From NCBI RefSeq assembly GCF_024397855.1, contig NZ_CP073343.1:3224001-3288000 (forward strand): a stretch of DNA of 64,000 nucleotides, read 5' to 3'. This document shows positions 1-64,000 of this stretch, piece after piece. Under the pieces are notes generated by a model. The model ran no database searches and was not told the origin of the DNA. It saw only the letters and a list, made by a program, of their open reading frames with translations. Positions within the stretch are counted from its first letter, which is position 1. Every line of letters starts with the position of its first letter. The stretch is from Marinomonas rhizomae (GTDB lineage Bacteria > Pseudomonadota > Gammaproteobacteria > Pseudomonadales > Marinomonadaceae). The position numbers and the translations under genes are program-made.

Positions 1-63
1 AGTCAAAAACAAAAAAGAGTATATTGAGATAAATTTTTCACTCTCTTTATTTTCAGGCACTCC

Positions 64-783
64 ATGTCCAGCAGCCATTATCAACAAATACAACGTTACT
101 TTAGTGAATTGATTGCAAATAAAGCCTTACTAGCAGGTTCAAAGCTCCCTTCTGAAAGAGAGATAGGCGAGCAATTTAAACTAACTCGTATCACGGTTCG
201 ACAAGCCCTGCAAAACTTAGAAGCAGAGGGTCTTATTTATCGGCAAAATCGTCGTGGTTGGTTTGTTACTCCACCTGCGGTGGTCTATGACCCAGCCAGT
301 TACCTAAGTTTTAACTTATACGTGGCCGAGCAAGGTTGTCAGCCATCCACTCAAAAACTGGTGCAACAATTAGAACCCGCCAATACTTATATTGCGGCAC
401 TTATGGGGATTCCAGAAAACACACCTGTGCTGTTTTTACATCGCCGACGTTACATTGATCAACGCCCTGTATTGATCGAAAAAATGTACATTAATATTGC
501 ACTCTTACCTGGCATTGAAGAGGAAGACCTCACCCAATCATTAAGCCAACTACTAAAAAGTAAATATCAAATTGAATATCACAATATGGATTTATTCTTT
601 AAATCCACTTCACTTCCCGCTCATGCAGCAAACGATCTAGGGATTTCAGCGGGTCAGCCGGGGCTTCATATCGAAAGAATTAATTACTTAAGTAATGATG
701 AAAAAAACAAGCAAGTAATTGAAATTGATTACGAATTTTGGCGACATGATGCCGTTACAATAAACATTTCCATTCGAGATTAA
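64..783 (+). CDS. phnR: GntR-family (HutC/UTRA) phosphonate regulator
   Basis: This is a 239-residue transcription regulator. Residues about 8-70 form a GntR winged helix (seen: KLPSEREIGEQF, then TRITVRQALQNLEAEGLI), and residues about 90-235 fit the UTRA ligand-binding fold that binds small effectors. Its place directly upstream of a 2-aminoethylphosphonate-type ABC transporter, in the same direction, points to a PhnR role as repressor or activator of uptake. A HutC-type operator (GT-N-TA-N-AC) lies downstream, in front of the binding-protein gene. The ATG is preceded by a purine-containing AGGCA. The family is clear; the ligand is inferred only from the neighbours. Confidence 0.85.
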   Translation: MSSSHYQQIQRYFSELIANKALLAGSKLPSEREIGEQFKLTRITVRQALQNLEAEGLIYRQNRRGWFVTPPAVVYDPASYLSFNLYVAEQGCQPSTQKLVQQLEPANTYIAALMGIPENTPVLFLHRRRYIDQRPVLIEKMYINIALLPGIEEEDLTQSLSQLLKSKYQIEYHNMDLFFKSTSLPAHAANDLGISAGQPGLHIERINYLSNDEKNKQVIEIDYEFWRHDAVTINISIRD

Positions 784-880
784 TACATCTCAACTACCTA
801 GCTCTTTTTTCCAACCAATAAAAATACACCATCTTACCCAGCCCAATGTATTTTCTATTTTTAGTGAGTTTTTTATTTAC

Positions 881-896
881 TGTCATATGAATGACA
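881..896. promoter_or_regulatory. Short perfect inverted repeat upstream of the phosphonate operator
   Basis: TGTCAT, four bases, then ATGACA form a perfect 16-base inverted repeat 26 bases before the UTRA-type operator. It could be a second regulator site, or part of a promoter, since ATGACA resembles a -35 box. No function can be assigned from sequence alone. Confidence 0.25.
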
Positions 897-922
897 TTTT
901 TGGCTGCTATTTTGCATTAACA

Positions 923-942
923 AATCTGGTATAGACCAGATT
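923..942. promoter_or_regulatory. UTRA/PhnF-type operator
   Basis: Two 8-base arms, AATCTGGT and ACCAGATT, flank the centre ATAG. The core TGGTATAGACCA fits the GT-N-TA-N-AC consensus known for HutC-subfamily GntR regulators, and from memory equals the site reported for mycobacterial PhnF. It lies 93 bases before the binding-protein start and 140 bases after the regulator gene. The inference is that the upstream GntR/UTRA protein binds here to control the transporter. A TATAGA inside it may act as a -10 box, which would make it a repressor site, but no good -35 is seen at the right distance. Confidence 0.65.
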
Positions 943-1034
943 AACGAGTTGATGCTTTTTTGGTGCTAAGAGTCCTATCTACTCACCAAAATATTCATCA
1001 CCTCTCATTCAATACAAATGATGGAGAAGTGAAG

Positions 1035-2063
1035 ATGACACAGAAAGCCCTTTTTAAACGTCTTGCCGCCACGGCTGGTATCGCATTGGTTTCTATTTCT
1101 GCTCATGCAGCGAAAACAGAACTAACGGTTTACACCGCGATTGAAGCAGAAGACCTTAAAAAATACGCAGCGCGTTTTAATGAAGACAATCCAGATATCA
1201 AAATCAACTGGGTACGCGACTCTACTGGCATCATCACGGCGAAATTATTAGCCGAAAAAGACAACCCTCAAGCCGACGTAGTTTGGGGACTTGCCGCCAC
1301 CAGCTTAATGCTATTGAAAAATGACGGACTTTTAGAAACCTACAAACCAAATGGCTATAACAACATTTCGCCAAAATTCAAAGACACCAGTAAAGAACCT
1401 GTTTGGGTTGGAATGGATGCTTGGATGGCAGCAATCTGCTTCAACACAGTAGAAGCCGAAAAATTAGGTTTGCCAAAACCAACCTCTTGGCAAGACCTGA
1501 CAAAACCAGTTTACAAAGACCACATTATTATGCCAAACCCTAACTCATCTGGTACTGGCTTTCTTGACGTAAGCAGCTGGTTACAAATGTTTGGTGAGGA
1601 CAAAGGCTGGGGTTACATGGATGCCTTACACAATAATGTTAGCCGCTACACTCACTCTGGCTCTAAACCTTGTAAATTGGCCGCTTCAGGTGAGATTCCA
1701 ATCGGTATTTCTTTTGCCTTCCGCGCGGCAAAATCGAAAAAACAAGGCGCTCCACTAGACATAGTATTTCCAACAGAAGGCTTAGGCTGGGACATGGAAG
1801 CAACGTCTATTATCAAAGGGACGAAAAAGCTAGAAGCAGCAAAAACACTCGCAGATTGGACCACTTCTAAAAAAGCCAATGAAATGTACAGCGAAGGCTA
1901 TGCCGTTGTTGCCATGCCTGGCGTCGCTAAATCTATTCAATATTTTCCTGAGAACGCGGAATCATTGATGATAGATAATGACTTTGAATGGTCTGCTAAA
2001 AATCGTGATGCGATTCTTACCCAGTGGCAAACACGTTACGACAGTAAAAGCGAAGCAAAATAA
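1035..2063 (+). CDS. phnS: Phosphonate (2-aminoethylphosphonate-type) ABC transporter substrate-binding protein
   Basis: This is a periplasmic binding protein of 342 residues that captures the substrate for the ABC transporter encoded just downstream. A Sec signal peptide covers residues 1-25 (basic start, hydrophobic core, AHA before the likely cleavage). The mature part begins TELTVYTAIEAEDLKKY, typical of the iron/AEP/thiamine-binding class (type II periplasmic fold). I chose the ATG at 1035 because GGAG lies 8 bases before it and the signal peptide starts there; the frame is open back to 960. AEP as substrate is inferred from the regulator, fused permease and EamA neighbours; ferric iron binding proteins are distant relatives. 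A strong hairpin follows the gene. Confidence 0.8.
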   Translation: MTQKALFKRLAATAGIALVSISAHAAKTELTVYTAIEAEDLKKYAARFNEDNPDIKINWVRDSTGIITAKLLAEKDNPQADVVWGLAATSLMLLKNDGLLETYKPNGYNNISPKFKDTSKEPVWVGMDAWMAAICFNTVEAEKLGLPKPTSWQDLTKPVYKDHIIMPNPNSSGTGFLDVSSWLQMFGEDKGWGYMDALHNNVSRYTHSGSKPCKLAASGEIPIGISFAFRAAKSKKQGAPLDIVFPTEGLGWDMEATSIIKGTKKLEAAKTLADWTTSKKANEMYSEGYAVVAMPGVAKSIQYFPENAESLMIDNDFEWSAKNRDAILTQWQTRYDSKSEAK

Positions 2064-2110
2064 GCACATTATGATCGCAGGATAGCTTTACTTTTCACTT
2101 CGATCATTTT

Positions 2111-2150
2111 CAATTGAACCGTGTGAACAACGCGGTTCAATTGTTTTGTT
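2111..2150 (+). terminator. Intra-operon hairpin with T-rich tail
   Basis: Perfect 11-base arms (CAATTGAACCG and its complement) are separated by 11 bases and followed by TTTTGTTT. The hairpin sits between the binding-protein gene and the ATPase gene. It probably acts as a partial terminator or mRNA 3' stabiliser, giving more binding protein than membrane components, as is usual for ABC importers. Confidence 0.6.
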
Positions 2151-2207
2151 TCAGGACCCGCGTCCATCTTGATTAATTAAACGCTCACGACTGAAAGAGG
2201 ACCTATC

Positions 2208-3284
2208 ATGTCCAACCAAACGTACTTGGAACTGCATAATATTGATCAAATGTTTGGCATACACCAAGCGCTAAAAAACGTTTCCTTGAACATTGCCGAA
2301 GGAGAATTCGTCTGCTTTCTTGGGCCTTCTGGCTGCGGTAAAACCAGCTTATTACGCATAGTCGCAGGACTCGACACGCCAACCTCTGGGCAAATTCATC
2401 AAGCCGGACGCGACATCACCCACGCGCCAGTCAACCACCGAGACTTCGGCATTGTCTTTCAATCTTATGCGCTGTTTCCCAATTTAAGCGTCGCCGACAA
2501 CATCGCCTACGGTTTGGTATCCCAAAAAGTATCCGCCAACGAACGGCGCGCGCGCGTAACAGAACTATTAGCAACCGTTGGTTTATCTGGCAGCGAAGGC
2601 AAATACCCAGCACAACTATCAGGCGGACAACAACAGCGCGTTGCCTTAGCGCGCGCCCTAGCCACATCGCCCGGTTTATTATTGCTTGATGAACCACTAT
2701 CAGCCCTTGATGCTCGTGTTCGTGCGCATTTGCGCCAAGAAATCAAACAGCTTCAAGAGAAACTGGGGGTAACCACCATCATGGTAACCCACGATCAAGA
2801 AGAAGCCTTAACCATGGCGGATCAAATCGTCGTAATGAACCAAGGCGTGATTGAACAAATCGGCACACCACAAGAAATCTACGCGCATCCAACATCGCCT
2901 TTTGTTGCCGAGTTCGTGGGTGAAATGAATTTCTTAAGTGCCAAAGTCAGCGGTGCAGGTCAAATGCAGTCTGGCAACTTAACCTTGCATTGCGATGCAC
3001 CGTCGAATCTACCTCTGGGTCAGAGCGCACAATTAGCCATTCGCCCTGAAGATGTACGTTTTCAAGCCGACAACTCTGCTGGCAATATCCTTAATGCTCA
3101 AGTGCTTCACTTAGAATTTTTAGGCTCTAGAGTCCGCTCGTCATTAAAATTAGAAGATCACGAGCGTCCAATTATTGCCGACATTTCTATGAACGAAATG
3201 TCCCGCCTCAACCTAGTGCTTGGTCAAAATGTCGTGTGTCAGTTACCCCATGAACGCCTGCATATTTTTGGAGGCGCTGCATAA
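2208..3284 (+). CDS. phnT: Phosphonate ABC transporter ATP-binding protein
   Basis: This is the ATPase that powers substrate import (358 residues, cytoplasmic face). Visible motifs in order are Walker A GPSGCGKT at residues 39-46, a Q-loop near 87 (FQSYALFP), the ABC signature LSGGQQQRVALARAL near 138, Walker B LLLLDEP followed by the D-loop SALD, and the switch histidine in VTHDQEEA. The C-terminal ~80 residues fit a TOBE domain. The architecture matches the iron/spermidine/AEP importer class. GAGG precedes the ATG, and the stop overlaps the permease start by one base (TAATG), so the two are translationally coupled. Confidence 0.85.
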   Translation: MSNQTYLELHNIDQMFGIHQALKNVSLNIAEGEFVCFLGPSGCGKTSLLRIVAGLDTPTSGQIHQAGRDITHAPVNHRDFGIVFQSYALFPNLSVADNIAYGLVSQKVSANERRARVTELLATVGLSGSEGKYPAQLSGGQQQRVALARALATSPGLLLLDEPLSALDARVRAHLRQEIKQLQEKLGVTTIMVTHDQEEALTMADQIVVMNQGVIEQIGTPQEIYAHPTSPFVAEFVGEMNFLSAKVSGAGQMQSGNLTLHCDAPSNLPLGQSAQLAIRPEDVRFQADNSAGNILNAQVLHLEFLGSRVRSSLKLEDHERPIIADISMNEMSRLNLVLGQNVVCQLPHERLHIFGGAA

Positions 3285-5029
3285 TGTATTCTGCAACCCA
3301 ACCCGCTCGCGCCACGGCGAAAGAACTACCTTGGTACTCCTATAAAAAATATTTTTCTCACCAACATCAACGCCGCAGTGTCGATGAATGGTCATTGGGC
3401 GGCATTTTAATTGTTGGTGTATTAGGCCTGTTTATTTGCGTGGTTTTACCGCTGTATTCTTTGCTTTCAAAAAGTGTGGAAAACAGAGAAGGAGAATTTA
3501 TTGGCTTAGCCAACTTTGCGCAGTTCATCGATACGCCAAGTTTGTATAGCTCTGTCAGCAATTCTTTATTTATTGCATTTTTTTCTATGGTGATCGTCAC
3601 CAGCTTAGCCTTCTTAACCGCTTACGCGATCAGCCGCACACGCATTCCATTAAAAGGATTTTTTCGCATTGTCTTGGTCTTGCCAATTTTAGCGCCATCT
3701 TTATTGCCAGCCATCAGCTTGGTGTATTTATTCGGTAACCAAGGTATTTTGAAAGAAGTCCTAATGGGCGAAAGTATCTATGGGCCAATTGGTATCGTTA
3801 TTGGTTCATGTTTCTGGACCTTTCCTCACGCTTTAATGATCATGTTGACCGCATTGGCAAATACAGATGCTAGGTTATACGAGTCCGCAGAAGCGCTTGG
3901 TGCCTCACCGATGCGCACCTTTTTCACTGTGACCTTACCAGCGGCTAAATACGGCATCATCAGCGTTGCTTTTGTGGTGTTCACATTGGTTATCACGGAT
4001 TTTGGCGTACCAAAAGTGATCGGCGGACAGTTTAATGTGCTCGCAACAGACATTTACAAACAAGTCATCGGTCAACAAAACTTTGAAATGGGCGCGGCGG
4101 TCAGTGTGATTTTATTACTGCCTGCGGTATTGACCTTTATCACTGACCGTTGGTTGCAGCGCCGTCAATCTGCGCTTCTGACGTCAAAAGCCGTGCCATG
4201 GACGCCGCCAGCTCGTAACATTGTTGATAAAGCATTTTTCGCCCTAATGGTTTTAGTGTCGACCATTATTTTAGGCGTCATCGCCATGGCGGTATACGCC
4301 TCGTTGGTCACTTTTTGGCCATATAACCTCTCTTTATCATTAAAGAACTACAACTTTGATCTTATGGATGGCGGCGGCTGGGACTCCTATTGGAACTCAA
4401 TCCAATTAGGTATATATACAGCACTAATCGGCACTGGTTTTATCTTCTTCCAATCCTATTTAGTCGCCAAATTAGCAGGTTTTAAACTGCTAAAATGGTT
4501 CTTTCATTTATTTGCTATTCTGCCACTGGCCGTGCCTGGATTGGTGTTAGGCTTAGCTTATATCTTCTTTTTCAACGCACCAAATAACCCGCTTAACGGA
4601 ATTTATGGCACCATGGCGATTCTCGTCATCTGTACCATTAGCCACTTTTATACTGTATGCCATCTTACGGCGACAACGGCATTAAAACAGATTGACCCAG
4701 AATTTGAATCTGTTTCCGCTTCCCTCAAAGTGCCACAAATACTCACCTTCTGGCGTGTGTCCTTGCCAGTTTGTATGCCAGCGGTATTAGACATTGCTAG
4801 TTACTTATTTGTGAACGCAATGACGACTGTCTCCGCTGTGGTATTTTTGTACTCCTACGATACAAACTTGGCATCTGTAGCGGTCTTAAATATGGATGAC
4901 GCTGGCGACATTGCTCCTGCTGCCGCCATGGCAGTCATGATCATGCTGACGTGTATGGTGGCTCGTCTTATCCATTGGATACTTGGAAATGTGGTACTCA
5001 AACATACACAGCATTGGCGTACACGCTAG
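3284..5029 (+). CDS. phnU: Phosphonate ABC transporter permease, two fused halves
   Basis: This inner-membrane permease has 581 residues. It carries two tandem BPD-type transmembrane halves, each with about six hydrophobic segments. EAA-loop signatures can be seen in both: ESAEALGASPMRTFFTVTLP in the first half and ESVSASLKVPQ with FWRVSLP in the second. The length and duplication match the fused PhnU2-type permeases of AEP clusters and FbpB-like proteins, so one polypeptide probably forms the whole pore with two PhnT subunits. The start overlaps the ATPase stop. The EamA gene follows after 13 bases. Confidence 0.8.
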   Translation: MYSATQPARATAKELPWYSYKKYFSHQHQRRSVDEWSLGGILIVGVLGLFICVVLPLYSLLSKSVENREGEFIGLANFAQFIDTPSLYSSVSNSLFIAFFSMVIVTSLAFLTAYAISRTRIPLKGFFRIVLVLPILAPSLLPAISLVYLFGNQGILKEVLMGESIYGPIGIVIGSCFWTFPHALMIMLTALANTDARLYESAEALGASPMRTFFTVTLPAAKYGIISVAFVVFTLVITDFGVPKVIGGQFNVLATDIYKQVIGQQNFEMGAAVSVILLLPAVLTFITDRWLQRRQSALLTSKAVPWTPPARNIVDKAFFALMVLVSTIILGVIAMAVYASLVTFWPYNLSLSLKNYNFDLMDGGGWDSYWNSIQLGIYTALIGTGFIFFQSYLVAKLAGFKLLKWFFHLFAILPLAVPGLVLGLAYIFFFNAPNNPLNGIYGTMAILVICTISHFYTVCHLTATTALKQIDPEFESVSASLKVPQILTFWRVSLPVCMPAVLDIASYLFVNAMTTVSAVVFLYSYDTNLASVAVLNMDDAGDIAPAAAMAVMIMLTCMVARLIHWILGNVVLKHTQHWRTR

Positions 5030-5042
5030 GAGCCATTAATCG

Positions 5043-5963
5043 ATGACAATCACCGCCATAATACTAGTTTTAATTTCCACCTTCATGCACGCTAGCTGGA
5101 ACTTCTTTGGAAAGAAAACAAGTCCAACTTTAGGTTTTTTCTTCTTAACCATGATAGCTGGTGCGGTGTTGTTTTCTCCTTTTGTTTTCTGGCAGTGGCA
5201 TTTAGTCGCCGCTTTTGATCACGAGATTATAATTTTGTTGTTTGCGACGGGCTTGTTTCAGTCGCTCTATTTATGGGGCTTAGCGGAAGCTTATCGAGCG
5301 GGGGACATGTCTATCGCTTACCCGATCGCTCGCTCTTCACCATTAATCATTGTCGCGATTTCCAGCACACTACTTGGTCAGCAAAGCACGATTTCGTCAC
5401 AAGCCGTAGTCGGTATTTTGATGATTGTCATCGGTTGTTTATTCATTCCATTGACCAGCTTTAGAGATTTCAAACTAGCAAATTATCAAAACCGTACCAC
5501 GGCCTTTGCTCTGCTGGCCGCTTTTGCAACGGCTGGTTACTCTCTTGTCGACAACCGCGCAACGGAATTAATGCGTGGTTTGACGGATGCTACTGGCACA
5601 ACATTAGCCAGCCCTTGGCAGGTATCTTTGGTTTATGTGGCGCTGCAGAGTGCTTTCGCGGTTATTTGGATGATCTGGTTTGTTTTGTCCACACAAAAGC
5701 AACGCTTAACTTTTCGCAAAATGCTTACCAAGCAATGGCGTATAGGCTTACTAACCGGCGCCTTAATGCTGGGAACCTATTCACTGGTCATCCTCAGTAT
5801 GGCATTTGTTAGTAACGTCAGCTATGTGGTCGCCTTTCGACAATTAAGTATTCCTCTTGGTGTGCTATTGGCTGTCATTGGTCTTGGTGAGTCACTCAAA
5901 CTCCCTAAAATTGTAGGCGTATTTATTACTTTTATTGGCCTTATTGCTGTGGCATTAGGCTAA
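5043..5963 (+). CDS. EamA/DMT-family membrane protein linked to phosphonate use
   Basis: This is a 306-residue integral membrane protein with about ten hydrophobic segments in two EamA repeats (first starting MTITAIILVLISTFMHASWN). DMT family members export or exchange small metabolites. A subfamily is known to sit in phosphonate clusters beside AEP-type importers, and position 13 bases after the permease fits that. AGGAG lies at 5028-5032, overlapping the permease stop. The substrate is unknown; export of a phosphonate by-product or alternative uptake are both possible. Confidence 0.7.
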   Translation: MTITAIILVLISTFMHASWNFFGKKTSPTLGFFFLTMIAGAVLFSPFVFWQWHLVAAFDHEIIILLFATGLFQSLYLWGLAEAYRAGDMSIAYPIARSSPLIIVAISSTLLGQQSTISSQAVVGILMIVIGCLFIPLTSFRDFKLANYQNRTTAFALLAAFATAGYSLVDNRATELMRGLTDATGTTLASPWQVSLVYVALQSAFAVIWMIWFVLSTQKQRLTFRKMLTKQWRIGLLTGALMLGTYSLVILSMAFVSNVSYVVAFRQLSIPLGVLLAVIGLGESLKLPKIVGVFITFIGLIAVALG

Positions 5964-6004
5964 ATAAATACCATTTTTCATCTGTTTTATTATAAGGAAA
6001 AATC

Positions 6005-6658
6005 ATGGCTCTGGCCTTTTTCGATCTTGATAACACCCTAGTCGCAGGCGATACCGCCCAAGCATTTTCTGAATACATGGTAGCGAGCGCCCTGCCAACT
6101 CCAGACGACTTCCTAGCCGTCAACCTCGCCTACATGGAAGACTATGATGCTGGCACGCTAAACCTGGAAAGCTACATGCATTACACACTATCGCCATTAT
6201 TCACGCTAGACGAAACACAACGGACTGTATTCATCACCGAATTCATTCACAACATTGTCAAAGACATGGCGCTACCTAAAGCGATAGAGCTGCTGGAACA
6301 ACACAAAGAAGCAGGCGACGAGCTTATTATCATCTCCGCCACAGGCACTCATTTGGTCGCACCGATTGCAGCTTACCTTGGTGTGAAGCACGCGTTAGGT
6401 GTGGATATTGAATACAAAGAAGGCTTAATTACCGGTAAGCTGGTTGGCACACCAACCTTCCGTGAAGGCAAAGTAATTCGCGCAGAACAATGGGCCAATG
6501 AAAATGGCTACTCTATGGACGACACCTACTTTTACAGCGACTCTCACAATGATTTACCACTGTTAGAAAAAGCACGCTTCCCTATCGCAGTAGACCCAGA
6601 CCACATCCTAGAAAAAACAGCCAACGAACGTAGCTGGAAAGTGATGAGCTTGCGTTAA
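6005..6658 (+). CDS. HAD-superfamily IB hydrolase (SerB-like)
   Basis: This 217-residue cytoplasmic phosphatase-like protein carries the HAD motifs: motif I FFDLDNTL with the nucleophile D7 and acid D9, motif II IIISATG near residue 118, and motif IV YFYSDSHNDLPLL near 178. The helical cap after motif I is of the IB (phosphoserine phosphatase-like) type. It lacks the features of phosphonoacetaldehyde hydrolase (a different cap and a Schiff-base lysine), so a direct role in AEP degradation is not supported. AAGGA precedes the ATG; 41 bases separate it from the EamA gene, so it may be co-transcribed. The substrate is unknown. Confidence 0.75.
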   Translation: MALAFFDLDNTLVAGDTAQAFSEYMVASALPTPDDFLAVNLAYMEDYDAGTLNLESYMHYTLSPLFTLDETQRTVFITEFIHNIVKDMALPKAIELLEQHKEAGDELIIISATGTHLVAPIAAYLGVKHALGVDIEYKEGLITGKLVGTPTFREGKVIRAEQWANENGYSMDDTYFYSDSHNDLPLLEKARFPIAVDPDHILEKTANERSWKVMSLR

Positions 6659-6675
6659 AACACACACCATGAATC

Positions 6676-6709
6676 ACCAGATCAAAAGTGACGTCACTTT
6701 TGATCTGGT
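6676..6709. repeat. 34-base perfect palindrome after the HAD gene
   Basis: Two 17-base arms (starting ACCAGATCAAAAGTG) meet at GACGTC with no loop. It begins 17 bases after the HAD stop codon. There is no T-run behind it, so it is not a standard intrinsic terminator. It may form a hairpin or cruciform protecting the mRNA end, or be a protein site. The outer ACCAG/CTGGT halves match those of the operator at 923-942 but face the other way. Confidence 0.6.
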
Positions 6710-6910
6710 CTTGCCGAGCAGAAAATGACCACCTCTTTCGTACTCCATATTACTCGCAAGAAAATCAACATAACGTCATTGAGTTTTTCAGAAAAAACAA
6801 TTTGATTTTACTCAGCCTCCTCTATCACCGATAATCCCCGCCAATGACTCGACTTTGCCAATAACAGGCTTTGGTAGAGCAACTCGCATACAAAGTGGAA
6901 ACCCTATCCA

Positions 6911-9097
6911 ATGGAAATCAAAGTTAATTTTCTCGACAATCTGAGACTTGAAGCCAAGTTTGACGATTTTACCGTTATTACCGATCAGCCGATTCGCTAC
7001 AAAGGGGATGGCTCAGCCCCTAGCCCATTCGATTACTTTTTAGCGTCTTCTGCTTTGTGTGCGGCCTATTTCGTCAAGGTCTACTGCAAGGCTCGCGATA
7101 TCTCCACAGACAACATCCGCTTGTCGCAGAACAACATTGTCGATCCAGAAGATCGCTACAATCAGATTTTCCAAATTCAGGTCGAGTTGCCAGAGGATAT
7201 TTCCGACAAAGATAGAGAAGGCATTCTGCGTTCTATTGATCGCTGTACCGTAAAAAAAGTCGTACAAACTGGTCCAGAGTTCAAAATTGAAACGGTTGAA
7301 AACCTAGACGCAGACGCTAACGCCATGTTGATGGGTCAGCCTGATGGCGCAACAAACACGGTCATTCTTGGTAAAGACTTGCCCCTAGAGCAAACCATCG
7401 CCAACATGACCGCCATGCTAGCGGACCTTGGCATGAAGATTGAAATCTCCTCATGGCGCAATATCGTGCCTAACGTTTGGTCATTGCATATTCGTGATGC
7501 GGCGTCGCCTATGTGTTTCACCAACGGCAAAGGCGCATCGAAAGAAAGTGCCCTGTGCTCTGCTCTTGGTGAGTTTATCGAGCGCCTGAACAACAACTTC
7601 TTTTATAACGACCAATTTTTTGGCACAGAGATCGCCAACAGCGACTTTGTGCATTACCCCAATGAAAAATGGTTTGCGTTAACCGAAGACGATTCCCTGC
7701 CAGAAGGCATCTTGGATGATTACTGTCTTGAGATTTACAACCCAGACGACGAGCTGTTTGGTTCACACTTGATCGATACTAATTCTGGCAACAAAGCACG
7801 TGGTATTTGTACGATTCCTTATACTCGCCAATCCGATGGCGAAACGGTTTACTTTCCGTCAAACCTCATCGAAAACTTGTTCCTAAGCAACGGTATGAGC
7901 GCAGGTAATAATCAGCAAGAAGCGCAAGTGCAATGCTTGTCGGAAATTTTAGAACGCGCCGTTAAACGCCAAATCATCGAAGATGAAATTGTCTTACCAG
8001 ATGTCCCAATGGAAGTATTGCAGAAATACCCAAGCATACTTGCGGGCATCAAAGGGTTGGAAGAGCAGGGCTTTCCTATCGTAGTGAAAGACGCCTCCCT
8101 TGGTGGTCAATTCCCCGTGATGAACGTCACGCTCATGAACCCGAAAACGGGCGGTGTATTTGCCTCGTTTGGCGCGCACCCAAGTTTAGAAGTGGCGTTA
8201 GAGCGTAGCTTGACCGAACTCATGCAAGGACGTAGCTTCGAAGGCTTAAACGATATACCAAAGCCAACGTTCAACAGCATGGCCGTCACCGAACCAGAAA
8301 ACTTTGTGGAGCACTTTATCGACTCAACAGGGGTCATCTCTTGGCGCTTCTTCAGCAATAAGCACGATTATGACTTCTGTGAATGGGACTTTTCTGGCAC
8401 CAGCGAAGAAGAAGCCAGCGCCATGTTTGGCATCTTGGAAGAGTTAGGTAAAGAAGTCTATGTGGCGGAATTAACCGATTTAGGCGCGTCCGCTTGTCGT
8501 ATTTTAGTACCGGATTATTCCGAAGTGTATCCAGTGGAAGACTTGGTATGGGACAACACCAACAAAGCACTGGACTATCGAGAAGATATCTTAAACCTAC
8601 ATTCTTTAAACGATGAACAGTTAACTGATTTAGTCAATCGTCTAGAAGAAAGCCAGCTTGATAACTACACCGATATTCCAACCTTGATTGGCATCGTATT
8701 TGATGAAAATACCGTCTGGGGCCAATTAACCATCATGGAGCTGAAGATCCTAATCTACTTGGCTCTTGGCGCTCATGAAGAAGCCTTAGAACTGGTTGGT
8801 GAATTCCTACAGTTTAATGACAACACAGCCAAACGCGGCCTGTTCTACCAAGCCATGAACTGCGTGTTAGAAGTCACTCTAGACGAAGAGTTAGCGCTAG
8901 ACGACTTTATCCATAACTTCTGCCGCATGTTCGGCAAGGACGTCATTGACAACGTCGTCGGCTCCGTCACTGGCGACGTGCGCTTTTACGGTCTAACCAA
9001 AACCAGTATGCAGCTTGAAGGCATCGAACCGCATTTACGCTTAATTGAGAGCTACAAGAAATTGCATCAATCACGTAAAGCCAACGCCGCGAAATAA
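6911..9097 (+). CDS. ycaO: OsmC domain-YcaO domain fusion protein
   Basis: This is a 728-residue fusion. Residues 1-140 form an OsmC-like domain with cysteines near the helix SSALCAAYFVKVYC. Residues about 190-570 form a YcaO domain, known as an ATP-dependent cyclodehydratase-type fold. The YcaO ATP-binding signatures are visible: SALGEFIERLNNNF, then NGMSAGNNQQEAQ with SEILERA. The last ~150 residues are helical and acidic, as in E. coli YcaO, which helps RimO in methylthiolation of ribosomal protein S12; E. coli YcaO has no OsmC part. No peptide precursor or dehydrogenase gene lies beside it, so it does not look like a thiazole-peptide pathway. Its role is not settled; a peroxide-sensing or peroxidase partner domain is my inference. 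Confidence 0.85.
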   Translation: MEIKVNFLDNLRLEAKFDDFTVITDQPIRYKGDGSAPSPFDYFLASSALCAAYFVKVYCKARDISTDNIRLSQNNIVDPEDRYNQIFQIQVELPEDISDKDREGILRSIDRCTVKKVVQTGPEFKIETVENLDADANAMLMGQPDGATNTVILGKDLPLEQTIANMTAMLADLGMKIEISSWRNIVPNVWSLHIRDAASPMCFTNGKGASKESALCSALGEFIERLNNNFFYNDQFFGTEIANSDFVHYPNEKWFALTEDDSLPEGILDDYCLEIYNPDDELFGSHLIDTNSGNKARGICTIPYTRQSDGETVYFPSNLIENLFLSNGMSAGNNQQEAQVQCLSEILERAVKRQIIEDEIVLPDVPMEVLQKYPSILAGIKGLEEQGFPIVVKDASLGGQFPVMNVTLMNPKTGGVFASFGAHPSLEVALERSLTELMQGRSFEGLNDIPKPTFNSMAVTEPENFVEHFIDSTGVISWRFFSNKHDYDFCEWDFSGTSEEEASAMFGILEELGKEVYVAELTDLGASACRILVPDYSEVYPVEDLVWDNTNKALDYREDILNLHSLNDEQLTDLVNRLEESQLDNYTDIPTLIGIVFDENTVWGQLTIMELKILIYLALGAHEEALELVGEFLQFNDNTAKRGLFYQAMNCVLEVTLDEELALDDFIHNFCRMFGKDVIDNVVGSVTGDVRFYGLTKTSMQLEGIEPHLRLIESYKKLHQSRKANAAK

Positions 9098-9121
9098 TCT
9101 AGATTTATTTTATAATGTTAA

Positions 9122-9383
9122 GGAAGGTGCGAACAAGTCTACTAAGACTCAGTCTTTCAGAGAAATCGTCAAATAAGGCGCGACTCTGAAGGAATGTAGG
9201 TACCTTTTAAAGAGTCACAACGACATGTGGCGTTTTCTCTGAAAGACCCGGAGGGCATGGTCTAAAAGCCTGTATTCTTTGTTGAGCACCTCAAAAATAG
9301 AACCACTATTCACATTCGGTACTCGTCTCGAATAGCAAGCTTTTATCCACATGCTGAGACAAGAGGACTTGTTCGTACCTTCC
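9122..9383. mobile_element. IS5-type MITE, 262 bases
   Basis: The ends are 18-base inverted repeats with one mismatch (GGAAGGTGCGAACAAGTC against GGAAGGTACGAACAAGTC), matching the ends of IS5-group insertion sequences as I remember them. TTAA at 9118-9121 and TCAA at 9384-9387 look like a 4-base target duplication with one change. There is no transposase. Inside is a nested perfect 14-base inverted repeat (9152-9165 with 9234-9247) plus a smaller hairpin, so the transcript could fold strongly. It lies between ycaO and its terminator and would be transcribed with it. Confidence 0.8.
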
Positions 9384-9396
9384 TCAAGCATAGAGC

Positions 9397-9429
9397 GTAA
9401 AAAGCGAACCTTCGGGTTCGCTTTTTTAT
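9397..9429 (+). terminator. Rho-independent terminator of ycaO
   Basis: AAAAAGCGAACC, a TTCG tetraloop and GGTTCGCTTTTTT make a near-ideal intrinsic terminator. It probably belongs to ycaO, whose stop lies about 300 bases upstream because of the inserted MITE. With the flanking A-run it may also stop transcripts from the other side. The remaining 100 bases before mltC hold no recognised signal. Confidence 0.9.
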
Positions 9430-9541
9430 TCTATTGGCCTTTCCCTGAAAGGAAACGGTTCTGATATAATTTTTCATTCTGACTTTTTCAGTCTAACGTG
9501 CTTTTACAAAAAGATTACCTACTTCAAAATTGTTTATTTAT

Positions 9542-10741
9542 ATGAGTGACAGCTGGATGTTAAATACTATTATTCGCCAATCCGCCTTTGTTTCTATTGG
9601 CTTTGTATTACTAACATTAAGTGGCTGTGAATCCATTCCACTCTCTTTCGACTCCGCTGATTCTGTAAAAAAATTATCAAAACAGATAAAAAAAGCCGAC
9701 GACATTAACGATGTAAAAGTCATTAGTAAACAAGCGAAAATCACTAGAGACGCCATTAGAGCAGACATAAAAGCGATTAAAGCCTTGTATGCCGAGCTTG
9801 ATCAAAAAGTAAATAAAAGATGGGGGAAAAGTAATAGCGAACTGCCCGAAAAGAAAAAATACGTCAAATACACCAACGACTATCAAGCAAGGACCATTGT
9901 CGATTTTGAGAAAGGCACGGTTCGTGTCGAAACGCTAACAGTAAGCTCGCCCCTCGACACTCTAAAACAAGCGGTATCAACAACACTCCTCACTACCGCC
10001 GACCCAACCAAAACCGATATTTTTTCCAGCGACGCACCAGATACGGAAGGTGTGCCTTTCTTATACCCACAAGTCATGGACCACGATGGTGTCTTGGTAA
10101 AATACCGCTGGCGAGCAGAACGTTATGCTGATTATCTCGTCACCAACAAACTAAAAAAATCCAGCTCGAACGGCAAAAGCATTTACGCGGTGGAATTCAA
10201 CCTTGTGGCACAACACGAACACCTACGCCAAGAAAAATACAGCGACTATGTTATCGCAGCGGCAAATCGCTATAATCTAGAGCCCGCGCTTATCTACGGT
10301 ATTATTGAAACCGAAAGCTCTTTTAACCCCTACGCTGTCAGCCCAGCCAACGCCTATGGATTGATGCAAGTGGTACCTGCAACAGCAGGACGAGATGTTT
10401 ATAACCTAGTGAAGAAAAAATCAGGTGAACCGACCAAAGCCGTACTTTTCTCACCAGAAAATAACATCGATATCGGCAGCGCCTATTTATACATATTACA
10501 AACTCGCTATCTGAAAAATGTGGCTAACAAAACCAGCCAAGAGTATTCCATGATTTCCGCTTACAACGGCGGCACTGGCAATGTGTTAAAAGCATTTGAC
10601 CCAGACAGAACACGCGCGATGAATAAAATAAACCAAACCTCCACCAGCAATGTGTACAAGAAACTCAGATACGATCACCCTAGAGCAGAGTCTCGCATGT
10701 ATCTTGAAAAAGTAACTAAAGCTAAAAAGAACTATGAATAA
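9542..10741 (+). CDS. mltC: Membrane-bound lytic murein transglycosylase C-like lipoprotein
   Basis: This lipoprotein cleaves peptidoglycan glycan strands to 1,6-anhydromuropeptides in the periplasm. A hydrophobic signal ends in the lipobox LTLSGC. The middle fits the MltC N-terminal (DUF3393) region (YVKYTNDYQARTIVDFEKG). The SLT domain shows the catalytic glutamate near residue 258 in ETESSFNPYAVSPANAYGLM, then ISAYNGGTGNV. The length, about 400 residues, is slightly above E. coli MltC. Start codons in frame are TTG 9530, ATG 9542 and ATG 9557; none has a strong ribosome site, so I take the first ATG. It stands alone after a terminator. Confidence 0.85.
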   Translation: MSDSWMLNTIIRQSAFVSIGFVLLTLSGCESIPLSFDSADSVKKLSKQIKKADDINDVKVISKQAKITRDAIRADIKAIKALYAELDQKVNKRWGKSNSELPEKKKYVKYTNDYQARTIVDFEKGTVRVETLTVSSPLDTLKQAVSTTLLTTADPTKTDIFSSDAPDTEGVPFLYPQVMDHDGVLVKYRWRAERYADYLVTNKLKKSSSNGKSIYAVEFNLVAQHEHLRQEKYSDYVIAAANRYNLEPALIYGIIETESSFNPYAVSPANAYGLMQVVPATAGRDVYNLVKKKSGEPTKAVLFSPENNIDIGSAYLYILQTRYLKNVANKTSQEYSMISAYNGGTGNVLKAFDPDRTRAMNKINQTSTSNVYKKLRYDHPRAESRMYLEKVTKAKKNYE

Positions 10742-10903
10742 AAGGCATCCAGTTCTTTTAGATAAAAAGTGCTGGAGAGTAAACAGTTAAATATGGCGAA
10801 CCAAGGAGGTATAACACCTAAGAAAAATGACTGAATGCTGAAATGAGTAAACAAGCAATGGATATCATCAAACAAAATTTTAAAAATAAATGGAGAGATG
10901 AGT

Positions 10904-12592
10904 ATGCGAATCAGACACTCAATGCAACGCTGGCTAATATGCGGAATAGCCATTCTTTTTACAGCAACCGCTTATTCCAATCCTACAGTGGTTTTATCGA
11001 ACACTGGGGAGATAGAAGGCAACAATAGCCAAGACGTCGATTCCTTTTTAGGCGTCCCTTATGCAAAAGCACCGGTTAGCTCGTTACGCTGGCAATCGCC
11101 TCAACAAGCAGAGCCAATACAAAGCACTGTGCAAGCTACACAAAAAGGCGCTATCTGCCCGCAATGGCAGCAAGGCAAATTTAAAGGCCAAGAAGACTGC
11201 CTTAATCTAGATATTTATCGACCAGACAAGCATAACGAGAACCTCCCCGTTCTCGTTTATATTCATGGTGGCAATAATCAAACAGGCGAAGCCAACGAAT
11301 TTGATCCTAGAGCACTGGCTAAGTCATTAAACGCTATCGTAGTACAAGTGAATTATCGCCTCGGTGTATTAGGCTTCAACCCTCTTAGAGCGATTAAAAG
11401 CAACGACCTAATCCAAGCTTCTGGTAATTTTGGACTGTTAGATCAACACGCCGCACTGCAATGGATACAAAAGAACATCAAATATTTCGGCGGACGCGCC
11501 GATCAAGTCACTGTATCTGGTTTTTCTGCTGGCGGACGAGATGTCATGGCGATGTTAATCTCCCCATTATTTAAAGACCTATTCCAGCAAGCTATTGTCT
11601 TTAGTGGTGGCATGACCACAGCCCCCGTCGCACCAAGCCAAGAAGTTTTCCGCCAAGCGTTTGCTCCACTCATCGTCGAAGATGAAATACAAACCAATGA
11701 AAACGCGGCAAAGCAATGGCTAGCCGAAGGAGGAAAAGCCGTTCAAGACTATTTACAACAACTTCCAGCAGAGCGATTAGCACCACTGATGAAAGGCGCT
11801 GGTATACGAATGAGCCACTTCCCACATTTGTATAGGGATGGTGTCGTAATACCAAAAGAGGGCTTTGATACAGCCCTTTACAATAACGTCCCAGTCATCA
11901 TGCTATCAGGCCAAACCGAATTCTCCTTCTTTGCGTTAAGTGACTCCTACTTTGTTAAAGCATGGCATTCTGGAGCATTAAGCAAAGACCCAGCATTACT
12001 TAACCAATACCGTTTTGCCTTAAACTACGGTAGCAAACTTTATAGCCTATTTAATGTTCAAAAATCAGCAGAACAGATGTTTGAACATTATCAGTCTCCT
12101 ATTTATGGCGCTGAAATTGCCTTCGGAACCAACCCTTTTGTCGCACAAAACCCACAAATGGAATTGATAGGATCATTTCACGGCGTGTTTATGCCACTCC
12201 TAGATCAAAATTGGCAACAAGCACTTTTAGGAGAAACGTTTCAGAAAGCAGGAACGCGAGACTTAGCCGAACACTTTCAGGCTTATCTAAAACGCTTTAT
12301 CCGTACAGGTAATCCAAATGATCCAAACCTAGTTAACTGGTTAACCTGGTCGCCTGAACATGAACAACAAGGTCAATCATTACTCATCCTAAATGCCAAC
12401 AAACACAAAGCGCTCATCCAAATGTCATCGAAGTCATACGATGAAAAAGCACTGCTTGATGCTATGAAGAATGATCACATCCTTCCTGAACAGGCAAAAA
12501 TGCAAATGATCAATCTGGTACTAAATGGACGCTGGTTTAGTAATGCTTTAGATCAGCAATTTCAAAACCCTTCCCTATGGCCTAAGCCATAG
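10904..12592 (+). CDS. Secreted type-B carboxylesterase
   Basis: This alpha/beta hydrolase of about 562 residues has a signal peptide (MRIRHSMQRWLICGIAILF, ending before YSNPTVV). It is predicted to cleave carboxylic esters in the periplasm or outside the cell. Visible features are the entry motif FLGVPYAKAP, EDCLNLDIYRP, the oxyanion region YIHGGNN, the nucleophile elbow GFSAG, a likely acid in GQTEFSFF and a likely catalytic histidine in SFHGVF. The ATG at 10904 is preferred over 10898 because GGAG at 10892 is then 8 bases away. A perfect hairpin follows. The natural substrate cannot be told; para-nitrobenzyl esterase and tannase-like enzymes share the fold. Confidence 0.85.
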   Translation: MRIRHSMQRWLICGIAILFTATAYSNPTVVLSNTGEIEGNNSQDVDSFLGVPYAKAPVSSLRWQSPQQAEPIQSTVQATQKGAICPQWQQGKFKGQEDCLNLDIYRPDKHNENLPVLVYIHGGNNQTGEANEFDPRALAKSLNAIVVQVNYRLGVLGFNPLRAIKSNDLIQASGNFGLLDQHAALQWIQKNIKYFGGRADQVTVSGFSAGGRDVMAMLISPLFKDLFQQAIVFSGGMTTAPVAPSQEVFRQAFAPLIVEDEIQTNENAAKQWLAEGGKAVQDYLQQLPAERLAPLMKGAGIRMSHFPHLYRDGVVIPKEGFDTALYNNVPVIMLSGQTEFSFFALSDSYFVKAWHSGALSKDPALLNQYRFALNYGSKLYSLFNVQKSAEQMFEHYQSPIYGAEIAFGTNPFVAQNPQMELIGSFHGVFMPLLDQNWQQALLGETFQKAGTRDLAEHFQAYLKRFIRTGNPNDPNLVNWLTWSPEHEQQGQSLLILNANKHKALIQMSSKSYDEKALLDAMKNDHILPEQAKMQMINLVLNGRWFSNALDQQFQNPSLWPKP

Positions 12593-12597
12593 CTACA

Positions 12598-12634
12598 TTG
12601 GCCGAATCACCCACCTGATTCGGCCAAACTTTGC
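12598..12634 (+). terminator. Perfect hairpin after the carboxylesterase
   Basis: Arms TTGGCCGAATCA and TGATTCGGCCAA (12 bases each, perfect) enclose a 6-base loop, followed by ACTTTGCGG. It starts six bases after the stop codon. The tail is only weakly T-rich, so it is a terminator or mRNA-end stabiliser. Confidence 0.6.
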
Positions 12635-12651
12635 GGCAAACTCAACTAAGA

Positions 12652-12718
12652 AGCCCCCCCCTCGCCAACGCACAGGTCACTTTGGCGTTTTTGATTTTAT
12701 TCAAGATAAGCTCTAGCT
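12652..12718 (-). pseudogene. Copy C: partial duplicate of the cbiG 3' end
   Basis: Read on the minus strand this encodes ELILNKIKNAKVTCALARG, nearly the same as the C-terminus of the intact cbiG at 17467-18243. Only about 65 bases remain, and the frame then runs on with no cbiG stop. It has the same orientation as cbiG and as copy B at 14756. It marks the outer edge of the accessory patch, between the carboxylesterase terminator and the Sel1 gene. The following 70 bases hold nothing recognised. Confidence 0.75.
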
Positions 12719-12791
12719 CGGATAATTGGAGTCAAAGTAAAATTAATTTCTTACAGTTAAACGCCCCCAGTAGCCTGTACTTGGTACAGCG

Positions 12792-14525
12792 CTACCTCAA
12801 AAGCAATCGCCCTCGCACTTTTTTATTACCATTCGACAATCGCTTCAAATTCTCTTTGGCGGATAGGCTTCCCTGAAGAGCGGCTTTTCGATACAGAACC
12901 AATGCCTTTGTTACGCTTTTAGGCACACCAGAACCAGCTTCATACAAAATAGCTAAATTATTTTGAGCGCCAGCAAAATCTTGATTCACCGCTTTTTGAT
13001 ACCATTCCACTGCAAGTGAATAGTCCTGTGTTACACCATAACCATTTTGATACATAGCACCGATATTGTTTTGAGCCGCTGCTGAGCCTTGTTTGGCGGC
13101 TTGATGAAACCACTTCCAAGCTTCTTGATAATTTTTATCTACACCACCTCCACTATAAAACAATAAACCAAGCTCTACCTGTGCATCCATATCCCCTTGT
13201 TCCGCAGATTTTCTAAACCACTTTTCTGCTTCAACTGGGTTTTTATCGACTCCAATCCCCTCGTTCAACAGGTAAGCAAGATTATACTGACCATCAGAAA
13301 GACCTTGCTCTGCCGCCATTTTATATAGCTCAATTGCACGCTGAGAATCTTGTTTTACGCCATAACCTGTTTGATACAAGGCTCCCAAATTATTCTGTGC
13401 TATTGAATTATCTTGATCGGCAGCCTTACGATACCAGCTAGCCGCCTCAAGATAGTTTTGCTCTACCCCTAAGCCTTCATCAAAAAGATAACCTAAGTTC
13501 GTCTGTGCTCTTGGGTAACCTTGATCCGCTGCCTTGCGATACCAATTAGCCGCTTCAAGATAGTTTTGCTCTACTCCTAGGCCTTCATCAAAAAGATAAC
13601 CTAAATTCGTCTGTGCTCTTGGGTAACCTTGATCCGCTGCCTTGCGATACCAATTAGCCGCTTCAAGATAGTTTTGCTCTACTCCTAGGCCTTCATCAAA
13701 AAGATAACCTAAATTCGTCTGTGCTTTTATATGTCCTTGATCTGCCGCTTTGCGATACCAATTTGCTGCCATTTCATAATCTTGTGCCACACCTTCACCC
13801 ATTTCATACATGTAGCCCAAATTATATTCAGCTTCGCCATTCTCATCTTCCGCTGCTTTCAAATACCATTTTTTTGCTTCTGTAAAATCTTGAGTAACCC
13901 CCAACCCGCTATAGTAAAAATCCCCCAAGTTCACCTGAGCATAGCTATTACCATTTAAAGCGGCTTTTAAATACCAATAAGCGGCTTTTTCATAATCTTG
14001 CTGGACCCCTAAGCCTTCCTCAAACAAATACGCCAAATTATTTTGCGCGTAATCATAGTCTTGATTTGCCGCTTTTAAATACCAAACGGATGCCGTGGTA
14101 TAATTCTGCACCACCTCTGTACCGTCTTCATACCACCAGCCCAAATAATTCTGGGCTTTAGCAAGACCACTTTTTGCAGCTAATGTCATGTAATGGAAGG
14201 CTTTATCAACATTTTCATCTCCTCCCTTAGCTTGATAAAACATCAAGGCAAGAGTGAATTGCGAATCTATATCGTTCAGATCGGCTGAAACTTGGCACAG
14301 TGACCTTGCCTTTTCATATTCACTGCTATCATAGCTAAATGCACAACCCGATTTTGCAGACAACCTAGCAAGGCGATCAGTATCAGATATATCATTTGCC
14401 TCTTTCACCCCATGCTGTGCACACCCTTGGAGAAAAACAAATAGCAAAGCTAATAAATAGTTACTTGGTTTCTTCAATAAAGATGTGAAAAAACACAGAT
14501 TGCGGAGAGGATGGAGAAGTGTCAT
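12792..14525 (-). CDS. Sel1-repeat (TPR-like) lipoprotein
   Basis: This 577-residue protein has a lipoprotein signal (lipobox FLQGC near residue 35) and then about 13 Sel1-like repeats of 36 residues, each with a pattern like NLGYLFDEGLGV and AANWYRKAADQG. Sel1 repeats form a solenoid of helix pairs used for protein binding; in bacteria many such proteins act in envelope signalling or host contact. Three central repeats are almost identical in DNA, so they are recent duplications. The gene is alone, is bounded on both sides by cbiG 3'-end fragments, and is probably acquired cargo. The partner and function are unknown. Confidence 0.85.
   Translation of the reverse strand: MTLLHPLRNLCFFTSLLKKPSNYLLALLFVFLQGCAQHGVKEANDISDTDRLARLSAKSGCAFSYDSSEYEKARSLCQVSADLNDIDSQFTLALMFYQAKGGDENVDKAFHYMTLAAKSGLAKAQNYLGWWYEDGTEVVQNYTTASVWYLKAANQDYDYAQNNLAYLFEEGLGVQQDYEKAAYWYLKAALNGNSYAQVNLGDFYYSGLGVTQDFTEAKKWYLKAAEDENGEAEYNLGYMYEMGEGVAQDYEMAANWYRKAADQGHIKAQTNLGYLFDEGLGVEQNYLEAANWYRKAADQGYPRAQTNLGYLFDEGLGVEQNYLEAANWYRKAADQGYPRAQTNLGYLFDEGLGVEQNYLEAASWYRKAADQDNSIAQNNLGALYQTGYGVKQDSQRAIELYKMAAEQGLSDGQYNLAYLLNEGIGVDKNPVEAEKWFRKSAEQGDMDAQVELGLLFYSGGGVDKNYQEAWKWFHQAAKQGSAAAQNNIGAMYQNGYGVTQDYSLAVEWYQKAVNQDFAGAQNNLAILYEAGSGVPKSVTKALVLYRKAALQGSLSAKENLKRLSNGNKKVRGRLLLR
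13441..13727 (-). repeat. 108-base tandem repeats inside the Sel1 gene
   Basis: Units start at 13441, 13549 and 13657 with exact 108-base spacing (36 codons); the third diverges after about 70 bases. Only a few bases differ among them. The unit is in frame, so slippage or recombination would change the solenoid length without breaking the reading frame. Confidence 0.85.
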
Positions 14526-14755
14526 TTTACGCCCTGTCTAAAAATTTAATATTCCATTAAAAAACAGCATTTATTTCTTATAGAAAATCACAAAATACTA
14601 TATATAAAATACCTTAAAACGCATCACATGATGCATAAAAATTCTTGGTAGAAGAATAAAAATAGGAAAAATTATCGATTCCACCACCACTTAAAGCCAT
14701 TCAAATTAATACTATTAAAGGCAAGGGTATTATTGAATGAGACTCTTTATAAAAA
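14526..14755. other. AT-rich gap upstream of the Sel1 gene
   Basis: These 230 bases are very AT-rich (for example TATATATAAAATACC near 14598) and carry no convincing reading frame. The region probably holds the promoter of the leftward Sel1 gene, but no clear -35/-10 pair could be fixed. Confidence 0.4.
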
Positions 14756-14919
14756 TTAGCTCGACTTAAACCCTCTCGCCAACGCGCAGGTCGCTTTGGT
14801 ATTTTTAATTTTATTCAAGATAAGCTCTGGTTCTGTGCCGGTTTTAATTTGGGCTGCTAACAGCGCATCAGATTCCGCGACGCCATAGACGCCGACGGTG
14901 TTGGAGATGTAGTTTGATT
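14756..14919 (-). pseudogene. Copy B: partial duplicate of the cbiG 3' end
   Basis: On the minus strand this encodes about 50 residues, including NTVGVYGVAESDALLAAQI and ILNKIKNTKATCALARGF, ending KSS and a stop. The intact CbiG C-terminus reads almost the same and ends KLS. Homology stops sharply near 14919, where the sequence passes into a broken MFS gene on the other strand. It lacks the first 80 percent of cbiG and has no start context, so it is not a working gene. Silent differences from the true cbiG suggest either an old copy or one that came from a related strain. Confidence 0.8.
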
Positions 14920-14926
14920 GAAATAA

Positions 14927-15345
14927 TTGGAAAAAGTCAGACTCCAATTATCTTTTGCATTTGTAGCGGGAGTTCTTTTTATTGCGGTTAATCTGTGGGT
15001 TCCTTTTACCAGTATAGTGCCCATTCTACCGCTTATCCAAAGTGATTTCGGCTTGTGCTCATCGGCTGCAGGTCTGCTTACTTTATTGTCATTGCTGGCA
15101 TTTGCCGCATTTTCGCCGCTGAGCGCATCTTTTTTTTTCGGAAAGTTCGGACTAGAGCATACTCTTTTGGGCACACTTATAATCATTTCTCTAGTCATAT
15201 TGCTGCGGTTTACAGGAAGTATCCGGACCTTGTACTCGGTACAATAGCGATCAGGCACAGGAATAGCCTTGGGTAACGTACTGCTGCCAGGTCTAGTTAA
15301 GCGCAACCTCTTAGCAAGCGTAGCCTCCATGGCGAGTGCTTATTC
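14927..15345 (+). pseudogene. Broken MFS transporter (CynX/NimT-like), N-terminal third
   Basis: The first frame gives FAFVAGVLFIAVNLWVPF, then LPLIQSDFGLCSSAAGLLT, the usual N-terminus of CynX-type major facilitator proteins. Near 15225 homology moves to a second frame (VLGTIAI) and near 15258 to a third (GIALGNVLLPGLVKRN, then LASVASMASAYS). It then ends, so there are two frameshifts and the last two thirds are missing. It is a remnant, joined at its 5' side to the cbiG fragment across a short inverted repeat (ATAATTGGA at 14923, its complement at 14943). The 80 bases that follow hold nothing recognised. Confidence 0.75.
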
Positions 15346-15425
15346 CATTTTGCCATAGTTTACCTCATCGTAGCGCATTACATTCTAGATTTGTCCTCTG
15401 GTACTGGGCAGAATTCGTCAACTAC

Positions 15426-16481
15426 TCACACTTCAGCCAAACGGTCATTGGCAATATTTCGTGCTGCCAATGAATCCAGTTTCAGTTGCTTTATGATGCC
15501 AATGATCATAGCAAGCTCCTGCTCCAGTAATGGCATCTTGTCCAAATCGTAGGCTGACACATCAATATCACCGACATTCATCAGGTCTCCGAAATACGCA
15601 AGCATAAACAATGCCTTATCATCACGGAACTCACAAGTAAGTCCAGACCCCTTAGCGCGCGCGCGGAACAAGTCATCGAGTTCAATGATCTGCTCCATCA
15701 AAGCCGGTGACAGCAAATAGCGGGCATACTGCTGGTCAGAGCCAAACACCTCGTAACGATTCTCAAATTCCGGATTCTCTAGCTCCACCCTGTTTTTGGC
15801 TAATGATCTCGACAACAAGTTACCCAGTTTCCCGTAGTCTGTCTTTACCACGGTATAGCCACTAAACTTGAAGGGCATAGTAATAAGCAGCGCTCCTCCA
15901 CGGTGAACATTAATATTGGACTTGTTGCCACGACGCTCCAGCTTTAGCTCGCAGAATTCAAACTTCACACCTTCAACTTCGCCTTTAATGTAATCTTCGC
16001 TACTCTTACTTGAAAACGAAGGCATTATCTCGAACGACTTGACGGCATCCAAGTCTATACACCCGTCAGCTTTGTAGTCGTAATCACCGAATGCTCGAAC
16101 CAGTACCGGGATCAGCTTTTTCTTGTAGTGTCGTATGTATTGCAACTCGGGATAAAAGACCCAAACGGCACAACCACCTAACACAATCAGGGTTAAGAAA
16201 GTTAGTTCGCCAGACACCAACATAAATAGGTCAAATGCCAGTGACGGTAACCATAACAACCAGCCAATACGGATAAACCATTTTTTTCGTCGAGCCTTGC
16301 TCGCGAGTTTTTCCAGACGAAACTGCTCCAATGGCTCCAGCAGTGGCAATATTTCCTTTTCGATTTTTAACCGGGCCGCTTCTGAGAGGTTGGTGCTCGC
16401 TTCAGGCTGGCGATAAGCAGTCCCACTGGTAAGCTGCTTAATCGCTTCCTTCGCTTGATAAAAAGTATTGAAAATACTCAT
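15426..16481 (-). CDS. DUF3137 membrane protein
   Basis: This 351-residue protein has two adjacent hydrophobic segments near residues 70-115 (IGWLLWLPSLAFDLFMLV and LTFLTLIVLGGCAVWVFY). A soluble C-terminal part has a DUF3137-type core (FSGYTVVKTDYG, then NPEFENRYEVFGSDQQYARYLLSPALM). DUF3137 proteins are commonly encoded next to LemA proteins, as here, with a 4-base overlap. The biochemical function is unknown; a joint membrane complex with LemA is inferred. It belongs to the segment bounded by cbiG 3'-end copies. Confidence 0.8.
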   Translation of the reverse strand: MSIFNTFYQAKEAIKQLTSGTAYRQPEASTNLSEAARLKIEKEILPLLEPLEQFRLEKLASKARRKKWFIRIGWLLWLPSLAFDLFMLVSGELTFLTLIVLGGCAVWVFYPELQYIRHYKKKLIPVLVRAFGDYDYKADGCIDLDAVKSFEIMPSFSSKSSEDYIKGEVEGVKFEFCELKLERRGNKSNINVHRGGALLITMPFKFSGYTVVKTDYGKLGNLLSRSLAKNRVELENPEFENRYEVFGSDQQYARYLLSPALMEQIIELDDLFRARAKGSGLTCEFRDDKALFMLAYFGDLMNVGDIDVSAYDLDKMPLLEQELAMIIGIIKQLKLDSLAARNIANDRLAEV

Positions 16482-17050
16482 GACTTAAGGAAATCATCAG
16501 CGTTAACAGGAGTGCGTTCTGCTTCAGTAACTTGGAAGAACGGCAAGGGTTCCAGTCCCATCATGGCTGCAATCACCGAGCCCGGAAAGATTTGAATGGC
16601 ATCTTTGAAACGACGGCTTGCAGCATTGTAACTGCGACGGGCTGCAGAAATATGCTCTTCCACATCCGCGTATACCCGTTGGGCTTCGACCATGCTGGTA
16701 TTGGACTTGAGGTCGGGGTAGTTTTCTACTGCCACCATCAAGCCAGAAAGTTTACTTTCCAGCGAAGATTCAAGGTCGAAGCGTTTTTCAGTGCCCGCTC
16801 TATCGGTTCTTTCTGCCGCCTTCATTACCTCAGTGCGTAGCTGAGTAATTTCAGTGAGTAATGCTTTTTCGTGTTCCATAAAGCGTGCAGCGATTTTAAG
16901 GATATTTGGAACCAGATCGGTGCGTTTCTTAAGCTGTACATCAATCCCAGACAAAGCTTCCTCTGCAGCATTACGGCGGCTAACGATAGTGGCATACCAG
17001 AAATAAAACACCAGTATGGAGGCAACAACAGCCGCGATTAACCAAGACAT
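16478..17050 (-). CDS. lemA: LemA-family membrane protein
   Basis: This is a 190-residue protein with one N-terminal membrane segment (WLIAAVVASILVFYFWYA) and long helices. LemA hallmarks are visible: VQLKKRTDLVPNILKIA, ENYPDLKSNTSMVEAQ and ISAARRSYNAASRRFKDAI. I chose the ATG at 17050, because AAGGAA is 7 bases upstream on the minus strand and the membrane segment starts there; the frame is open to 17110. It forms an operon with the DUF3137 gene. LemA proteins are widespread, with no agreed function; envelope stress or protease links are suggested in some bacteria. Confidence 0.85.
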   Translation of the reverse strand: MSWLIAAVVASILVFYFWYATIVSRRNAAEEALSGIDVQLKKRTDLVPNILKIAARFMEHEKALLTEITQLRTEVMKAAERTDRAGTEKRFDLESSLESKLSGLMVAVENYPDLKSNTSMVEAQRVYADVEEHISAARRSYNAASRRFKDAIQIFPGSVIAAMMGLEPLPFFQVTEAERTPVNADDFLKS

Positions 17051-17140
17051 TACAAAATTCCTTTTAGTGTTTGATGAGATAAGATTACTGGTTATCCCCA
17101 GCCGAATCAACCACCTAAAATCAAAGGAACATTGCGACTA

Positions 17141-17391
17141 TCACTTTCGCACCTTACTTAAACAACTGTCTTCTAGCAATTGACCATCTACCCGATACTT
17201 AAACATTTCTCGATGGACACCAAATAGCTTTTCTTTTGTTCTACCCAATGAAAGCGTATGTGGTTTTAATAAATCACTCCGAACACCTAAACCATTGTAT
17301 TGATAACTTGACCAAAAATAGTCCGCTGGGGGTTTTACCATATCAGCGCTAAGAGGACGTAACTCTATATAGTGGTATAAATGAAATCAAA
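17141..17391 (-). pseudogene. REP-associated tyrosine (Y1/IS200-like) transposase remnant
   Basis: On the minus strand the frame reads YIELRPLSADMVKPPADY, then FWSSYQYNGLGV and LLKPHTLSLG. This matches the C-terminal region of RAYT/Y1 transposases (usual pattern YIELNPVRAGMV, PADYPWSSYR, PHPLYLALG). The catalytic HUH and tyrosine part is missing, with a stop codon just upstream of the preserved part, so it cannot be active. It lies between lemA and the true cbiG 3' end. The 75 bases between it and cbiG hold nothing else recognised. Confidence 0.7.
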
Positions 17392-17466
17392 TTCAGTTTA
17401 ATTTCTGCCTTCACAAGCTGCATGCGCTCCAAACAACTCTATTAGTAAATGAGCCCATCATAATTT

Positions 17467-18243
17467 TCAAGACAGCTTAAACCCCCTCGCCAAAGCGCAT
17501 GTCGCTTTGGCGTTTTTGATTTTATTCAAGATAAGCTCTGGTTCTGTGCCGGTTTTAATTTGGGCTGCTAACAACGCGGCAGATTCGGCGACTCCGTAAA
17601 CACCGACGGTGTTGAAGATGTAGTCAGATTTAGTACTAAGAAGCGACTCCATAGGTGTCAGCTCTTGGGCATTGTAGGTGTTGAAGTCCCAATGGTATTT
17701 TACCGCGAGAGCGATAAGGTTTGTTTCGTCGGCTTTGATGTCAATGCTGTTTAGAGAGTGAATATCGCTGGGCGTTAAGCCTTTTTGATTAAGGGCATCC
17801 AGCATCAGGTTTTCGATAAATTCCAGCGGGCAGTTGCGTTCGCAGCCCATTCCCAGAGTATAAATAGGATTCAAGTAAGGCTTCGCTGTGGTCATCACTA
17901 ACTGTGCGCCAAGGGCTTTTGCTACTTGCGCGCCCCACTGGTTTGCACCACCTTCATGTCCAGATAAAAGCGGAATGACAAACTTACCTTCTTCATCCAA
18001 CACCAAAACCGGTGGATCTCGGTATTTGTCTTGCAGCACGGGCGCGAGCGTTCGCATCACAATGCCTGTAGCACAAATAAATACTAACCAATCGCCATTA
18101 TTAAACGCTGTTTGTACGAACTCGGCGAAAGGTTTTGGTTTGTAGTCGACAACCGCATCTGGCCAGTTATTCTGTGTCCCGTTAGACAATAATTTTTTCG
18201 CTAGCAGTTCACCTGCTGGCGTTAATGCGATAAAGCGTATCAC
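17467..18243 (-). CDS. cbiG: CbiG: cobalt-precorrin-5A hydrolase
   Basis: This 258-residue enzyme opens the delta-lactone ring of cobalt-precorrin-5A and releases acetaldehyde during cobalamin ring contraction. The N-terminal CbiG region is seen as VFICATGIVMRTLAPVL and LLSGHEGGANQWG. The C-terminal CbiG/CobE domain shows GMGCERNCPLEFIE, NTVGVYGVAESAALLAAQI and ILNKIKNAKATCALARGF. At 258 residues it is shorter than the ~340-350 of classic CbiG; the linker between the parts looks reduced. It is the last gene of the cob operon, overlapping cobI by 4 bases. Its 3' end is repeated at 14756 and 12652. Confidence 0.85.
   Translation of the reverse strand: MIRFIALTPAGELLAKKLLSNGTQNNWPDAVVDYKPKPFAEFVQTAFNNGDWLVFICATGIVMRTLAPVLQDKYRDPPVLVLDEEGKFVIPLLSGHEGGANQWGAQVAKALGAQLVMTTAKPYLNPIYTLGMGCERNCPLEFIENLMLDALNQKGLTPSDIHSLNSIDIKADETNLIALAVKYHWDFNTYNAQELTPMESLLSTKSDYIFNTVGVYGVAESAALLAAQIKTGTEPELILNKIKNAKATCALARGFKLS
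17489..17517 (+). terminator. Terminator-like hairpin within the cbiG 3' end (plus strand)
   Basis: GCCAAAGCG and CGCTTTGGC (9-base perfect arms, 5-base loop) are followed by GTTTTTGATTTT on the plus strand. Read in that direction it is a good intrinsic terminator, lying inside the last codons of the minus-strand cbiG. It may stop plus-strand transcripts coming into the cob operon. The arms are imperfect in copies B and C. Confidence 0.55.
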
Positions 18244-18980
18244 CGAGTGCCTCGCTCACTTTTGGTCACCACAAACAAAGAGAAATACGGCCCAGCTTTG
18301 TCTTCCAAGGTGGATACATCCCGCACGATGCGCTCATTCTCACGGCCAATGTATTCAAGGTATTTCGCGTCTTGCATACGATTGGTTTTACGTAGCGCCA
18401 TGAGAATACGCGGACGGGCACGCCCAGCCTTCATGATAACCACACTGTCGTGTTGCTCTAATGCGGTATCAATTTGCTCTGCGCTATGACGACCGCTGAC
18501 CACAGCGAAGGACTCTTTCAATACGGTTAACGGATGATTCAAGGCGGACGATGCGGCATTAATTGACGACACACCAGGCACCACTTGGCACTGAAAATCA
18601 CCTTCTAAACGCTCTAATAAATAAGCGAAAGAGCCGAAGAATAACGGGTCGCCTTCGCACAAGAAAATCACGTCTTTGCCTTGCGATAATTCATTGGCAA
18701 TGGCTTTTGCGCCATTGTCGTAGGCTTCATTTGCCAATGAACGATCTGTGGACATTGGCATGACAATGGCAATTTCATTTTGCGCATGGGTCACACCGGC
18801 GAACGCTTCACTGGCGATGGTTTTCGCTTGAGAGCCGCCCTCCCCATTAGCCAGATAACTCACCACGCTGGCGCGCTGAATCAAACGCAAGGCTTTTAAG
18901 GTGATCAATTCTGGATCCCCTGGCCCAACGCCAACACCAATGAATCGGCCTGTTTTTTGTGAGGTTTCCGAGGCACTCAT
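18240..18980 (-). CDS. cobI: Precorrin-2 C20-methyltransferase
   Basis: This 246-residue SAM-dependent tetrapyrrole methylase methylates C20 of precorrin-2 (or cobalt-factor II, as CbiL). Visible family motifs are GVGVGPGDPELITLKALRL at the N-terminus, LCEGDPLFFGSFAYLLERL, and VVPGVSSINAASSALNHPL; the pattern GDPELxTLKA is typical of CobI/CbiL. It overlaps cobL by 4 bases upstream and cbiG by 4 bases downstream. Whether the substrate already holds cobalt cannot be told from the sequence; the presence of CbiD and CbiG favours the early-cobalt route. Confidence 0.9.
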   Translation of the reverse strand: MSASETSQKTGRFIGVGVGPGDPELITLKALRLIQRASVVSYLANGEGGSQAKTIASEAFAGVTHAQNEIAIVMPMSTDRSLANEAYDNGAKAIANELSQGKDVIFLCEGDPLFFGSFAYLLERLEGDFQCQVVPGVSSINAASSALNHPLTVLKESFAVVSGRHSAEQIDTALEQHDSVVIMKAGRARPRILMALRKTNRMQDAKYLEYIGRENERIVRDVSTLEDKAGPYFSLFVVTKSERGTR

Positions 18981-20323
18981 TGTGCGTTTTCCTTATGATT
19001 TGTATTGATAGCCGATGTTGAGGCCGTATATTTTCTAAAATGATAAAGCGTCACAGGCAAACTAGGACGAAATAATCGCTGTCCTGCCAATCGCTCGCCT
19101 TTGGCAATCGACACCTGCAAACTCTGTTCGTCGGCATCTTGTGCTTCATCACGCTGTTGGGCAAATTGCATGACCTGACACTTGGTTTCTTCCGTCACGG
19201 CACTGACCATCAGACAGCCACCATCAGGCAATAAATTCCATATTTGCGACATTAACGCCATCAATTCACCATCACTGCCACCAATAAAGACTTTATTGGG
19301 TCTGCCATTATGTTTCTTGCTGTCGGCAAGCAAATCCACCAGCACATCTGGTGCTCGCCCTGCGACAATGGATAAATTCTGCATGACGCCAAAACGTTCT
19401 TGGTTGGCAGTTAAACAGGCCAAACGGTCTGGGTGATGTTCAATGGCGATAACTTGACTGCGCGGATGCCAATAGGCCATTTCCACACTCACACCACCGC
19501 AGCCAGCGCCAATATCCCAAACCGTGTCACCTTGCTGAATGTCCATGTAAGACAAAATCGCCAAACGCACTTCTCGCTTGGTAATCATGCCTTTGCCATC
19601 ACCTTTATCTGTCACAAAATACGTATCGGGAATGCCAACGGAACTTGGATAAAGTGAGGCTTGTTGGCTGGTTTTCAGCACAATCACATTGAGCGGATCA
19701 CATTCGAGTTCAGCGTCTATCAAAGAATGGGCGACAAAAGTGCGGACTTTTTCTTGTTCATAACCCAGGGCTTCGCAAATTGTAATCTCACTTTTATCAA
19801 GCCCAGCTTTTATGCACTCTTCGGCAATATGTTTCGGCTGACTGTATTGATCGGTCAGTAACACCAAGGTTTTATTCGACTGCAAATGACGACGTAAAGA
19901 CGCCAAAGGTCGACCATGCAAGCTCACCACCTGCACGTCTTGCAAAGATAGTCCAAGACGATGACAAGCCATTTGAATACTGGAAACATTCGGATAGAAA
20001 TGTAGGTTTTCAAGCGAAAAAGTACGCATTAACCAAGCGCCAATGCCGTAATACAAAGGATCGCCAGAGGCCAACACCACCACCTGTTTTGCACCCTGAG
20101 ATTGCCATTGCGTAAAGGAAGCTTTTAGCTCTTTTAGCTTGGGTAAATCCTCACGCCGACCTTGATGAACATAGCGCGCAATCGTTTCATGCTGACGCGG
20201 CGCACCCAACACAACATCATTCACCGATAAACTCGCCAAAACCGCTTGCGCCGCCTCATCCAGATGCGCCACTTGATTAACGCCCAAACCAATAACATGG
20301 ATTGGCATTTGTGTGTGTTTCAT
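18977..20323 (-). CDS. cobL: Precorrin-6Y C5,15-methyltransferase (decarboxylating)
   Basis: This fused enzyme of 448 residues methylates C5 and C15 and decarboxylates the C12 side chain of the corrin precursor. The N-terminal half is a CbiE-type tetrapyrrole methylase (IHVIGLGVNQ, VVLASGDPLYYGIGAWL). The C-terminal half is a CbiT-type Rossmann methyltransferase (ITKREVRLAILSYMDIQQ, then VWDIGAGCGGVSVEMA and VFIGGSDGEL). I chose ATG 20323, with GGAAG nine bases upstream, over 20347. The 129 bases up to cobH form the one real gap inside the operon. Confidence 0.9.
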   Translation of the reverse strand: MKHTQMPIHVIGLGVNQVAHLDEAAQAVLASLSVNDVVLGAPRQHETIARYVHQGRREDLPKLKELKASFTQWQSQGAKQVVVLASGDPLYYGIGAWLMRTFSLENLHFYPNVSSIQMACHRLGLSLQDVQVVSLHGRPLASLRRHLQSNKTLVLLTDQYSQPKHIAEECIKAGLDKSEITICEALGYEQEKVRTFVAHSLIDAELECDPLNVIVLKTSQQASLYPSSVGIPDTYFVTDKGDGKGMITKREVRLAILSYMDIQQGDTVWDIGAGCGGVSVEMAYWHPRSQVIAIEHHPDRLACLTANQERFGVMQNLSIVAGRAPDVLVDLLADSKKHNGRPNKVFIGGSDGELMALMSQIWNLLPDGGCLMVSAVTEETKCQVMQFAQQRDEAQDADEQSLQVSIAKGERLAGQRLFRPSLPVTLYHFRKYTASTSAINTNHKENAQ

Positions 20324-20476
20324 AAACCTACTTCCATTCAATGCCATTACATTAAGCTAGGTGGATTAACGAGAGTAAAAAACGGATAACAAGAACCTTG
20401 GTATTTGATTCACGCTGACGCGTTGAGCTTGCGAAACAGGCGCAAGTGCATTGAATACTAAGGCTCATGGCATGCG

Positions 20477-21142
20477 CTAATAATACTCGCTTAGATTGCA
20501 GCGCAACAATGCATTACAGCTGGCCGATGTCACGGCACTGCCGCCCATTCGTCCGAGCAAGGTAATGCATTCAATACCAAGCTTTTCATGAGCTTGCCAA
20601 AGCGCGTCTTTCGACTCTGCTGCACCGACAAAGCCCACCGGCATACCGATAATTAAGGCGGGTTTTGGCGCGCCTTGCTCTATCATTTCCAACAAGCGAA
20701 ACAAGGCCGTAGGTGCATTGCCGATTAAAACTACGCTACCAGCAAGATCTTGTTGCCATAAACTCAGTGCCGCCATAGAGCGAGTTTCACCTTTGCTTTT
20801 TGCCAATTCTGCAGTACGAGCATCATTCAAAAAGCACAATGGCTCTCGCGTTATCATGCGTTTGGTCACGCCTTGCTTGACCATTTCCACGTCGCACAAA
20901 ATCGCGCCATTGTTGGCTAACGCCTCGCGCCCTGCTTGAGTTGCATTGGCACTAAAGCGTACTTGCTCAGCCACGTCAGGCAAGCCAAGGCTATGTACTA
21001 CGCGCATAACGACTTGCTGCTGGTCTTGGCTCAAGCCAGACAAATCAGTTAACTCGCGGATTTGTCGAAAGCTGTCGCTCTCAATGGCTTGAGGATTATT
21101 TTCGTATTGATAACTGTATTGAGAGTCGTCTAAAGAAGTCAC
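20477..21142 (-). CDS. cobH: Precorrin-8X methylmutase
   Basis: This 221-residue enzyme moves a methyl group from C11 to C12 to give hydrogenobyrinate or cobyrinate. The family regions are visible: VVMRVVHSLGLPD with the likely catalytic histidine, GREALANNGAILCDVEMV, IGNAPTALFRLLEMI and IIGMPVGFVGAAESKDAL. It overlaps cobK by 4 bases. The products of CobL and CobH act one after the other. Family and role are secure; CbiC is the name in the cobalt-early pathway. Confidence 0.92.
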   Translation of the reverse strand: MTSLDDSQYSYQYENNPQAIESDSFRQIRELTDLSGLSQDQQQVVMRVVHSLGLPDVAEQVRFSANATQAGREALANNGAILCDVEMVKQGVTKRMITREPLCFLNDARTAELAKSKGETRSMAALSLWQQDLAGSVVLIGNAPTALFRLLEMIEQGAPKPALIIGMPVGFVGAAESKDALWQAHEKLGIECITLLGRMGGSAVTSASCNALLRCNLSEYY

Positions 21143-21927
21143 TGTTGGTTGTCTTTTTGTTGATGTTTAATGTGAGTAGAAGCCTTGCCCCAAGCGGCTA
21201 AACAAGCTTTCAAGCAGTCTTCCGTGTCACTAAATTCGCGCTCGGCTTCTGGCAAAATTGGCCGAGCATGCAATAAAACGGGAATAGATAATTCTCTGGC
21301 GGCTTCAAGCTTTGAATAGGTGGCCGAACCGCCACTGTTCTTACTAACGATAACATCAATGCTGTGATCCATTAACAATTGGCGCTCGTCTTCTAAGGCA
21401 AAAGGGCCAATGGCTTTTATCCAATCTATCTTATCTGGCAGATCAAACTTAGGCTCAACCGCCGTTCGCCAAACAATGCGTTCGATACTCGGCAATTGCA
21501 GAACACGTTTGAGCAAGACTTCGCTCATTTGCCCAGCGCTTAATAAGGGCACTCGAAAGCCATCAAGCTGCGCCAGAAAATCGGTTTCATCTTGGTAATA
21601 TTTCCAGTCATCGGCCTCTTCTTGTTGCCAGGCAGGACGATGAAAACGCCAGCATGGAATGCCAACATCTTTAGCCGCCGTCACGGCCTTACTGCTCATG
21701 GTTTGCGCATAAGGATGAGTCACATCCAAAATCGCGCCGATGTTATTGTCTTTTAAGTACCGAGCCAAACCACCAAATTGGGTAAATCCACCTACCACCA
21801 ATTGGCAGTCCACCTTGGGCACGCGAACCAACCCCGCCAAGCTGTAGATGACGCTTACATTCTCTCTATGTAACGAGTCAGCCAGACGGCGAGCATCGGC
21901 GGTGCCGCCCAATAATAAAACCTTCAT
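21139..21927 (-). CDS. cobK: Precorrin-6A reductase
   Basis: This 262-residue protein is the NADPH-dependent reductase of the macrocycle (CobK, or CbiJ when cobalt is present). It starts with the Rossmann-like [19 protein letters not shown]. Further family regions are [35 protein letters not shown], and [25 protein letters not shown] near the C-terminus. Stop and start overlap neighbours cobH and cbiD by 4 bases each, so all three are translationally coupled. No missing motif was noted. Confidence 0.9.
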
Positions 21928-23078
21928 GGCTCATCTCGCTTTGTTAAATCAGCATCCAAGGCTTTACCAACAAATTGACCTTTGCGATCAATCGCCCAGA
22001 CTTCTAACTCGATGTGAGCGGGAATGTACTGTCTTGCAAAGTCTAAGGCTTGCTGACAGATGGAATCGGCCAGTGGTAATCCTGCAGACATGGCAAAAGA
22101 CAAGGCTTCCACACTCGTGTTGGCGTTTGTCATGCGCTCTTGTAACTCAGCTTCAGCGCCTAAACTGGCCGCCAATTGCGCCAAGGCAGCAAGGTCGATG
22201 CTGGATGCACGACTGTTTAGATCCATGTGATGCTGAGCTAGTTTACTGATTTTACCGAATCCACCGCAGATGCTGAGCTTCTGTAACTGAATTGAACTGT
22301 TTAGCTGGATAGAGTTGGTTTGCTCGACTTTCTTAATGTGTTTGAGCACAGCGCCGACGAAATCCCCCATTTCGATCAACGCCATATCATCGAGCTGATA
22401 ATGACTTTTTATCGCGTCTTCGCTGGCATTACCTGTGGTAGCGGCAATGTGGGTGATTGAATTAGCACGTGCTACATCGATGCCCTGATGAATAGACGCA
22501 ATGTAAGCGGCACAAGAAAACGGACGCACAATGCCTGTGGTGCCAAGAATCGATAAGCCACCCAAAATTCCCAAACGTGGATTCATGGTTTTTTGCGCTA
22601 TCTGCTCGCCATTGATTACGCCAACTGACACATCAAAACCACCATGATATTGATAGGTTTGCGCAAAACCTTCCAAATGCTCCGTCATCATTTTCCGCGG
22701 CACTGGGTTAATAGCAGGTTCGCCAACATCAAGCAGCAAACCCGTGCGTGTCACAGTACCTACGCCTTGCGCCGCATGAAAGCGTACGCCCTGCTCTGGC
22801 GATAATCTCAGCTCGACAAATAAGGTTGCCCCATGGGTCGCGTCTGGGTCGTCTCCAGCATCTTTGATGGTGGCGGTTTTGATGCCGTCGTCTATTGCTT
22901 GATACTCGATAATCGGCAGGTCGACTACTTTGCCTTTGGGCAAGGTGACGCTGACGCTTGCATCTTGTTGTTGGGCAAAAAGTGCCTGAGCCGCCGCCAC
23001 GCAGCAAGCCGTCGCGCAGGTTCCGGTGGTTAAACCAGTACGCAGTGGCGCGGGCGATTCAGCACTTTCAGGCCACAT
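21924..23078 (-). CDS. cbiD: CbiD: cobalt-precorrin-5B C1-methyltransferase
   Basis: This 384-residue SAM-dependent enzyme methylates C1 of the ring and belongs to the cobalt-early (anaerobic) pathway, where it replaces CobF. Visible are [20 protein letters not shown] near the N-terminus, INPVPRKMM, and the glycine-rich [17 protein letters not shown] in the middle. An anaerobic-type CbiD beside Cob-type names is normal for many proteobacteria with mixed operons. The gene lies 6 bases after cobB and overlaps cobK by 4. Confidence 0.92.
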
Positions 23079-23084
23079 AATCCG

Positions 23085-24419
23085 CTAGCCCTGCTGACCC
23101 GCTAAAAAGATCTTAGCAGTGACGTCTAAATTCGAAGGGAAAAACAAATGCAAATAACTCGCGGTTAAGCCTTTCTGCTGATAAATCGCCTCGCCCGGTG
23201 CTGGATGTCGCTGACGACGCCCATAACCAACCGGTTCCGGTGTATTAGCACTGCGCGATCTGTGATGAGCATGGCCGCGAATTTCACCTTGTGGAATCAC
23301 CGCAGTTTGCATGCCTTGGCAGCCGCGTTTACCGCGCATTGCGCCTTGACCTGCTAAAATCCCCAACATTGGATAACACTGATTATCCAAATCGGTTAGA
23401 TCATCCAAGCTATAAAGCATGCCGCCACATTCCGCTAAAATACCTTTTCCCGAATGGAAGAAAGCCTTGATGGCTTGGCGCATTGGAAGGTTTTCAGAGA
23501 GCGCTTTGGTGTGTAATTCAGGATAACCACCCGGCAACCAAAGGGCATCAGCATCGGGTAAAGCTTGATCATGCAAGGGCGAGAAAAACACCACCTTAGC
23601 GCCCAAGCTTTTCAAAGCAATCAGGTTCGCATCATAGATAAAACTGAACGCGGCATCTCTAGCAACCGCAATGGTTTTACCCAGCAAGCTTTGTTCAATG
23701 ATTTGATTGTCATCTACTTGCTTAGCGGCATAAAAAGGCACGGCGTTAGGCAATGCCAACAAGCCAGTGTCTTGAGTTTCTTTGAGCCATTCCACGGCGG
23801 CTTCAAAACGCACTTCTAGTTCGTCTTTTACTTCGTCTGCTTGTACCAAACCTAAGTGACGCTCTGGCAAGGTAATTTCTTCATCACGCTTTAAAGTTGC
23901 GAGCAAAGGCAAGCTTGCAGGTAGCGCATCGCGGATCAATTCCGCATGCCGTTCGCTGCCACAACGGTTGGCAATCAGCCCTGCGACTTGCACATCATCA
24001 CGGAAATTCGCCAAGCCAGTTGCGATCGCAGCAGCCGTTTGCGCCATGCCTTTAACGTCCATAACAATCGCCATGGGAATACCAAAACGAGCCGCAAGGT
24101 CAGCACTGGAAGGTTCGCCATCAAACATGCCCATGGCACCTTCCACTAAAATCAAATCCGCCACTTGGGCAGCTTGGTAAAGCATGTCTTGGCAATACTC
24201 TTCGCCCGCCATCCAAATATCCAATTGCTCGACTGGCTGCTTAGACGCTTGCGCTAAAATCTGCGGATCAAGGTAATCAGGACCGGTTTTAAACACACGA
24301 ACCACTTTGTCTTGATTGGTAAAATAACGCGCCAACGCCGCCGTAATGGTGGTTTTTCCCTGATTCGACGCGGGTGCTGTCAAAAATAACGCGGGACAAT
24401 GAACAACAGAAGTGGTCAT
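23085..24419 (-). CDS. cobB: Cobyrinate a,c-diamide synthase
   Basis: This 444-residue glutamine amidotransferase uses ATP to amidate the a and c carboxylates of cobyrinate (CbiA) or hydrogenobyrinate (CobB). The N-terminal P-loop domain begins LFLTAPASNQGKTTITAAL; the substrate loop contains FKTGPDYLDP and VEGAMGMFDG. The C-terminal class I amidotransferase part carries the nucleophile elbow ILAECGGMLY and the late histidine in SYLHLFFPSN. It overlaps the chelatase gene by 4 bases. The sequence does not decide between the two substrates. Confidence 0.92.
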   Translation of the reverse strand: MTTSVVHCPALFLTAPASNQGKTTITAALARYFTNQDKVVRVFKTGPDYLDPQILAQASKQPVEQLDIWMAGEEYCQDMLYQAAQVADLILVEGAMGMFDGEPSSADLAARFGIPMAIVMDVKGMAQTAAAIATGLANFRDDVQVAGLIANRCGSERHAELIRDALPASLPLLATLKRDEEITLPERHLGLVQADEVKDELEVRFEAAVEWLKETQDTGLLALPNAVPFYAAKQVDDNQIIEQSLLGKTIAVARDAAFSFIYDANLIALKSLGAKVVFFSPLHDQALPDADALWLPGGYPELHTKALSENLPMRQAIKAFFHSGKGILAECGGMLYSLDDLTDLDNQCYPMLGILAGQGAMRGKRGCQGMQTAVIPQGEIRGHAHHRSRSANTPEPVGYGRRQRHPAPGEAIYQQKGLTASYLHLFFPSNLDVTAKIFLAGQQG

Positions 24420-26209
24420 AAAGCAGTCTCTAAGAGCGAATTTAATAAAACGTATTGTGCGCCCAAATGCTGGGCAATATCCTGACCTCGACCTCGCTTG
24501 ACTGGCGCGTTTTCAATATCGATTAATACCGTATTGCCCAGTAAAACAAGATCTGACACGTCGGCTTGAGTGCGGCCATCGGTCAATATGTAAGTTTGGC
24601 TGTGCAAGCCTGTCGTTGATTTATGCTGCTGTGCCAAATACTGACTGGCGTTTTCGATAGCAACACGAAATGGCGTACCGCCACCAGCACCTAAATCCTC
24701 CAATAAATCAGATATTTCTTTGGGAGCACGAATTTTTGGCAAAATCGACGACACGCCCTCCTGCCCAAAACCTAAAATAGCAATCTGTTCTCGCGCTAAA
24801 TAGGCACGCTTAGCAATGTCTAAAATCACGCCCTTGGCATGGGCAAAAACGCCTTGGCTCAAGGTGGATGCAGAGGTATCTAACAACACCAAATGCAAAA
24901 CAGATTGACCGGTTTTAGCGGGCTTATGAGTCAGGTTCTTCGGTGGCCATTCTTGCGGCTGGCTGATAATGCTACGAAACCAGTCAATTCCATCCGCTGT
25001 TTGAGGGTCAATTGATTGCGCCACATCAGGACGATAACCGCCCAGCTGCTTGCCTTTATGCTTTCCCGGCGTTACCTCTCCAATAAGCGACTGAGCTGAG
25101 CGGCGTTCACTCTGCGCACCATGGACTGCAACATTAATGGGCGCGCTGCTCGCAAGGCTTTGAGGCGACATACTGCCCCATTCCCCTGAACCATTTTGCT
25201 CATTTGTCTGATTGTCTTGAGAAAGATTACCTTGAGAAAGATCATCTTGCGGCTGATTACTATTATTCAATGAAGGCGAACGAGAATCGTCAGGTCGGCG
25301 AGACGGCGGCGGGCTGGATGCTTGAGGCTGAGAGTTAGCTTGGCGGCGATGAGCCAACACCAAATCTTCGACGGCTTGAATATCGTCCAAAGCAACGACA
25401 TTTGCGCCACGCCAAGCGGCGTGAGTCATGGCGGCTCGAATCCAAACAATATCACCACGTACGCCATCTATGTTGGCTAGCTGACAGCGTGATGCCACTT
25501 CTAAACGTAACTCATCAGAACAGCGCACCTGCGCCAAAGCTTGTCTTGCCAAGCGAATGCTGTTTTTTAGATTGCGTTGTTTGTATTTAAAGGCATCACA
25601 AAATGCTTGCGAATCTTGATCGTATTCGTCTCGCAGACGAACAATCTGTACACGCTCTTCAAGGCTATATTGATTCACTAATTCAACCATTAACCCAAAG
25701 CGGTCTTTTAACTGTGGACGCAACTCGCCTTCATCTGGGTTCATGGTGCCAACCAATAAAAAACGCGCAGCGTGTTCATGGCTGATGCCATCACGCTCAA
25801 CACGGTTTACACCGCTGGCAGACACATCCAAGAGTTGATCAACTAAATGATCGGCAAGCAAATTCACTTCATCAACATACAAGACGCCACCATGGGCTTT
25901 ACTCAATAATCCGGGCTTAAAAGCGACGTTTTTGTCTTGTAGAACTTGTTCTAAATCTAATGCACCAAGCAAACGATCTTCACTAGTGCCAAGTGGCAGG
26001 GTTGCAAAAGGAACGGGCTCTTCACCTTGTAAAGCGGGCATAACACCAGACAAACCACGCGCCAAGGTAGACTTTGCTGATCCACGCGGACCACTGACCA
26101 AGACACCACCAATTTGTGGATTAATCGCACACAAAATCAACGCCAGTTTCAGCGGCTCTTGCCCCGCTACTGCGGTAAAAGGAAAGTCACTAGAGGCTAA
26201 ACGGGTCAT
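24416..26209 (-). CDS. Magnesium-chelatase-like AAA/VWA subunit, putative cobaltochelatase component
   Basis: This 597-residue protein joins a ChlI-type AAA+ ATPase with a ChlD-type VWA domain. It has Walker A GPRGSAKST, GGVLYVDEVNLL as Walker B, a sensor region FLLVGTMNPDEGELRPQL, a Ser/Gln/Asn-rich linker near residues 295-345, and a VWA MIDAS motif LLDTSASTLS near residue 430. Such proteins drive metal insertion together with a large CobN/BchH subunit, or serve in cobalamin operons as BchI/D-like partners. No cobN is seen in the window. It is the first gene of the operon. Cobalt insertion is inferred from context. Confidence 0.85.
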   Translation of the reverse strand: MTRLASSDFPFTAVAGQEPLKLALILCAINPQIGGVLVSGPRGSAKSTLARGLSGVMPALQGEEPVPFATLPLGTSEDRLLGALDLEQVLQDKNVAFKPGLLSKAHGGVLYVDEVNLLADHLVDQLLDVSASGVNRVERDGISHEHAARFLLVGTMNPDEGELRPQLKDRFGLMVELVNQYSLEERVQIVRLRDEYDQDSQAFCDAFKYKQRNLKNSIRLARQALAQVRCSDELRLEVASRCQLANIDGVRGDIVWIRAAMTHAAWRGANVVALDDIQAVEDLVLAHRRQANSQPQASSPPPSRRPDDSRSPSLNNSNQPQDDLSQGNLSQDNQTNEQNGSGEWGSMSPQSLASSAPINVAVHGAQSERRSAQSLIGEVTPGKHKGKQLGGYRPDVAQSIDPQTADGIDWFRSIISQPQEWPPKNLTHKPAKTGQSVLHLVLLDTSASTLSQGVFAHAKGVILDIAKRAYLAREQIAILGFGQEGVSSILPKIRAPKEISDLLEDLGAGGGTPFRVAIENASQYLAQQHKSTTGLHSQTYILTDGRTQADVSDLVLLGNTVLIDIENAPVKRGRGQDIAQHLGAQYVLLNSLLETAL

Positions 26210-26295
26210 TGAACTACCTGTTGCGATTGATTAAAGTCAAAAGGAAATCATAAGCCGTCTATTGTAGGCGTTTTCCCTATGATTTGTCTTGTTTG

Positions 26296-26324
26296 ACCTT
26301 ATCTATGCACCCTATTTATGTCAA
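26296..26324 (-). promoter_or_regulatory. Candidate sigma-70 promoter of the cob operon
   Basis: On the minus strand a perfect -35 TTGACA (26319-26324) is followed after 17 bases by TAAGGT (26296-26301) as a weak -10. It lies 87 bases before the first cob gene start. I looked for a cobalamin riboswitch in the 200 bases before the operon and saw no recognisable B12 box. A small hairpin (AAACC GAAA GGTTT) overlaps the -35 region. Confidence 0.4.
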
Positions 26325-26418
26325 ACCGAAAGGTTTCAACATGGCTTGAGCGAAGCGCATGCAGTAAAAAAGTAAGCGCACACAACAACAAAGATGGCAC
26401 AGCGCGAGTCATGATTTT

Positions 26419-29133
26419 TCAAACTGATTCTTGTTGAGCAGAATATTGGGCAATCAAGGTTTCCACCAAACCTAAATCAAATTGATTGATCGCAAGTTGA
26501 ATGTTTTTTTGCTGGCTAGCTGGCAATGAGTTGCGCAGTAGATGAAATGCTTCTTCGGTCGTTTGCACATCACCACTTTGTGCAGCCAGCAATAATGGCT
26601 GCCAATCTGCTGCTGTTAGATCATGCAATAACGGCACTGAATCGACGGCTTGAACATCTACCTCTGCCAGCTCACTCGTATTATTTTGTGAGACTGTCGC
26701 CTCTATGATGGGCACAAACTTCACATTCAGGTGGGTGACTAAGGCCTTGTAGATATCTTCGATCTGATAAGGTTTGGCAATGACTTGCCAAAAACCATCA
26801 TCCAAAAGTGCTTGCTGTTCATGAATTAATGTCGAGGCCGTCACCGCTATGACAGGAATACGCTGCTCAGTGTCTTCTTGCTGAATGAACTTTAATAAGT
26901 CGCTCCCCGTTTTATTAGGCATTCGAATATCAGTCATTACTAAGTCTGGCGGATCCACTTTAAACGCCTTTATAGCTTGTTCGCCATCTTCCGCTTCAAT
27001 GATCTGACAACCGGCCTTTTCCAATAAAGACACTAGAATGTCTCGCGACCATTCATCATCTTCCGCCACCAGCACTCTAATGGGATTATTGAGCCTCATG
27101 TTAAGCAAGGTATCTTGCTCATCGATGTCCATTGCTTCGCTGTCTTCCACTTTAGATAAAGGTAAATCGACAATAATTTGCGTCCCGACACCTTCGCTGC
27201 TTTTAACGGACAAAGTCCCCTTCATCAGTTTGACCAAAGTCGTCGACAAGGACAAACCTAAGCCTGTTCCACCAGACGCCTCACCCGCTTTCCCTTGGAC
27301 AAACGGCGTAAACAGATGGTCCATTAGCTCAGCCTCAATTCCAGGACCTGTGTCTTCGATACTAATATGTATTCGATCTTCTACTATTTGCACAACGGCT
27401 TTCACAGAACCTTGAGTAGTGAACTTCACCGCGTTGCCCAGTAGATTTGTAATGATTTGCTGGAATTTGACCGGATCTAACCATACAAGTTGTCGTTCAT
27501 CTATATCACACTCAACAATCAGCTCTAGGCTTTTTTCCTGAGCTTGTCCTTGAAACAGTTTTCCTATTTGACCCACTTCGCGGCAAAGGTTGGTTTTTTG
27601 TTCGTGTAGCACAAGTCGTCCAGACTCAATTCTGGCAATGTCTAGAATGTCATTTATTAGGCCTAATAATCGATGACCAGCACTTGCAATGGATAAAAAT
27701 CTCGTCTTGGAAACACCCGTTAATTGATTATCCTCACTGATCAATTGCGCATAACCTATGATGGCATTGAGCGGCGTGCGGATTTCATGACTCATATTGG
27801 CTAAGAAATGACTTTTCGCCTGATTAGCTTGCTCGGCCGCTTCTTTTGCTTGTTCTAGTTGCATAGAGACATTTTTTTGCTCGGTGATATCACTCATGAT
27901 GTCACCGACTGAGGTGGCCTTACCATTGTCATCACGCAGTAAAAAATAGGTTTCATAGGTAGTAAAAGTATGGCCACCTAAACTCTTGGCTTCCAATTCA
28001 CCTTCCCAGACTCCGTGCTCTCTAACATAAGGAATCACGGTTTCTTTGAGAAATTTTTGACTCGTTTCTGGGTAGAATTCCATATAATTCAGTTCTGCCA
28101 GAGAGTCATCGCTGGCCGCTTCATCGACACCAAGCATCGAGCGTATTTTTTTATTGAAATAGGATATATCGCCATCAAGGCTTGCCATAGCAAACCCTTG
28201 TGCGGAATTATCAGCAAAACTTTTAAACAACTTGAGTTGATTAAAAAGTTGGTGACGTTCTGTAATATCACGAGCAATGCCCAAAGTACCTCTAAAGTTT
28301 ATAGAAGGCTCAATCACCGGAACCCGATAAACCTCGAACAAACAAGGCTCGCTGCCATCTTTTGGGTAGCCCCATCCTTGTTCATGAGATGTTATGCTTG
28401 TTTGTAAAGGAATCTCACCGACATTTTGATAATAAGCACCTTTACCATCCAAGTTTAAATCTAAGTCACTTTTGCCTTTAACTTCATCTAATGTCAGTTG
28501 ATTGAAATCTAAAAAAGCCTGATTACAATCAAGATAATTTCCTTGCTCATCTTTAGACCAAACAATGTCAGGGATATTATTCAGCAAAGAAGATAAGAGA
28601 AGCTCACGGCGTCTGGATTCTTCACGTGCCACAATCAAAGCGTTTTCAGTCTCGACCCAGTATCCTATTTCTTCAAAAATACCAGCAACACTCAAAGCAC
28701 GTTGATGAGTATCTCTACGGGTAACGCTACCGCGCATTTCTATCCAGAAAGGTTTATTTAGGTGATTTTTAATCTGTAGGCGTATAACTTTGTGGGCATG
28801 ATCCGTTTCAGGCTCAAGTAACTCGGTTGTCCATCTATTAAAAGTAATTTGATCTTCTGGTGACAAAAACGCTAGTAAATCACTAAGGCTCTTAGGTGTT
28901 TTTTGTTCTTCAAAGCCGAGCTGCATAAAAAATTCAGAAGAAGCATACATACGCCCGGTTTCAGGAAACCACTCCCAAACACCAGCGTTGGTTGCCAAAA
29001 TCGCTCTTGAATAACGACGCTGTAAGGACTTAAAACGAAAAAGAAAAACAAGTTGGAAAGCGACCAGCACAAAAGCGGTCAGACAAAACAGGCCAGCAAA
29101 AACTTTAAGTAGTATGGGAAACTCTATATCCAT
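26419..29133 (-). CDS. Hybrid sensor histidine kinase with several PAS domains
   Basis: This 904-residue membrane kinase has one N-terminal membrane segment (residues about 8-33) and about three PAS-like domains (near 40-155, 170-290 and 300-425). The HisKA box is HFLANMSHEIRTPLNAIIGY near 445, with an HATPase domain (NLLGNAVKFT, DTGPGIE, GTGLGLSLS) and a receiver near 690-805 with phospho-acceptor Asp in LVMTDIRMP. The last ~90 residues are helical and resemble no clear Hpt. It follows the GGDEF-EAL response regulator gene by 55 bases on the same strand, so the two likely signal together. The stimulus is unknown. Confidence 0.9.
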   Translation of the reverse strand: MDIEFPILLKVFAGLFCLTAFVLVAFQLVFLFRFKSLQRRYSRAILATNAGVWEWFPETGRMYASSEFFMQLGFEEQKTPKSLSDLLAFLSPEDQITFNRWTTELLEPETDHAHKVIRLQIKNHLNKPFWIEMRGSVTRRDTHQRALSVAGIFEEIGYWVETENALIVAREESRRRELLLSSLLNNIPDIVWSKDEQGNYLDCNQAFLDFNQLTLDEVKGKSDLDLNLDGKGAYYQNVGEIPLQTSITSHEQGWGYPKDGSEPCLFEVYRVPVIEPSINFRGTLGIARDITERHQLFNQLKLFKSFADNSAQGFAMASLDGDISYFNKKIRSMLGVDEAASDDSLAELNYMEFYPETSQKFLKETVIPYVREHGVWEGELEAKSLGGHTFTTYETYFLLRDDNGKATSVGDIMSDITEQKNVSMQLEQAKEAAEQANQAKSHFLANMSHEIRTPLNAIIGYAQLISEDNQLTGVSKTRFLSIASAGHRLLGLINDILDIARIESGRLVLHEQKTNLCREVGQIGKLFQGQAQEKSLELIVECDIDERQLVWLDPVKFQQIITNLLGNAVKFTTQGSVKAVVQIVEDRIHISIEDTGPGIEAELMDHLFTPFVQGKAGEASGGTGLGLSLSTTLVKLMKGTLSVKSSEGVGTQIIVDLPLSKVEDSEAMDIDEQDTLLNMRLNNPIRVLVAEDDEWSRDILVSLLEKAGCQIIEAEDGEQAIKAFKVDPPDLVMTDIRMPNKTGSDLLKFIQQEDTEQRIPVIAVTASTLIHEQQALLDDGFWQVIAKPYQIEDIYKALVTHLNVKFVPIIEATVSQNNTSELAEVDVQAVDSVPLLHDLTAADWQPLLLAAQSGDVQTTEEAFHLLRNSLPASQQKNIQLAINQFDLGLVETLIAQYSAQQESV

Positions 29134-29188
29134 GATTCATCCCTAAAAGCATCAAAAAAAACGCTGTTTTATCATTTAAAATCGTCGC

Positions 29189-30973
29189 CTAAAGTTTTTC
29201 TGGTTTGTGGAAGAAATACCCTTGCCCCCACTCAACACCCAAAAGTTTAAGCTTATCAACAATACTTTGATTTTCGACAAATTCGGCCACGACGGGTTTA
29301 TTGAGTATTTTGGCCAGCTTGACGATCGAGTCAACCATGCCGAAGTGAATCTCATTGATATGCATGTCTTTCACAAACATGCCATCAATCTTAATTAAAT
29401 CAAATGGCAAATCCATCAGATAGGCAAAAGATGAGAAACCAGTTCCAAAATCATCTAACGCAATCGTACACCCATGCTCATGGAGCAAAGACATAAACCG
29501 GCGAGTATCAGCAAAGTTATTTAGTGCTTCTGTTTCGGTGATTTCAAAGCAAAACTTGCTACCGTCTAATTGATGATACTGTAATTGCTCAACAATAAAT
29601 TCCGCAAAATTCAACTGTCGCACCGAAAGCGCGGATACATTTAAAGCAACTTGGTCAATTTGTTCCCATAAATCGGCACGATCTGACAGTTGCTGCATGG
29701 TATTACTAATCACCCAGCGATCTATTTTGGAGACAATGCCAAATCGTTCTGCTGCTCGAATAAAGTCATTGGGGTAAATCAAACCGCCATTTTCTTCATC
29801 TTTCAGCCGAACTAGAATTTCGATTTTCTTTTTGGGTTCATCATTGATCAATGAACAGACTTGCTGAAAATGTACTTCAAATAAATCTTTATCAAGGCCA
29901 TCAATAATGCGCAGCCCCCAATTCAAATTACCTCGGTGCTCGTCATAAGCAAGATCTTTGGCATTTTTGATAATTCGAGAATGAATGCCCGACTTTTTGC
30001 TTGAATAGCAAATTTCATCCGCCAGCATCACAACTTGCTCAAAAGACACCATATCCAGCGTAATAGGAATAGCAACTTGCGTCACCGTCATTCTGAACTG
30101 GCGTTCATCCCAGACAAATGCGAATTCTTTAAAACCTTGCTGGAGTAAACGGAAAAAAGACTCGACCGCTTCATTACCGCCTTGACTGATGACAATGGCA
30201 AACTTATCACCGCTTAAACGGGCACAAAAATCCCGTTGTGGATCGGCGAGCTCACTCATCATGACGGCCAACTGATGCAATAACTCATCTCCCGCTATAC
30301 ATCCACAAGAATCATTAATCAGACGAAATTCGTTTACATCGATCAAAATAAAATACGGTACGTGTTCGGAGGTTTCTGCTTGGACTTCGGAAATCAGATG
30401 AGAAATGTGTTCGTCTAATGCATCGCGGTTATAAAGTTGAGTAACAAAGTCGTGCTGAGCAAGATACTTAAGTCTATCTTGCATGTAACGCCTTTCATTT
30501 ACTTCTTTTCTGAGGTTTCGATTCACTAAGTTAAGATCAGCAGTACGATCACGAACCTTTTCTTCTAACGAAGAGGTAAGCTCTCTTAACTCATTCACCA
30601 ACTGAAATTTTTCCAGCTGATGCTGTACTCTCGAACGCACTTCCTCAATTCGAATAGGCTTGCTTATATAGTCGTTGCCACCGGCCTCAAAGCCACGGCT
30701 TATATCATCTGCCAACGCAGTAACAAATATGATGGGGACATCTTTATGATGTGGGTGGCATCGAATTCGACGGCAGGTTTCAAATCCGTCAATGCCTCCC
30801 ATCATGACATCTAATAAAATCAAACAAGGCTGGGTTCTTTCTAGCAGTTCTAAAGCTCGCTCACCGGAATTGGCCACAGAAATTTGGCAATCCAATGCAT
30901 CCATAACTTCCTTTAAAACGCGTAAATTCTCTGGCACATCATCGACAATTAACACTGTTGGAGACTGCTTCAT
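29189..30973 (-). CDS. Response regulator with REC, GGDEF and EAL domains
   Basis: This 594-residue protein starts with a receiver (VLIVDDVPENLRVLK, acceptor Asp in LILLDVMM near residue 54). A coiled linker (LTSSLEEKVRDRTADLNLVN) follows, then a GGDEF domain whose signature reads LSGDKF in place of GGDEF, and then an EAL domain (EILVRL, FEITETEAL, ALDDFGTGFSSF, AEFVEN). The cyclase half is therefore probably inactive and may be regulatory, while the phosphodiesterase half keeps its main acidic residues. It likely lowers cyclic di-GMP in response to the downstream hybrid kinase. REC at the front of GGDEF-EAL is a known layout. Confidence 0.88.
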   Translation of the reverse strand: MKQSPTVLIVDDVPENLRVLKEVMDALDCQISVANSGERALELLERTQPCLILLDVMMGGIDGFETCRRIRCHPHHKDVPIIFVTALADDISRGFEAGGNDYISKPIRIEEVRSRVQHQLEKFQLVNELRELTSSLEEKVRDRTADLNLVNRNLRKEVNERRYMQDRLKYLAQHDFVTQLYNRDALDEHISHLISEVQAETSEHVPYFILIDVNEFRLINDSCGCIAGDELLHQLAVMMSELADPQRDFCARLSGDKFAIVISQGGNEAVESFFRLLQQGFKEFAFVWDERQFRMTVTQVAIPITLDMVSFEQVVMLADEICYSSKKSGIHSRIIKNAKDLAYDEHRGNLNWGLRIIDGLDKDLFEVHFQQVCSLINDEPKKKIEILVRLKDEENGGLIYPNDFIRAAERFGIVSKIDRWVISNTMQQLSDRADLWEQIDQVALNVSALSVRQLNFAEFIVEQLQYHQLDGSKFCFEITETEALNNFADTRRFMSLLHEHGCTIALDDFGTGFSSFAYLMDLPFDLIKIDGMFVKDMHINEIHFGMVDSIVKLAKILNKPVVAEFVENQSIVDKLKLLGVEWGQGYFFHKPEKL

Positions 30974-31364
30974 ACCTAGCTATACCTTTTCTATGATTTA
31001 ACAATCACTTAAATAAAGTAATTAAAACACCACGACCGAACAACCCTTTAGTAAATACTACCTCTGTTTATTACTGAAGATCTACTTAAGTTGTTTCCAT
31101 AAAAAGTCTAACACCCAAATTTAATGATATTTCAAGCGAACAGAAAACTCATTGTACGACGAAGCAAAGCGATGACTTGTAGAGAATTGTAAAGCTTATT
31201 CTCAGCAAAAAACCGAGACGTAATCTATAGACAAAAAATATCAGGGCTTTGCTATATAGTTAAAGGCTTAGATTAGATACGGAACACGCACTAATATGGA
31301 TCGTATTTTGTCCACTTTTAATGCGTGCTCACAGAAAGCAAATGAAGGAATAAATTGAAGAATT
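30974..31364. other. 391-base gap between the response regulator and yitT
   Basis: No gene is seen. The right part holds an imperfect inverted repeat (CACGCACTAA near 31286 and TTAATGCGTG near 31318, loop about 22 bases) just downstream of the yitT stop, which may act as its transcript end; no T-run follows it. The left part is AT-rich and should hold the promoter for the leftward regulator/kinase pair, but I could not fix one. Confidence 0.4.
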
Positions 31365-31967
31365 TTAAGCTTTAGCATCCGACATAGCGATTTGCGCCCA
31401 TTTAGGAGGGCGATGATAACGGCCAACGACAGAACTTAATAATAAAAAGGCAAGCAATGAGTAGCCTAAATGACTCCAATCAAGAAATACCACCGCGGCC
31501 ATCAATATGCCAATATCCGCAACCAATGTTGTTTTACTGGCATGAATACCAAATCGGCGCTCTAAAAAAACAGATAAAATATTTAATCCGCCCAAAGAAG
31601 CATTATGTCGGAATAAGATGATCAATCCAAAACCAACCAACAAGCCACCCAAAGCACCGGATAAAAGCGGGTGAATAGACAGCACTACATAGTGTTTCAT
31701 CAACTCGGAAAGTAGAGACAGCAAGCTAACACTAGCAAAAGTACGTAAGGTAAAATCTCGGCCCAAGGTATACCAAGCCAAAATATAAAAAGGAATATTG
31801 AGCAAGAAAAATAACTGCCCAAAGGACAAATCCGTAACCCGCAGCAAAATCATTCCCGCGCCCGCCGTGCCACTAATGAGCAATCCAGCAGAATTTAGTA
31901 TATGTAGGCCTAAGGCAACAAGCAGACAGCCCTCAATGATAGAGAGCCAACGATGGGTGGTTTTCAT
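31365..31967 (-). CDS. YitT-family membrane protein
   Basis: This 200-residue protein has five or six hydrophobic segments (for example LLVALGLHILNSAGLLISG, LLSGALGGLLVGFGLIILF and GILMAAVVFLDW). The glycine-rich TAGAGMILL and ASLGGLNILSVFL regions match the YitT/DUF161 membrane domain. Unlike many Gram-positive YitT proteins it lacks the C-terminal soluble DUF2179 domain. It is read away from a LysR gene 256 bases to the right, which may regulate it. Transport function is presumed, with no known substrate. Confidence 0.75.
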   Translation of the reverse strand: MKTTHRWLSIIEGCLLVALGLHILNSAGLLISGTAGAGMILLRVTDLSFGQLFFLLNIPFYILAWYTLGRDFTLRTFASVSLLSLLSELMKHYVVLSIHPLLSGALGGLLVGFGLIILFRHNASLGGLNILSVFLERRFGIHASKTTLVADIGILMAAVVFLDWSHLGYSLLAFLLLSSVVGRYHRPPKWAQIAMSDAKA

Positions 31968-32223
31968 AAGATTTCCTTAACAAGAGCCGTATTAACTTTT
32001 GGTTAATAACAAAGGTTTGTAAAAATCGCTTCTTGTGGAAGCGGATAACACAGACCACATTTAATTCAGCACTGAGTTTCTCGGTTAAAACTGAAGCATA
32101 TTTCATACCAAATTCTCAAAATACACAACGGCTTGTGTGTTTTTATTTCTCTCGTTAATCATTTATGTCGCAACAAGAGAATAGCACTACTCATCAAAAC
32201 AGAAACAAGGCTACAATAGCGGA

Positions 32224-33111
32224 ATGCGAATAACACTTAGACAATTACAAATATTTGAAGCGGTTGTACACACAGGCTCCGTCACGGCGGCCGCCGAAAT
32301 GGTCTCTATCAGCCAACCTGCAGCAAGCCAAGCACTAAGAGAGCTAGAAGCCCTTCTGGGTCGTCCTCTTTTTCGTCGCCATGGCAAACGCTTACAAATA
32401 ACACCCCAAGCTAGACACCTGCTTCCACAGGCGCGCGCGGTTCTTAGTCAGATCGAGCAAATCGAAAGCATGGGAAGTGAAGATGAACTGAGCGGCTCTT
32501 TGCATTTGGCCGCCAGCGTAAGTGTAGGTAATTATCTACTGCCTAAACAAATGTCTTCATTTAAACGTCAGCACCCTAATATTCGTTTCAATTTGGACAT
32601 TGGGAATACCCAAAGTGTGATTCAACAATTACTGACAGGCAAAGCAGAAGTCGGTTTTATAGAAGGCTACTGCCAACACGCCGAATTAATGACCCAAGTT
32701 TGGCTAAAAGACGAACTCGTGGTATTTGGCTCCGCTGAAGAAAAGCGACCGGAGAATTTATCGTGGGACGATCTCAAGGAAGCCAGTTGGGTCATGCGTG
32801 AATCTGGATCAGGTACTCGCAACATATTAGAACAAGCCACCGCAACCCACATACCACAGCTTAATGTCGTGCTTTCCCTTGCTCACATGGAAGCCGTAAA
32901 ACAAGCCGTCATACACCAAATGGGGCTGGGCTGCTTGTCACGAATGGCGATATCTCAAGAACTCAATTCAGGACTCATACGACTTTATCAAACGCCACTG
33001 GCACTCAACCGAAACCTATTAATCGTCACACCTAAAAATACCGCACTAACACAAAACGCCCAGCGCTTTATCGACTTATGCTGTGCCGTGCCAATCCTAT
33101 CAAATATTTAG
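32224..33111 (+). CDS. LysR-family regulator, YeiE-like
   Basis: This 295-residue DNA-binding regulator has an N-terminal winged helix (residues 1-62, with GSVTAAAEMVSISQPAASQAL) and a substrate-binding domain from about residue 90. SVSVGNYLLPKQM, VGFIEGYC and VMRESGSGTRNILEQ match the YeiE/CysL branch. It is divergent from yitT, the usual arrangement for LysR proteins and their target. The 256 bases between them hold no clear T-N11-A box that I could fix. The effector is unknown; some YeiE proteins sense sulfite. Confidence 0.85.
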   Translation: MRITLRQLQIFEAVVHTGSVTAAAEMVSISQPAASQALRELEALLGRPLFRRHGKRLQITPQARHLLPQARAVLSQIEQIESMGSEDELSGSLHLAASVSVGNYLLPKQMSSFKRQHPNIRFNLDIGNTQSVIQQLLTGKAEVGFIEGYCQHAELMTQVWLKDELVVFGSAEEKRPENLSWDDLKEASWVMRESGSGTRNILEQATATHIPQLNVVLSLAHMEAVKQAVIHQMGLGCLSRMAISQELNSGLIRLYQTPLALNRNLLIVTPKNTALTQNAQRFIDLCCAVPILSNI

Positions 33112-33191
33112 TATTTTACGGTTGAAGTTTACACAGAGGTCAATACAATAAATTCACGCCATATATAAACGATATAAAAATCATAAAAAGT

Positions 33192-34142
33192 ATGAATATT
33201 AATAAAATAGACCTTAATCTGCTTATTTATCTCGACGTTTTGCTACGAGAATGCAACGTCACGCGTTCTGCTAATCAACTAAACATCACTCAGCCTGCGA
33301 TGAGCAATGGCTTAAAGCGGCTTAGAGACTTGTTGAGCGATCCCCTTCTCGTTCGTACTAGTGAAGGTATGAAACCAACGGAAAAAGCCTTACGTCTGCA
33401 GCCGATCGTACGTAAAGTTCTATTAGAGCTAGAAGAGGCCCTGCAGCCAGAAGCAGACTTCAACGAAAGTATTAGTACGCGTGTATTTCGTATTATGGCA
33501 AGTGATTATGCAGCCTCAACGGTTATTCCACGATTACTCAACCGTCTGCGGGAATTTGCACCAGGCATTACACTCGACATAATGACGCCTAGCGATGTTA
33601 CTTTTCATGATGTTGAGGCTGGCAAAATAGATATGGCGATTAACCGCTTTGAAGAGTTGCCTCAGTCATTCCATCAAAAAAGCGTCTGGTTCGATACTTT
33701 TGTCTGCATGATGAGTTCAAAAAACCCTATCAAAGATCATTTTGATATTGATGCCTATTTGCAAGCTCAACATATTTGGGTGAGTAAAACAGGTTTCGGA
33801 GTTGGCGTTGGAATGGATCCAAACGACGTACAGAAGTTAGGTTGGGTTGATGAAGCACTGCAAATCCTTGAGCACAAACGTAGCATTCGCGTATTTACTA
33901 GAAGCTACCATACAGCTATGCACTTGGCACTTGAGCAAGACCTTATCGCCACCCTCCCCAAAAAAGTTGCCATGGTGAATAGAAAAAATCCCGACCTAGT
34001 GATTTTAGAACCACCTTTCGATATTCCACAAATCGAACTAAAAATGATCTGGAGCCCACTTCTACACCACGATGCCAGTCATATATGGTTTAGAAGACAA
34101 GTCATTGCTGTAGCGAACGAGCTAAAGGCACAAGCCAAATAA
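33192..34142 (+). CDS. LysR-family regulator, NodD/LinR-like
   Basis: This 316-residue regulator starts MNINKIDLNLLIYLDVLLRE, typical of the NodD/LinR-like branch, with helix-turn-helix NVTRSANQLNITQPAMSNGL and the short wing SDPLLVRT. The effector domain begins near residue 90 (FRIMASDYAASTVIPRLL). The neighbour 25 bases downstream is a VOC-fold protein, so they are probably one transcript. The target is unknown; members of this branch often control aromatic or small-molecule pathways. Confidence 0.85.
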   Translation: MNINKIDLNLLIYLDVLLRECNVTRSANQLNITQPAMSNGLKRLRDLLSDPLLVRTSEGMKPTEKALRLQPIVRKVLLELEEALQPEADFNESISTRVFRIMASDYAASTVIPRLLNRLREFAPGITLDIMTPSDVTFHDVEAGKIDMAINRFEELPQSFHQKSVWFDTFVCMMSSKNPIKDHFDIDAYLQAQHIWVSKTGFGVGVGMDPNDVQKLGWVDEALQILEHKRSIRVFTRSYHTAMHLALEQDLIATLPKKVAMVNRKNPDLVILEPPFDIPQIELKMIWSPLLHHDASHIWFRRQVIAVANELKAQAK

Positions 34143-34167
34143 TAAGAGCCATAAGAAGACAAATCCT

Positions 34168-34557
34168 ATGTTCAATGTTTCTCATGTTCACCACGTCGCT
34201 ATTATTTGCTCTGACTATTCAGTTTCAAAACGCTTTTATCATGAAATTCTAGGATTTCAGATTATCAAAGAAACCTACCGCGAAGCACGACAGTCTTATA
34301 AATTAGACCTTGCTATTAATGAGCATCAACAGATTGAGCTTTTCTCATTTCCATCACCACCAGCACGCCCTTCTTACCCTGAAGCACAAGGTTTGAGGCA
34401 TCTAGCCTTTGCGGTGGAAAATATAGAAAGCTGTATTGAACACCTAAACCAACACTGTGTAATCACAGAAGACATCCGATTAGATGAGCTAACCGGTAAG
34501 CGATTTGCCTTTTTTGCAGATCCAGACGGCTTACCTCTTGAGCTTTACGAACTATAA
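34168..34557 (+). CDS. VOC-family protein, YaeR/glyoxalase I-like
   Basis: This 129-residue single-domain protein has the vicinal oxygen chelate fold. HVHHVAIICSDYSVSKRFYHEILGF gives the first metal-ligand histidine region, QGLRHLAFAVENIE the second, and DPDGLPLELYEL the C-terminal glutamate strand. This pattern is close to YaeR of E. coli. It may bind a divalent metal and act on small carbonyl or thiol adducts; no substrate can be named. It is followed by a bidirectional terminator. Confidence 0.8.
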   Translation: MFNVSHVHHVAIICSDYSVSKRFYHEILGFQIIKETYREARQSYKLDLAINEHQQIELFSFPSPPARPSYPEAQGLRHLAFAVENIESCIEHLNQHCVITEDIRLDELTGKRFAFFADPDGLPLELYEL

Positions 34558-34603
34558 AGCCAAACCCTATACACCATAATTTAAGTACAGGAATTCAAGT
34601 CAA

Positions 34604-34639
34604 AAAAACACCCACTATTTTTCAATAGTGAGTGTTTTT
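34604..34639. terminator. Bidirectional terminator between VOC gene and peroxiredoxin
   Basis: A 16-base stem with one mismatch (AAAAACACCCACTATT against AATAGTGAGTGTTTTT) encloses TTTC. It has A-runs on the left and T-runs on the right, so it ends transcripts from both convergent genes. Confidence 0.9.
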
Positions 34640-34659
34640 CTTGCTATAAAACAAACGTC

Positions 34660-35283
34660 TTATAGAGACTTAGAATTTTCAGCAAGGTAAGACGCAACAC
34701 CTTCAGGTGAAGTGTTCATGCCTTTGTCGCCTTTGTTCCAGCCTGCTGGACAAACTTGACCATTTTCTTCGAAGAACTGAAGCGCATCAACAACACGAAC
34801 CAATTCATCCATGTTACGGCCGATAGGCTCATCGTTTACTACTTGTGAACGAACGATACCTTTTTGGTCAATAACAAAAGACGCTCGCATCGCAACACCA
34901 GCTGGGTAGTAAGAATCACCACCTTCAGACTCAATGCCATATGCTTTAGCAATTGCGTGGTCCATATCTGCTGCTAGCGTGTATTCAACTGCACCGATAC
35001 CGCCTTGATCAACAGGCGTGTTACGCCACGCATTGTGTGTAAAGTGAGAATCGATTGATACACCAATAACTTCTACGCCCATTTCACGGAATTTATCCAT
35101 GCGGTGAGACATAGCAATAATTTCTGAAGGACATACGAATGTGAAATCTAGAGGATAGAAGAACACGATTGCGTATTTGCCCTTGATTGTTTCAGCAAGG
35201 TTGAAAGAATCAACGATTTGGCCATCAGCCAATACGGCTGGAACTGTAAAATCTGGGGCTTTTTTACCAACTAAAATAGACAT
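34660..35283 (-). CDS. Typical 2-Cys peroxiredoxin (AhpC/Prx1 class)
   Basis: This 207-residue thiol peroxidase reduces hydrogen peroxide and organic peroxides. The peroxidatic cysteine is C51 in DFTFVCPSEI and the resolving cysteine lies near residue 173 in GQVCPAGW. The length and the extended C-terminus (NKGDKGMNTSPEGVASYL) mark the Prx1/AhpC group. GGAG precedes the ATG by nine bases. A monothiol glutaredoxin gene lies directly upstream on the same strand, so both may answer the same redox stress. No OxyR site was identified. Confidence 0.92.
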   Translation of the reverse strand: MSILVGKKAPDFTVPAVLADGQIVDSFNLAETIKGKYAIVFFYPLDFTFVCPSEIIAMSHRMDKFREMGVEVIGVSIDSHFTHNAWRNTPVDQGGIGAVEYTLAADMDHAIAKAYGIESEGGDSYYPAGVAMRASFVIDQKGIVRSQVVNDEPIGRNMDELVRVVDALQFFEENGQVCPAGWNKGDKGMNTSPEGVASYLAENSKSL

Positions 35284-35370
35284 CTTTAACGTCTCCTTTT
35301 ATTGCTTAATGTTTATAGGCTAATGTTTAACTCAATAATGCCACTTACTACTGTAAGCAACACGAAAAAC

Positions 35371-35703
35371 TTACTCTTCTGAAGAAGAGCCAACTGCTTC
35401 ATTGATCAAGGTCTGTAGTTCACCGTTTGCAGCCATTTCAACGATAATATCGCAACCCCCAACTAGCTCACCTTTTACCCAAAGCTGCGGGAATGTTGGC
35501 CAGTTAGCAAACTTTGGCAACTCAGCACGGATATCAGGATTATCTAATATATTTACAAATGCAAAACGCTCGCCGCAGGACATTAGTGCTTGCACTGCCT
35601 GAGATGAAAACCCGCACTGTGGAGCGCGAGGATTGCCTTTCATATATAGCAAAATATCATTACTGCTAATCTGCTCTTTAATTGTTTCGATTGTATTACT
35701 CAT
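35371..35703 (-). CDS. grxD: Monothiol glutaredoxin Grx4
   Basis: This 110-residue protein has the CGFS active site in APQCGFSSQAVQAL, with WPTFPQLWVKGELVGGCDI downstream for glutathione binding. CGFS glutaredoxins bind a glutathione-ligated [2Fe-2S] cluster and pass it to targets in iron-sulfur assembly. The gene lies 87 bases upstream of the peroxiredoxin and is divergent from argF. The length equals that of E. coli GrxD. The assignment is secure. Confidence 0.93.
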   Translation of the reverse strand: MSNTIETIKEQISSNDILLYMKGNPRAPQCGFSSQAVQALMSCGERFAFVNILDNPDIRAELPKFANWPTFPQLWVKGELVGGCDIIVEMAANGELQTLINEAVGSSSEE

Positions 35704-35945
35704 ACTAAAAACCTCGCTCTGCGACTGTCAATTTGCAAGGACAAATCAATTATTAATGCCCTTACTAAATTCAAGTCTATTAAAATCATTAAACTTGCAT
35801 CAGTTTATTGGGTCTCGTGGTGTATTTACAACCCCAAAAAGAAGCTTTCCTTTCGACTTTCTATTGTTATTTAGCCTTTACTCGTCTACCTGAGTGTATT
35901 AAATTGGTCGATTCCCTTTTTTCAAGACATACAAGGAGTCCTAGC

Positions 35946-36851
35946 GTGTCGCCTAGACATTTTCTTACTCTGAAGGATCTATCTTCTGACGAGTTAAAAC
36001 AGTTACTTCTACGAGCTTCTGAGCTTAAGAAAATCCATCACGAAGGCACTCTATTTCAACCGCTGAAAAATCGAGTTTTAGCGATGATATTTGAAAAGTC
36101 ATCGACGCGAACTCGGGTTTCATTTGAAGCTGGGATGGCTCAATTTGGCGGCCACGCATTGTTTCTTTCATCTCGTGATACTCAATTAGGACGCGGTGAA
36201 CCTGTTGAAGACAGTGCTCGTGTTATTTCTAGCATGGTCGATGCGGTGATGATTAGAACCTTTGATCACGAAACCGTCGAAACCTTTGCTAAATACTCGT
36301 CCGTTCCAGTTATCAATGCGTTAACAGACGATTATCACCCATGCCAACTACTGGCTGATATGCAAACCTATCAGGAACATCGCGGTTCTATCGAAGGTAA
36401 AAAGGTTGTTTGGGTTGGCGATGGTAACAACATGTGCAACTCTTATATAAACGCAGCTGCTATGCTCGACTTCCATCTAGTCATTGCTTGTCCTGTAGGC
36501 TATGAACCCAACGCTGATCTGGTTGCAGAACATGCCGATAGAGTCTCAGTACTTCATGACGCTCATGAAGCTGCCAAAGGCGCTGATCTTATTGTTACTG
36601 ACGTGTTTGCCTCAATGGGCCAAGAAGACGAGCAAGAACAGCGTCTAAAAGACTTCGATGGATTCCAAGTAAACAGTGAACTAATGGCGAAAGCCAATCC
36701 TGATGCTTTGTTTATGCACTGCTTGCCCGCTCACCGAGGTGAAGAAGTGTCTGCGGACGTAATAGACCGCCCAGATAGTGTTGTCTGGGACGAAGCAGAA
36801 AACCGTTTGCACGCACAAAAAGCACTACTTGAATTTTTGCTTTGCCACTAA
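35946..36851 (+). CDS. argF: Ornithine carbamoyltransferase
   Basis: This 301-residue enzyme makes citrulline from ornithine and carbamoyl phosphate in arginine synthesis. The carbamoyl-phosphate loop is SSTRTRVSF and the catalytic cysteine region is [13 protein letters not shown]. Ornithine binding is supported by [13 protein letters not shown] chose GTG 35946, since AAGGAG is seven bases before it and the family starts about there ([12 protein letters not shown]); the open frame to 35808 would add 46 residues unlike the family. No clear ArgR box was seen in the 240 bases upstream. Confidence 0.93.
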
Positions 36852-36860
36852 CACAATATC

Positions 36861-36898
36861 AAGGCTCGTAAGGATTAAGCTTCCCTACGAGCTTTTTT
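36861..36898 (+). terminator. Rho-independent terminator of argF
   Basis: GGCTCGTAAGG and CCCTACGAGC pair with one bulge around a loop, followed by TTTTTT. It starts ten bases after the argF stop. Confidence 0.85.
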
Positions 36899-37009
36899 AT
36901 ATCAAAGCATTGAGCTTCTAAACGTTGACTCTTAAGTATCGGGCTTTTAAAAATGGTCCTCTTAACTATAAGACTCTTAAATATGGGTAAGCATCAACAG
37001 TGAAGTACT

Positions 37010-37936
37010 ATGAGCATTATTGAAGTTAGGCATTTAAAAACACTGACCGCCCTCAGAGAAACTGGCAGCTTAGTCGAAGCCGCTGAACGAGTTCACTTAA
37101 CACAATCCGCTTTGTCGCATCAGCTCAAAGATCTAGAAGAGAAACTCGGTTGCCCACTTTTCATCCGAAAAACAAAACCCGTCCGCTTTACCAGTGCTGG
37201 ATTGCGTTTATTGCAGCTTGCCGATGATGTGTTACTTTCATTTCGCTCTGCTCAGCGCGACATACAACGCTTTGCTGAAGGTGAAAGTGGACGCTTGCAC
37301 ATAGCTATCGAATGCCACAGTTGCTATGAGTGGCTTATGCCGACAATTGACCACTTCCGCGAACATTGGCCTGATGTCGAACTCGACCTATCTACCGCTT
37401 TTGGATTCATGCCATTACCAGCTCTTGCTCGAGGTGATTTGGATTTGGTTGTGACATCCGATCCACAAGACATTCCGAATATTGAATACATTCCATTGTT
37501 TCAATATGAATCTCAGGTCGCCTTGTCTCGACATCATGCTTTGGCAAAAAAAGATTTTCTAACACCTGAAGATTTTGAGAAAGAAACACTCATTACCTAT
37601 CCGGTAGAAATAGAAAGACTGGATATTTTTAAACATTTCTTAAATCCTGCAGATGTGTCGCCAGCTAAAATTCGTCACAGTGAATTAACATTGATGATGA
37701 TGCAGTTAGTGGCAAGTGGGCGGGGGGTATGCTGCTTACCAAACTGGGCCTTAACAGAATACACAAATCGACAATACGTCATTACTAAGTCGCTGGGCGA
37801 AGAAGGGGTGTGGTGCAAACTCTACTTGGCCATCAGGAAGGATCAGCGCGAGAACGCCTATATGGAAGACCTGATTTCTACCGCATCAAAAACCTGCTTT
37901 AAAAATCTAAAAGGTATTCTAGCGCCAGAACTTTAA
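37010..37936 (+). CDS. metR: LysR-family regulator, MetR-like
   Basis: This 308-residue regulator matches MetR throughout: MSIIEVRHLKTLTALRETGS, helix-turn-helix LVEAAERVHLTQSALSHQL, HIAIECHSCYEWLMP in the effector domain, and GRGVCCLPNWAL. MetR activates methionine genes such as metE and metH with homocysteine as co-effector. No met gene lies beside it here, so it would act at a distance. It stands between argF and an RstAB-like system. Confidence 0.85.
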   Translation: MSIIEVRHLKTLTALRETGSLVEAAERVHLTQSALSHQLKDLEEKLGCPLFIRKTKPVRFTSAGLRLLQLADDVLLSFRSAQRDIQRFAEGESGRLHIAIECHSCYEWLMPTIDHFREHWPDVELDLSTAFGFMPLPALARGDLDLVVTSDPQDIPNIEYIPLFQYESQVALSRHHALAKKDFLTPEDFEKETLITYPVEIERLDIFKHFLNPADVSPAKIRHSELTLMMMQLVASGRGVCCLPNWALTEYTNRQYVITKSLGEEGVWCKLYLAIRKDQRENAYMEDLISTASKTCFKNLKGILAPEL

Positions 37937-38008
37937 AAACATCACTCAAAACCAACTTTCAAACGATTTCACGAGCGAAGCCTAGACGAGGCAAAAATAG
38001 ACGAAAAA

Positions 38009-38080
38009 GTGAGTGACGACATGGATGTAGTTATTAGGGCGACGCAGGAAGCCAGAGCCGAATTTATGGGTTATAAATGA
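38009..38080 (+). other. Possible 23-codon open frame in an extragenic stretch
   Basis: A GTG begins MSDDMDVVIRATQEAR-like codons that run to a TGA at 38078. The ribosome site is weak (GACGAAAAA). The surrounding 37966-38090 does not look like a gene remnant I know and may be a repeated extragenic element. There is no second copy in this window, so neither idea can be supported further here. Confidence 0.2.
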
Positions 38081-38162
38081 GCCCATTTTGCTAAATCCAT
38101 GAATAAGCGAGTCTATTTTTAACAAAGTATTGGCAAGCGCAGTAATCGTTACAGGTACAGCA

Positions 38163-39677
38163 TCAGGACAGAGAGTTCTGATGCTGATTACGAGACCAAA
38201 TCAAACTGAACTTAGCTCCGCCAGATTCACTGGCATCGATCAATACTGCACCACCATGCCAAAAAGCAATTCGCTGCACGATCGCCAACCCTAATCCATA
38301 GCCACCAGAAGCACGTGTACGACTGTTATCTAATCGCTGAAAAGGTATAAAAACCTTATCCCTATCTTCAAATGCGATGCCTGGCCCATCATCTTCAATA
38401 TCTAACTGCCAACGCTCTTCATCATGAGAAAAAGTAATAACAATTTTACCAGCAGCGTACTTTGAGGCATTTAAAATAAGGTTCTGCAATGCTCGACTCA
38501 AATGATGCTCATCAGCTAAAACTAGATCAGTTTCATTAATATTCACCTCAACATTGAGATGCTGAAGCAATAAATGATTATGTTTTAATATATCGCCAAC
38601 TAACTGAGAAATAGACAGTTCTTTGAAGTTAAGAGCCAATGAGCCCTCCTCTAACTTTCCATAAGTTAGCACTTCATCAACCAGTGTATTCAACTCCTCA
38701 ACATCCCCTTCAAGTGCTTCAATCGTTTTAGCCACATCATCGTCAACTTCATCTTTCATCACTTCTAAACCAAAGCGTAAACGAGCAATGGGCGTTCTTA
38801 ACTCATGAGAGATAGCATTAATCATTTCGCGCTGTACTTTTAATAGCCGCTGAATATGCGAAGACATGGAATCAAATGAATACGCTAACTCTTTCAGCGT
38901 GCCACTGCTATCAGGAATCTCTTTCGGTAAACCACTGCGACCACGAGCAATTTGACGAGTAATGCTTTCGAATGTTTTGCGTTTAAAGTCCAATGAGATT
39001 AGCTCGCGCCAAATTAGCAGTAACATAATGGCAATGCCGGCACCGACAACAATGACCACAATTAAAGTCAAGGACACATTATCATCATGAACAACAGACA
39101 AATAAACGGGATTATTGGCTCCCTCATCCTTCCAGACAAAGCCATATTCACTATAGGCACCACTCACAAGAGCAACGGCTGTTAGTGGGCTAGAAACCGT
39201 GTAGGAAACATCCTCCACAGAAAGGCAAGACATACTTTTTAGCAAGGTAACTTTATCATGGTAGGAGACGTCATTTGCTAACAAAAACTGCCTTAACAAC
39301 GACTCTATTTTAAACAGAGGGCTACCCTGATCAGCATGCCCAATAAGAACAGGCTCATCGTTTTTACCGAATGTAATTTGATATTTGTTATTGGGGAGCT
39401 TAAGCCATTTCTTATCGGCGATAAGAGAAGAAATGGGCTCGATAGAAAGTGGACCTGAAGACTCAGAAGCCCAATTAAATTGGGAGTCGGAGAGATTTTT
39501 TTTAATACCTGAAAGGAGTATCGCAGAACTAATTTCAGCATCAACGCAAAGTAATTGTTCAGCTTTTGATGTACCAAACCGAATTTGGGTGAATTCCATG
39601 ACGATGTAACAACACACCACAATAACGACACCCCCAAAAATAAGGTGTCGATATAACCGCCACATTTCAGCCCGCAT
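38163..39677 (-). CDS. Sensor histidine kinase, RstB-like
   Basis: This 504-residue kinase has two membrane segments (near residues 12-32 and 200-222) around a periplasmic domain of about 165 residues. A HAMP-like region, the HisKA box (MINAISHELRTPIARLRFGLE) and HATPase motifs (LQNLILNASKYA, DDGPGIAF, GGYGLGLAIVQR) follow. The catalytic part resembles RstB. The periplasmic part has its own cysteine pair (LLCVDAE and SMSCLSVED). It starts five bases after the response regulator stop, so they form an operon. The signal is unknown. Confidence 0.88.
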   Translation of the reverse strand: MRAEMWRLYRHLIFGGVVIVVCCYIVMEFTQIRFGTSKAEQLLCVDAEISSAILLSGIKKNLSDSQFNWASESSGPLSIEPISSLIADKKWLKLPNNKYQITFGKNDEPVLIGHADQGSPLFKIESLLRQFLLANDVSYHDKVTLLKSMSCLSVEDVSYTVSSPLTAVALVSGAYSEYGFVWKDEGANNPVYLSVVHDDNVSLTLIVVIVVGAGIAIMLLLIWRELISLDFKRKTFESITRQIARGRSGLPKEIPDSSGTLKELAYSFDSMSSHIQRLLKVQREMINAISHELRTPIARLRFGLEVMKDEVDDDVAKTIEALEGDVEELNTLVDEVLTYGKLEEGSLALNFKELSISQLVGDILKHNHLLLQHLNVEVNINETDLVLADEHHLSRALQNLILNASKYAAGKIVITFSHDEERWQLDIEDDGPGIAFEDRDKVFIPFQRLDNSRTRASGGYGLGLAIVQRIAFWHGGAVLIDASESGGAKFSLIWSRNQHQNSLS

Positions 39678-39682
39678 TCTAT

Positions 39683-40408
39683 TTATACTTCTTTTACAAA
39701 TAGATACCCTTTACTTCGTATAGTCTTTATACGACGGGGATGAATAGGATCATCACCAATTTTTGAACGTATACGAGAAATTCTAACATCAACCGAGCGA
39801 TCTTGACCGTCGTATTCGATACCACGCAACTCACCAAAAATCTCTTCTCGGCTCAAGATGCGGCCGGCATTACTCGACAGCAACCATAACAAATCAAATT
39901 CCGCACTGGTTAATTCGATCTCTTCCTCGCTCAACCATGCTTCACGGCGAGAATTATCAATCGTCAAAGGACCAAAAACTAAATTTTGTTCTTCTTTAGA
40001 AACATCAATCGTCAGATCTACATCTTGTGTGCTGCGACGAAGTAAAGATTGAACTCGAGCTAACAAAACTCTAGGTTTGGCAGGTTTAGACACATAATCA
40101 TCGGCACCGATTTCTAACCCTAATATTTGATCAACATCGTCACTTCGAGCGGTTAACATCAAAATAGGACCTTTGTAGTCATTACGGACGCTGCGGCATA
40201 CCGTAAAACCATCTGCCCCTGGCAGCATAAGATCCAAAATAACCAAAGCAGGTTGTTCATCAACAATACGAGAAATCGCTTTGCGCCCATCAGGTTCGAT
40301 CCCAACAGTAAAGCCATTTTTCTGCAGGTACTCTTGAGTAAGTAACGCCAAACGCTCATCGTCTTCAACAATCAAAATGCTTCTGTTGTCATCTATGCTC
40401 ATGGGCAA
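39683..40408 (-). CDS. OmpR-family response regulator, RstA-like
   Basis: This 241-residue regulator has a receiver (SILIVEDDERLALLTQEYL, acceptor Asp in LVILDLMLPGADG, switch lysine in DYVSKPAKP) and a C-terminal winged helix (ELTSAEFDLLWLLSSNAG, RSVDVRISRIRSKIGDD). RstA is the closest type by motif. It is the first gene of the pair with the sensor kinase. The targets cannot be deduced; the DUF1499 gene 65 bases upstream is read in the same direction and might be in the same transcript. Confidence 0.9.
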   Translation of the reverse strand: MPMSIDDNRSILIVEDDERLALLTQEYLQKNGFTVGIEPDGRKAISRIVDEQPALVILDLMLPGADGFTVCRSVRNDYKGPILMLTARSDDVDQILGLEIGADDYVSKPAKPRVLLARVQSLLRRSTQDVDLTIDVSKEEQNLVFGPLTIDNSRREAWLSEEEIELTSAEFDLLWLLSSNAGRILSREEIFGELRGIEYDGQDRSVDVRISRIRSKIGDDPIHPRRIKTIRSKGYLFVKEV

Positions 40409-40473
40409 TCCTCGTCCAGTTGTTATTGTTTCAGTATTAAAAAATCAAGCGCTATAAATCAACTCTTTTAAAA

Positions 40474-40929
40474 TCAATCTACTAGAAGACTTTGAATTTG
40501 TCTAACTCTCTCGCGGTTAGTACCAAAATCAGAATAACCAACTCGGGAAGCAGAACGTACATGCACCACACTGTCGGCAGCTGGTAGATAAAACTCAACA
40601 TCATCAATATAGCCAACCAGAGGACTTTTCACTTCAAAGTGAACATAGCCCAATGTGCTGCTAACCAGATGAGCGTTACCATTGTTTAGAATAAAAGACT
40701 CAATCAACAACTGAGTCTTCATACGGTCGCCAGTGTAGACGATTGTTTCCGCGTAGTGTTCCACATCCTCTGGAGATGCTTGTGTAGAAACACAGTTCGG
40801 TGAAGAAGGACAAGGCATCAACTCACCATCCGTTAGTCCAAGTCCCTCAGGCAATTTATTACTTATATTGACGTATACAAAGAAACCTACGAACAAGACA
40901 ACAATCAATGCAACTATCCAGCGAACCAT
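40474..40929 (-). CDS. DUF1499 membrane-anchored protein
   Basis: This 151-residue protein has one N-terminal membrane segment (MVRWIVALIVVLFVGFFVYV), followed by a DUF1499 domain (MPCPSSPNCVSTQASPE, YIDDVEFYLPAADSVVHVRSASRVGYSDFG). The domain is widespread in proteobacteria and plastids; no function is agreed. ATG 40929 is preferred because AGGAG lies inside the frame just upstream, ten bases before it. It follows rluB by 29 bases on the same strand. Confidence 0.8.
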   Translation of the reverse strand: MVRWIVALIVVLFVGFFVYVNISNKLPEGLGLTDGELMPCPSSPNCVSTQASPEDVEHYAETIVYTGDRMKTQLLIESFILNNGNAHLVSSTLGYVHFEVKSPLVGYIDDVEFYLPAADSVVHVRSASRVGYSDFGTNRERVRQIQSLLVD

Positions 40930-40958
40930 GCTTCTACAACTCCTAAGCAATTTTTATC

Positions 40959-41861
40959 TTAACGAAATGATCTTTTACCTGGTTTTTTGGGTTTAAACTC
41001 AGGCTTGTCATTGCTCTGCCAATCAAAGCCTTTTGGTGGCGCACGACGAGCGCCGCCAGCCGTCGCTTTGTTTTTATGACGCTTTAATTCCAATTTCTCT
41101 TGCTGCGTCTTTGGTGTCAATTCTGACAGTTTCAGATCAACCATGGCACATAAAGAGTTAACATCTTTGTCTTCCATCTCGACCCAACGGCCAACTTTTG
41201 CTTTTGACGGCAAGAAGACAGGACCAAAGCGAACACGTTTAAGACGATTCACTTTTACGCCTTGAGACTCCCAAAGACGACGAACTTCACGGTTACGACC
41301 TTCCATCAAGCAAACATAGAACCAACGGTTAATACCTTCACCACCGCCATCAACAATGTCGGTAAACTTGGCAACACCATCATCTAAAATAACGCCTTTT
41401 TTCAAGGTAGCCAGATTTTCATCAGTAACTTCACCCATCACGCGGACAAGATACTCGCGATCTATTTCGGTTGAAGGGTGCATTAATCGATTTGCCAACT
41501 CACCATCTGTGGTGAAAAGCAGCAAACCGGAAGTATTAATATCCAAACGGCCAACGGCAATCCAACGCTCTCCGCGCAATTTTGGCAGTTTATCAAACAC
41601 AGTCGGTCGACCTTCTGGGTCTTTACGAGTACAGACTTCACCTTCTGGTTTGTTATAAATAATAACCCGGCGATTTTCACCGGCTTCGGTAGCAATAATA
41701 GAATAACCATCTATTGTGATCGTATCTTTAACGCTAACGCGGTCGCCTAATGTAGCAACTTCACCATTAACCAATACACGACCTTCACGAATACGGGTTT
41801 CCATTTCACGACGTGAACCTTGACCCGCTCTTGCTAATACTTTTTGTAACTTCTCGTCCAT
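40959..41861 (-). CDS. rluB: 23S rRNA pseudouridine(2605) synthase
   Basis: This 300-residue enzyme isomerises U2605 of 23S rRNA. An S4 RNA-binding domain opens the protein ([29 protein letters not shown]). The synthase core carries the catalytic aspartate in [17 protein letters not shown], then RLMHPS and EYLVRV. The Lys/Arg/Gly-rich tail ([18 protein letters not shown]) is typical of RluB. ATG 41861 has AGAGG six bases upstream; the frame is open to 41894. Downstream of yciO and rnm, it belongs to a familiar gammaproteobacterial neighbourhood. Confidence 0.9.
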
Positions 41862-41976
41862 TACGAACCTCTTAGAGGGAATGCTTCTCAGCAACCCAGT
41901 TTTAGTAATATTAATTAATCATTTTACACATTATAAGCCACACGGCATGGGCCTTGACAGCTGAATATTAAAGATT

Positions 41977-42609
41977 TTACAGAAAGGGAGCAGGATCACC
42001 TGCACCAACACGTACAACTTCAATACTATCTGCATCCATTTTTACTACCGTTGTTGGCTGCAGCCCACAAAACCCGCCATCAATGACTAAATCTAGCGCA
42101 TGTTCCAACGTATCGCGAATATCATACGGATCTGTCATTGGGTCCGTTTCTCCAGGCAAAATAAGAGAAACGCTCATAATTGGTTCACCCAATTCTTCTA
42201 ATAACGCAGACACTATGTTGTTATTCGGAACACGAATACCAATTGTCTTTCTTTTAGGGTGTAATAATCGTCTAGGTACTTCCGATGTGGCATTAAATAT
42301 AAAAGTGTAGGGGCCAGGCGTATTATTTTTCAACAACCGATACAAACGATTATCAAATCGTGCGTAGGTTGATATTTCAGACAAATCACGACACACCAAG
42401 GTAAAATTATGCTTATCATCCAAACGACGAATAGCACGAATTCTATCTAACGCTTCTTTATCGCCCAAATGACAGCCAAGCGAATACCCACAGTCTGTTG
42501 GATACGCAATAACGCCACCATTACGAATCACTTCCGCTGCCTGTTTTACTAAACGCGCTTGCGGGTTTTCTGGGTGTATCTGAAAAAATTGACTCAACCT
42601 GTTCTCCAC
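41977..42609 (-). CDS. yciO: YciO/Sua5/YrdC-family protein
   Basis: This 210-residue protein matches the YrdC/Sua5 fold. Seen are NGGVIAYPTDCGYSLGCHLG at the N-terminus, the nucleotide-binding region TLVCRDLSEIS, and GPYTFIFNATSEVPRRLLHPKRKTIGIRVP. Family members make threonylcarbamoyl-AMP for tRNA t6A (TsaC) or have lost that role (YciO); the neighbours rluB and rnm match the yciO locus. The activity is thus less sure than the family. It starts 59 bases after the rnm stop. Confidence 0.85.
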   Translation of the reverse strand: MENRLSQFFQIHPENPQARLVKQAAEVIRNGGVIAYPTDCGYSLGCHLGDKEALDRIRAIRRLDDKHNFTLVCRDLSEISTYARFDNRLYRLLKNNTPGPYTFIFNATSEVPRRLLHPKRKTIGIRVPNNNIVSALLEELGEPIMSVSLILPGETDPMTDPYDIRDTLEHALDLVIDGGFCGLQPTTVVKMDADSIEVVRVGAGDPAPFL

Positions 42610-42668
42610 TGAAAAATATATAATCGATAACTCATAACCAACTCAATAGTCCTAATGAATAATCAGCA

Positions 42669-43520
42669 CTACGGCCAAGCTCGCCACACTAAATCCACCT
42701 CACTTTCATGTATTTGGGTAAACTTACCAACCTGCATCCACGGACCAAAGGGTCCATGATAATCACTTCCTACAGAGGCTTTTAAATCAAACTCTCGGGA
42801 TAAGCGTTCAAGCAAACGAACACTATCAGGGCGTTCATTTCCTGAAACGACTTCAAGCCCGGTTCCACCCCATTTTTTAAAATCACCCAATAAACGTTTT
42901 AATTTGGTGACAGTTAAAGGGTAGCGCTTAGGATGAGCTAAAACCAGCTCAACTCCCTGACCTGAAAGAGCCACTAAAACATCTTCTAGTTCCGGCCAAA
43001 CATCACGCAACTGGCCTAACTTTTTATTACCAAGGTAACGATCAAACGCTTTATTAGTATCTTTTACAAAACCCTTTTCTACCAACAAAGTGGCAAAATG
43101 TGGTCGTCCAAGCTGACTCTCTCCCGCCAAAGCAACCGCTTCATCATATAAATCAGGTAGCCCCTGTTTAACCAATAAGTCGGCTATCCGTCTGGCTCGG
43201 TCAAGACGAATCGCCTGATTTTCATTCACAATAGACAGCAAGGCTACGTTATCTAAGGAAAAATCCAAAGCAACCATGTGCAAAGGAATACCATTCCATT
43301 GCGTTGACAACTCGACACCATGAATAAAACTAAGTCCATGTTCAGAAGCTCGCTGACTCGCCTCTGCAATGCCATCTAATGTGTCATGATCAGTAAGAGC
43401 AAACAAGGAAACGCCCTGCTCAACGGCAAGATCGACAAGTTCCGTTGGCGATAAACGACCATCTGAACGCGTAGAGTGTGTATGTAAATCGACTTTTCGA
43501 TAACTTGCTGCTTCAGGCAT
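42669..43520 (-). CDS. rnm: PHP-domain nuclease RNase AM
   Basis: This 283-residue metal-dependent enzyme has PHP motifs DLHTHSTRSDG, ALTDHDTLDG, GVELS, LAHPKRYPLT and GSDYHGP, which supply the metal ligands. YciV/Rnm of E. coli trims 5' ends of small RNAs and rRNA and hydrolyses 3',5'-bisphosphonucleotides. The length and location next to yciO and opposite yciB agree. It is divergent from yciB, with 83 bases between the starts. Confidence 0.88.
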   Translation of the reverse strand: MPEAASYRKVDLHTHSTRSDGRLSPTELVDLAVEQGVSLFALTDHDTLDGIAEASQRASEHGLSFIHGVELSTQWNGIPLHMVALDFSLDNVALLSIVNENQAIRLDRARRIADLLVKQGLPDLYDEAVALAGESQLGRPHFATLLVEKGFVKDTNKAFDRYLGNKKLGQLRDVWPELEDVLVALSGQGVELVLAHPKRYPLTVTKLKRLLGDFKKWGGTGLEVVSGNERPDSVRLLERLSREFDLKASVGSDYHGPFGPWMQVGKFTQIHESEVDLVWRAWP

Positions 43521-43603
43521 AGATTGGCTGTTCTTTAAAAGGAATGGTGGTTATCATAAGTCCAGCATACATACATTTAAGTATACATTCACTGGATTTT
43601 TAT

Positions 43604-44140
43604 ATGAAAATACTGTTCGACTTCCTTCCTATTGTTATCTTCTTCGTTGTTTATAAAATGACAGGCAATATCATTTTAGCAACAGCTATCTTGATCCCCG
43701 CCACCATACTTCAAGTGGGTTTCACTTGGTTCAAAAACAGAACAGTAGAAAAGATGCACTTGGTTTCTCTGGCATTAGTTGTACTGCTAGGTGGAGCAAC
43801 AGTTCTACTTGGAGACGGTGATTTTATTAAATGGAAGCCAACAATTGTAAATGGTTTGTTTGCGATTGCATTTTTAGGCAGTCAATTCATTGGTGATAAA
43901 AACATTATTCAACGTATGATGGGTGATAAATTAGATTTACCTTTCAAGGTATGGCGAACATTAAACCTTGCATGGGTTGGCTTTTTCATTATATCTGGTG
44001 TCACCAATTTATATGTCGCGTTTTCATATAGCGAAGAAATTTGGGTAGATTTTAAATTGTTCGGTTTATTAGGAATGACCATTGTATTTATCATACTACA
44101 AGGCATTTATTTATCATCGCATTTGCAAAATAAGGAATAA
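43604..44140 (+). CDS. yciB: Intracellular septation protein A / YciB
   Basis: This 178-residue inner-membrane protein has five or six hydrophobic segments ([55 protein letters not shown]). [21 protein letters not shown] is a strong family signature. YciB takes part in envelope synthesis and septation together with elongation and division machines. ATG 43604 is chosen because the family begins MKxLxDFLPI; the frame is open to 43544. yciI follows after two bases. Confidence 0.92.
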
Positions 44141-44142
44141 CA

Positions 44143-44448
44143 ATGCTGTACTCAATTATTGGTGAAGATGTAGCAAACAGCCTTAGCGCTCGCATGCAGG
44201 CTCGCCCTGCTCACTTAGCTCGATTGGAGGCCCTACAAAATGAGGGTCGCTTAGTATTAGCTGGACCAAATCCAGCCATCGACTCAGAAAATCCAGGCGA
44301 TGCGGGCTTTAGTGGCAGTGTTGTTATTGCTGAGTTTGCCAGCCTTGAAGAAGCGAAATCTTGGGCAGACGCAGACCCTTACGTAGCCGCTGGCGTTTAT
44401 GAAAATGTGACTGTTAAGCCGTTCAAGCAAGTTTTTCCGAACGCCTAA
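44143..44448 (+). CDS. yciI: YciI-like protein
   Basis: This 101-residue protein is of the dimeric alpha-beta barrel type ([28 protein letters not shown]). The conserved [27 protein letters not shown] region is shortened to [11 protein letters not shown] here for display, with [18 protein letters not shown] after it. YciI proteins may catalyse small-molecule reactions through a conserved His-Asp pair, but the substrate is not known. It forms an operon with yciB, as in many gammaproteobacteria. Confidence 0.88.
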
Positions 44449-44483
44449 AAGAAACACCCGCTAACCCTTCCCTTGAAGCTTTT

Positions 44484-44519
44484 AGCCCCTCCCTCTGCTA
44501 AGGGGGAGGCTGGGAGGGC
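44484..44519. repeat. GC-rich REP-like palindrome
   Basis: AGCCCCTCCCTCTGCTAAGG runs into GGGAGGCTGGGAGGGC and forms nested imperfect stems, far richer in GC than its surroundings. It lies between convergent yciI and the SelT-like gene and may end both transcripts. Such ccctccc/gggaggg palindromes are common as dispersed extragenic repeats in marine gammaproteobacteria, but only one copy is in the window. Confidence 0.55.
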
Positions 44520-44520
44520 G

Positions 44521-44802
44521 TTATTTCTTCACATCCGAATGCCCAAGATCTCGTTCAGGGTCAATCACATCCCGCATTCTCTGCTTTAGTACTTTCGCTT
44601 CTGGAAAACCGTCTTCTTTTTTACGGCACCAAATTTCTTCTCCATTCACCCTAACTTTAAAGATCCCACCTTGGGTTGGTATCAATGTGACGCTCTTGAT
44701 ATCGTCATCAAAGGTTGTCAATAGCTCTTGGGATAACCATGCCGCACGCAACATCCAACGACATAAGGTACAATATTCAATTTCTACGGCTGCAGTTCGC
44801 AT
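44521..44802 (-). CDS. SelT/SelW/SelH (Rdx)-family thioredoxin-like protein
   Basis: This 93-residue protein has a thioredoxin-like fold with a CxxC motif (IEYCTLCRWMLRAAWLSQELL) and the Rdx signature IPTQGGIFKVRVNGEEIW. In many organisms the second active residue is selenocysteine; here it is cysteine. ATG 44802 is chosen, with GGAG eight bases upstream; the frame is open to 44826. It probably has a redox role; partner and substrate are unknown. Confidence 0.85.
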   Translation of the reverse strand: MRTAAVEIEYCTLCRWMLRAAWLSQELLTTFDDDIKSVTLIPTQGGIFKVRVNGEEIWCRKKEDGFPEAKVLKQRMRDVIDPERDLGHSDVKK

Positions 44803-44893
44803 TCGCTTTTTCTCCAAAATTTTCACTCGACGTCTTGGAACGTCAAGACATACCCAATACTATTGCCCATACATTTAATTAGGAAGTAGCACT

Positions 44894-45445
44894 ATGCGTA
44901 AATATCTTATCACTGGTCTGGCTTTATTCACCCTTTGCTCCCAAGTAAACGCCACCGAAGTGGATATTGTAACAAATCAAGGTTCGATTCGAGTTGATCT
45001 AAATGATGAAGCCGCACCAAAATCTGTTGCTAACTTTCTTCGTTACGCCGATGAAGGTTTCTATAACGACACGATTTTCCATCGCGTTATTCGTGGTTTT
45101 ATGGTTCAGGGCGGTGGCTTTACGAAAGACCTAGAACGAAAAACAACCCATCAAGCCGTTGCCTATGAAGGTGACAATGGCTTGGCTAATAATCGTGGCA
45201 CACTTGCCATGGCGCGTACACAAGATCCGAACAGCGCCACATCGCAGTTCTTTATCAATCAAGTTGATAACACCTTTTTGAATGACGGTGCCCGCGGTGC
45301 GGCCGGCTACACTGTTTTTGGCAAGGTCATTTCGGGAATGGATATCGTTGATGCCATCTCTGCTGTACCAACCTCTACAGTTGGTCCCTACCAAAATGTC
45401 CCAAAGACACCAGTTATTATCGAGAGCATCACGCGTGTTAACTAG
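44894..45445 (+). CDS. ppiA: Periplasmic peptidyl-prolyl cis-trans isomerase (cyclophilin)
   Basis: This 183-residue cyclophilin has a signal peptide (MRKYLITGLALFTLCSQVNA). The active-site regions are seen: FHRVIRGFMVQGGGFT, ARTQDPNSATSQFFINQ, FLNDGARGAAGYTVFGKVI. It speeds folding of exported proteins at proline bonds. The signal peptide supports PpiA over the cytoplasmic PpiB, although the core is short, as in both. Its stop overlaps the mnmC start by 11 bases. Confidence 0.88.
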   Translation: MRKYLITGLALFTLCSQVNATEVDIVTNQGSIRVDLNDEAAPKSVANFLRYADEGFYNDTIFHRVIRGFMVQGGGFTKDLERKTTHQAVAYEGDNGLANNRGTLAMARTQDPNSATSQFFINQVDNTFLNDGARGAAGYTVFGKVISGMDIVDAISAVPTSTVGPYQNVPKTPVIIESITRVN

Positions 45446-47432
45446 TTACCAGTTGGAATCCCCTGCATTAAGTTGGGGTGAGGATGGCGCGCCTCACTCC
45501 AACCAGTTTGACGATGTTTATTTTGACAAAGAGTCAGGACTGGAAGAAACACGCCACGTTTTTTTAAAAAACAATCAGTTAAGCGAACGCTGGGCATCAC
45601 TTCAAAAAAACGCCTTCGTGATTGCTGAAACAGGCTTTGGTACAGGGCTAAATTTTTTATGTGCATGGCAGGCTTTTTTAGTCGAGGCGGGCAGCGATAA
45701 ACAGTTGCACTTCATCTCGGTCGAAAAATATCCCATGACCAAAAGCATGCTGACTGACGCATTAAAAATGTGGCCATCTATAAGCCATTTTAGTCAGCAA
45801 CTAATCGATGCCTACCCAGAGGTGTGCCATGGCTTCCATCGCATTGAATTAGAACAAGGGCGAATCCAATTAACGCTTTGGTTTGGTGAAGCAGAAAACG
45901 GTTTCGCGGCGCTTGATGCAGACGTCGATGCTTGGTTTTTAGATGGTTTTGCACCAAGTAAAAACCCTGAAATGTGGTCTGATAACCTATTTCACCATAT
46001 CCATCGCCTTAGCCACCAAGGCACGACCTGCTCAACCTTTACCGCAGCAGGTATTGTACGTAGAGGGTTACAAAGCGTTGGCTTTGACGTGCGCAAAGTA
46101 AAAGGCTTTGGCCAGAAAAGAGAAATGACCGTTGGCGTTCTAAACACCACAACAGCCCCATTGACTGAACGCATGTCTCAGGGACAATCTTGGTTCAACC
46201 TTCGCCAAGATGACACTCAAGACATCACTAAGGTATTGGTCGTGGGTGCTGGACTAGCAGGTGCCAATACAGCTTACGCTCTTGCTAAACAAGGCATACA
46301 AGTCGAGGTATGGGAACAAGGTGACTGTATTGCTGGCGGCGCGTCAGGTAACCCTCAAGGAATGCTTTACCCTAAATTGGCTGCGCAGGACACACCCGTA
46401 AATCGTTTTTATCTATCCGCTTATCTACATGCGACTCGCTTATATTCCAGCCTAGATACAAACAAACAATTCTGGGACGCCTGCGGATTAATACAAATAC
46501 CGAAGCACGATAAAGAAGCCGAACGCTTTCAAAAGTTGCTCAATGAAAAGCTATACCCTGAAACTATTTTGCAAGCCTCAAAAGACAGAGAAGGCAGTTT
46601 ACTCTTACCGCTATCTGGCTGGGTCGTTCTGACAGAGCTTTGCAAGACTCTTTTGTCTCATGACAATATTAAGGTTTGCTTAAACACTAAGCTTGAAGAC
46701 CTTTCTGCCATCAAGACAAATGATCAAACTATTGGCTGGCAGGCTCGATCTGCCGATCTTAAAACTGACTTCTCTCATGTAGTGCTTTGTACAGCCAATG
46801 ACACCAAAGCCTTAGACATGACACCAAATATGCCAGACTATCCGATTCGGGGGCAAGTCTCGTTTATTGATATAGAAAAAGCCAAGTCAGCGTGCGAAGC
46901 CATGGGAGAATCTGCCGATAAAATAAATTTCGACAAAGTACTTTGTGAGTTTGGCTATGTTTCCCCGTCAATAAATGGCTTGCTGCATTTTGGCTCCACT
47001 TACGATCTAAAAGATCAAGATGGCCAAGTAAGAGAAGAAGGACACAAACGAAACTTAGCTATTTTGGAAAGCCTGCTTTTATTACCAAAAGAGACTTTTA
47101 ATAGTGAAGACTGCGGAGGACGAGTATCTTTTAGATGTGCTGTACCAGATTACACACCAATTGTTGGCCCTGTTCAATCGGAAGACATCTATCAGCAAGC
47201 TTACTCAAGCCTAACCAAGAACGCTAAATGGCAAAGCAATAACATTGCCGAGCCGATAAAGCAGCTCTATATCAATATTGGACATGGATCGAGAGGACTT
47301 ATTTCAACACCATTAAGCGGCAGTTATATCGCCAGCTTAATTACGGGAACTCCTTCTCCTTTAGAACAACAAGTAAGCCATAGACTGCACCCAAGCCGTT
47401 TTATCATTCGCGACCTAAGACGAAGCCTTTAA
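45435..47432 (+). CDS. mnmC: Bifunctional tRNA mnm5s2U biosynthesis protein MnmC
   Basis: This 665-residue enzyme finishes 5-methylaminomethyl-2-thiouridine at the tRNA wobble base. The N-terminal methyltransferase shows ETGFGTGLNFLCAW and DAWFLDGFAPSKNPEMW; the C-terminal FAD oxidoreductase shows VLVVGAGLAGANTAYAL, GGASGNPQGMLYPKLA and IGHGSRGLISTPLSG. I chose GTG 45435: the protein then starts MLTSYQLESPALSWGEDGAP as expected, with GAGAG eight bases before. Earlier starts would lie deep inside the cyclophilin gene. The oxidoreductase and methyltransferase act in order on the cmnm5 group. Confidence 0.92.
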   Translation: MLTSYQLESPALSWGEDGAPHSNQFDDVYFDKESGLEETRHVFLKNNQLSERWASLQKNAFVIAETGFGTGLNFLCAWQAFLVEAGSDKQLHFISVEKYPMTKSMLTDALKMWPSISHFSQQLIDAYPEVCHGFHRIELEQGRIQLTLWFGEAENGFAALDADVDAWFLDGFAPSKNPEMWSDNLFHHIHRLSHQGTTCSTFTAAGIVRRGLQSVGFDVRKVKGFGQKREMTVGVLNTTTAPLTERMSQGQSWFNLRQDDTQDITKVLVVGAGLAGANTAYALAKQGIQVEVWEQGDCIAGGASGNPQGMLYPKLAAQDTPVNRFYLSAYLHATRLYSSLDTNKQFWDACGLIQIPKHDKEAERFQKLLNEKLYPETILQASKDREGSLLLPLSGWVVLTELCKTLLSHDNIKVCLNTKLEDLSAIKTNDQTIGWQARSADLKTDFSHVVLCTANDTKALDMTPNMPDYPIRGQVSFIDIEKAKSACEAMGESADKINFDKVLCEFGYVSPSINGLLHFGSTYDLKDQDGQVREEGHKRNLAILESLLLLPKETFNSEDCGGRVSFRCAVPDYTPIVGPVQSEDIYQQAYSSLTKNAKWQSNNIAEPIKQLYINIGHGSRGLISTPLSGSYIASLITGTPSPLEQQVSHRLHPSRFIIRDLRRSL

Positions 47433-47448
47433 CATGGCACACTTTATT

Positions 47449-47480
47449 CACTGCATTGCTCATGAAAACGCAATGCAGTG
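47449..47480. terminator. Hairpin between mnmC and the unknown gene
   Basis: CACTGCATTGC and GCAATGCAGTG (11-base perfect arms) enclose ten bases. It lies 17 bases after the mnmC stop and 21 bases before the 3' end of the opposing gene. T-runs are weak on both sides, so it is a probable but not classical terminator. Confidence 0.5.
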
Positions 47481-47500
47481 ATGCATGCCACACTATTTCC

Positions 47501-47830
47501 TTATGACTCAAACAACTCACAAGCACTTGGAATGAGCTCAACGAATCGATTAGAAGTTTGAGGTCGGAATACATATCGATTAAGTTCTGGCAATAAAGCT
47601 CGTAACTTATCACTCAGTTGAAGCAAACTTGGATTAATTGGCTCATAAGGATAAACGTGATCCTGTAGGCTCAATTTATGCAATTCATCAAGTTCATCCT
47701 GCAATATGCCCTTCATCGCAAAAAAGCGATCTTTCTGATTAATATCATTGGTTTCCCAATAAGCATCGGAAAACGCAGTATTTAATTCATAAAAGATATG
47801 CAATGCATCAGCAACATTTTTTTTAGACAT
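47501..47830 (-). CDS. Hypothetical protein
   Basis: I do not recognise this 109-residue protein. It is soluble, helical and acidic (MSKKNVADALHIFYELNTAF, then QDELDELHKLSLQDH), with no signal peptide or cysteine pair. ATG 47830 is chosen because GGAG lies six bases before it. Codon use is like its neighbours, so it is probably real. It is convergent with mnmC and divergent from cysE, with about 105 bases between the starts. Confidence 0.6.
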   Translation of the reverse strand: MSKKNVADALHIFYELNTAFSDAYWETNDINQKDRFFAMKGILQDELDELHKLSLQDHVYPYEPINPSLLQLSDKLRALLPELNRYVFRPQTSNRFVELIPSACELFES

Positions 47831-47934
47831 ATTATCTCCATCTTTTTGAGCAATCTTCACATTGCCCCTTGTAATGTTTAACCCTAACCTTATAACCTAC
47901 ATTCTAAACGTGAATCGATATAGGTGAATACCCC

Positions 47935-48762
47935 TTGAGTACAACAATGCGTCATGCCGTGACTTCTGACAATTTATGGTCATCCTTACAGATGGAAGCA
48001 GAAAAGCTTGCCCAAGATGAACCTATTTTAGCCAGTTATTTCAACACCACTATTTTGCGCCATGAATCATTGTGTTCTGCTTTAAGCTTTTTACTCGCTA
48101 GTAAGCTAGACAGCATATCAATTCCCGCTATGGTATTACGAGAAGTATTCGAAGAAGCCATGGCAGATACTCACTCTGGCATTGTCAGATGCATCGAGCA
48201 AGATATTTTAGCGATAAAAGAAAGAGATGCCGCTTGCGACACTCTTACAACACCTTTGCTATTTTTTAAAGGCTTCCACGCCTTGCAAACTCATCGAGTA
48301 GCAAACTGGCTATGGAAAAACAACCGAAAAAGTTTAGCTTTGTACCTTCAGGGGCAAATGTCCATGGTGTTTAGTGTTGATATCCACCCTGCGGCAACAA
48401 TCGGCTGCGGTGTCATGTTAGATCATGCCACAGGCCTTGTGGTTGGCGAAACCTGTGTTATTGAAGACAACGTATCTATTTTGCAATCGGTTACTCTAGG
48501 CGGTACAGGTAAAGAGCACGGGGATCGTCACCCTAAGATTCGCACTGGTGTATTAATTGGCGCCGGGGCAAAAATCCTTGGCAACATTGAAATTGGCGAA
48601 GGGGCAAAAATTGGTGCAGGTAGCGTGGTGTTAGAAGCCGTAGAACATCACACTACAGTCGCTGGCGTTCCAGCAAAAGTAGTTGGTCGTAATATGGGAG
48701 AAGACCCATCAAGAGCCATGGATCACAATATCAATCATTGTGTTCGAGAGTGCACTGAATAG
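47935..48762 (+). CDS. cysE: Serine O-acetyltransferase
   Basis: This 275-residue enzyme acetylates L-serine with acetyl-CoA, the first step of cysteine synthesis. The N-terminal helical domain is seen (LASYFNTTILRHESLCSALSF), then the left-handed beta-helix of hexapeptide repeats (DIHPAATIGCGVMLDHATG, IGAGAKILGNIEIGEGAKIG) with the catalytic His/Asp region. A C-terminal tail contains no clear Ile end as used for CysK binding (it ends VRECTE). The start is TTG 47935 with AGGTGA eight bases upstream; ATG 47947 is a possible alternative. Confidence 0.92.
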   Translation: MSTTMRHAVTSDNLWSSLQMEAEKLAQDEPILASYFNTTILRHESLCSALSFLLASKLDSISIPAMVLREVFEEAMADTHSGIVRCIEQDILAIKERDAACDTLTTPLLFFKGFHALQTHRVANWLWKNNRKSLALYLQGQMSMVFSVDIHPAATIGCGVMLDHATGLVVGETCVIEDNVSILQSVTLGGTGKEHGDRHPKIRTGVLIGAGAKILGNIEIGEGAKIGAGSVVLEAVEHHTTVAGVPAKVVGRNMGEDPSRAMDHNINHCVRECTE

Positions 48763-48806
48763 CGAAACAGCAAAAGACTTTTACACGACGTTACAGTAGT
48801 CGTGCG

Positions 48807-48834
48807 CATTACGACCTCACATGAGGTCGTAATG
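48807..48834. terminator. 28-base palindrome shared by convergent cysE and yheU
   Basis: CATTACGACCTCA, two bases, and its exact complement form 13-base arms. It lies 45 bases after cysE and overlaps the last five codons and stop of yheU on the other strand. It has no long T-run. It probably ends or stabilises both transcripts while coding part of YheU. Confidence 0.5.
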
Positions 48835-49053
48835 ACTTAAGTCGCTCTTAGGAATCATCTTTATGGTTTCGCTCTCTGTATCAAATAACAGAACCGCTTC
48901 CCCGCTTCGCAACGATCGCAACGCCTGCTCGCGCTTTTGCGCTGCCGACAAATCATAATCGCCATAATCCGTGCCATCACGCGACACAATATCATCTAAA
49001 ATGGTTTCTAAGGTGTCCGACGCTAACGAATCATAAGGTATTAAAGTATCCAA
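48817..49053 (-). CDS. yheU: YheU-family protein (UPF0270)
   Basis: This 78-residue soluble protein fits the UPF0270 family: IPYDSLASDTLETILDDIV, then GTDYGDYDLSAAQKREQAL and LRSGEAVLLFDTESETIKMI. The function is unknown. The start is a TTG directly after the ligA stop, with GGAG eight bases upstream inside the ligA end, so translation is coupled to ligA. In other bacteria yheU sits elsewhere, so the pairing with ligA is a local feature. Confidence 0.8.
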   Translation of the reverse strand: MDTLIPYDSLASDTLETILDDIVSRDGTDYGDYDLSAAQKREQALRSLRSGEAVLLFDTESETIKMIPKSDLSHYDLM

Positions 49054-51108
<2,055 letters not shown>

Positions 51109-51133
51109 TTAATTCTTATGACAGGTCTAAAGC

Positions 51134-51159
51134 AACCAAGGCCCCTTAGGGCCTTGGTT
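51134..51159. terminator. Hairpin between zipA and ligA
   Basis: AACCAAGGCCC and GGGCCTTGGTT (11-base perfect arms) enclose four bases. It begins five bases after the zipA stop, in its direction of reading. No T-run follows, so it probably attenuates rather than stops transcription into ligA. Confidence 0.5.
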
Positions 51160-51163
51160 CGTA

Positions 51164-52204
51164 TTACTGTTTGTTGCGCATTAACCGGCGGCGCTCAAAA
51201 TCACGTATTCGTTGACGACAATGAGCAATGGTTTGATCGCTCATTGGAGAGCGTCGCTCATCACGCAACTCACCACCAAGGTTACGTACTAAGGTCTGAG
51301 CGGTTTCAAGCATAAAATCAAACGCTTTCATGCTATTTTTTGGACCAGGCAAGCCCATAAAGAAGCTTACGCCTGGGCAATCTGTTTCACCCATGGTGTC
51401 TAAATCGAATGTGCCCGGCTCAATGGCATTTGCCATACTGAACTGCACTCGACCGCGATCAAAACCATCTTCATGACGATGGAAAATATCCATTTCGCCA
51501 TAGCGCATTCCGCAATTCAAAATCAGTTGAAGCAATTCCATACCTGAGTAATTTTGCTCTTCAGGTGCAAAAATATTGATGACGATAACTTCTTCAATTT
51601 CCGCAACGCTATTATCTTCGTAATCACCTTCGTCAAGATCATCAACCACTCCGTTAGGCGTCACTTGATCAATATCAACCTCAGAATAATTACGCTCATA
51701 ATCTTCATCGACTTGACCGTCGTAATCATTCGATGTCTCTGTCACAAAGTCTAAATCAAGCTCATCTTGCTCGTAGTCTTGCTCATAAAAGCCATCATCA
51801 GAGTAGTTTTGCTCAGAGACAGCGGAATCGCCAAAGTCTCGCTCAGGCACTAAAGAAGCCAACTCATCAAGGTGCATTTCTTCATCTCGATCCAACTCGG
51901 GACCAGAATCCACTTTATGAGGAACATCCGTTAAAGGCGCTTTTGCGGTTTTTCTAGCATTCTCAAAGGCATTGATAATTGGATCATGCGACGATTTCAC
52001 TCGCTCCCCTGAAGGTATATTACCATATCCGACAGCAGAACCTTGACGCACAGGTACATCATCTGAATCATCTAGATCAGTGAAATCGTTATCTGCTTGG
52101 GCATATTCCTGCCCTTTTTTATACCGACGAAATCCATCTATGAGGATAACGACAATAATGACGACCCCAATCAAGATTAGCCACTCACGCAAGCTAAATT
52201 CCAT
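51164..52204 (-). CDS. zipA: Cell division protein ZipA
   Basis: This 346-residue protein anchors the FtsZ ring to the inner membrane. An N-terminal membrane segment (EWLILIGVVIIVVILIDGF) is followed by a basic stretch (RRYKKGQ), a long linker, and the C-terminal ZipA domain from about residue 205 (VINIFAPEEQNYSGMELLQL, GLPGPKNSMKAFDFML). The linker here is strongly acidic with repeated Asp-Tyr and Glu-Tyr (for example EQDYEQDELDLDFV) in place of the Pro/Gln-rich linker of E. coli. It is upstream of ligA. Confidence 0.9.
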   Translation of the reverse strand: MEFSLREWLILIGVVIIVVILIDGFRRYKKGQEYAQADNDFTDLDDSDDVPVRQGSAVGYGNIPSGERVKSSHDPIINAFENARKTAKAPLTDVPHKVDSGPELDRDEEMHLDELASLVPERDFGDSAVSEQNYSDDGFYEQDYEQDELDLDFVTETSNDYDGQVDEDYERNYSEVDIDQVTPNGVVDDLDEGDYEDNSVAEIEEVIVINIFAPEEQNYSGMELLQLILNCGMRYGEMDIFHRHEDGFDRGRVQFSMANAIEPGTFDLDTMGETDCPGVSFFMGLPGPKNSMKAFDFMLETAQTLVRNLGGELRDERRSPMSDQTIAHCRQRIRDFERRRLMRNKQ

Positions 52205-52269
52205 TACTTATTCCGATTTGCATCAATTAATGTTGTTCGTATTATCAAACGAAGCGGCCTAGGATTCAA

Positions 52270-53454
52270 TTACAAGGCGACCTTGATTACGAAAATCTCT
52301 TTATGATTTGTAAGTAAACCATGCTTTGTACCGATAATTCGACCTTTTGTAAGATCATTGTCATTAATATTCGCCAATTTAACCACTAAATCCACTTTAT
52401 CGACTTCTGCCAAGGTCTCCGTTGGCATTAAGGAATCGAGATTGGTTAACAAAATAGGCTGGGCTAAATCCTCAGGAAACACTCTTTGAATAGCAACGGG
52501 CATTTTTTGCCCTTTCACTACCGCATAAACCAACAACACATCGTCATTATGCCATGTCAACTTACTGGCATCCCACTCGATCTTAACCGCTAACTGATCG
52601 GTAATAATAGGTGCGACTTGCTGATAATCAATTCGACCTAATTCTCGGGCTTTACTGATCGCAGACAACAAGGCTAAACGCTCTGTTGAATGTCTACTGT
52701 AGCGGATCGCTTCCTGCCAAGCCAATACAGCCCCTAAATAATTTTGTTGCGAAAAATTTGCCACGCCTTTTAAGTCCAGCGCGGTGGCTTGGGTCGGTGC
52801 AACTTGTAAAATGGCGTCCACGACTTTTAACATTTTCGTTGAGCTTTGACCGCCATTGGCATAAAAAACTGCCTGCGCGTATTCCACCAGCAGGTTCACT
52901 CGATTCTCAGCATTTTTTGGTAATTTACCTAACGCAGTTTCAAATGCAAAAACAGCCTCTTGGTACTTTTCAGCACTGACATAATCCGTCGCTAGATAAT
53001 ACCAATCCTCAACTCTGCCATAGCGTTCACTGCGATATTTTAAAAAATCACTTACTTTCTGCGGAGTTAACTGTTGTGTTTGCAAATCTTGTGTAAAAAC
53101 AACCTCTTTTGAATAACCAATCTGCTGATAAAGACTAACACTGCCTAAAACAGCTACAACCACTACCGAAAGCATGACCCAGCGAGCAAAAAAAGTATCA
53201 TTTTTAAAAAAGCGTTTTTGTCCACCATCAACAGACTGCATTTCAGCATCAAGATCACGTAACAGCTGTGAAGATTCACTAGGCGTTAATCGCCCCGCTT
53301 CCTCTTCTTGCACAATTTCTTTTCGACGCACCAGCGCAAATGTCTGCGCACCTTTACCATTTAAACCACGATCAAAAGGACGAATCATGGAGCCAAAAAG
53401 ATACACTAGGCTCAACACTATCATAGTGGCCATCACCAAATACGCGACCATCAT
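52270..53454 (-). CDS. ccmI: Cytochrome c maturation protein CcmI
   Basis: This 394-residue protein is the apocytochrome c chaperone of the ligation complex. Two membrane segments are seen (MVAYLVMATMIVLSLVYLFG and WVMLSVVVVAVLGSVSLY), with a coiled region between them (VRRKEIVQEEEAGRLTPSESS). TPR-like repeats follow (YQEAVFAFETALGKLPKNAE and YLGAVLAWQEAIRYS), then a C-terminal beta region. It is last in the ccm operon, overlapping ccmH by four bases. Confidence 0.9.
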   Translation of the reverse strand: MMVAYLVMATMIVLSLVYLFGSMIRPFDRGLNGKGAQTFALVRRKEIVQEEEAGRLTPSESSQLLRDLDAEMQSVDGGQKRFFKNDTFFARWVMLSVVVVAVLGSVSLYQQIGYSKEVVFTQDLQTQQLTPQKVSDFLKYRSERYGRVEDWYYLATDYVSAEKYQEAVFAFETALGKLPKNAENRVNLLVEYAQAVFYANGGQSSTKMLKVVDAILQVAPTQATALDLKGVANFSQQNYLGAVLAWQEAIRYSRHSTERLALLSAISKARELGRIDYQQVAPIITDQLAVKIEWDASKLTWHNDDVLLVYAVVKGQKMPVAIQRVFPEDLAQPILLTNLDSLMPTETLAEVDKVDLVVKLANINDNDLTKGRIIGTKHGLLTNHKEIFVIKVAL

Positions 53455-53861
53455 AAATCCCGTCCTCGTCGTTTACGGCTTGTCATTACAACAGCGACAA
53501 AAGCCAGAAGCCCTATTCCAAGCAAAATAAATGGCCCATACCAAAGTAAAAAAGTGGCGGTCGAGTGCTGTGGGCGATACAAAACAAAAGAGCCATAACG
53601 CGCCACCATATAATCCACAATTTCCTGATCCGTTTTACCTTGCTCTATCATTTGATGGACAAGCTCCCGAAGATCAACAGCGATACCTGAACCTGAGTCC
53701 GCCAAGTTTTGATTCTGACATTTCGGGCAGCGTAATTCTTCAACCAAGCTTTGATAGCGGATTTTATTCAACTCTGAGCTAAAGGACATTTGCTCTTGCG
53801 CAAAAACAGATAGAGAAAAAGTCACCATGACAGATAAGAAAACACCTTTAATAAACATCAT
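53451..53861 (-). CDS. ccmH: Cytochrome c maturation protein CcmH
   Basis: This 136-residue thiol-reductase-like protein holds apocytochrome c reduced for heme ligation. A signal peptide opens it (MMFIKGVFLSVMVTFSLSVFA). The signature LRCPKCQNQNLADSGSGIA carries the redox cysteines, followed by VARYGSFVLYRP and one C-terminal membrane segment. The short length shows the CcmH/CcmI split form. It overlaps ccmG and ccmI by four bases. Confidence 0.93.
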   Translation of the reverse strand: MMFIKGVFLSVMVTFSLSVFAQEQMSFSSELNKIRYQSLVEELRCPKCQNQNLADSGSGIAVDLRELVHQMIEQGKTDQEIVDYMVARYGSFVLYRPQHSTATFLLWYGPFILLGIGLLAFVAVVMTSRKRRGRDL

Positions 53862-54367
53862 TTCATGTAGCCCTTTATTTCAGGCCAATTTTCAGCGTTA
53901 ATCACTCCCTGATGTCTATAAACAACCACCCCAGAACGATCAACAACAAAAGTTTCAGGCGCACCTGTCACGCCCATATCAACACCGAAGTTACCGATCT
54001 CATCCATTAATATGGCTTGATAAGGATTGCCTTTTTGCTCTAGCCATTGCTTTGCAGGCGCTTTCTCATCTTTGTAATCGATACCAATAATTGGCACCCC
54101 CGAATTCGCCAGCGTCATTAAAAAAGGATGCTCGACATGACAGGCAGGACACCAAGTTCCCCAGAAATTAATCAAATAAGGCGTATTCGGTAAATCCTCG
54201 TGTGTATAAATCTGATCATCTTTCAATGACACCAAGGTAAAGTCAGGCACTTTTTTTCCAACCAAGGCCGAAGGCATATACTGGGCATCTTTGCCAAGCT
54301 GCAAATAAAACACCACGCCTAGCACCAAAAAAACTGCCAACGGCATAAAAAACAGCAACTTGCGCAT
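53858..54367 (-). CDS. ccmG: Thiol:disulfide oxidoreductase CcmG (DsbE)
   Basis: This 169-residue membrane-anchored thioredoxin-like protein gives electrons to CcmH or the apocytochrome. One N-terminal membrane segment (LLFFMPLAVFLVLGVVFYL), the active site WGTWCPACHVEHP and the cis-proline region TGAPETFVVDRSG are seen. The charged insertion typical of CcmG (YKDEKAPAKQWLEQ) is present. It starts two bases after the ccmF stop. Confidence 0.93.
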   Translation of the reverse strand: MRKLLFFMPLAVFLVLGVVFYLQLGKDAQYMPSALVGKKVPDFTLVSLKDDQIYTHEDLPNTPYLINFWGTWCPACHVEHPFLMTLANSGVPIIGIDYKDEKAPAKQWLEQKGNPYQAILMDEIGNFGVDMGVTGAPETFVVDRSGVVVYRHQGVINAENWPEIKGYMK

Positions 54368-54369
54368 GG

Positions 54370-56316
54370 CTACACTCCTGCTCGTTTTCGATAACGTTTA
54401 TCTAATGCGGCTAACAAACCACCCGCCATCATCATCAAACCACCCAGCCAAATCCAACGCACAAAAGATTTCACGTAAATTCGTACGCCCCAAGCAGAAT
54501 CATCTAGCCTTTCGCCCAAGGAAACATACAGATCACGAGTAAACCCAGCATCCAGTGCCGCTTCCGTCATGACTTGCTGACGAGTGGAAAAGAAGCGTTT
54601 TTCTGGATGAAGAACAGCAACAGCTTCACCCGCTTCACCCGCTTTATAAGCCGTAAATTGCCCTTTGCTTGCCTCGTAATTTGGCCCTTGCACTTGCTCC
54701 ATTTGATCAAATTGAAATTCATAGCCTGCGATCGTTGCTTTATCCCCTGGCGATAATCGCAACATAGATTCATCACTATTTACGCTAACCAATACAACTC
54801 CTATCAGTGTCACCACCATGCCAAGATGAGCCAACAACATGCCGTAGTAATTTCTGGGCAGTTGTAGAGCACGAGGAATAATACCTTTTGTACCGGCAGA
54901 CACTTTTCCAAACCAATCAGAGAAAGCTAAGCACACCACCCAGAAAGCCACCACTAAACTCAACCAAGTGATAAAGCCAAACTCATAGCGATACACAACT
55001 AAACTGGCCAGCGAAATAGCGACGCCTGCTGCGACAGCACATACCTTAAAGAACACACTAAATTTCGTATAGTGCCATTTAGACAGTGGACCAATCGCCA
55101 TAAAGACCATCAGCAACAGCGCAATTGGTGTAAAAACGCTATTAAAATACGGCGCACCAACAGAAATTTTCCCTAGGTCTAATGCATCAAATATCAACGG
55201 ATACAAGGTACCTAACAAAACAGTAAGCGTCAGAACCGTTAGTAAGATGTTATTGAGCAGCAACCATGCTTCTCGCCCCGTGGCACCAAAAGACACAGAT
55301 GAACGCACCTCTGCCGCTCGGATCGCATATAACAACAAACTGCCACCAACAAGCACCAAGAGTAAAGCGAGAATAAAAATACCGCGAGTTGGGTCGGCCG
55401 CAAAAGAATGCACCGATGTTAATACCCCAGAGCGCACCAAAAATGCGCCAAGCAGAGAGAGACTAAATGTAAAAATTGCTAATAAGACCGTCCAGCTTTT
55501 AAAGACACCACGCTTTTCAGTCACAGCAAGGGAGTGCAGCAGCGCAGTTCCTGCTAACCAGGGCATAAAGGAAGCATTTTCAACAGGGTCCCAAAACCAC
55601 CAGCCTCCCCAACCTAATTCGTAATACGCCCACCAGCTCCCCAGAGTTATACCCAATGTCAGAAACGCCCACGATGCGGCCGTCCAAGGCCTAGCCCATC
55701 GCGCCCAAGACGCATTCAAATTACCGGTAATCAAAGCCGCTACAGCAAAAGCAAACGCGACAGAGAAGCCCACATAGCCCATATACAAAACAGGCGGATG
55801 AACAATCAAACCAAAATCCTGCAGCAGAGGATTTAAATCGCCACCATCTGGTGGCACATCGGGTAATAAACGAGCAAAAGGCGAAGAGGTAAAAATCAAG
55901 AAAGATAAAAAACCGACACTAACCATACCTAGCACAGCTAAAACAATAGGTCCGATATCGTCTGGAAGAGTTCTTATCTTTAACGCCACGGCTGAACACC
56001 AGCCAGACAAAATCAGCACCCAAAGCAATAATGATCCTTCGTGTCCGCCCCACAAGGCACTAAATTTATACCAAACAGGCAACTGACTATTTGAGTTTTG
56101 AGCCACATACAACACCGAAAAGTCGTCCGTTAAAAATGACCAACTCAAGGTGACAAAACTTACCAATACTAAGGTCGACATGATAAAAGTCAGTGGACGC
56201 GCAGTTTCCAGCAAAAGCCGATTGCCTTTCCAATATCCAATCAAAGGCACAGAGGCCAGCGACAAGGCAAAAAATAACGATAATATTAGCGAGAATTGAC
56301 CAATTTCAGGAAACAT
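54370..56316 (-). CDS. ccmF: Heme lyase subunit CcmF
   Basis: This 648-residue integral membrane protein attaches heme to apocytochrome c. It has more than 12 hydrophobic segments. The tryptophan-rich WWD signature is seen as GWGGWWFWDPVENASFMPWL, with VHPPVLYMGYVGFS upstream and WGGHEGSLLLWVLILS near the N-terminus, both with conserved histidines for heme. The length is normal. It follows ccmE by 12 bases. Confidence 0.95.
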   Translation of the reverse strand: MFPEIGQFSLILSLFFALSLASVPLIGYWKGNRLLLETARPLTFIMSTLVLVSFVTLSWSFLTDDFSVLYVAQNSNSQLPVWYKFSALWGGHEGSLLLWVLILSGWCSAVALKIRTLPDDIGPIVLAVLGMVSVGFLSFLIFTSSPFARLLPDVPPDGGDLNPLLQDFGLIVHPPVLYMGYVGFSVAFAFAVAALITGNLNASWARWARPWTAASWAFLTLGITLGSWWAYYELGWGGWWFWDPVENASFMPWLAGTALLHSLAVTEKRGVFKSWTVLLAIFTFSLSLLGAFLVRSGVLTSVHSFAADPTRGIFILALLLVLVGGSLLLYAIRAAEVRSSVSFGATGREAWLLLNNILLTVLTLTVLLGTLYPLIFDALDLGKISVGAPYFNSVFTPIALLLMVFMAIGPLSKWHYTKFSVFFKVCAVAAGVAISLASLVVYRYEFGFITWLSLVVAFWVVCLAFSDWFGKVSAGTKGIIPRALQLPRNYYGMLLAHLGMVVTLIGVVLVSVNSDESMLRLSPGDKATIAGYEFQFDQMEQVQGPNYEASKGQFTAYKAGEAGEAVAVLHPEKRFFSTRQQVMTEAALDAGFTRDLYVSLGERLDDSAWGVRIYVKSFVRWIWLGGLMMMAGGLLAALDKRYRKRAGV

Positions 56317-56328
56317 AAACAGCCTACA

Positions 56329-56796
56329 TTAATAAGTATATTGCGCAGATGCTGCGCTCTCGTCAGTCGAACTTTGAGCACTTTTCAATGCTTCTGTAAT
56401 TTCTGGCGGCATGTATTTTTCATCATGTTTAGCCAAGACTTCAGTGGCTTCAAACACTCCATCATTATTGAGCTTGCCCTGAGCCACAATACCCTGACCT
56501 TCTCGAAACAAGTCAGGCAGAATTCCCCGATACTCTATGGTGACTTTGTGCTGGAAATCGGTCACATCAAATGCAACCGCTAAGGTGTCAGGGTTACGCT
56601 TTACACTGTCTTTTACTACCATGCCGCCCGCACGAATATTGGCATTTCTTGGGGCTTCACCCATAGCAATTTGGGATGGAGAGAAAAATAGATTAATATT
56701 TTGCTGCAAGGCATACATGACCAAGCCAACCGCGGCGCTCAATATCAACACAATAGCTGTTATCACTATCAGCCGTTTTTTTCTTACTGGATGCAT
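56329..56796 (-). CDS. ccmE: Periplasmic heme chaperone CcmE
   Basis: This 155-residue protein carries heme covalently from CcmC to CcmF. One N-terminal membrane anchor is seen ([22 protein letters not shown]), an OB-fold ([47 protein letters not shown]) and the heme-binding histidine in [12 protein letters not shown]. The start codon overlaps the ccmD stop by one base. Confidence 0.94.
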
Positions 56797-56972
56797 TAGC
56801 GGGTTTGATTCCTCAAAAAGCGTTTATGTAACGTATCTCGTGTTTTTCGACGGGCCGATAAGGTATTCCAAACTAACCAAGCTAACGCCAAAGCGCTAAA
56901 GCCATAAGCCGACCAAACATAGACACCGTGTGTTCCCATCGACAAAAACGCTGACACACTGTCAAAAGCCAT
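56796..56972 (-). CDS. ccmD: Heme exporter protein CcmD
   Basis: This 58-residue protein stabilises the CcmABC complex that frees holo-CcmE. I translated the minus strand between ccmC and ccmE: it reads [20 protein letters not shown], then a membrane segment ([16 protein letters not shown]) and a basic cytoplasmic tail ([15 protein letters not shown]). The MGxHGxYVWxAY pattern is diagnostic. The start overlaps the ccmC stop by 11 bases and the stop overlaps the ccmE start by one, so all are coupled. Confidence 0.93.
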
Positions 56973-57708
56973 TTTCCATTACCTCTTGCTTCACCCAGTT
57001 CGATCTATGTTCGCGAATTAATATCTCAGACTGCATTCGCCACATAACCAAACCAGCCACAAAAAAATACATACCAACAACAGCAATAAGCAATGGTAAC
57101 CACATCTCGGGAGGCATCTCAGGTTTCTTAGTGAGTGTAAACGTTGGCCCTTGGTGTAAAGTTTCTAGCAACACCACCGAGTATTTTATAATGGGCAAAT
57201 TAATTAACCCGACGACACTGATCACGGCTGCCGCCTTGTTTGCCAACACCAAATCATCTAAAGAATTTTGCAAAGCGATAATGCCCATATAGAGAAAAAA
57301 CAACACCAGTACAGACGTCAGTCTTGCATCCCAAACCCACCAAGTCCCCCAAGTAGGCTTCCCCCAAATGGCACCAGAAACCAAGGCTATCAGAGCCATA
57401 ACAGCGCCAATTGGTGCCATTGCCTTGATAAAAATAGGGGCCATCTTCATCTGCCAGACAAGAAACACAAAACCAGCCACACCCAAGGCCAAGTAACAAG
57501 ATTGTGCCAACATTGCCACAGGCACATGAATATAAATAATTCGAAAACTGTTACCTTGTTGGTAGTCAGCAGGAGCAAAAGCCAGACCCCATACCAATCC
57601 AACGACAAGACACAGACAACCAAAACAAAATAAAGGCAAAGCCCAAGATTTAGACCAAGAGAAAAACCATTTTGGCGAACCTAATTTATGAAACCACGAC
57701 CAGTTCAT
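56962..57708 (-). CDS. ccmC: Heme exporter / CcmE loading protein CcmC
   Basis: This 248-residue membrane protein loads heme onto CcmE. Six hydrophobic segments are seen, with the WWD motif GKPTWGTWWVWDARLTSVL and conserved histidines in IIYIHVPVAML and LETLHQGPTF. I chose ATG 57708 (MNWSWFHKLGSPKW), which overlaps the ccmB stop by one base (TGATG); the frame is open back to 57993, but that would run inside ccmB and give an unlikely 95-residue extension. Confidence 0.94.
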   Translation of the reverse strand: MNWSWFHKLGSPKWFFSWSKSWALPLFCFGCLCLVVGLVWGLAFAPADYQQGNSFRIIYIHVPVAMLAQSCYLALGVAGFVFLVWQMKMAPIFIKAMAPIGAVMALIALVSGAIWGKPTWGTWWVWDARLTSVLVLFFLYMGIIALQNSLDDLVLANKAAAVISVVGLINLPIIKYSVVLLETLHQGPTFTLTKKPEMPPEMWLPLLIAVVGMYFFVAGLVMWRMQSEILIREHRSNWVKQEVMENGF

Positions 57709-58370
57709 CAATTTACACTCGCTTTGACTGCAATCGCCGTCATAAAAGGCGATACCACTAAAGATAATAAAGACATGGCCAACAACATGGCCAACAATCC
57801 AGAGTAAGGCAAACCGGCTTGTACGGCTTGAACCGCTGAGGTCGCAAAAATAATCACCGGCAAATAAAACGGTAGTATCAATAACATTACCAAAATTGCG
57901 CCTTGCCTTATTGACACCGTTAGAGCCGCACCTATCACGCCAATAAAGAACAGGCTCGGCGAGCCCAATAGCAATGTCATAATCAGCACCCAAAAACCAG
58001 AACTTGGTAGATATAACATTTCACTAAACAGCGGCATCATAACAAGCAAAGGCAAGACAACAGCCAACCATTGCACGATGACTTTTAACAAAATCAACAC
58101 AGGCAAAGAAAGTCCACTGACAACCCATTGCTCCAAAGAACCATCTCGAAAGTCCTCTTTAAACATGCCTTCTATCGCCATCAAAATAGCCAATACCAGA
58201 GCACACCAGACAATCCCTGCCGCTGCTGGAGCCAAAAATTCAGCAGAAGAATTAATACCTATAGGAAACAAGGCAACCACAATAACGAAAAATAGCAGCG
58301 CATTAACAACGTCTTGTTTACGACGCCACAACACCAAAAATTCAGACACTAAAAAAGAAGAGTACGTCAT
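57708..58370 (-). CDS. ccmB: Heme exporter permease CcmB
   Basis: This 220-residue membrane protein with six hydrophobic segments is the permease-like partner of CcmA. Family signatures seen are FFVIVVALFPIGINSS and FKEDFRDGSLEQWVVSGLSLPVLILLK-like text (the first 12 residues are the key part). LLLGSPSLFFIGVIGAALT and LLILPFYLPVIIFA lie further on. It overlaps ccmA by four bases and ccmC by one. Confidence 0.93.
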   Translation of the reverse strand: MTYSSFLVSEFLVLWRRKQDVVNALLFFVIVVALFPIGINSSAEFLAPAAAGIVWCALVLAILMAIEGMFKEDFRDGSLEQWVVSGLSLPVLILLKVIVQWLAVVLPLLVMMPLFSEMLYLPSSGFWVLIMTLLLGSPSLFFIGVIGAALTVSIRQGAILVMLLILPFYLPVIIFATSAVQAVQAGLPYSGLLAMLLAMSLLSLVVSPFMTAIAVKASVN

Positions 58371-59008
58371 GGCAGTAGCACCACGTTACGAGAAGAAAGG
58401 GACAACAATTCCTTATGCGTGCTTAATACCACCAAACCACCTGACAACACATGCTGTTGAATACGATCCTCTAACAAAGCCACTCCTCTGACATCTAAAG
58501 AGGAAAAGGGTTCGTCCAATAGCCAAAGTGTTTTTGTACTCAGCCATAAGCGCGCCAATGCAACTCGGCGAGCTTGGCCGGCAGATAATTTCTTCACCTG
58601 CACGTCCATGTAATCAGTAAGCTCCAGCTGCTCCAATACCTCATGCAAGAGATTTAAAGCAACGTTCGGACAAGACCAACGCAGATTCTCCACAACTGTG
58701 AGAAGGCTTTTCACTCCAACAGAATGACCAATATAGATTGCATCTTGCTGTAACGGATTTCTATCTAAGGTGACATCCTTACCTGAATACACTATTCGCC
58801 CTTCTAAAGGCGACAGTACACCTGCGATAACTTTTAACAGCGAGCTCTTACCAGCCCCGTTCTCTCCCAAAATACGCACAATTTCACCAGACTGAACGTT
58901 AAAAGATAACCCTTTACACAGGTCTCTCTCTCCGCGCTCGATCCAAAGGTCTGATATTGTTAAAGAAGCAGAAGATTGCAAAAGATTTATCCAATTCGGC
59001 CGATACAA
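58367..59008 (-). CDS. ccmA: Heme exporter ATP-binding protein CcmA
   Basis: This protein of up to 213 residues is the ATPase that releases holo-CcmE from CcmC. Visible motifs are Walker A GENGAGKSSLLK, the signature KLSAGQARRVALARL, Walker B LWLLDEPFSSLD, and the switch histidine in LSTHKEL. The start is unclear: TTG 59008 or TTG 58981, with no ATG before the conserved LTISDLWIERGERDL. It is the first gene of the ccm operon and divergent from the fliK-like gene. Confidence 0.92.
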   Translation of the reverse strand: MYRPNWINLLQSSASLTISDLWIERGERDLCKGLSFNVQSGEIVRILGENGAGKSSLLKVIAGVLSPLEGRIVYSGKDVTLDRNPLQQDAIYIGHSVGVKSLLTVVENLRWSCPNVALNLLHEVLEQLELTDYMDVQVKKLSAGQARRVALARLWLSTKTLWLLDEPFSSLDVRGVALLEDRIQQHVLSGGLVVLSTHKELLSLSSRNVVLLP

Positions 59009-59141
59009 AAGTCAAGGTTAACATTGTTTGGCTACACTGTTTTAACAATACAGCTTAACCTTACGATAGAGCGCAGACATTATATGAGAAGCGTTCCCAA
59101 AAGCACAAAACAATCGACAATCTAATCAACAGGCAGGTTTC

Positions 59142-60794
59142 ATGATCTCTGACATCCAATCTATGCTTAATGCATCATCTGGCAGGCAGAGCGATGCAAG
59201 TAACAACAAGGCATTGAGCAATGTGGGAACAATCGCAAGATTAGGTAATGAGATGAAGCTTATTGAAAACCTCAGCCTGATTAAGTTTCAAGGAAGCGAA
59301 TCCCTTAATTTCCAGGGAAAACCAGCCCAGCTATTGCATGCAACCAGCGCACACCAGCCATTTACCCTTGTTAATACTGGTCCAACTATCGATATTAGCA
59401 ACATTCAGCATGCTAAATTGAATAAAACCAATGCGTTGCAAGTCTCACTAAATCTTCCGGCAGATAATTCATCGAGCAAATTAACGGCCAATCAAACTCC
59501 CCCTCAAGTTAGGCAGGCAGACAACCTAATAATGGCGTCTCGCGTCGTTAACCTAACCGTCACCTCAGTAGTGCCTACGGTCAATGAACAGCTGACTGCA
59601 AAAACAAACACACCACCAGTAACGGTTGCTGCGCCCCAGAGTTCTAACACTAAAGCAGGACCTTCTCAGGCAACCAGTACTCAAACGACAGCGACTCAGG
59701 TGACAGGTGCCCAGACAACAAGCCCTCACACTACAGCGGCAAACATTCAGCTCCCGACAACGAATTCATCTACACCAACGTCAACACCGCAAATAAACAC
59801 CAGCATTCAAACGGCAACATCAACCAACGCCTCCCCCTCCCTACGAGCAACGGTTTCTGATGGTAAGACGGAGTTTCCTATTGTTAGCCAGACACCATTA
59901 AAAAAAGGGGACGTCATTCGCGTCATTGTAGACGCCAATAACAATATGCAAGTACTGCCAGCAAAAGCCAATACTACAGTCCCGTCGGTGCAATTAGAGG
60001 CCCTTAAACAAAGCTTACCGAAGCAGTTGTCACTAGGGGATATGTCCCAGCTCGTCAAACAATTACATAACCTGAACGAGACGACATCTACAAACCTACC
60101 ACCACAAACCCAGCAAGCACTTAAGCAGCTGATGCAAAATATGCCAACGTTAGGAACATTAACAACCTCGCCAGAAGCGATGAAACAGGCCATTCAAACC
60201 AGTGGGCTATTTTCTGAATCCCTATTGGCCAATGACAGTAAGACTCAACTACCTGCCGATTTAAAGCTCAATCTTACGCGCTTAAAAGAGGTTCAAGAAA
60301 GCGCTGGACCTATACGTCTAACAGGTGTTCCAACAGAGCACATTGCCAATGCCATTGAACGCATTACAACAACTCAGTTACGACATTTTTCAGACCCAAA
60401 CCAGATCAACACTCCAACCTATCCATTGCATATAGAGTTACCGATAAAAAACGGTCAGGCTCCAAGCTATGTACAAATAGAAATAAATAAAGACGCAAGT
60501 ACAGAAGAGCGTGATAAACAAGATAGACGCTGGTTAGTGAAGTTAAAATTTGATTTTGAAGAAACGGGAAGGTTTGATGCCAGAGCCAGTATTCAAGCAA
60601 ATAAAGTGGGCATTCTCTTTGCCGCAGAAGATTCCGATACCGTACAGAAATTACAGAAAAATTTGTCTGCTTTGAAACAACAGTTAAAGGAAAAAGACAT
60701 TGAAGTCGAAAGATTAGACGCGTTTCAAGCCAAACTAGATAATGAAAAACACAATGTAGTCAAAACTCAATCCTTGATAGATGTGAGGACCTAA
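59142..60794 (+). CDS. FliK-like flagellar hook-length control protein
   Basis: This 550-residue protein has a long low-complexity middle rich in Thr, Ser, Gln and Asn (residues about 110-230), with no membrane segment. Its C-terminal part fits the Flg_hook domain (YPLHIELPIKNGQAPSYVQI, LKFDFEETGRFDARASI) and ends in a coiled coil. FliK measures hook length and flips export specificity with FlhB. The next gene, overlapping by one base, is an FlhB C-terminal homologue, so the two may form a second switch pair separate from the main flagellar genes, which lie outside the window. Confidence 0.75.
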   Translation: MISDIQSMLNASSGRQSDASNNKALSNVGTIARLGNEMKLIENLSLIKFQGSESLNFQGKPAQLLHATSAHQPFTLVNTGPTIDISNIQHAKLNKTNALQVSLNLPADNSSSKLTANQTPPQVRQADNLIMASRVVNLTVTSVVPTVNEQLTAKTNTPPVTVAAPQSSNTKAGPSQATSTQTTATQVTGAQTTSPHTTAANIQLPTTNSSTPTSTPQINTSIQTATSTNASPSLRATVSDGKTEFPIVSQTPLKKGDVIRVIVDANNNMQVLPAKANTTVPSVQLEALKQSLPKQLSLGDMSQLVKQLHNLNETTSTNLPPQTQQALKQLMQNMPTLGTLTTSPEAMKQAIQTSGLFSESLLANDSKTQLPADLKLNLTRLKEVQESAGPIRLTGVPTEHIANAIERITTTQLRHFSDPNQINTPTYPLHIELPIKNGQAPSYVQIEINKDASTEERDKQDRRWLVKLKFDFEETGRFDARASIQANKVGILFAAEDSDTVQKLQKNLSALKQQLKEKDIEVERLDAFQAKLDNEKHNVVKTQSLIDVRT

Positions 60795-61042
60795 TGCAAA
60801 AAGCAGTCGCTTTAAAATATGACTTTAGCGCAGCACCAACAGTAGTTGCCAAAGGCAGTGGTTTACTTGCAGAAAAAATCTTGGCGGTCGCCAAAGAAAA
60901 CGATGTTCTACTTCACCAAAGCCCTGAGCTCGTGGAAATGCTCAGCACTTTGGAGTTGGGAGAAGAAATACCTGAATCCTTGTACCTAGCTGTTGCAGAA
61001 GTTATCGCCTTTGCACATAAGATCAAAGACCATCAATGGTAA
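60794..61042 (+). CDS. FlhB C-terminal-like export switch protein
   Basis: This 82-residue soluble protein matches only the cytoplasmic domain of FlhB/YscU (AVALKYDFSAAPTVVAKGSGLLAEKI, LLHQSPELVEMLSTLELGEEIPESLY). It lacks the membrane part and the NPTH autocleavage site, of which only the following half remains. Such stand-alone FlhB tails are known beside FliK-like genes. The start overlaps the fliK-like stop by one base, and the end overlaps the opposing DUF2802 gene by ten bases. Confidence 0.82.
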   Translation: MQKAVALKYDFSAAPTVVAKGSGLLAEKILAVAKENDVLLHQSPELVEMLSTLELGEEIPESLYLAVAEVIAFAHKIKDHQW

Positions 61043-61437
61043 TCGGAGTTTCTGCGTGACTCTTGCTTTAATAAGCTAATCAATTCGGCCTCAGCTCGTA
61101 TAAGTCCGCATTTGGAAACTAAATCATCAATGGTTGCGCCCATTTCTAAAAGCTCCATAGCACGATTGTATGAGACTCCACCCTCTTTCGATAAAATCTC
61201 AGATTGCTTTTCCACTGCTAGATTCAATTTTTTCTCAATGGCCACCAAGCGGCGCCCCATACCAATTGACCCTGAGGCAAGAACTTGCACCTGCTTTTTT
61301 TGATTCAATTCTGCTTCTGTATAATATTGCTTCATTTGCTTCAGGCGTTTTGACAATCGAAAAGCCCAAACAGCAACAGCAATCAGGATCACAAATTGAA
61401 GCATCAAGAGAAGGTTAAATAACCATTGAGATTCCAT
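61033..61437 (-). CDS. DUF2802 protein
   Basis: This 134-residue protein has one N-terminal membrane segment (LFNLLLMLQFVILIAVAVWAF), a coiled region (LSKRLKQMKQYYTEAELNQKK) and a C-terminal helix-turn-helix-like part (YNRAMELLEMGATIDDLVSKCGLIRAEAELI). DUF2802 genes follow cheW in many flagellar/chemotaxis clusters of gammaproteobacteria, as here. The function is unknown. Confidence 0.78.
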   Translation of the reverse strand: MESQWLFNLLLMLQFVILIAVAVWAFRLSKRLKQMKQYYTEAELNQKKQVQVLASGSIGMGRRLVAIEKKLNLAVEKQSEILSKEGGVSYNRAMELLEMGATIDDLVSKCGLIRAEAELISLLKQESRRNSDYH

Positions 61438-61451
61438 TTAGTACAACTGCC

Positions 61452-61940
61452 TTAATTACTTACTTCAGACCATTCATCTTCTGATAATAATTTATCAAGA
61501 TCTACAAGAATCAATAAAATATCATTTTTGTGACAAACGCCTTGGATAAACTTGGATGATTCATCATTACCAACATTTGGCGACGGCTCAATCTCAGACT
61601 GACGAAGGTAGACCACTTCAGATACCGCATCTACAAGAATGCCAATAACATGACCTTCCACTTCTAAAATCATGATACGCGTAGAATCCGTAAGCTCACC
61701 TGAAGGCAAACCAAATCGCTGACATGTATCAATAACGGTAACCACTGTACCACGTAAGTGAATAATACCCAGAACATAGCTAGGTGCTCCAGGAACTGGC
61801 GCGATTTCAGAATAACGCAGGACTTCTTTTACCTGCATAACATTCACACCATAGATCTCATTCTCTAAGCGAAATGTAACCCATTGCAACATGGGATCAT
61901 CTGACAGGCCGGCACTTTTCAACGCAACACTACTACCCAT
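61452..61940 (-). CDS. cheW: Chemotaxis coupling protein CheW
   Basis: This 162-residue protein links chemoreceptors to the kinase CheA. The CheW fold is evident: MLQWVTFRLENEIYGVNVMQ, then VLRYSEIAPVPGAPSYVLGI, IHLRGTVVTVIDTCQRFGLP and GILVDAVSEVVYLRQSEIEP. The length is standard. It lies 31 bases after parP and 14 bases before the DUF2802 gene on the same strand. Confidence 0.93.
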   Translation of the reverse strand: MGSSVALKSAGLSDDPMLQWVTFRLENEIYGVNVMQVKEVLRYSEIAPVPGAPSYVLGIIHLRGTVVTVIDTCQRFGLPSGELTDSTRIMILEVEGHVIGILVDAVSEVVYLRQSEIEPSPNVGNDESSKFIQGVCHKNDILLILVDLDKLLSEDEWSEVSN

Positions 61941-61971
61941 ATTCTTCTCCTAAAATCACTAAATGATTCTA

Positions 61972-62937
<966 letters not shown>

Positions 62938-62946
62938 AAACTGTTA

Positions 62947-63720
62947 CTATCCCGCTGGGTTCAGCAAAGAATCCATCAGACTTGCATAAGCCTTAATTCC
63001 TCGAGCATTCGGATCTAACGCTGAAGGAGCAATACCTGCTGTACTAGCGTCTCTTAACTTTGTATCAACAGGAATTACTGAATGCCACACCAACTCTTCA
63101 TAAGTATCTTTTAAACTACGTAAGCTTTTATTAGAAGCCTGAGTACGGCGATCAAAAAGAGTTGGCACTATTAAAAACGGTACTGGTCGCTTTCTTGCTC
63201 TGTTAATCATGGTCAATGTACGGACCATTCTTTCCAACCCTTTTATCGCTAAAAACTCAGTCTGCACAGGTATAACCAACTGCTGGCAAGCCGCCAAAGC
63301 ATTGATCATCAAAACTCCCAATACTGGAGGGCTATCAATCAACACATAGTCATAGTCATCCCATAAAATCGCTAACGTTTTAGAAATAACTAATCCCATA
63401 CCACCTTGCGCTTGAGCGTGACGCTCCAAAGTAGCTAACGCTGTCGACGCAGGCATTAAAGATAAATTAGGATGGCCTGTTTCTAGAATTAGCGAAGCCG
63501 GTAAATCCTCTGGGATTTTTCCAGTAGCTTGAAATAGACTGTACGCGCTTTTTTCTATGGAGTCTGGATCAAAGCGGAAGTAACTGGTCAGTGACCCATG
63601 AGGATCAAGATCAATCATTAATACCCGATGGCCAGCATCAGCTAACAACCCTGCTAATGAAACTACTGTGGTCGTTTTACCAACGCCGCCTTTCTGATTC
63701 GCCACTGCCCAAATGTGCAC
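62947..63720 (-). CDS. parC: ParA-family ATPase ParC (chemotaxis array positioning)
   Basis: This 257-residue MinD/ParA-type ATPase has a deviant Walker A (ANQKGGVGKTTTVVSL), a switch region (LMIDLDPHGSLTSYF) and Walker B (DYVLIDSPPVLGV). Genes with this place, between a motD/motB-type gene and parP-cheW, are the ParC partition ATPases that put chemoreceptor arrays at the pole. A chromosome-partition ParA is less likely because there is no parB beside it. It ends nine bases before parP. Confidence 0.88.
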   Translation of the reverse strand: MHIWAVANQKGGVGKTTTVVSLAGLLADAGHRVLMIDLDPHGSLTSYFRFDPDSIEKSAYSLFQATGKIPEDLPASLILETGHPNLSLMPASTALATLERHAQAQGGMGLVISKTLAILWDDYDYVLIDSPPVLGVLMINALAACQQLVIPVQTEFLAIKGLERMVRTLTMINRARKRPVPFLIVPTLFDRRTQASNKSLRSLKDTYEELVWHSVIPVDTKLRDASTAGIAPSALDPNARGIKAYASLMDSLLNPAG

Positions 63721-63789
63721 TCTGACTCCCCTGATACCCTATGCTGTTATTTTGCTTACGAATTGCTTGCAATCATATACAGTAACACG

Positions 63790-64000
63790 CTATTGAAACA
63801 AGTAATCATAGAGATTATCGGCCTTACGCTTACTAATACGCAATATTACACGACGATTTTGCTGACGAGCATAATCATTGGTGTTTCTTACCTTAGGATG
63901 TTCACTGGAAAAGCCGATTGGTGCGATCATCTTTGGATCGACCCCTCTGTAAACCAATTCATCCACAACAGAAGAAGAACGTAAACTAGACAAATGCCAA
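63790..64000 (-). CDS. motD: Flagellar motor protein MotD/MotB, C-terminal fragment
   Basis: The frame is open to the window edge, so only the last 70 residues are seen. They match the OmpA-like peptidoglycan-binding domain of stator proteins: WHLSSLRSSSVVDELVYRGV, IAPIGFSSEHP, and NRRVILRI. The position before parC-parP-cheW matches motC-motD of pseudomonads, so MotD is preferred over MotB. The start and membrane segment lie outside the window. Confidence 0.8.
   Translation of the reverse strand, partial: WHLSSLRSSSVVDELVYRGVDPKMIAPIGFSSEHPKVRNTNDYARQQNRRVILRISKRKADNLYDYLFQ

Follow-up and report, generated by a model that had tools for sequence, protein, structure and literature searches.

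Gene content behind cbiG

The stretch analyzed here, called the window, comprises 64,000 nucleotides from the single-contig genome of Marinomonas rhizomae (GCF_024397855.1, NZ_CP073343.1, positions 3,224,001-3,288,000, forward strand). Behind the intact cbiG gene lie two blocks of cargo, each closed by a further copy of the gene's 3' end (Table 1). Block 2, next to the gene, contains a transposase remnant, lemA, a DUF3137 gene, and a fragment of an MFS gene, and ends at copy B. Block 1 contains a Sel1-repeat gene and ends at copy C, beyond which lies the carboxylesterase of the far flank. Among the papers searched, none names both cbiG and Marinomonas.

Table 1. Features of the cbiG locus of M. 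rhizomae, in window coordinates.
Feature	Position	Strand	Basis
Carboxylesterase, far flank	10898..12592	+	Pfam, locus comparison; directly adjoins cbiG in M. polaris
Copy C, 63-bp leftover of the ancestral cbiG end	12657..12719	-	alignment to M. polaris cbiG end
RAYT-type element right-end motif	12722..12746	-	exact match to TTAATTTTACTYTGACYCCAATTAT, 0 expected
Sel1-repeat gene, block 1 cargo	12792..14525	-	Pfam Sel1
Copy B, cbiG end truncated at the 5' side, own stop codon	14756..14921 (aligned part 14765-14921)	-	copy alignment
MFS gene, N-terminal fragment, block 2 cargo	14927..15247	+	71-72% to 401-codon reading frames in G000, G025, G006
DUF3137 gene, block 2 cargo	15426..16481	-	Pfam
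lemA, block 2 cargo	16478..17110	-	Pfam LemA, 1.7e-39
Y1/RAYT transposase, C-terminal remnant	17198..17380	-	tblastn 44% over 63 aa, E 1e-10, to L038 protein
Intact cbiG (end 17476-17632 is copy A; stop at 17467)	17467..18243	-	Pfam CbiG_N and CbiG_C
Terminator-like hairpin inside the cbiG end, facing convergent transcription	17488..17512	+	folding energy

The cargo is as the preliminary description had it, with Sel1 repeats, LemA, and DUF3137 recovered by Pfam. The MFS gene was called broken there, and it is an N-terminal piece lacking a Pfam match of its own, with a 71%-identical paralogue of 401 codons elsewhere in the genome. The transposase remnant named there likewise has no Pfam match itself; its identity comes from its similarity to the C-terminal part of a Y1/RAYT protein that bears the Pfam domain Y1_Tnp. 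Of the 48 genus genomes, M. rhizomae alone has the DUF3137 gene, whose relatives at 69-70% occur in two genomes of another family. Compared with plasmids, the cargo region gives weak matches (23 records, identities of 60-80%, query coverage below 80% in every case). Among the best 20 of these 23, 18 involve the part with the MFS fragment and 2 the part with the Sel1 gene, and the plasmid matches to the MFS fragment carry the names MFS or CynX/NimT.

The three cbiG ends

An intact cbiG with two direct copies of its end downstream, as first described, is confirmed by alignment and by a whole-genome search in which the cbiG end occurs at exactly three places, with values (E 4e-53 for B, 4e-18 for C) that exclude a chance origin of the copies. 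Copies A, B, and C are direct repeats, all on the minus strand and within 5 kb. B matches A over 157 bp at 88.5% identity and C matches it over 63 bp at 90.5%; given these identities and the single contig, an assembly artefact looks unlikely. The preliminary description also held a hairpin to be common to all three copies. The hairpin is strong in A (-16.4 kcal/mol, z -4.4), where the + strand reads as a terminator-like hairpin followed by T5, but has decayed in B (-8.5 kcal/mol, z -1.3) and C (-7.3 kcal/mol, z -0.6).

Copy C aligns with the cbiG of M. polaris through the stop codon and on into the carboxylesterase flank. In M. polaris, the carboxylesterase directly adjoins cbiG across a gap of 52 bp, with no cargo between. 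By this alignment, copy C is the ancestral cbiG end.

Copies A and B differ at 18 sites. At 14 of these, the base of B is also present in 1 to 14 of 16 relatives, while at sites 8, 18, 54, and 55 it is present in none of the 16; read in frame, 12 of the 18 differences are synonymous. This pattern fits a real second allele that decayed later, and the changes of B at five protein positions indicate that it has decayed besides being another allele. Despite the differing flanks, 55 consecutive sites are identical between A and B (permutation p 0.004), which is the pattern expected of a crossover or conversion tract. Apart from this 55-bp block, copy B is by its bases a different cbiG allele.

Variability among relatives

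Relatives were searched with one genome per species, the genus set comprising 48 genomes. Among 12 close Marinomonas genomes, sequence downstream of cbiG is shared in 1 of 66 pairs, whereas beyond ycaO DNA is common to all 28 pairs of 8 genomes, a set partly different from the 12. Variable content lies between conserved flanks, as in a core-gene-flanked HGT hotspot. Similarity between close relatives breaks off right after the last conserved cbiG codons, and among those keeping ARGF, the CbiG tail of 2-21 residues is the only part that varies. These comparisons support the cbiG end as a highly variable insertion boundary.

The core genes themselves change affinity along their length. Maximum chi-square analysis places shifts in cobI-cbiG at about 19604, 18264 (the cobI/cbiG border), 17788, and 17668, where the observed chi-square was reached in 0, 0, 0, and 7 of 2000 permutations, respectively. 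Within cbiG, the contrast between M. alcarazii and M. rhizomae is weak (97/2000 permutations). The cobI-cbiG region is, on these affinities, a recombination mosaic.

Extra copies of the cbiG end are rare. A pattern search found them in 2 of 48 genomes, M. rhizomae and G039; 15 of the 48 are uninformative, having no match at all, with the end too divergent or cbiG absent. Remnants in relatives were sought by self-comparison of up to 10 kb downstream of cbiG, and comparison of the larger intervals in G038 and G039 gave a single remnant, in G039. Within Marinomonas, the self-comparison yielded only four hits: repeats of 27 bases in M. arctica (E 1e-7) and 22 bases in M. shanghaiensis (E 0.002) belong to RAYT repeats, and two matches at E 0.006 (27 bases in M. 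arctica; 35 bases, inverted, in M. lutimaris) were taken as chance. Short or inverted self-matches also occur in some non-Marinomonas loci. Since only G039 additionally shows a cbiG-end remnant, the variable DNA of most relatives either left none on entry or its remnant has since disappeared. The uniform picture of three copies with the same cargo in every relative was not seen.

Origin of the copies and known systems

Successive displacement of the gene end by homologous recombination probably explains the locus (probability roughly 0.6). The ancestor would have carried cbiG beside the esterase, as M. polaris does at present. A first import of Marinomonas-like donor DNA, consisting of a cbiG 3' end, the Sel1 gene, and a RAYT-element end, may have recombined into cbiG, which would have stayed intact with the incoming end while 63 bp of the old end (copy C) was stranded on the far side. 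A second import, with a cbiG end, the RAYT remnant, lemA, DUF3137, and the MFS fragment, would have displaced that end in turn to give copy B. The most likely intermediate would be a circle, or a re-circularised linear fragment, with a short piece of the cbiG end, whose integration by one RecA-type crossover would produce intact gene, cargo, and 5'-truncated end in one step. The circle and its single crossover are inferred, as are the donors and the sequence of the two imports; the genomes searched, one per species, yielded neither a circle nor a donor nor a strain in an intermediate state. Displacement is supported by the continuation of copy C into the esterase flank as in M. polaris; by the allele pattern of B, the 55 identical sites, and the cobI-cbiG breakpoints; and by the scarcity of shared DNA behind cbiG against its presence beyond ycaO. 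The earlier proposal that a cbiG end was brought in by recombining foreign DNA is supported by the ancestral position of C, the other allele in B, the mosaic, and the 1 of 66 pairs of close relatives with shared downstream DNA.

The RAYT end at the C joint, 2 bases from the copy, is unexplained by a plain crossover. It would follow if a RAYT element had split cbiG and a donor carrying cbiG end, cargo, and RAYT had restored the gene by double crossover through cbiG and RAYT, so that the former 3' piece was stranded beyond the RAYT end. M. aquiplantarum has cbiG, a Sel1 homologue (44%, right behind cbiG), and a RAYT right end in colinear order, and element ends and fragments recur behind cbiG, with Y1_Tnp genes and GGGGTCAGAGTAAAATTAA-type ends there in several species; in L029, a Y1_Tnp gene has inverted-repeat flanks of the kind seen 2 bases from copy C. 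Against this, cbiG must be broken first, and twice, and the B joint offers just a 9-base match to the element end that overlaps the MFS start (3 such matches found versus 1.1 expected in 64 kb). This course of events is unlikely.

An intact gene with a displaced 3' end is the classic footprint of site-specific integrative elements, and e14 at icd is an element that brings a replacement gene end. Two such elements, each inserted at the cbiG 3' end with a replacement end and later deprived of its integrase, would fit the new end on the intact gene, the ancestral end C on the far side, and the onset of divergence just past the last conserved codons. However, the earlier observation that no integrase is present extends to relatives, with no PF00589 tyrosine recombinase on the cbiG contig up to 80 kb away (17 of 48 genomes, some with contigs that break off close to cbiG). 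Searches of plasmids, and of viral contigs with an exact pattern, gave no cbiG end, and the 5-kb region has no match in phages. The cargo holds no recognized mobility gene but the RAYT remnants, the remnant lengths are unequal (157 versus 63 bp), and extra ends are confined to two genomes. Integrating elements that rebuild the gene end, as first suggested, are accordingly quite improbable. The accompanying idea of an insertion hot spot or cassette system at the end of the cob operon survives in part: the variable boundary stands, but a cassette system is not supported, with no tyrosine recombinase near cbiG in the 17 genomes and extra ends in only 2 of 48.

A Y1/RAYT transposase might also have made the joints itself, by cutting its own right end together with a surrogate site in cbiG. 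Circles joining the right end and cargo to a piece of the cbiG end would then re-enter the cbiG of other cells by homology, and the end of a housekeeping gene would be a dock that renews itself and lets cargo in with no integrase involved. Besides the right end at the C joint and the 9-base match at the B joint, RAYT pieces lie at distances of +15, +35, +90, and +164 from the cbiG match, the transposase remnant of M. rhizomae being 90 bp away, and all 16 rows of an in-frame transposase query are downstream of cbiG and on its strand. In G039, the only element copy found is an end located 28 bp past the stop of cbiG. But no such activity of RAYT transposases is known to us, no element end adjoins the G039 remnant, and solo ends also occur at unrelated sites. 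A causal role for the recurring Y1 remnants is possible, but circle formation of this kind is rather doubtful. General targeting of hairpins by RAYT elements was rejected, as the outside flanks of other element ends show, by eye, no consistent hairpin. A local event in which the cbiG end was duplicated in tandem and cargo inserted afterwards would give direct copies within 5 kb, but is largely contradicted by the foreign bases and mostly synonymous changes of B and by the junction of C with the ancestral flank, and is very improbable indeed.

Gene-end displacement also draws support from two published cases (PMC3240628, PMC2935791). In rhs tip displacement, circles carrying core fragments of variable length enter by homologous recombination (Jackson et al. 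2009, PMC2935791). Like the cbiG locus, rhs loci have an intact gene followed by serial 5'-truncated end copies of variable length with intervening genes. The anchor here, however, is a housekeeping B12 gene rather than rhs or a polymorphic toxin with an exchangeable C-terminal domain; the variable CbiG tail is short, the recognized cargo includes no toxin/immunity tip, and the copies have diverged, whereas the Rhs core regions described are identical within a locus (PMC2935791). In E. coli, a PCR product of a duplicated lacZ end was obtained from 56 of 60 clones, and the 14 sequenced were 109-950 bp; it was attributed to a circular molecule in which some of the homology was missing and which entered by a single crossover, a re-circularised-DNA route that stands beside homology-facilitated illegitimate recombination (PMC3240628). 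At both lacZ and cbiG, cargo is flanked by a partial gene-end duplication (109-950 bp versus 63 and 157 bp), but lacZ concerns laboratory conjugation, whereas at cbiG the process is natural and ancient, with two rounds stacked.

HGT hotspots without mobile elements resemble the locus in their variable cargo beside a mosaic core gene and in having no integrase, but their model invokes a double crossover at both flanks, inferred to leave no gene-end remnants (Oliveira et al. 2017, PMC5635113). The Y1_Tnp genes and ends behind cbiG in several species resemble REP-associated tyrosine (Y1) transposase elements, but the 64-kb window has no intact Y1 transposase gene between its own ends, only the C-terminal coding remnant and one clear end. 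Gene-end displacement, proposed for Rhs genes (PMC2935791), may have left scars at an ordinary metabolic gene, at a variable spot without an integrase where intermediate steps are still readable. If this is general, short truncated core-gene ends lying behind the intact gene could be used to recognize genes acquired without an integrase.

Copies of the cbiG end and their origin

The end of cbiG occurs in exactly three places in the 4.37-Mb single-contig genome: at the terminus of the intact gene (copy A) and in two 5'-truncated copies, B and C. The preliminary description gave all three a common hairpin. The opposite strand does have a terminator-like structure there, but it is strong in A only and not in B or C.

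Features behind cbiG in the window and in related loci
Feature	Position	Strand	Description
Intact cbiG	stop end at 17467	minus	bears copy A
Copy B	14765-14921 (157 bp)	minus, same direction as cbiG, downstream	88.5% identical to A
Copy C	12657-12719 (63 bp)	minus, same direction as cbiG, downstream	90.5% identity
A-to-B interval			Y1/RAYT transposase remnant, lemA, DUF3137 gene, N-terminal MFS gene piece
B-to-C interval			Sel1-repeat gene
Sel1 gene	13276-14031		this stretch of the gene has internal repeats spaced 108 bases, with 92% identity over 216 bases between two of them; apparently a recent internal duplication
Coding end of cbiG	17488-17512		also predicted to act as a terminator-like hairpin on convergent transcription
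Last 2 kb of cob operon	17467-19604		mosaic; the closest Marinomonas species changes along it
M. arctica, locus L038	10785-13198		RAYT 3' ends in direct repeat behind cbiG; weak haemagglutinin-repeat match (E 0.005, below the Pfam cut-off); DDE-type integrase-core ORF
M. shanghaiensis, locus L103	950-2401		RAYT 3' ends in direct repeat behind cbiG; small ORF pair, putative toxin-antitoxin by eye
Genome G039, locus L101, behind cbiG	7312-10906	cbiG strand	small ORFs (DUF4272, DUF7674, two without family) adjoining a RAYT end; they look like putative orphan toxin/immunity modules

In M. polaris (locus L039), cbiG directly adjoins the carboxylesterase gene with a gap of 52 bp. Copy C represents the ancestral cbiG end, its alignment with the M. 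polaris cbiG end running past the stop codon and on into the esterase flank. It therefore probably marks the former terminus of the gene, everything between C and A being a later arrival.

Copy B, judged by its bases, is another cbiG allele. It differs from A at 18 of 157 sites, 12 of the differences being synonymous in the frame as we read it, and within the aligned part the two proteins differ at 5 residues. At 14 of the 18 sites, between 1 and 14 of the 16 relatives share the B base; at the other 4, no relative has it. A and B are identical at 55 consecutive sites (p = 0.004 under random placement of the 18 differences), a pattern expected if two alleles had undergone crossover or conversion here.

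Affinities also switch within the intact genes, as judged by permutations that apply to the cobI-cbiG region of the window alone. The affinity changes from rhizomae-like towards UCMA3892-like near 19604 and to foliarum-like at 18264, where the same break appears with lutimaris replacing UCMA3892; further switches lie near 17788 (foliarum versus alcarazii) and 17668 (foliarum versus rhizomae). The observed statistic was reached in 0 of 2000 permutations for the first three and in 7 of 2000 for the last, and the contrast of alcarazii with rhizomae is weak (97 of 2000). Overall, cobI is closest to UCMA3892/lutimaris; for cbiG, the nearest species are successively foliarum, alcarazii, and rhizomae.

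Variability behind cbiG

The place behind cbiG, a gene encoded in 42 of the 48 genus genomes searched, is hypervariable. The variable insertion spot proposed in the preliminary description is real: compared over the first 1000 bases past cbiG, 12 close genomes show same-strand homology in only 1 of 66 pairs, that of M. arctica and M. shanghaiensis. As a control, across 8 loci containing ycaO, a set partly different from the 12 close genomes and including some more distant ones, the 600 bases beyond ycaO away from cbiG, with the ycaO promoter region, are homologous in 28/28 pairs, and those on the side facing cbiG in 15/28. Where the two genes are linked, they lie about 1.3 to 23 kb apart. The codons past the conserved ARGF motif of cbiG vary among close species.

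Within the genus, DUF3137 turned up in this genome alone (1/48); across the order it was found in 3 of 390 genomes, the other two belonging to another family at 69-70% identity. Among the 48 genomes, 2 others carry strong homologues of the Sel1 gene. In M. aquiplantarum, a Sel1 homologue (44% identity) directly follows cbiG in the same direction and is itself followed by a RAYT right end, the order seen in the B-to-C block.

A cassette system, as originally suggested, or an integrase-driven system finds no support: in 17 genomes scanned for tyrosine recombinases, in some of which the contig stops a few kb from cbiG, there was no match up to 80 kb from the gene on its own contig. The nearest match is about 83 kb away, in genome G029. 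The cbiG end had no match in viral contigs (by exact pattern), plasmids, or phages.

RAYT elements and remnants in the genus

Inverted repeats of the type AATTGGGGTCAGAGTAAAATTAA go with RAYT (REP-associated tyrosine transposase) genes, a link borne out when tested: such a repeat flanks a Y1_Tnp gene in genome G028. With up to 2 mismatches, the repeat occurs 93 times in the 48 genomes by our table sum, and the reversed control 0 times. Within 10 kb behind cbiG there are 11 copies against ~0.2 expected for ~192 Mb by our count, the copies being clustered and distributed over 4 genomes, one of which is the present genome, where the lead arose. In G028 the repeat follows the cbiG match at a distance of 73 bp; in G039, which yielded a single copy, it follows the cbiG stop at 28 bp. 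All 16 rows retrieved with an in-frame transposase query map downstream of cbiG and to the same strand, these rows representing 6 genomes with some records repeated and a weak row from G038 (33%).

In M. arctica, M. shanghaiensis, and M. aquiplantarum, the RAYT 3' end itself recurs, its copies separated by other sequence; this is the same kind of boundary as the cbiG-end copies form, with another anchor. A RAYT right end sits 2 bases away from copy C. At copy B, a 9-base element-end match overlaps the MFS start, a weak signal given 3 such matches in 64 kb against 1.1 expected.

The cbiG-end pattern is matched in 33 of the 48 genomes, and only the present genome (3) and G039 (2) have multiple copies. 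The remnant in G039 (43 bp, 84%, E 1.6e-8) shares the strand of cbiG and follows it at a distance of 15 kb; by eye its hairpin is intact, and no element end adjoins it. Remnants are thus rare, and therefore this is not a system that regularly deposits the cbiG end at each insertion.

Probable serial gene-end displacement and known systems

The most likely account is serial displacement of the cbiG end, to which we assign a probability of about 0.6. A circle bearing a short piece of the cbiG end would recombine with the chromosome by a single crossover, which would yield the intact gene, the cargo, and the 5'-truncated gene end all in one step, and would be the simplest explanation of that arrangement. 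The circle is an inferred intermediate, and RAYT elements at cbiG may have had a part in the process.

Serial displacement is favored because of this one-step route and its precedents. As described for E. coli, a PCR product of the duplicated lacZ end was obtained in 56 of 60 clones and sequence-confirmed in 14 (109-950 bp), and the duplications were ascribed to circles from which part of the homologous segment was missing, probably molecules that had been trimmed and then re-circularised (PMC3240628). In rhs genes, displaced tips occur in series with core fragments that vary in length, and a model based on circles has been proposed to account for them (PMC2935791). Many hotspots of horizontal gene transfer are reported to be without mobile elements and flanked by recombining core genes (PMC5635113); the cbiG locus differs from hotspots so described, since a plain double crossover would leave no remnants. 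The cbiG case is real, well defined, and readable, and it illustrates a known principle at an unusual anchor gene.
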